The notes under the pieces are model-generated. The model saw only the letters and a program-made list of their open reading frames with translations, did no database searches and had not been told where the DNA came from. From contig JAJCXU010000133.1 of NCBI GenBank assembly GCA_029263275.1, positions 1-13,004 on the forward strand: a DNA stretch of 13,004 nucleotides, in the 5' to 3' direction. The DNA comes from Ilumatobacter sp. (GTDB taxonomy: Bacteria > Actinomycetota > Acidimicrobiia > Acidimicrobiales > Ilumatobacteraceae). The position numbers and the translations under genes were made by a program. Of the stretch, positions 1 to 13,004 are shown piece after piece. The stretch's first letter is position 1, and the number at the start of each line of letters is the position of its first letter.

Positions 1-118
1 GGCGTCAACCGTGTTCGATCACCTCCGCGGCGAACTCGCGGAAGAACGCGCCCGAGCCGTGCCCGAACGCAACAACCCGTGGCCGTACGCGTCACGTCAA
101 CCCACCGCAGGAGCACCG

Positions 119-958
119 ATGAAACAAGCCCCGCCCCCCGCACGTCTGCTGCGCAAGGCACTGCAGCGCGCTGGACTCCACCCCGACGACCCTGATGCGA
201 CCACGTTCGACCTTGCGGGCAGGCGGGCGCTTGTCGTCGCGACCAACGCCGGTGTGCTCGACATCGGCAAGCCGACCGGAGTGTTCGCCAGCGAAATGAC
301 CGTGCCGTACTACGCGTTTCTCGACGCCGGGATGGACGTCGATGTGGCGAGCCCCCTTGGTGGTGTCGTTCCGGTCGACCCGCAGTCGATCAAGCCGGTG
401 ATCCGGTGCGCCGACGACGATCGCTTCCTCGCCGACGACGACTTCAAGGCCAAGGTCACCAACTCGCTCGCGATCGGTGACCTCGACATGAGTGACTATG
501 ACATCGTGTTCCTCGCCGGGGGCTGGGGCGCGGCGTTCGACTTCGGGTTCTCTGTGCCGCTCGGTGAGAAGATGACCGAAGCGAATGCAGCGGGCCTCGT
601 GATGGGCGGTGTTTGTCACGGCCCACTCGGGCTGCTCAACGCCAAGGGCGCTGACGGTGAGCCGCTCGTGCAGGGTCGCAAGATCTCCGCGGTCACCAAC
701 AAGCAGGTGAAGGAACTCGGTATTGGTTCCACGCCGCATCATCCCGAGCGGGAGCTCCGTGCCGTCGGCGCTGAGTTCGAGAGCCAGACCCGACGGCGCG
801 ATCCGCTTGCCAACCACTGGGTGGTCGACGGCAATCTCGTCACCGGCCAGAACCAGAACGCCGGGCCGATGGTGGCGCGGGAGATGATGCAACTTCTCGT
901 TGCGCAGAACACGCCGACATCGTCCTCCGACGCCGGCGAGAAAGTGAGCACGTCATGA
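119..958 (+). CDS. DJ-1/PfpI (type 1 glutamine amidotransferase-like) family protein
   Basis: This 279-aa protein has the DJ-1/PfpI/Hsp31 fold, a family that includes glutathione-independent glyoxalases, deglycase-like proteins and holding chaperones. Visible marks are the conserved acidic residue E59 (ASEMTVPY), the ASPLGG turn at 78-82, and the nucleophile elbow GGVCHGP with C166 and H167. The typical C-terminal DGNLVTGQN segment lies at 238-245. A Cys-His pair of this kind is the catalytic core of the family; the substrate cannot be read from sequence. I chose ATG 119 because AGGAG (109-113) lies 5 nt upstream. The frame stays open to the window's left edge (GTG at 11), so a longer N-terminus is possible. 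The first 36 residues from ATG 119 precede the core fold and look like a linker. Its TGA overlaps the next gene's ATG (ATGA at 955-958), which implies translational coupling. Confidence 0.9.
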   Translation: MKQAPPPARLLRKALQRAGLHPDDPDATTFDLAGRRALVVATNAGVLDIGKPTGVFASEMTVPYYAFLDAGMDVDVASPLGGVVPVDPQSIKPVIRCADDDRFLADDDFKAKVTNSLAIGDLDMSDYDIVFLAGGWGAAFDFGFSVPLGEKMTEANAAGLVMGGVCHGPLGLLNAKGADGEPLVQGRKISAVTNKQVKELGIGSTPHHPERELRAVGAEFESQTRRRDPLANHWVVDGNLVTGQNQNAGPMVAREMMQLLVAQNTPTSSSDAGEKVSTS

Positions 959-1782
959 GCAACACCGTCCGATACGGCACGCCGAATGTCGAGTACGCGA
1001 TGAAGATGGCGACGACGCTGCCCGAAGACGATGGCCCGGTGTGGATGGTCAACCTGATGAAGTACCGCGACGTTGCCGACTACGCCGACGGTCGCGACTC
1101 GACGATCAGCGGACGTGAAGCTGACGACCTGTACTCACCGCTCGACTCGCTCGCGGCGGTCGGAGCGCGGCCGGTGTTCTTCGGCGAGGTCGACCAGCAG
1201 CTGCTCGGCGACGAACCGAAGTGGGATCGCATCGGGGTGGTCAAGTATCCGACGCGCAAGTCATTCATCGACATGCAGTCGCTCCCGGGCTTCCAGGAGT
1301 CGCACCATCACAAGGACGCGGGGATGGAGACCACGATCGTCATCGGCACCCAGCCGATGCCGGTGCCCGAAGCGCCGGAAGGATTTGTGCCGGTCGACTG
1401 GGCCGACGTGCCCCATCCGCCGACGGCCGAAGATGGCCCCGTCGTCGTGATGCACGTCATCCGCTTCAACGATGCAGAGTCAGCGCATCAAACGCCAGAT
1501 CACATGGAGCAATATCAGACCGCGGCCGGGAAGGTGGCGCTTGGGCATGGCGTGCGGATCAATGGATGGTTCGCCGTGGAGGACACGATCATCGGCGACG
1601 GGCGTGCGTGGCATCAGGTGCGCTTCAACGAGTTCCCGAGCAAAGCGGCCTTCATGGCGGTCGTGACCGACCCGTCTCGACTCGAAGCCCAGAAGGACCA
1701 TCGGGAAGTCGCCATTGCCGACACGTACGCGTTGATCGTGCGTGCCGGCCTCAACGAGCTCGGCGCTTCGGTCGAGTCATGA
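955..1782 (+). CDS. Tandem DUF1330-like (dimeric alpha/beta-barrel) protein
   Basis: This 275-aa protein of unknown reaction appears to be two ferredoxin-like DUF1330-type modules in tandem. Module 1 begins with a strand at 29-37 (VWMVNLMKY) and contains the typical ARPVFFGEV strand, then a KYPTRKSFIDM helix start and GFQESHHHKDAGMETT. Module 2 begins at 163-173 (VVVMHVIRFND) and ends with a strand at YALIVRAG. DUF1330 proteins are normally about 95-100 aa and dimerise through the sheet. A two-module chain would form the barrel within one polypeptide. Family members act as small monooxygenase-like or binding proteins, but no cofactor site is obvious here. The gene overlaps both neighbours by ATGA (955-958 and 1779-1782), so it is very probably co-translated with the DJ-1-like and GST-like proteins. 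Confidence 0.8.
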   Translation: MSNTVRYGTPNVEYAMKMATTLPEDDGPVWMVNLMKYRDVADYADGRDSTISGREADDLYSPLDSLAAVGARPVFFGEVDQQLLGDEPKWDRIGVVKYPTRKSFIDMQSLPGFQESHHHKDAGMETTIVIGTQPMPVPEAPEGFVPVDWADVPHPPTAEDGPVVVMHVIRFNDAESAHQTPDHMEQYQTAAGKVALGHGVRINGWFAVEDTIIGDGRAWHQVRFNEFPSKAAFMAVVTDPSRLEAQKDHREVAIADTYALIVRAGLNELGASVES

Positions 1783-2816
1783 GCCAGCAGCATCCCCTGC
1801 TCCTCGGCGGTGGCTACGGCTCCCCGTATTCGATCAAGATGCGCGGGGTGCTCCGGTATCGCCAGATTCCGTTCCGGTGGATCCTGCGCGGGTCGGAGTG
1901 GGACACGTTGCCAGACGTACCGGTCCAGATCATCCCAGTGCTCGGGTTCCCCAACGAGGCGGGTGACTACACCGAAGCGATGGTCGACAGCAGTCCGCAG
2001 ATCATGCGACTCGAAACGATGTTTGACGCGCGAAGCCTCGTGCCGACCGACCCCGTGGTGGCGTTCATCGACTACCTCCTCGAGGACTACGGCGACGAGT
2101 GGATCACCAAGCCGATGTACCACTACCGCTGGTACTACGACGCGGCGATCGACAAAGCGGCCAAGCTGCTGCCGCTCGATCGAGGGGGCATCAATCTTCC
2201 TGACGCCGAGTGGCAGCAGATGCAGTCGTACATCTCCGAGCGCCAGATCGGGCGCCGGGCACTCGTCGGCTCGACCGAGGAGAACCGTCCGATCATCGAA
2301 GACTCGTACCACCGCCTGCTCGACCTGTTGTCGGCACACCTCGAGACGCGGATGTTCCTGCTCGGTGATCGACCGGGGCGGGGCGACTTCGGGCTGTTCG
2401 GCCAGTTGTTTCAACTGGTCAGCTGGGAGCCAGAATCGGCCCGCGAAGCGATCGACCGGGCACCGCGAGTCCGCAATTGGGTCGACCGCAGGGATGACCT
2501 CTCGTGGTGGCAGACACCGGTGGGCGGTGCGGGTTGGGCCGACCGCGACGCGATCGCCGAGACGACGATTGCGCTGCTGCGCGAGGTTGGACGGACCTAT
2601 GCGCCGTTCATGATCGCCAACGCCGAGGCACTGCAATCGGGAGCGGCGGAGATGTCGTGCACCATCGACGGTCAGACATACAGCCAGGCCCCGTTCGGAT
2701 ATCAGGGCAAGTGCTTGATGTGGTTGCGGGAGCAGTACGCAGCGCTGTCTGCAACCGATCGCGCAGCGGTCGACGCACTGCTCGCTGGAACGGGCTGCGA
2801 GCCGTTGTTCGTGTGA
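1779..2816 (+). CDS. Glutathione S-transferase-fold protein
   Basis: This 345-aa protein has a thioredoxin-like N-terminal domain and a helical C-terminal domain of the GST type. The N-terminal active-site loop reads GYGSPYSIKMR (12-22), so the usual catalytic Cys or Ser falls in S15-P16-Y17-S18; there is no Cys there. The expected cis-proline is P53 (QIIPVL), and the glutathione gamma-glutamyl contact motif is D70-S-S-P73. The helical half contains FLLGDRPGRGDFGLFGQ, matching the GST N-capping box region. At 345 aa it is longer than a typical 200-230 aa GST. The C-terminal extension (GWADRDAIAET onward) resembles that of uncharacterised actinobacterial and proteobacterial GST-like proteins. 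Many actinobacteria use mycothiol instead of glutathione, so the thiol substrate is open. ATG 1779 overlaps the upstream stop. A long frame upstream of it is a shadow of the preceding gene. Confidence 0.85.
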   Translation: MSQQHPLLLGGGYGSPYSIKMRGVLRYRQIPFRWILRGSEWDTLPDVPVQIIPVLGFPNEAGDYTEAMVDSSPQIMRLETMFDARSLVPTDPVVAFIDYLLEDYGDEWITKPMYHYRWYYDAAIDKAAKLLPLDRGGINLPDAEWQQMQSYISERQIGRRALVGSTEENRPIIEDSYHRLLDLLSAHLETRMFLLGDRPGRGDFGLFGQLFQLVSWEPESAREAIDRAPRVRNWVDRRDDLSWWQTPVGGAGWADRDAIAETTIALLREVGRTYAPFMIANAEALQSGAAEMSCTIDGQTYSQAPFGYQGKCLMWLREQYAALSATDRAAVDALLAGTGCEPLFV

Positions 2817-2881
2817 GGTCTGACGTCGCGACGAACTGCGCCCACCGCACGCAAGAATTGGCATGAGAGGATGACGGCGAC

Positions 2882-4123
2882 GTGGTGCGACTGAACGACT
2901 TACACGAGGCCGAGGCCGAACACCTGCGGGCGCGCGCTGGCGCGATGCAGCGGATCGAACCAGGCACGTGGCTGACGCCGAAGCCGTTGGCGGAGTCGAC
3001 AGTCGCGATCGTCTCGACAGCGGGCTTGCACCTGCGCAGCGATGCGCCGTTCACGCTCGGCGCCCTGGACTACCGCGTGGTGCCCGGCGACGCCGACTGG
3101 GGCGACGTGGTGCTGTCGCACATCAGCACCAACTTCGATCGCAGCGCATTCCAGCAGGATCCGAACATCTCGTTTCCACTCGAACGGCTCCACGAGATGG
3201 CTGCCGCCGGCGAGATCGGCGCGGTGAGCCCGCGCCACTACTCCTTCATGGGGGCGATGCCGAACCCGTCGCTGTTTGCAGACACCGGGAGTGAGGTTGG
3301 TCAGATGTTGGCTGCTGATGGCGTCGACGTCGCATTGCTTGTTCCCGTTTGACCACTCTGCACGGGCGCAGTTGGCGCCCTCACCAATTTCATCGAGCGC
3401 GCCGGAGTCGCTTGCACGTCGATCAGCCTCGTGCGCGAGCAGAGTGAAGCCGTTGGCCCAACGCGGGCATTGTGGGTCCCGTTCGCACTCGGTCGGCCGC
3501 TCGGTTCGGCGGAGGATCCCGAGTTCCAGAAGGACGTCATGCGCCAGGCGTTTGGCCTCCTTGCGAACGCCACTGAGCCGACGATCGCCGACTACGAAGG
3601 ACCGATGCCCGAAGAGGCTGGTCCCGGTCAGTGGGCCTGCCCGCTCAATCTCGGTCCGTTCGTCGACGACACCTTGACGGGGCGCCTGCTTGCCGAAGTC
3701 GGCCGGTTGAAGACCTGGTCAGCACAGACACGTGCCGCGCGCGGGCGCACCATGTTCGGTGTCAGCGGGGCCAGACCCGACCAGATCGACGATGTCGCAC
3801 GGGCCTTGGCGTCGATTGCCGACGCCGACTCGATCACCGACGCACCCGCTGGCGACGTCGAGTGGGCGTTCGACATGCCGCTCCTCATCAGGCATCTCGC
3901 GGATGACGTGCGCACCTTCTACCACGAGGCGATCGCTGCGCAGCCTGGATCGGCAGCACCGAACCACGACGCGCTCAACGACTGGGTCTTTGGTGGCACC
4001 GCGCTGGGCGACACGCTGCAGGCGGTGGCCGATCGGCTCACCGCGGCCGATGATCCAATGGCCAGCTTGGTGCGCGGCCTCGTGATCCCCGAAGGCAGAT
4101 ACCAAGGCGGCAGCGCCTTCTGA
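2882..4123 (+). CDS. Selenoprotein: glycine/sarcosine/betaine/D-proline reductase B-family protein with in-frame UGA (Sec157)
   Basis: Read as one gene, this encodes 413 aa with TGA at codon 157. Both halves share the same frame and there is no other stop. The N-terminal half contains LSHISTNFDRSAFQQD and HYSFMGAMPNPS. It leads into DGVDVALLVPV, followed by U157-P-L-C160, the position of the redox selenocysteine in GrdB/PrdB-type proteins. After the TGA the family pattern continues: a helix (ALTNFIERAGV), then ISLVREQSEAV, then ALWVPFALGRPLG. In clostridia, GrdB and PrdB are subunits of complexes that reductively cleave glycine, betaine, sarcosine or D-proline. Stand-alone relatives in aerobes have no assigned substrate, so the reaction is unknown. 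No ATG is available in frame; GTG 2882 is used, with GAGAGG at 2865-2870. Without selenocysteine insertion the product would be a 156-aa fragment. A pseudogene is the alternative, but a single TGA at exactly this site argues against it. Confidence 0.9.
3350..3352 (+). other. Selenocysteine codon (recoded UGA)
   Basis: This in-frame TGA is the only stop between the GTG at 2882 and the terminal TGA at 4121-4123. It is followed by CCA CTC TGC, giving U-P-L-C. UxxC is a classic redox selenoprotein motif, and its place directly after the hydrophobic strand VALLVPV matches the selenocysteine site of the GrdB/PrdB family. That recoding occurs here is inferred from family alignment by eye and from the hairpin downstream. 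Confidence 0.88.
3364..3380 (+). promoter_or_regulatory. Candidate bacterial SECIS element (SelB-binding hairpin)
   Basis: GGGCGC (3364-3369) pairs perfectly with GCGCCC (3375-3380) around the five-base loop AGUUG (3370-3374). The hairpin is 17 nt long and starts 11 nt after the UGA. From memory, the minimal E. coli fdhF element is also a 17-nt hairpin 11 nt downstream of UGA. The loop carries a G-U pair of neighbours (3371-3372), the bases SelB reads in E. coli. The loop G lies 19 nt past the UGA, within the usual range for bacterial SECIS elements. A bulged U in the stem, present in fdhF, is not seen here. The element lies inside coding sequence, as is normal in bacteria. Confidence 0.8.
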
Positions 4124-4188
4124 CCCAGGCTCGCTCGGTGGAGTGGGCCGAGTGCTGTAGCGCTCCGCAGCGGTCAGGAGTTCGCCCG

Positions 4189-4614
4189 ATGGCTAGCGTC
4201 GTCGCGATGGGTGTCCAACTGGCCAAGTCCGCAATCGATCTCGGAATCGTCGTCAGTGACGGGCCGCGAGCCGTGGCGTTCTACTGCGGTCTGCTCGGCC
4301 TCGAACACGTCGGCGACATGCCGATGCCGATCGGGGGCGGCGGCACGATGCATCGCGTCCAGTGCGGTGACTCCGTGCTCAAACTCGTTGCGTTCGACGA
4401 GACACCGCCGCCAGCAGCTGGAGGTGGCATCCCCGGTGCGCTTGGCATGCGCTATCTGACGATGATCGTGTCGAACCTCGATGAGATCCTCACGTCGTGC
4501 GCCGATGCCGACGCCACCATCGCGGTACCTGCGACTGACCTGCGACCGGGTATTCGCATCGGCATCGTCGAGGATCCGGACGGCAACTGGGTCGAGTTCG
4601 TCGAAACGTCCTGA
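4189..4614 (+). CDS. VOC-superfamily (glyoxalase/bleomycin-resistance fold) protein
   Basis: This 141-aa protein is a single-chain pair of betaalphabetabetabeta modules typical of the vicinal oxygen chelate superfamily. Marks are the first strand AIDLGIVVSD, RAVAFYCGLLGLE (27-39) and the end motif VEDPDGNWVEFVE (127-139). Two usual metal-ligand positions look altered: the first-strand His is replaced in AIDLGIVV, and the second-module strand begins YLTMIV instead of with His. H55 and E137 could still be ligands. Activity may therefore differ from glyoxalase I or extradiol dioxygenases, or the protein may only bind a ligand. ATG 4189 is preferred over GTG 4138 because AGGAG (4176-4180) sits 8 nt upstream. 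The gene follows the selenoprotein by 65 bp on the same strand and ends 10 nt before a long palindrome. Confidence 0.85.
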   Translation: MASVVAMGVQLAKSAIDLGIVVSDGPRAVAFYCGLLGLEHVGDMPMPIGGGGTMHRVQCGDSVLKLVAFDETPPPAAGGGIPGALGMRYLTMIVSNLDEILTSCADADATIAVPATDLRPGIRIGIVEDPDGNWVEFVETS

Positions 4615-4624
4615 CCAACGTGCC

Positions 4625-4655
4625 ATCACACTTGGGGTCTGACCCCAAGTGTGAT
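4625..4655. repeat. 31-bp palindrome, copy 1; likely bidirectional terminator
   Basis: ATCACACTTGGGGTC (4625-4639) and its exact reverse complement GACCCCAAGTGTGAT (4641-4655) flank a single central T. It lies between the convergent ends of the VOC gene (stop 4614) and the TetR gene (stop codon 4655-4657), so it could terminate both. There is no strong T-run on either side, so intrinsic termination is inferred only from the long stem. The same sequence in the opposite orientation (central A) recurs at 8165-8195, which marks this as a repeated genomic element. Confidence 0.85.
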
Positions 4656-5197
4656 CAGGGGTTGATGATGCCGAGCCGACCGGCTGCGCGGTCCGCGGCG
4701 TCAGCTCCAGCGAGCAGTCGAAGCAACAGCAATCCGTCGATCAGCGCGATCACCGTCCCGGCTTCGGCCCTGCGGTGGTCCTCGTCGCCGTCGATGAGTT
4801 CGGCGGCCCAGTCGATCCAGGTCGCGACAAGGCCGCCGACCAGAGTGGCGTATGGCTCGCGTCCGGCGACGGCGAGGCCGTTGGCTTCGAAGAAGAGTGC
4901 GAACACTGGCTCCGCCTCAACCGTTGCCAGGACGGGCCAGGCCACGCGCAGCATTTCAAGATGGTCGGAGACCCGGCTCGCAAAGGCCGGTTCGAGGGTT
5001 GCCTGCAGCTGCGTGCCCATCGCCAGCAACACCTCGCTGACGAGGTCGTCCTTGGTCGGGAAGTAGTAGACGACGGTTCGATCGTTGATGCCGAGGTTGC
5101 TGGCGACCCGGCCGAACGTGAGCTGGCTGAGGCCGTCGCGGAACGCGGTGTCGATGGCGCCAGCGAGAATCTCATCCTTGGTGTGCTTGTGACCCAT
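4655..5197 (-). CDS. TetR/AcrR-family transcriptional regulator
   Basis: This 180-aa protein has an N-terminal three-helix DNA-binding domain (residues about 6-53). It includes the typical LTFGRVASNLGI and TVVYYFPTKDDLV segments, the helix-turn-helix at about 26-47. The remainder is helical and forms the ligand-binding, dimerisation half, with no recognisable effector signature. It is divergent from the alpha/beta hydrolase gene, and two inverted repeats in the 95-bp spacer are probable operators, so autorepression and control of the hydrolase are likely. There is no Shine-Dalgarno sequence before ATG 5197. A good -10 match on the minus strand (TACAAT, 5211 down to 5206) would put the transcript start at or next to the start codon, so a leaderless mRNA is plausible. 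Confidence 0.92.
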   Translation of the reverse strand: MGHKHTKDEILAGAIDTAFRDGLSQLTFGRVASNLGINDRTVVYYFPTKDDLVSEVLLAMGTQLQATLEPAFASRVSDHLEMLRVAWPVLATVEAEPVFALFFEANGLAVAGREPYATLVGGLVATWIDWAAELIDGDEDHRRAEAGTVIALIDGLLLLRLLAGADAADRAAGRLGIINP

Positions 5198-5206
5198 CAG
5201 GGTTGA

Positions 5207-5224
5207 TTGTAGTACTCACTACGA
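5207..5224. promoter_or_regulatory. TetR operator candidate O1 (TetR-gene proximal)
   Basis: The inverted repeat GTAGT-actc-ACTAC (5209-5222) sits within TTGTAGTACTCACTACGA. It matches the second element (5233-5250) at most positions but is imperfect in its outer base pairs. It overlaps the predicted minus-strand -10 of the TetR gene and ends 10 bp from its ATG, a good position for autorepression. Confidence 0.75.
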
Positions 5225-5232
5225 TTAGGGTT

Positions 5233-5250
5233 TTGTAGTATTCACTACAA
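5233..5250. promoter_or_regulatory. TetR operator candidate O2 (hydrolase proximal)
   Basis: TTGTAGT (5233-5239) and ACTACAA (5244-5250) form a perfect 7-bp inverted repeat around ATTC. Its centre is 26 bp from that of O1, so two TetR dimers could bind. It lies 43 bp upstream of the hydrolase start and contains a -10-like TAGTAT (5236-5241), so repressor binding should block the plus-strand promoter. Confidence 0.8.
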
Positions 5251-5292
5251 CAATCCGCGCCGAGCGCACGGACGTACTCACGGAGACCCACC

Positions 5293-6180
5293 ATGACCAC
5301 AATCACCCAAGACGACGCCAGCGATCTCTTTCGCAACGAACCCACTCACTTCTTCGACGTGGGACCCAGCCGAGGCGAGGTCGCAGTGAGGACGGTCGGC
5401 TCGGGACCCGACGTGCTCTTCGTCCACGGATGGCCGGTCCACGGTGCCACGTTTCGACGGTTGTTGCCGCACTTGACCGACCACGTCACCTGCCACGTCG
5501 TCGATCTCCCGGGCGCGGGATCGAGCCGCTCTGGCCCCAACACCGAGTTGACGATCAACAACCACATCGTCAGCGTCCGAGCGGTGATCGAGCAACTGGG
5601 GCTCGACAGCGTGGCAGTCATCGGCCACGACAGCGGTGGCCTCATCGCTCGACACGCGATGGCCGGTGACGACCGACTCCGCTCCATGGCGTTGATCAAC
5701 ACCGAACCCTCAGGCGGCCTCGGTCGGCGATTCAAGTCGTTCCTTGCGGCCCGCCACGTCCCGGGTTTCGGCGCCGCTCTTGGTTGGAGTGCAGGCAAGC
5801 CCCGGCTGCGGCGCAACAAGTTTGTCTTCGGCGATGCCTTCGCCGATCGGTCATACCTTGATGGCGAATTCGACGAGTTCTTCCTTGAGCCGCTGCATCG
5901 CGATGCCATGTGCCGCGCGGCGGCGATCCAACTCCTGAAGAGCTTCGACATGGACCTCATCGACCAGTTGGCCGCCGTGCAGCGACGCATTGACGTTCCC
6001 GTTCGGCTGGTGTGGGGCGATCAAGATCCGTTCTTCCCGATTGAGTCGGCACGCAGGATGGTGGCTGACTTCCCGAATGCCGATCTCGTCGAGATCCCGG
6101 GCGCCGGACTGTTCTGCCACGAGGAAGCTCCAGCCGAGGTAGCCGCCGCAGTTCTCCCGACGCTCACAGCTTTGGTGTAG
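5293..6180 (+). CDS. Alpha/beta hydrolase, Asp-nucleophile type (epoxide hydrolase/haloalkane dehalogenase-like)
   Basis: This 295-aa cytosolic alpha/beta hydrolase keeps all core motifs: the oxyanion-hole HGWP at 45-48; the nucleophile elbow G-H-D-S-G with D113; the acid in WGDQDPFF (D245 most likely); and the catalytic H276 (GLFCHEEAP). An Asp at the elbow is typical of epoxide hydrolases, haloalkane dehalogenases and fluoroacetate dehalogenases, not of Ser esterases. The cap region (about 140-215, FKSFLAARHVPGF to EPLHRDAMC) cannot be assigned to a substrate. A GGAG ribosome-binding site (5282-5285) lies 7 nt before ATG. Divergent TetR and twin operators suggest that it is induced by its substrate or a related compound. 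The 3' end overlaps the convergent small gene by 17 bp. Confidence 0.88.
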   Translation: MTTITQDDASDLFRNEPTHFFDVGPSRGEVAVRTVGSGPDVLFVHGWPVHGATFRRLLPHLTDHVTCHVVDLPGAGSSRSGPNTELTINNHIVSVRAVIEQLGLDSVAVIGHDSGGLIARHAMAGDDRLRSMALINTEPSGGLGRRFKSFLAARHVPGFGAALGWSAGKPRLRRNKFVFGDAFADRSYLDGEFDEFFLEPLHRDAMCRAAAIQLLKSFDMDLIDQLAAVQRRIDVPVRLVWGDQDPFFPIESARRMVADFPNADLVEIPGAGLFCHEEAPAEVAAAVLPTLTALV

Positions 6181-6598
6181 GGAGCGGTTCGAGGTCGGGC
6201 TCGACCCAGTGTGCGCGTGCCTCGAAGGTGAACAGCAGTTCACGGCTCCACAGGCGCAGTGGAGCGTCGACCCGACACTCGGGGGCGTCGAGCACAACGT
6301 CGATGTTCTCGGCTGCAAGCGATGCGACAGCGCGCACGTAGTAGCGCGTCAGCGTCTCGTGGTAGCCCGACGTCGGCGTGTTCGCGACGCCTGTCGCCTC
6401 GTTGTAGCGACGGATCGCGTCACGCAGGAAGGTCAGCGCTGCCCCCTCGGTTCGGCTCTGTAGCGCAACCCAACACACCACGAGATGAGCTCGGTGGGTC
6501 CACTCGGTCTTGGCCAAGGAACGGTCGGCGAACTCGTCGAAAATTCGTTTGCACTCGGCGTCGATCACCAGCCCATTCTGGCGAACAGCGGTTGTCAA
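6164..6598 (-). CDS. Conserved hypothetical protein with HRAHL and YHETLT motifs
   Basis: This 144-aa, mostly helical, soluble protein resembles a widespread uncharacterised family. The family pattern, from memory, is a T/R-H-x-x-H-L segment, then about 40 residues later an amphipathic helix (FLRDAIRRYNEAT), then YHETLTRYYV. The two His sites could bind a metal, but that is speculation. The start is uncertain: TTG 6598 gives the longest frame, and GTG 6568 would remove ten residues without touching the motifs; neither has a clear ribosome-binding site. It lies 21 nt downstream of the gene ending at 6620, probably in the same transcript, and overlaps the hydrolase gene tail to tail. Confidence 0.75.
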   Translation of the reverse strand: MTTAVRQNGLVIDAECKRIFDEFADRSLAKTEWTHRAHLVVCWVALQSRTEGAALTFLRDAIRRYNEATGVANTPTSGYHETLTRYYVRAVASLAAENIDVVLDAPECRVDAPLRLWSRELLFTFEARAHWVEPDLEPLPTPKL

Positions 6599-6619
6599 CG
6601 AGCCACGCGTTTCAGCTGG

Positions 6620-7096
6620 TCAACTCACGCGCTGGAGCGTGGCGGTGAAGCCGACGTAGTCCCAGATCAGGTGCTCGCCTTCGATTCGGCGGCGCACCTC
6701 GATCGGCATGCCGACGGGGCGGAGCACGTGCACGCCGTTCTCGAACGTGGCGGCCACGGTGATCCGCGTCTCCTTGTCGAACTCGGCCACGTCGTTGACG
6801 CCGTGCTCCGCCGTGCCATCGCAGCGCATGTCGTGGACGACACCGCCGGCGGTGATCGTCACGCGATCGGCCGCCTGCTCGATGCGCTGCACCCCGCCCA
6901 ACGCCCGATGCGCTGATTGTCTCTCCCCTTCGACGGTCACCTCGATGACCCGCCACGTTCCACGCATATCGGGAGCACCGCCGACCAACGGCGTGTCGCA
7001 GTCGGCCAGGACAGGCGGCGGCATCTCGCCGGTCCAGCCTCCGGTTGGAGTGAAAGCCGCGGGGATCTCGTCGACGTGCATACGACAGCCTGGCAT
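6620..7096 (-). CDS. Hypothetical protein, probably a lipocalin-like beta-barrel
   Basis: This 158-aa protein is rich in alternating beta-strand pattern: MRGTWRVIEVTVEG, RVTITAGGVVHDMRCDG, TRITVAATFENGVHVLRPVG and HLIWDYVGFTATL. A G-x-W near the start of the first strand and the overall layout resemble lipocalin/fatty-acid-binding-like barrels, but I recognise no named family. No signal peptide is present. The frame could start at TTG 7138, ATG 7096 or ATG 7081. I prefer ATG 7096 because it has a partial GGCGAAG upstream and leaves a 53-bp spacer to the divergent reductase gene. It is likely co-transcribed with the small gene downstream of it. Confidence 0.7.
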   Translation of the reverse strand: MPGCRMHVDEIPAAFTPTGGWTGEMPPPVLADCDTPLVGGAPDMRGTWRVIEVTVEGERQSAHRALGGVQRIEQAADRVTITAGGVVHDMRCDGTAEHGVNDVAEFDKETRITVAATFENGVHVLRPVGMPIEVRRRIEGEHLIWDYVGFTATLQRVS

Positions 7097-7149
7097 TCGA
7101 ACTTCGCCGCATTCGATCCGAGGTGATGAGAGGTGCAACGATCTGGAGC

Positions 7150-8163
7150 ATGATCGAAACCTTCAACGCCCTCGTCGTCCGCGAAGCAGAAGAAGGCAAC
7201 CCGAAGACTGCGTCAGCGTCGATCGAACAGTTGACCGACGCTGACCTGCCTGACTACGACGCCGGTGATGTCGTGGTGCAGATCGACTACTCGTCGCTGA
7301 ACTACAAAGACGGCATGGCCCTCACCGGAAAGGGCCGGATCATCCGTTCCTATCCGATGGTGCCGGGTATCGATTTCTCCGGCACGGTCATCTCCTCGGA
7401 GTCACCGAAGTTCGCGTCGGGCGACGAGGTGATCCTGACCGGCTGGTCTGTCGGCGAGCGCTATTGGGGCGGGTACTCGCAGCGCCAGAAGGTCAAGGCG
7501 ATGTGGCTCAACCGGCGCCCGATCGGGATGAGTGCAGTCCAGGCAATGGGCATCGGCACCGCCGGGCTCACCGCGATGATGTGTGTGTTGGCGCTCGAAG
7601 AGGGCGGGGTCAAGCCGACCGATGGACCCATCGTGGTCACTGGTGCCGCGGGCGGTGTCGGCAGCGTGGCTGTCGCCATTCTCTCGAGCCTCGGCTACGA
7701 GGTCACTGCCGTCACTGGTCGCCCGGAGCAACACGAGTACCTGACCTCGCTCGGTGCGTCGGCGTTTCTGTCTCGCGAGGAGATGTCCGAAGCGCCGAAG
7801 CCACTCGAAGGCGAAACCTGGGCGGGAGCAGTCGACACCGTCGGCTCGACGATGCTCGCCAAGGTCATCGCGCAGACCAAGTACCGGGGCGTGGTCACGG
7901 CGTGTGGTCTCGCTGGCGGCGTCGATCTCCCGAGCACGGTGATGCCGTTCATCCTCCGTGGCGTGCGACTCCAAGGCATTGACTCGGTGATGGCCCCGAT
8001 CGAGGCACGCGACGCGGCATGGGCGCGACTCTTGACCGACCTGCCGTCGGATCTGCTCGACGCGATGACCGAAGTCGTGCCGATGAGTGCGCTGCCCGAC
8101 CAGGGCGAAGCGATCATGGCTGGCCAAGTACGCGGCCGCATCGTCGTCGACCCCAACGCCTGA
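7150..8163 (+). CDS. acuI: YhdH/AcuI-type MDR oxidoreductase (acryloyl-CoA reductase family)
   Basis: This 337-aa protein belongs to the zinc-free medium-chain dehydrogenase/reductase branch that includes E. coli YhdH and AcuI, which reduces acryloyl-CoA to propionyl-CoA with NADPH. Signatures are SSLNYKDGMALTGKG (48-62), VPGIDFSGTV (71-80), GWSVGERYWGGYS (98-110), the nucleotide loop GAAGGVGS (165-172), VTGRPE (188-193) and LRGVRLQGIDSV (269-280). AcuI acts in propionate and DMSP/acrylate metabolism; which substrate matters here is not shown by the context. ATG 7150 matches the usual family start. GTG 7123 and ATG 7126, in the same frame, would add eight or nine residues. The stop (8161-8163) abuts a long palindrome. 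Confidence 0.9.
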   Translation: MIETFNALVVREAEEGNPKTASASIEQLTDADLPDYDAGDVVVQIDYSSLNYKDGMALTGKGRIIRSYPMVPGIDFSGTVISSESPKFASGDEVILTGWSVGERYWGGYSQRQKVKAMWLNRRPIGMSAVQAMGIGTAGLTAMMCVLALEEGGVKPTDGPIVVTGAAGGVGSVAVAILSSLGYEVTAVTGRPEQHEYLTSLGASAFLSREEMSEAPKPLEGETWAGAVDTVGSTMLAKVIAQTKYRGVVTACGLAGGVDLPSTVMPFILRGVRLQGIDSVMAPIEARDAAWARLLTDLPSDLLDAMTEVVPMSALPDQGEAIMAGQVRGRIVVDPNA

Positions 8164-8197
8164 CATCACACTTGGGGTCAGACCCCAAGTGTGATGT
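8163..8197. repeat. Palindrome, copy 2; overlaps both convergent stop codons
   Basis: The core at 8165-8195 is the exact reverse complement of the 4625-4655 element, with A instead of T at the centre. Pairing extends two more base pairs outward (8163-8164 with 8196-8197), giving 17-bp arms. It begins at the last base of the acuI stop and contains the last five codons (I-T-L-G-V) and the TGA (8178-8180) of the minus-strand hydrolase. Both copies therefore occupy convergent 3' ends, consistent with two-way termination or a mobile REP-like sequence that settled there. Confidence 0.85.
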
Positions 8198-8927
8198 TGA
8201 ACAGCGCGAGCGTCTTGTCCCAGCAACCCTGAGCGGCGATGGGGTGGTAGGTCGGATGATCGGGCCAGGTGAAGCCGTGGTCGGCACCGTCGAAGATCTC
8301 GACTTCGACGTGTTCGAGTGGTTCGACCGCATCGAAGAACCGCCGGTGCATCTCGATCGACTGCACTTGGTCGGCTGTGCCGATCCCGATGTACAAGGGC
8401 TGCACGAGGGCGGCCGCCGTCTGATGCGGTGAATCGGGCTCGCTGTCAGCGAGGAATGACGGGTGCCACGTTGCGCCCGCGACGATGAGGTCGGGGAAAC
8501 GCATCATCGACCGGAACGCTGCCCGTGCGCCAAGGCAGAAGCCGATCACGGCGATGCGGTCGGCCTGGTCTGCACCCGTGGCGCTGAGCGCACGATCGAA
8601 GTCATGTTGAATTCCGTCGTCATGCAGCGAACTGAGCCACGTCATCATCTTCTGGCTGAGCGACGGGTCGGCCGCACGATCCTCGGGGTTGATGCCGAAG
8701 AGCCGGCCTTGGCGGTGATAGAGGTCGGGGCAGATCACACGGAATCCCTCGGAGGCGAGCTTTGCCATGAAGGTGTGTGTCGCGTTGCGGATGCCGGGGC
8801 CGTCGTGAAAGATCACCACGGTCGGCCACGTGCCGCCGTCCGCTGGAGCATCGGCCGGCTGCTTGACGAGGATCGCCATCTCACCTTCGTTGGTGTCCGT
8901 GTCGATGATCTCTTCGAGCAGCTCCAT
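8178..8927 (-). CDS. Dienelactone hydrolase-family protein
   Basis: This 249-aa alpha/beta hydrolase of the dienelactone hydrolase type has nucleophile C131 in GFCLGA (129-134), acid D186 in GIGTADQV, and H217 in GADHGFTWPDHPTYH. FHDGPGIR (40-47) and CPDLYHRQG (66-74) are family hallmarks. Classical DLH opens dienelactone in chlorocatechol breakdown, but most members of this branch have unknown ester or lactone substrates. ATG 8927 gives the usual length. GTG 8969 in the same frame would add 14 residues. No strong ribosome-binding site is seen at either. The C-terminal five residues come from the palindrome, so the natural end of the protein may have been replaced when the element inserted. 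Confidence 0.88.
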   Translation of the reverse strand: MELLEEIIDTDTNEGEMAILVKQPADAPADGGTWPTVVIFHDGPGIRNATHTFMAKLASEGFRVICPDLYHRQGRLFGINPEDRAADPSLSQKMMTWLSSLHDDGIQHDFDRALSATGADQADRIAVIGFCLGARAAFRSMMRFPDLIVAGATWHPSFLADSEPDSPHQTAAALVQPLYIGIGTADQVQSIEMHRRFFDAVEPLEHVEVEIFDGADHGFTWPDHPTYHPIAAQGCWDKTLALFNITLGV

Positions 8928-9022
8928 CACCCGAAGGTAGTCGTCACCGACGAACCTGGCGGTCTCCACGCCGTAGAAGATGCGCCCCTGCGCCAGCGCG
9001 ACAGGACGTCCATACTGGAGCC

Positions 9023-9838
9023 ATGTCCCACTTCCCTCGCGCGGCCTGCCTGCTGATGACAGCGGCTCTCGTCGTCGCGGGCTGCGGTGGCAGCGACGAC
9101 GATGTCACCGTCGATGTCCCGGAGGGCAGTCCGACGATTGCCGCAGATGTGACCTGGCAGTGGCAGCTACAAGGGACCATCAACACGAGCTACGACGTCG
9201 ACGTGTACGACATCGATCTGTTCGATGCACCACACGACGTGATCGATCAGCTTCACGCGGATGGCCGGACGGTGCTCTGTTACTTCTCCGCGGGTTCGTT
9301 CGAGCAGTGGCGTGCCGACGCTGACGGATTCCCGGCGGCTGCCATCGGCAACACGCTTGATGGCTGGGAGGACGAGCGTTGGCTCGACACGCGTGATGCA
9401 ACCGTGCGCGAGGTGCTCGCAGCCCGCCTGGATCTCGCCGTCGAGCGCGGGTGCGACGGTGTCGAACCGGACAACGTGACGGCGTTCCAGAACGACAGCG
9501 GCTTCGAACTCGCTCCCGAAGACCAACTCGACTTCAATCGGTTCCTCGCCGACGCTGCGCACAGCCGCGGGTTGCTGATCGGGTTGAAGAACGACCTGTC
9601 ACAGATTCCCGATCTGGTCAGCTCATTCGACTTCGCGGTCAATGAGGAGTGTCTGGAATACGGCGAGTGCGAGGCGTATGCCCCGTTTGTCGAGGCGGGG
9701 AAGGCGGTGTTCAACGCCGAGTACGCCGAGTCGGCTGTGCAGGATCCCGCCGGCACATGTGCTGCGGCCACGGGTGCAGGTCTGCGGACGCTGATCCTGC
9801 CGCTGGACCTCGACGACTCGATGCGAATCAGCTGCTGA
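9023..9838 (+). CDS. Lipoprotein with GH114-like (endo-alpha-1,4-polygalactosaminidase) domain
   Basis: This 271-aa exported lipoprotein has basic residues, a hydrophobic stretch and the lipobox VVAGC with C21, followed by an acidic spacer (GGSDDD). The mature part has the TIM-barrel pattern of GH114/TM1410-like proteins: WQWQL (45-49), YDIDLFD, VLCYFSAGSFE (84-94), GCDGVEPDN (143-151), LIGLKND (185-191), FAVNEECLEYGEC and NAEY (231-234). D149 in VEPDN and E208/E209 are candidate catalytic acids. Members cleave polygalactosamine-type polysaccharides, but many are unassigned. GGAG (9017-9020) lies only 2 nt before ATG, a short spacing, yet the signal peptide fixes this start. The 3' end overlaps the convergent P450-like gene by 11 bp. 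Confidence 0.9.
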   Translation: MSHFPRAACLLMTAALVVAGCGGSDDDVTVDVPEGSPTIAADVTWQWQLQGTINTSYDVDVYDIDLFDAPHDVIDQLHADGRTVLCYFSAGSFEQWRADADGFPAAAIGNTLDGWEDERWLDTRDATVREVLAARLDLAVERGCDGVEPDNVTAFQNDSGFELAPEDQLDFNRFLADAAHSRGLLIGLKNDLSQIPDLVSSFDFAVNEECLEYGECEAYAPFVEAGKAVFNAEYAESAVQDPAGTCAAATGAGLRTLILPLDLDDSMRISC

Positions 9839-10652
9839 TCGGCAGCGCTGTCGCTCGACCGTCTGGACCGACGATCATCGCGGCAGTGTCCACGTTGCAG
9901 CCCAGTACTTCGAGCGCGCCGACCATCGCGTCGACGATCAGCACAGCAAGCGCCTGGCCAGGACAGGCATGGTCGCCAAGGCCAAACTCGACACCATCTC
10001 CATCGAGACTGACCTCGACGACTTCACCGGCTTCGACCAACTCATCGGCCACCGCGACGTCGTCGACGGCGACCCGCACCGTGCGGGCGAGTGCGTTCTC
10101 GCGCGGGAGGTCGGTGGCTCGCGCCAGCAATGTCGAGGCGAACAGCGCCGAGGTGGCGTCATGGTTCTGGTACAGCGTCGAGAGCGCAGCAACGGCTCCG
10201 GAGGGGTGGTCAGCGAAGGTGGCGGTCAGCCGTCGCGTCGCCGCTTCAGTGTTGGCAGAGACGAGGGCACCCCGGCCGATGGTGGCCACGATGAACCGAA
10301 CGTCGTCTGCTCGCCCCATCAGGTCGTCGGCCGCGACGCCCAGGGTGGAGAGGAGCGCCTGCGTCGGCACGACGAGTCCAATGTCGGTGATGGCGTCGAC
10401 CGGACCTGTGACCTCGGCCGCCGCGCGGGTTCGCTCGGTCACCTCGCGGACAAGGAGGTCGGTGTCGACGTCATCAATGGCCGCTTCGACCTCGGCGCGA
10501 GGGTGTCGGTGCTCGTCGCCGGAACTGAAACGGGCCATCGCATCGCGCAACTCCGCGGTCGGGCCGTCGGTGAAGGACGCTGCGCGAGGTGGCGGAATCA
10601 GATCGTTGGACTCGAGCGCTGCGATCGCGGCGTCGTTGTGGAGACGTCTCAT
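9828..10652 (-). CDS. Short cytochrome P450-like protein
   Basis: At 274 aa this is about 130 residues shorter than a typical bacterial P450, yet it ends with a clear haem-thiolate loop, FGLGDHACPG (223-232), with C230. NHDATSAL (163-170) matches the I-helix with its conserved Thr. SSGDEHRHPR (43-52) resembles the C-helix entrance, and VVPTQALLSTLG (94-105) another conserved helix. The K-helix ExxR pair and most of the meander normally found between the I-helix and the Cys loop cannot be identified: only about 55 residues separate them. Either this is a genuine minimal P450-like family or an internally deleted one. The frame is intact, and GAGG upstream of ATG 10652 supports the start. The PaaX-family gene lies 125 bp upstream on the same strand. 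Confidence 0.75.
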   Translation of the reverse strand: MRRLHNDAAIAALESNDLIPPPRAASFTDGPTAELRDAMARFSSGDEHRHPRAEVEAAIDDVDTDLLVREVTERTRAAAEVTGPVDAITDIGLVVPTQALLSTLGVAADDLMGRADDVRFIVATIGRGALVSANTEAATRRLTATFADHPSGAVAALSTLYQNHDATSALFASTLLARATDLPRENALARTVRVAVDDVAVADELVEAGEVVEVSLDGDGVEFGLGDHACPGQALAVLIVDAMVGALEVLGCNVDTAAMIVGPDGRATALPISS

Positions 10653-10777
10653 GCCGTGACCTCGATCCAGCGACGCGGGAACAGATGAGTGTGGCAGTCG
10701 ACGGTCACGACGCCCAGTTGAGCAGACCGGCCCGATCCGTCTTCATCCCAAGAGAAGACCGAGAGGCGAACGGACTG

Positions 10778-11575
10778 TCAGCGGGTGGCGGCGAAGAAGC
10801 TGCGCAGTTGGCCTTGGAACGATTGGTTGTAGTCGTCGTACAGCGATCGCAGCGCGTGGGCGGTCCACGTGGGGGGAGCAAGGGCGGCCGGAAGTTGCGG
10901 CTCGATGCGAAGGAAACGAACGGCGGCGGCTGCGACCATGAATGTCTGCGCCATCAGTTCGAGGCCGCCGCTGTCGATGGCCGACCGCTGGCGGGTGAGT
11001 GCATCGTGCAGCCGTTGGGCCGTCGCCTCGAGTTCGTCGAGCGGCCACAGTCGAGCGACAAGGTCGTGGACGTCGTCGCACTCAAGCGGCCCCGACGTGA
11101 TGAGAACCTCGGCCGAGCGAGGCGGGCCGGGTGTGTTGGCCGGGCGCATCCAGATGTCCGGTCGGAGCTCGGCGAGCCGTGAACCGATCATCGATTCGCG
11201 AAACGCGCGGCGCTCGGCCATCGAGCGCCGGTCGCTCGCCGCAACCGCGACGATCCAATCCCCGTTCCAATCGGTCGTGTCCAACGTCTGCCCGCCGTCT
11301 TGTTCCCGCTGGCGTTCGAGCAGTCGCCCGGCCAACGCATAGCGGCCGTCGGTGCTGACCAATTCGCCGTTCGTCACCATTCGTGAGAGCGAGGTCCGTG
11401 CAGTGCCTGGGCGGATGCCGAAGAGCTCGGTGAAGGCCACGAGCGACCGAGCGGGAAGGGTCGGCGGATGTGTTCCCAGCAGTGCCGAGAGGATGACCGA
11501 CCGGGCGCTGAGTGGCTCGATGCCCAGCGCAGCGATGTCGTCAGGCCGTATCGGTGAGTTCGTCACGGGGCGCAT
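10778..11575 (-). CDS. PaaX-family transcriptional regulator
   Basis: This 265-aa regulator has the PaaX layout. It has an N-terminal winged helix (about 22-85) with LSARSVILSALLGTHPP, ARSLVAFTELFGI, and the recognition region GTARTSLSRMVTNGELVS. Then comes the family's YALAGRLLERQRE and DWNGDWIVAVAA. The C-terminal half (DELEATAQRLHDAL, ELMAQTFMVAAAAVRFLRIEPQLP) matches the PaaX C-terminal domain. PaaX represses phenylacetate degradation in E. coli and binds phenylacetyl-CoA. No paa genes are in this window, so the effector is unknown. AGGG lies just before ATG 11575. It is divergent from the desaturase gene, with a palindrome in the 59-bp spacer, so it may regulate itself, the desaturase and perhaps the P450-like gene behind it. 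Confidence 0.9.
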   Translation of the reverse strand: MRPVTNSPIRPDDIAALGIEPLSARSVILSALLGTHPPTLPARSLVAFTELFGIRPGTARTSLSRMVTNGELVSTDGRYALAGRLLERQREQDGGQTLDTTDWNGDWIVAVAASDRRSMAERRAFRESMIGSRLAELRPDIWMRPANTPGPPRSAEVLITSGPLECDDVHDLVARLWPLDELEATAQRLHDALTRQRSAIDSGGLELMAQTFMVAAAAVRFLRIEPQLPAALAPPTWTAHALRSLYDDYNQSFQGQLRSFFAATR

Positions 11576-11596
11576 TGCCCTGGCACCGTGTTACGA

Positions 11597-11613
11597 ATCG
11601 TGTTCATCACGAT
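11597..11613. promoter_or_regulatory. Candidate operator between the PaaX-family and desaturase genes
   Basis: ATCGTG (11597-11602) and CACGAT (11608-11613) form a perfect 6-bp inverted repeat around TTCAT. It is midway between the divergent starts and just upstream of a -10-like TATCAT (11623-11628), which lies 6 nt before the desaturase ATG. That is a sensible place for a dimeric repressor to cover both promoters. Binding by the PaaX-family protein is inferred only from position. Confidence 0.5.
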
Positions 11614-11634
11614 CAGGGAGTGTATCATCAACGT

Positions 11635-12663
11635 ATGGCTGTGATCTCCGACCTCGATGCCGCGGGCGCAACCACGATGGTGCCGTCGGCTGACCTGCTT
11701 CCCGACGTCCTGCCGACAGATCGACTCAACGATCGCGGCATGGCAACGCGTCCGCTCCGCGACGAACTCCGGCGCATCAGCAACGTGCGCAACGTCGGCA
11801 CCGTGTTGCACGCCGTGGCGCTGTCGTTCGGTGTCATCGGTCTGGCTGGCTACCTCCACACGTGGTGGGGGTACCTCTTGGCATTCGTGGTACTCGGCAG
11901 CGGCCACGCCCGTCTGAACATCCTCGGTCACGAAGCTGCGCACCGGCTCTTGTTCTCGAACCGGACCGCCAATGATCTCGTCGGTCGGATGTTGGCCTAT
12001 CCGACGTTTCAGGCCTTGATGGCCTATCGCCGCTCGCACTTCGCTCATCACCGCGACGAGATGGGACCCGAAGAGCCCGACTTGTCGCTGTACTCCGGCT
12101 ATCCGATCCCGCCTGATTCGGCACGGCGCAAGCTGCGTCGCGATGCGACCGGCCTGAGTGCCTATAAGAACTTCCGCGGCCTGTTCCGCGCCTTTCGGAA
12201 AGGTGCCCGCGAAGCCCAGTACATCGTGGGCGTGCAGATCCTGCTGCTCGGCGTGTCGATTGCGGTGATGCGACCGCTGATGTATGTCGTGTGGGTCCTC
12301 GCGTGGTCGACGTTGTGGCGCGTGTCGAACCGCATCCGGTCAATCGCCGAACACGGCGGCATGATTCGATCGAGCGACCGTCGTCTCACCACTCATGTCG
12401 TTCGTCAGTCATTCCTCGCACGCATGACCATCGTGCCGTACAACACCGGCTGGCACTTGGCGCACCACGTCGACATGGGCGTGCCGTGGCGAAACCTGCC
12501 AAAGTTGCACGCCGAGTTGGTCGCCGCCGGCTGGGTTGTCGACGGCCTCGAGTACCCGAGTTATCGCGCGTTCTGGAAGGCAGCGACGTCGGGCGTCGTC
12601 AAGCAACCCGATGTCGAAGGTGCCGGGAGCGGCGAGTCGAGCATGCTCAGCTTCCCGGACTGA
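11635..12663 (+). CDS. Membrane fatty acid desaturase-family protein
   Basis: This 342-aa integral membrane di-iron enzyme has the three His boxes of the FA_desaturase family: HEAAH at 99-103, HFAHH at 135-139 and HLAHH at 274-278. A further EHGG (H240) is also typical. Hydrophobic stretches occur at about 60-92 (VLHAVALSFGVIGLAG and LLAFVVLG) and about 200-230 (VGVQILLLGVSIAVM and VVWVLAWST), placing the His boxes on the cytoplasmic side as expected. The family includes acyl-lipid desaturases, alkane hydroxylases and carotenoid-modifying enzymes; the His-box spacing does not tell which. ATG 11635 is used. A longer frame from 11512 would run into the divergent regulator gene. The nearest purine-rich site (11615-11620) is distant, and a -10-like TATCAT at 11623-11628 suggests a nearly leaderless transcript. 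Confidence 0.9.
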   Translation: MAVISDLDAAGATTMVPSADLLPDVLPTDRLNDRGMATRPLRDELRRISNVRNVGTVLHAVALSFGVIGLAGYLHTWWGYLLAFVVLGSGHARLNILGHEAAHRLLFSNRTANDLVGRMLAYPTFQALMAYRRSHFAHHRDEMGPEEPDLSLYSGYPIPPDSARRKLRRDATGLSAYKNFRGLFRAFRKGAREAQYIVGVQILLLGVSIAVMRPLMYVVWVLAWSTLWRVSNRIRSIAEHGGMIRSSDRRLTTHVVRQSFLARMTIVPYNTGWHLAHHVDMGVPWRNLPKLHAELVAAGWVVDGLEYPSYRAFWKAATSGVVKQPDVEGAGSGESSMLSFPD

Positions 12664-12682
12664 CACCGACTGCGGCTGGATC

Positions 12683-13004
12683 TCACGAACTGACTGAACG
12701 AGCCGGCAGGAATCGCATCGCGAACAGCGACCCCGCCATCGCGACGCCCGCAACGACGAGGCATGACATCGCCAGTCCGGACAGGAACGCGTCGCTGATC
12801 TCGGTCAGGAAGGCGGGAGCGTTCGGGCCGAGTTCGCCGGCGACGCGCCCGGCAGCGACGATCGACTCCTCCGTCGTGTCTTGCACCTCGGTGGGGAGTG
12901 TCGAGTAGATCGGGCCGTCGGCCAACGCGCTGACGTAGACCGAGCTGAACACCGAACCGATGACGGCGACGCCGAGTGTGCCGCCGAGCTCGCGAGTGGT
13001 GTCG
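12683..13004 (-). CDS. MFS transporter, DHA2 (EmrB/QacA) type, C-terminal part; runs off the window
   Basis: The visible 106 residues are the end of a 14-helix drug:H+ antiporter-type transporter. The segment read from the right edge, DTTRELGGTLGVAVIGSVFS, is the conserved R-x-x-G-G-x-x-G-x-A-x-x-G motif of DHA2 proteins. It is followed by the characteristic acidic extracellular loop (ALADGP to FLTEISDAF) and a last membrane helix (LAMSCLVVAGVAMAGSLFAM). The start and the rest of the gene lie beyond 13004. It is tail to tail with the desaturase gene, with 19 bp between the stops and no terminator visible. Substrate unknown. Confidence 0.85.
   Translation of the reverse strand, partial: DTTRELGGTLGVAVIGSVFSSVYVSALADGPIYSTLPTEVQDTTEESIVAAGRVAGELGPNAPAFLTEISDAFLSGLAMSCLVVAGVAMAGSLFAMRFLPARSVSS

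Follow-up and report, generated by a model that had tools for sequence, protein, structure and literature searches.

A predicted selenoprotein of a U-P-x-C clade beside PrdB, encoded across one in-frame UGA in an Acidimicrobiia genome

The window analyzed here, a stretch of 13,004 nucleotides, carries a gene that ordinary software splits in two but that actually encodes one selenium-containing protein, a relative of the anaerobes' proline and glycine reductases that nonetheless differs from them (Table 1). Its reading frame (2882-4120) is interrupted once, by TGA at 3350-3352, ahead of the true stop (TGA, 4121-4123). Translation with this TGA as U gives 413 residues with U-P-L-C at 157-160, confirming the proposal of a preliminary description that two ORFs in one frame join into a single 413-aa protein. 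The product is likely a self-contained redox enzyme that uses Sec and belongs to a clade next to PrdB; from homology and the chemistry of GrdB and PrdB, we propose a selenolate cycle for it below.

Table 1. Features of the selenoprotein gene and its upstream neighbor (positions in the window)
Feature	Position	Strand	Basis or remark
Upstream GST-family gene	1770..2816	+	Pfam GST_C_2, E 1e-8; start uncertain
PrdB-like selenoprotein gene	2882..4123	+	GTG start; 413 aa with Sec157
PrdB/GrdB-homologous alpha/beta domain (about residues 33-236)	2978..3589	+	TIGR04483 match; predicted model
UGA read as selenocysteine 157	3350..3352	+	TGA in 29/29 spanning loci; Cys in 7/7 unsplit homologues
U-P-L-C motif	3350..3361	+	C160 invariant in 33/33 (alignment A1)
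SECIS-like hairpin	3364..3380	+	6 bp stem GGGCGC/GCGCCC, loop AGUUG
C253, candidate resolving cysteine	3638..3640	+	Invariant in 33/33 (A1) and in 25/25 of the C-terminal set
C-terminal helical domain (about residues 265-401)	3674..4084	+	Six helices, predicted; outside the part shared with PrdB/GrdB

The stretches before and after the TGA are one gene, not two. The first matches the C-terminal part of Pfam GRDB. NCBIfam PrdB covers residues 33-230 of the joined translation and so spans the junction, and the GTG start corresponds to the MVRLSDLH start of orthologues. Among the database matches listed (the best 120 of 395), relatives reached 91% identity at a query coverage of 56-62% and measured 230-287 aa, the length expected for pieces that start after the UGA. 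The closest of these listed relatives are stored as fragments, many of them nameless or called 'hypothetical protein'.

Conservation of the UGA was followed across genomes of the same order. In seventeen others this frame recurs, interrupted by exactly one TGA, at 63-85% identity (G230 aligned from residue 81 on), and an eighteenth, G314, contributed a fragment that leaves the Sec site uncovered. A scan of genome contigs recovered 30 loci, one of which (L075) falls short of the site; the remaining 29 all carry TGA there. Column 157 of alignment A1 is likewise Sec/C (TGA in DNA) in all 33 members. To these we added a word-based search of 5.8 billion proteins, with query words taken from residues 1-175 and short N-terminal pieces excluded by length. 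It returned nine relatives, seven of which cross the site, all with C-P-x-C, and two of which end at the UGA. Two further short relatives also have Cys at this position, leaving Cys as the sole replacement seen for the conserved UGA. The preliminary description had staked its reading on Sec or Cys at position 157 of the homologues, and one or the other is present; a sequencing error or frameshift at 3350 is excluded by the many independent genomes that share the TGA.

A SECIS-like hairpin with a G in its apical loop begins 11 nt past the UGA and is conserved with compensatory changes. Across 46 sequences from several family groups, the stem comprises 6 bp (12-17 and 23-28 nt after the UGA) around a 5-nt loop, NGUNN. 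Pairing held in 269 of 276 cells, and sliding the partner elsewhere gave at most 71.4%. Both sides of a pair had changed in 36 cells, spread over four of the six pairs. None of 500 shuffles reached the observed percentage paired, the 36 both-side cells, or the covariation score, and two equaled the real alignment in how many extra pair types it shows. Simply counting the pairs changed on both sides (four) is uninformative, as 284 of 500 shuffles reached that number.

Because the peptide itself favors such a stem, a synonymous-codon null was used as well. All six pairs were present in 39 of the 46 sequences, against 2.0 expected and a maximum of 8 in 1000 draws, with relatedness among the sequences remaining in this null as in the shuffles. 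The Thr at +4 is encoded by ACG in 37 of 42 cases, compared with 226 of 880 elsewhere in the same genes. Folding energy gave a weak signal against the synonymous null (mean z -0.94; p<0.05 in 5 of 46 sequences; p 0.216 for the window), and the full stem in the window sequence alone had p 0.116. An Rfam search of the window found nothing.

The window's MAG encodes much of the machinery for selenocysteine insertion. Both selA (410 bits) and selD scored over their cut-offs, and selB was partial (214.9 bits against a cut-off of 242.25), its gene being cut by a contig end. The preliminary description had looked to the same genome for all of the Sec genes; selA, partial selB, and selD were there, whereas selC was not found in the incomplete MAG. 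No tRNA-Sec match exceeded the cut-off in this 70%-complete assembly, where the best matches were other tRNAs. The same search of 16 of the 17 other orthologue-bearing genomes (all but G230) gave a match over the cut-off in every one, and ARAGORN called tRNA-SeC with anticodon UCA in 15 of these, the sixteenth match lying at a contig end. Co-occurrence was counted over 397 genomes of the order, taking matches to E 1e-20 for selA and to E 1e-10 for the family. Of the 138 genomes that carry the family, 130 have selA, as do 107 of the 259 that lack it; with no cuts below E 0.001, the counts were 138 of 147 and 109 of 250. The Fisher p of 4e-28 for this co-occurrence is no calibrated probability, because the genomes are related and some are incomplete. 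The SelD of the window's genome is itself a selenoprotein, with an in-frame TGA in the HGAGUGCK catalytic loop (L143, G000 contig 173, 2494-3414, minus strand).

On the combined sequence evidence of codon conservation, Cys replacements, hairpin, and machinery, UGA 3350-3352 is a selenocysteine codon, and the earlier claim of a full-length selenoprotein is supported by the same observations. That the UGA is instead a true stop, a sequencing error, or the mark of a pseudogene, leaving two separate or broken products, is extremely improbable. Such a reading would accommodate the undetected tRNA-Sec in the window's MAG, but independent genomes have the TGA and the hairpin in common, and the sequence is conserved both before and after the codon.

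We then placed the protein among its relatives. TIGR04483 (PrdB) matches residues 33-230 with E 3.5e-29 and 101.9 bits, below its curated cut-off of 300. The same family matches all 33 members, with the best E-value of the families matched (best member, E 6e-39). A tree of 84 rows was built with two kinds of reference: GrdB whose genes lie next to GrdE/GrdG-like ones, and PrdB from plasmid annotations. A split with support 93 sets its 72 U/C-P-x-C rows apart from PrdB (UGTCHR), and one with support 100 sets all of these apart from GrdB (UGTxTRCG); the rooting is unsure, as this is a quick tree that came with a warning that long branches meet. Four groups appear within the U/C-P-x-C rows. The window falls in group A, whose 22 rows (support 98) are all Sec. 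Group B is mostly UPxCTRT and holds 35 rows, 29 with Sec and 6 with Cys, again at support 98. Group C (UPxCHQ) has 10 rows with support 59, and group D (UPxCTRA) has 5 with support 73. Its motif and its place in the tree assign the gene to a clade with U-P-x-C, alongside true PrdB. Profile matches and tree alike support what had been suggested from the start, that the protein is homologous to GrdB/PrdB and has its Sec where they do.

Further members of the wider family came to light in these searches. At least three more PrdB-like selenoprotein genes lie in the window's MAG, with the motifs UPNCTRAV (L125), UPLCTRTV (L126), and UPQCTRTV (L127) on G000 contigs 202, 481, and 566, respectively; 4 of 12 candidates in this genome were scored. 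Phages gave one weak match to the family, and plasmids gave 24 records, including annotated prdB and a Cys relative in Roseomonas.

The likeness to known reductases is considerable. With PrdB the protein shares the homologous domain, Sec at the same site, and Cys at +3; with the selenoprotein B subunits of glycine, sarcosine, and betaine reductase (GrdB/GrdF/GrdH; PF07355, TIGR01917/01918) it shares homology to the C-terminal part of GrdB and a Sec that follows a hydrophobic strand. The differences begin with the motif, UPxC as opposed to UGTCHR in PrdB, and extend to an additional C-terminal helical domain. Actinobacterial GrdB found here carry UGTxTRCG and lie near a GrdE/GrdG-like subunit. 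In the window's own class, two loci (L151 and L152) hold glycine-type reductase genes with TGA in both GrdA and GrdB (UGTGTRCG/UGTSTRCG), and their partner subunit also matches the NCBIfam fluoroacetate reductase FarE, below cut-off.

Partner subunits were sought in 17 genomes, the window's (70% complete) and 16 others, 11 of the 17 being at least 90% complete. PrdA was found in 0 of 17, with two positive controls at 976.7 and 925.1 bits. The GrdE/G-type subunit (PF09338) was also found in 0 of 17, compared with 15 of 396 genomes of the phylum. A search for GrdA (PF04723) was positive in 3 of 3 controls and in 0 of 17 of these genomes. The earlier remark that no Stickland partner subunits were in view was thereby borne out. 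The suggestion of an aerobic host gained support from four COX1-family (heme-copper oxidase) matches over cut-off on three contigs of the window's genome. Together with a fatty acid desaturase encoded in the window, these oxidases fit an aerobe.

The separate clade, the additional domain, and the absence of PrdA, the GrdE-type subunit, and GrdA from the 17 genomes searched indicate that this is in all likelihood no D-proline or glycine reductase of the known kind. We consider it very improbable that the protein is a genuine subunit of a D-proline (or glycine, betaine, or sarcosine) reductase, despite the TIGR04483 matches throughout the family, the Sec at the homologous site, and the PrdB name used in the Sargasso and GOS papers, as far as their available portions go (PMC1088965, PMC2398784). 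Each of the differences above speaks against such a subunit: the score below the family cut-off, a motif that is neither UGTCHR nor UGTxTRCG, partners missing from all 17 genomes while the controls worked, and the C-terminal domain.

What then might the enzyme do? A predicted model (pLDDT 87.4, pTM 0.86) places Sec after a strand and just before a helix in the alpha/beta domain, and the C-terminal helical domain modeled alone reached pLDDT 86.7. The part after the UGA had no Pfam or NCBIfam match at E 0.1. Residues invariant in all 33 aligned members are U157, C160, C253, H80, NFDR 84-87, D93, N95, R102, H119, and R195. The protein is most likely a self-contained selenol/thiol reductase. By analogy with the chemistry of GrdB and PrdB, the Sec157 selenolate would attack an electrophilic center of a small metabolite. 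C160 could then displace the reduced product, forming an Se-S bond, and C253, a thioredoxin- or thiol-type donor, or both would restore the selenol. The C-terminal helical domain may form the pocket for the substrate, a role that falls to PrdA or GrdE in the known complexes.

The motif also invites another assignment, that of a general thiol-disulfide or peroxide reductase in which UPxC acts like a CPxC redox motif. UPxC does sit at a helix start after a strand, the Sec-to-Cys swaps retain CPxC, and the 2005 and 2008 papers, in their available portions, class the family as thiol-redox by motif (PMC1088965, PMC2398784). We nonetheless regard this assignment as doubtful. Among the matches listed there was no thioredoxin-fold match, which excludes nothing, but many residues outside the motif are invariant (H80, NFDR 84-87, R102, H119, R195) and suggest a specific substrate. 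The boldest reading, which we offer as a tentative and unlikely idea, is that stand-alone selenoenzymes derived from PrdB make up a large clade, with several in each genome of aerobic Acidimicrobiia. They would carry out selenolate-dependent reductive C-X cleavage (X = N, S, halogen) in the presence of oxygen, with the C-terminal domain replacing the pyruvoyl partner on which the known enzymes depend.

Selenoproteins of this general kind were already known. The available portions of a 2005 Sargasso Sea survey rank proline reductase PrdB as the third most abundant family, with 42 Sec sequences and 1 Cys sequence (PMC1088965), and those of the 2008 GOS survey count 235 Sec and 110 Cys 'PrdB' with the motif UxxC under pfam07355 (PMC2398784). 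As marine Sec-containing UxxC 'PrdB' had thus been reported in 2005 and 2008, the preliminary description overstated the novelty of such a protein outside clostridia (PMC1088965, PMC2398784). The marine 'PrdB' resemble our clade in their UxxC motif, GRDB-type family, excess of Sec over Cys, and abundance at sea; they differ in that the surveys, as available, left them unseparated from true PrdB, a comparison made here by motif and description (PMC1088965, PMC2398784). In its accessible part, a 2026 review gives the entries for the family as glycine reductase selenoprotein B and D-proline reductase.

The literature searched yielded nothing that separates a U-P-x-C clade from PrdB or describes its additional C-terminal domain and missing partners, and nothing that looked related on Acidimicrobiia and selenocysteine. 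The split from true PrdB, the C-terminal domain, the invariant third Cys, and the missing partners appear to be what the present comparison adds. Marine members of the wider family have been named proline reductase since 2005, and the window's branch lacks the partners and the motif of that enzyme. A selenoprotein type reported among the commonest at sea thereby becomes an enzymatic question again, and one with a clear handle for experiments: a single gene with one Sec and no partner known for it.

Gene neighborhoods offered a lead to function. In the window, DJ-1/PfpI, DUF1330, and GST genes lie upstream of the selenoprotein gene on the same strand. Only 65 nt separate the GST-family gene from the selenoprotein gene, and the two are possibly on one transcript. 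In L046, the GST homologue and the selenoprotein gene overlap, the stop of the first with the start of the second, and a haloalkane dehalogenase gene lies about 6 kb upstream; in L048, a haloalkane dehalogenase gene (456 bits, cut-off 265) itself overlaps the selenoprotein start. These neighbors raise the idea of a detoxifier of alkylating electrophiles such as organohalides, its selenolate performing nucleophilic displacement or reductive dehalogenation, and the wider reductase family includes an NCBIfam entry, FarE, named as a subunit of fluoroacetate reductase. Fluoroacetate dehalorespiration is reportedly the subject of one paper. We judge such a role rather unlikely, however: among the remaining loci whose neighbors were clustered or listed, the GST and haloalkane dehalogenase genes were not seen again, so that electrophile detoxification is only a lead, and paralogue loci show other contexts.

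A conserved operon was sought by clustering the open frames of 31 loci and calling genes in 15 loci and in 38 paralogue or related loci; no clade-wide partner emerged among the frames clustered or listed. No conserved neighbor in them points to the substrate or the electron donor, both of which the preliminary description supposed to be new. What we take to be DUF1326, DUF2182, and flavin monooxygenase genes recur in one marine subgroup, and a presumed enoyl-CoA hydratase gene lies near the selenoprotein gene in 7 of the 38 paralogue or related loci. The window also encodes, at 6620-7138 on the minus strand, a 172-aa protein that neither Pfam nor NCBIfam matches; in eight marine loci, a homologue is encoded immediately downstream of the selenoprotein gene. 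Two short stop-split frames at L073:1381-1932, some 6 kb from a PrdB-like gene, resemble what we assume to be the UGSC selenoprotein family. In four genomes (L131, L132, L133, L135), a PrdB-like selenoprotein gene is followed by genes that presumably encode an MFS transporter and, with 1187 aa in L132, an indolepyruvate ferredoxin oxidoreductase.
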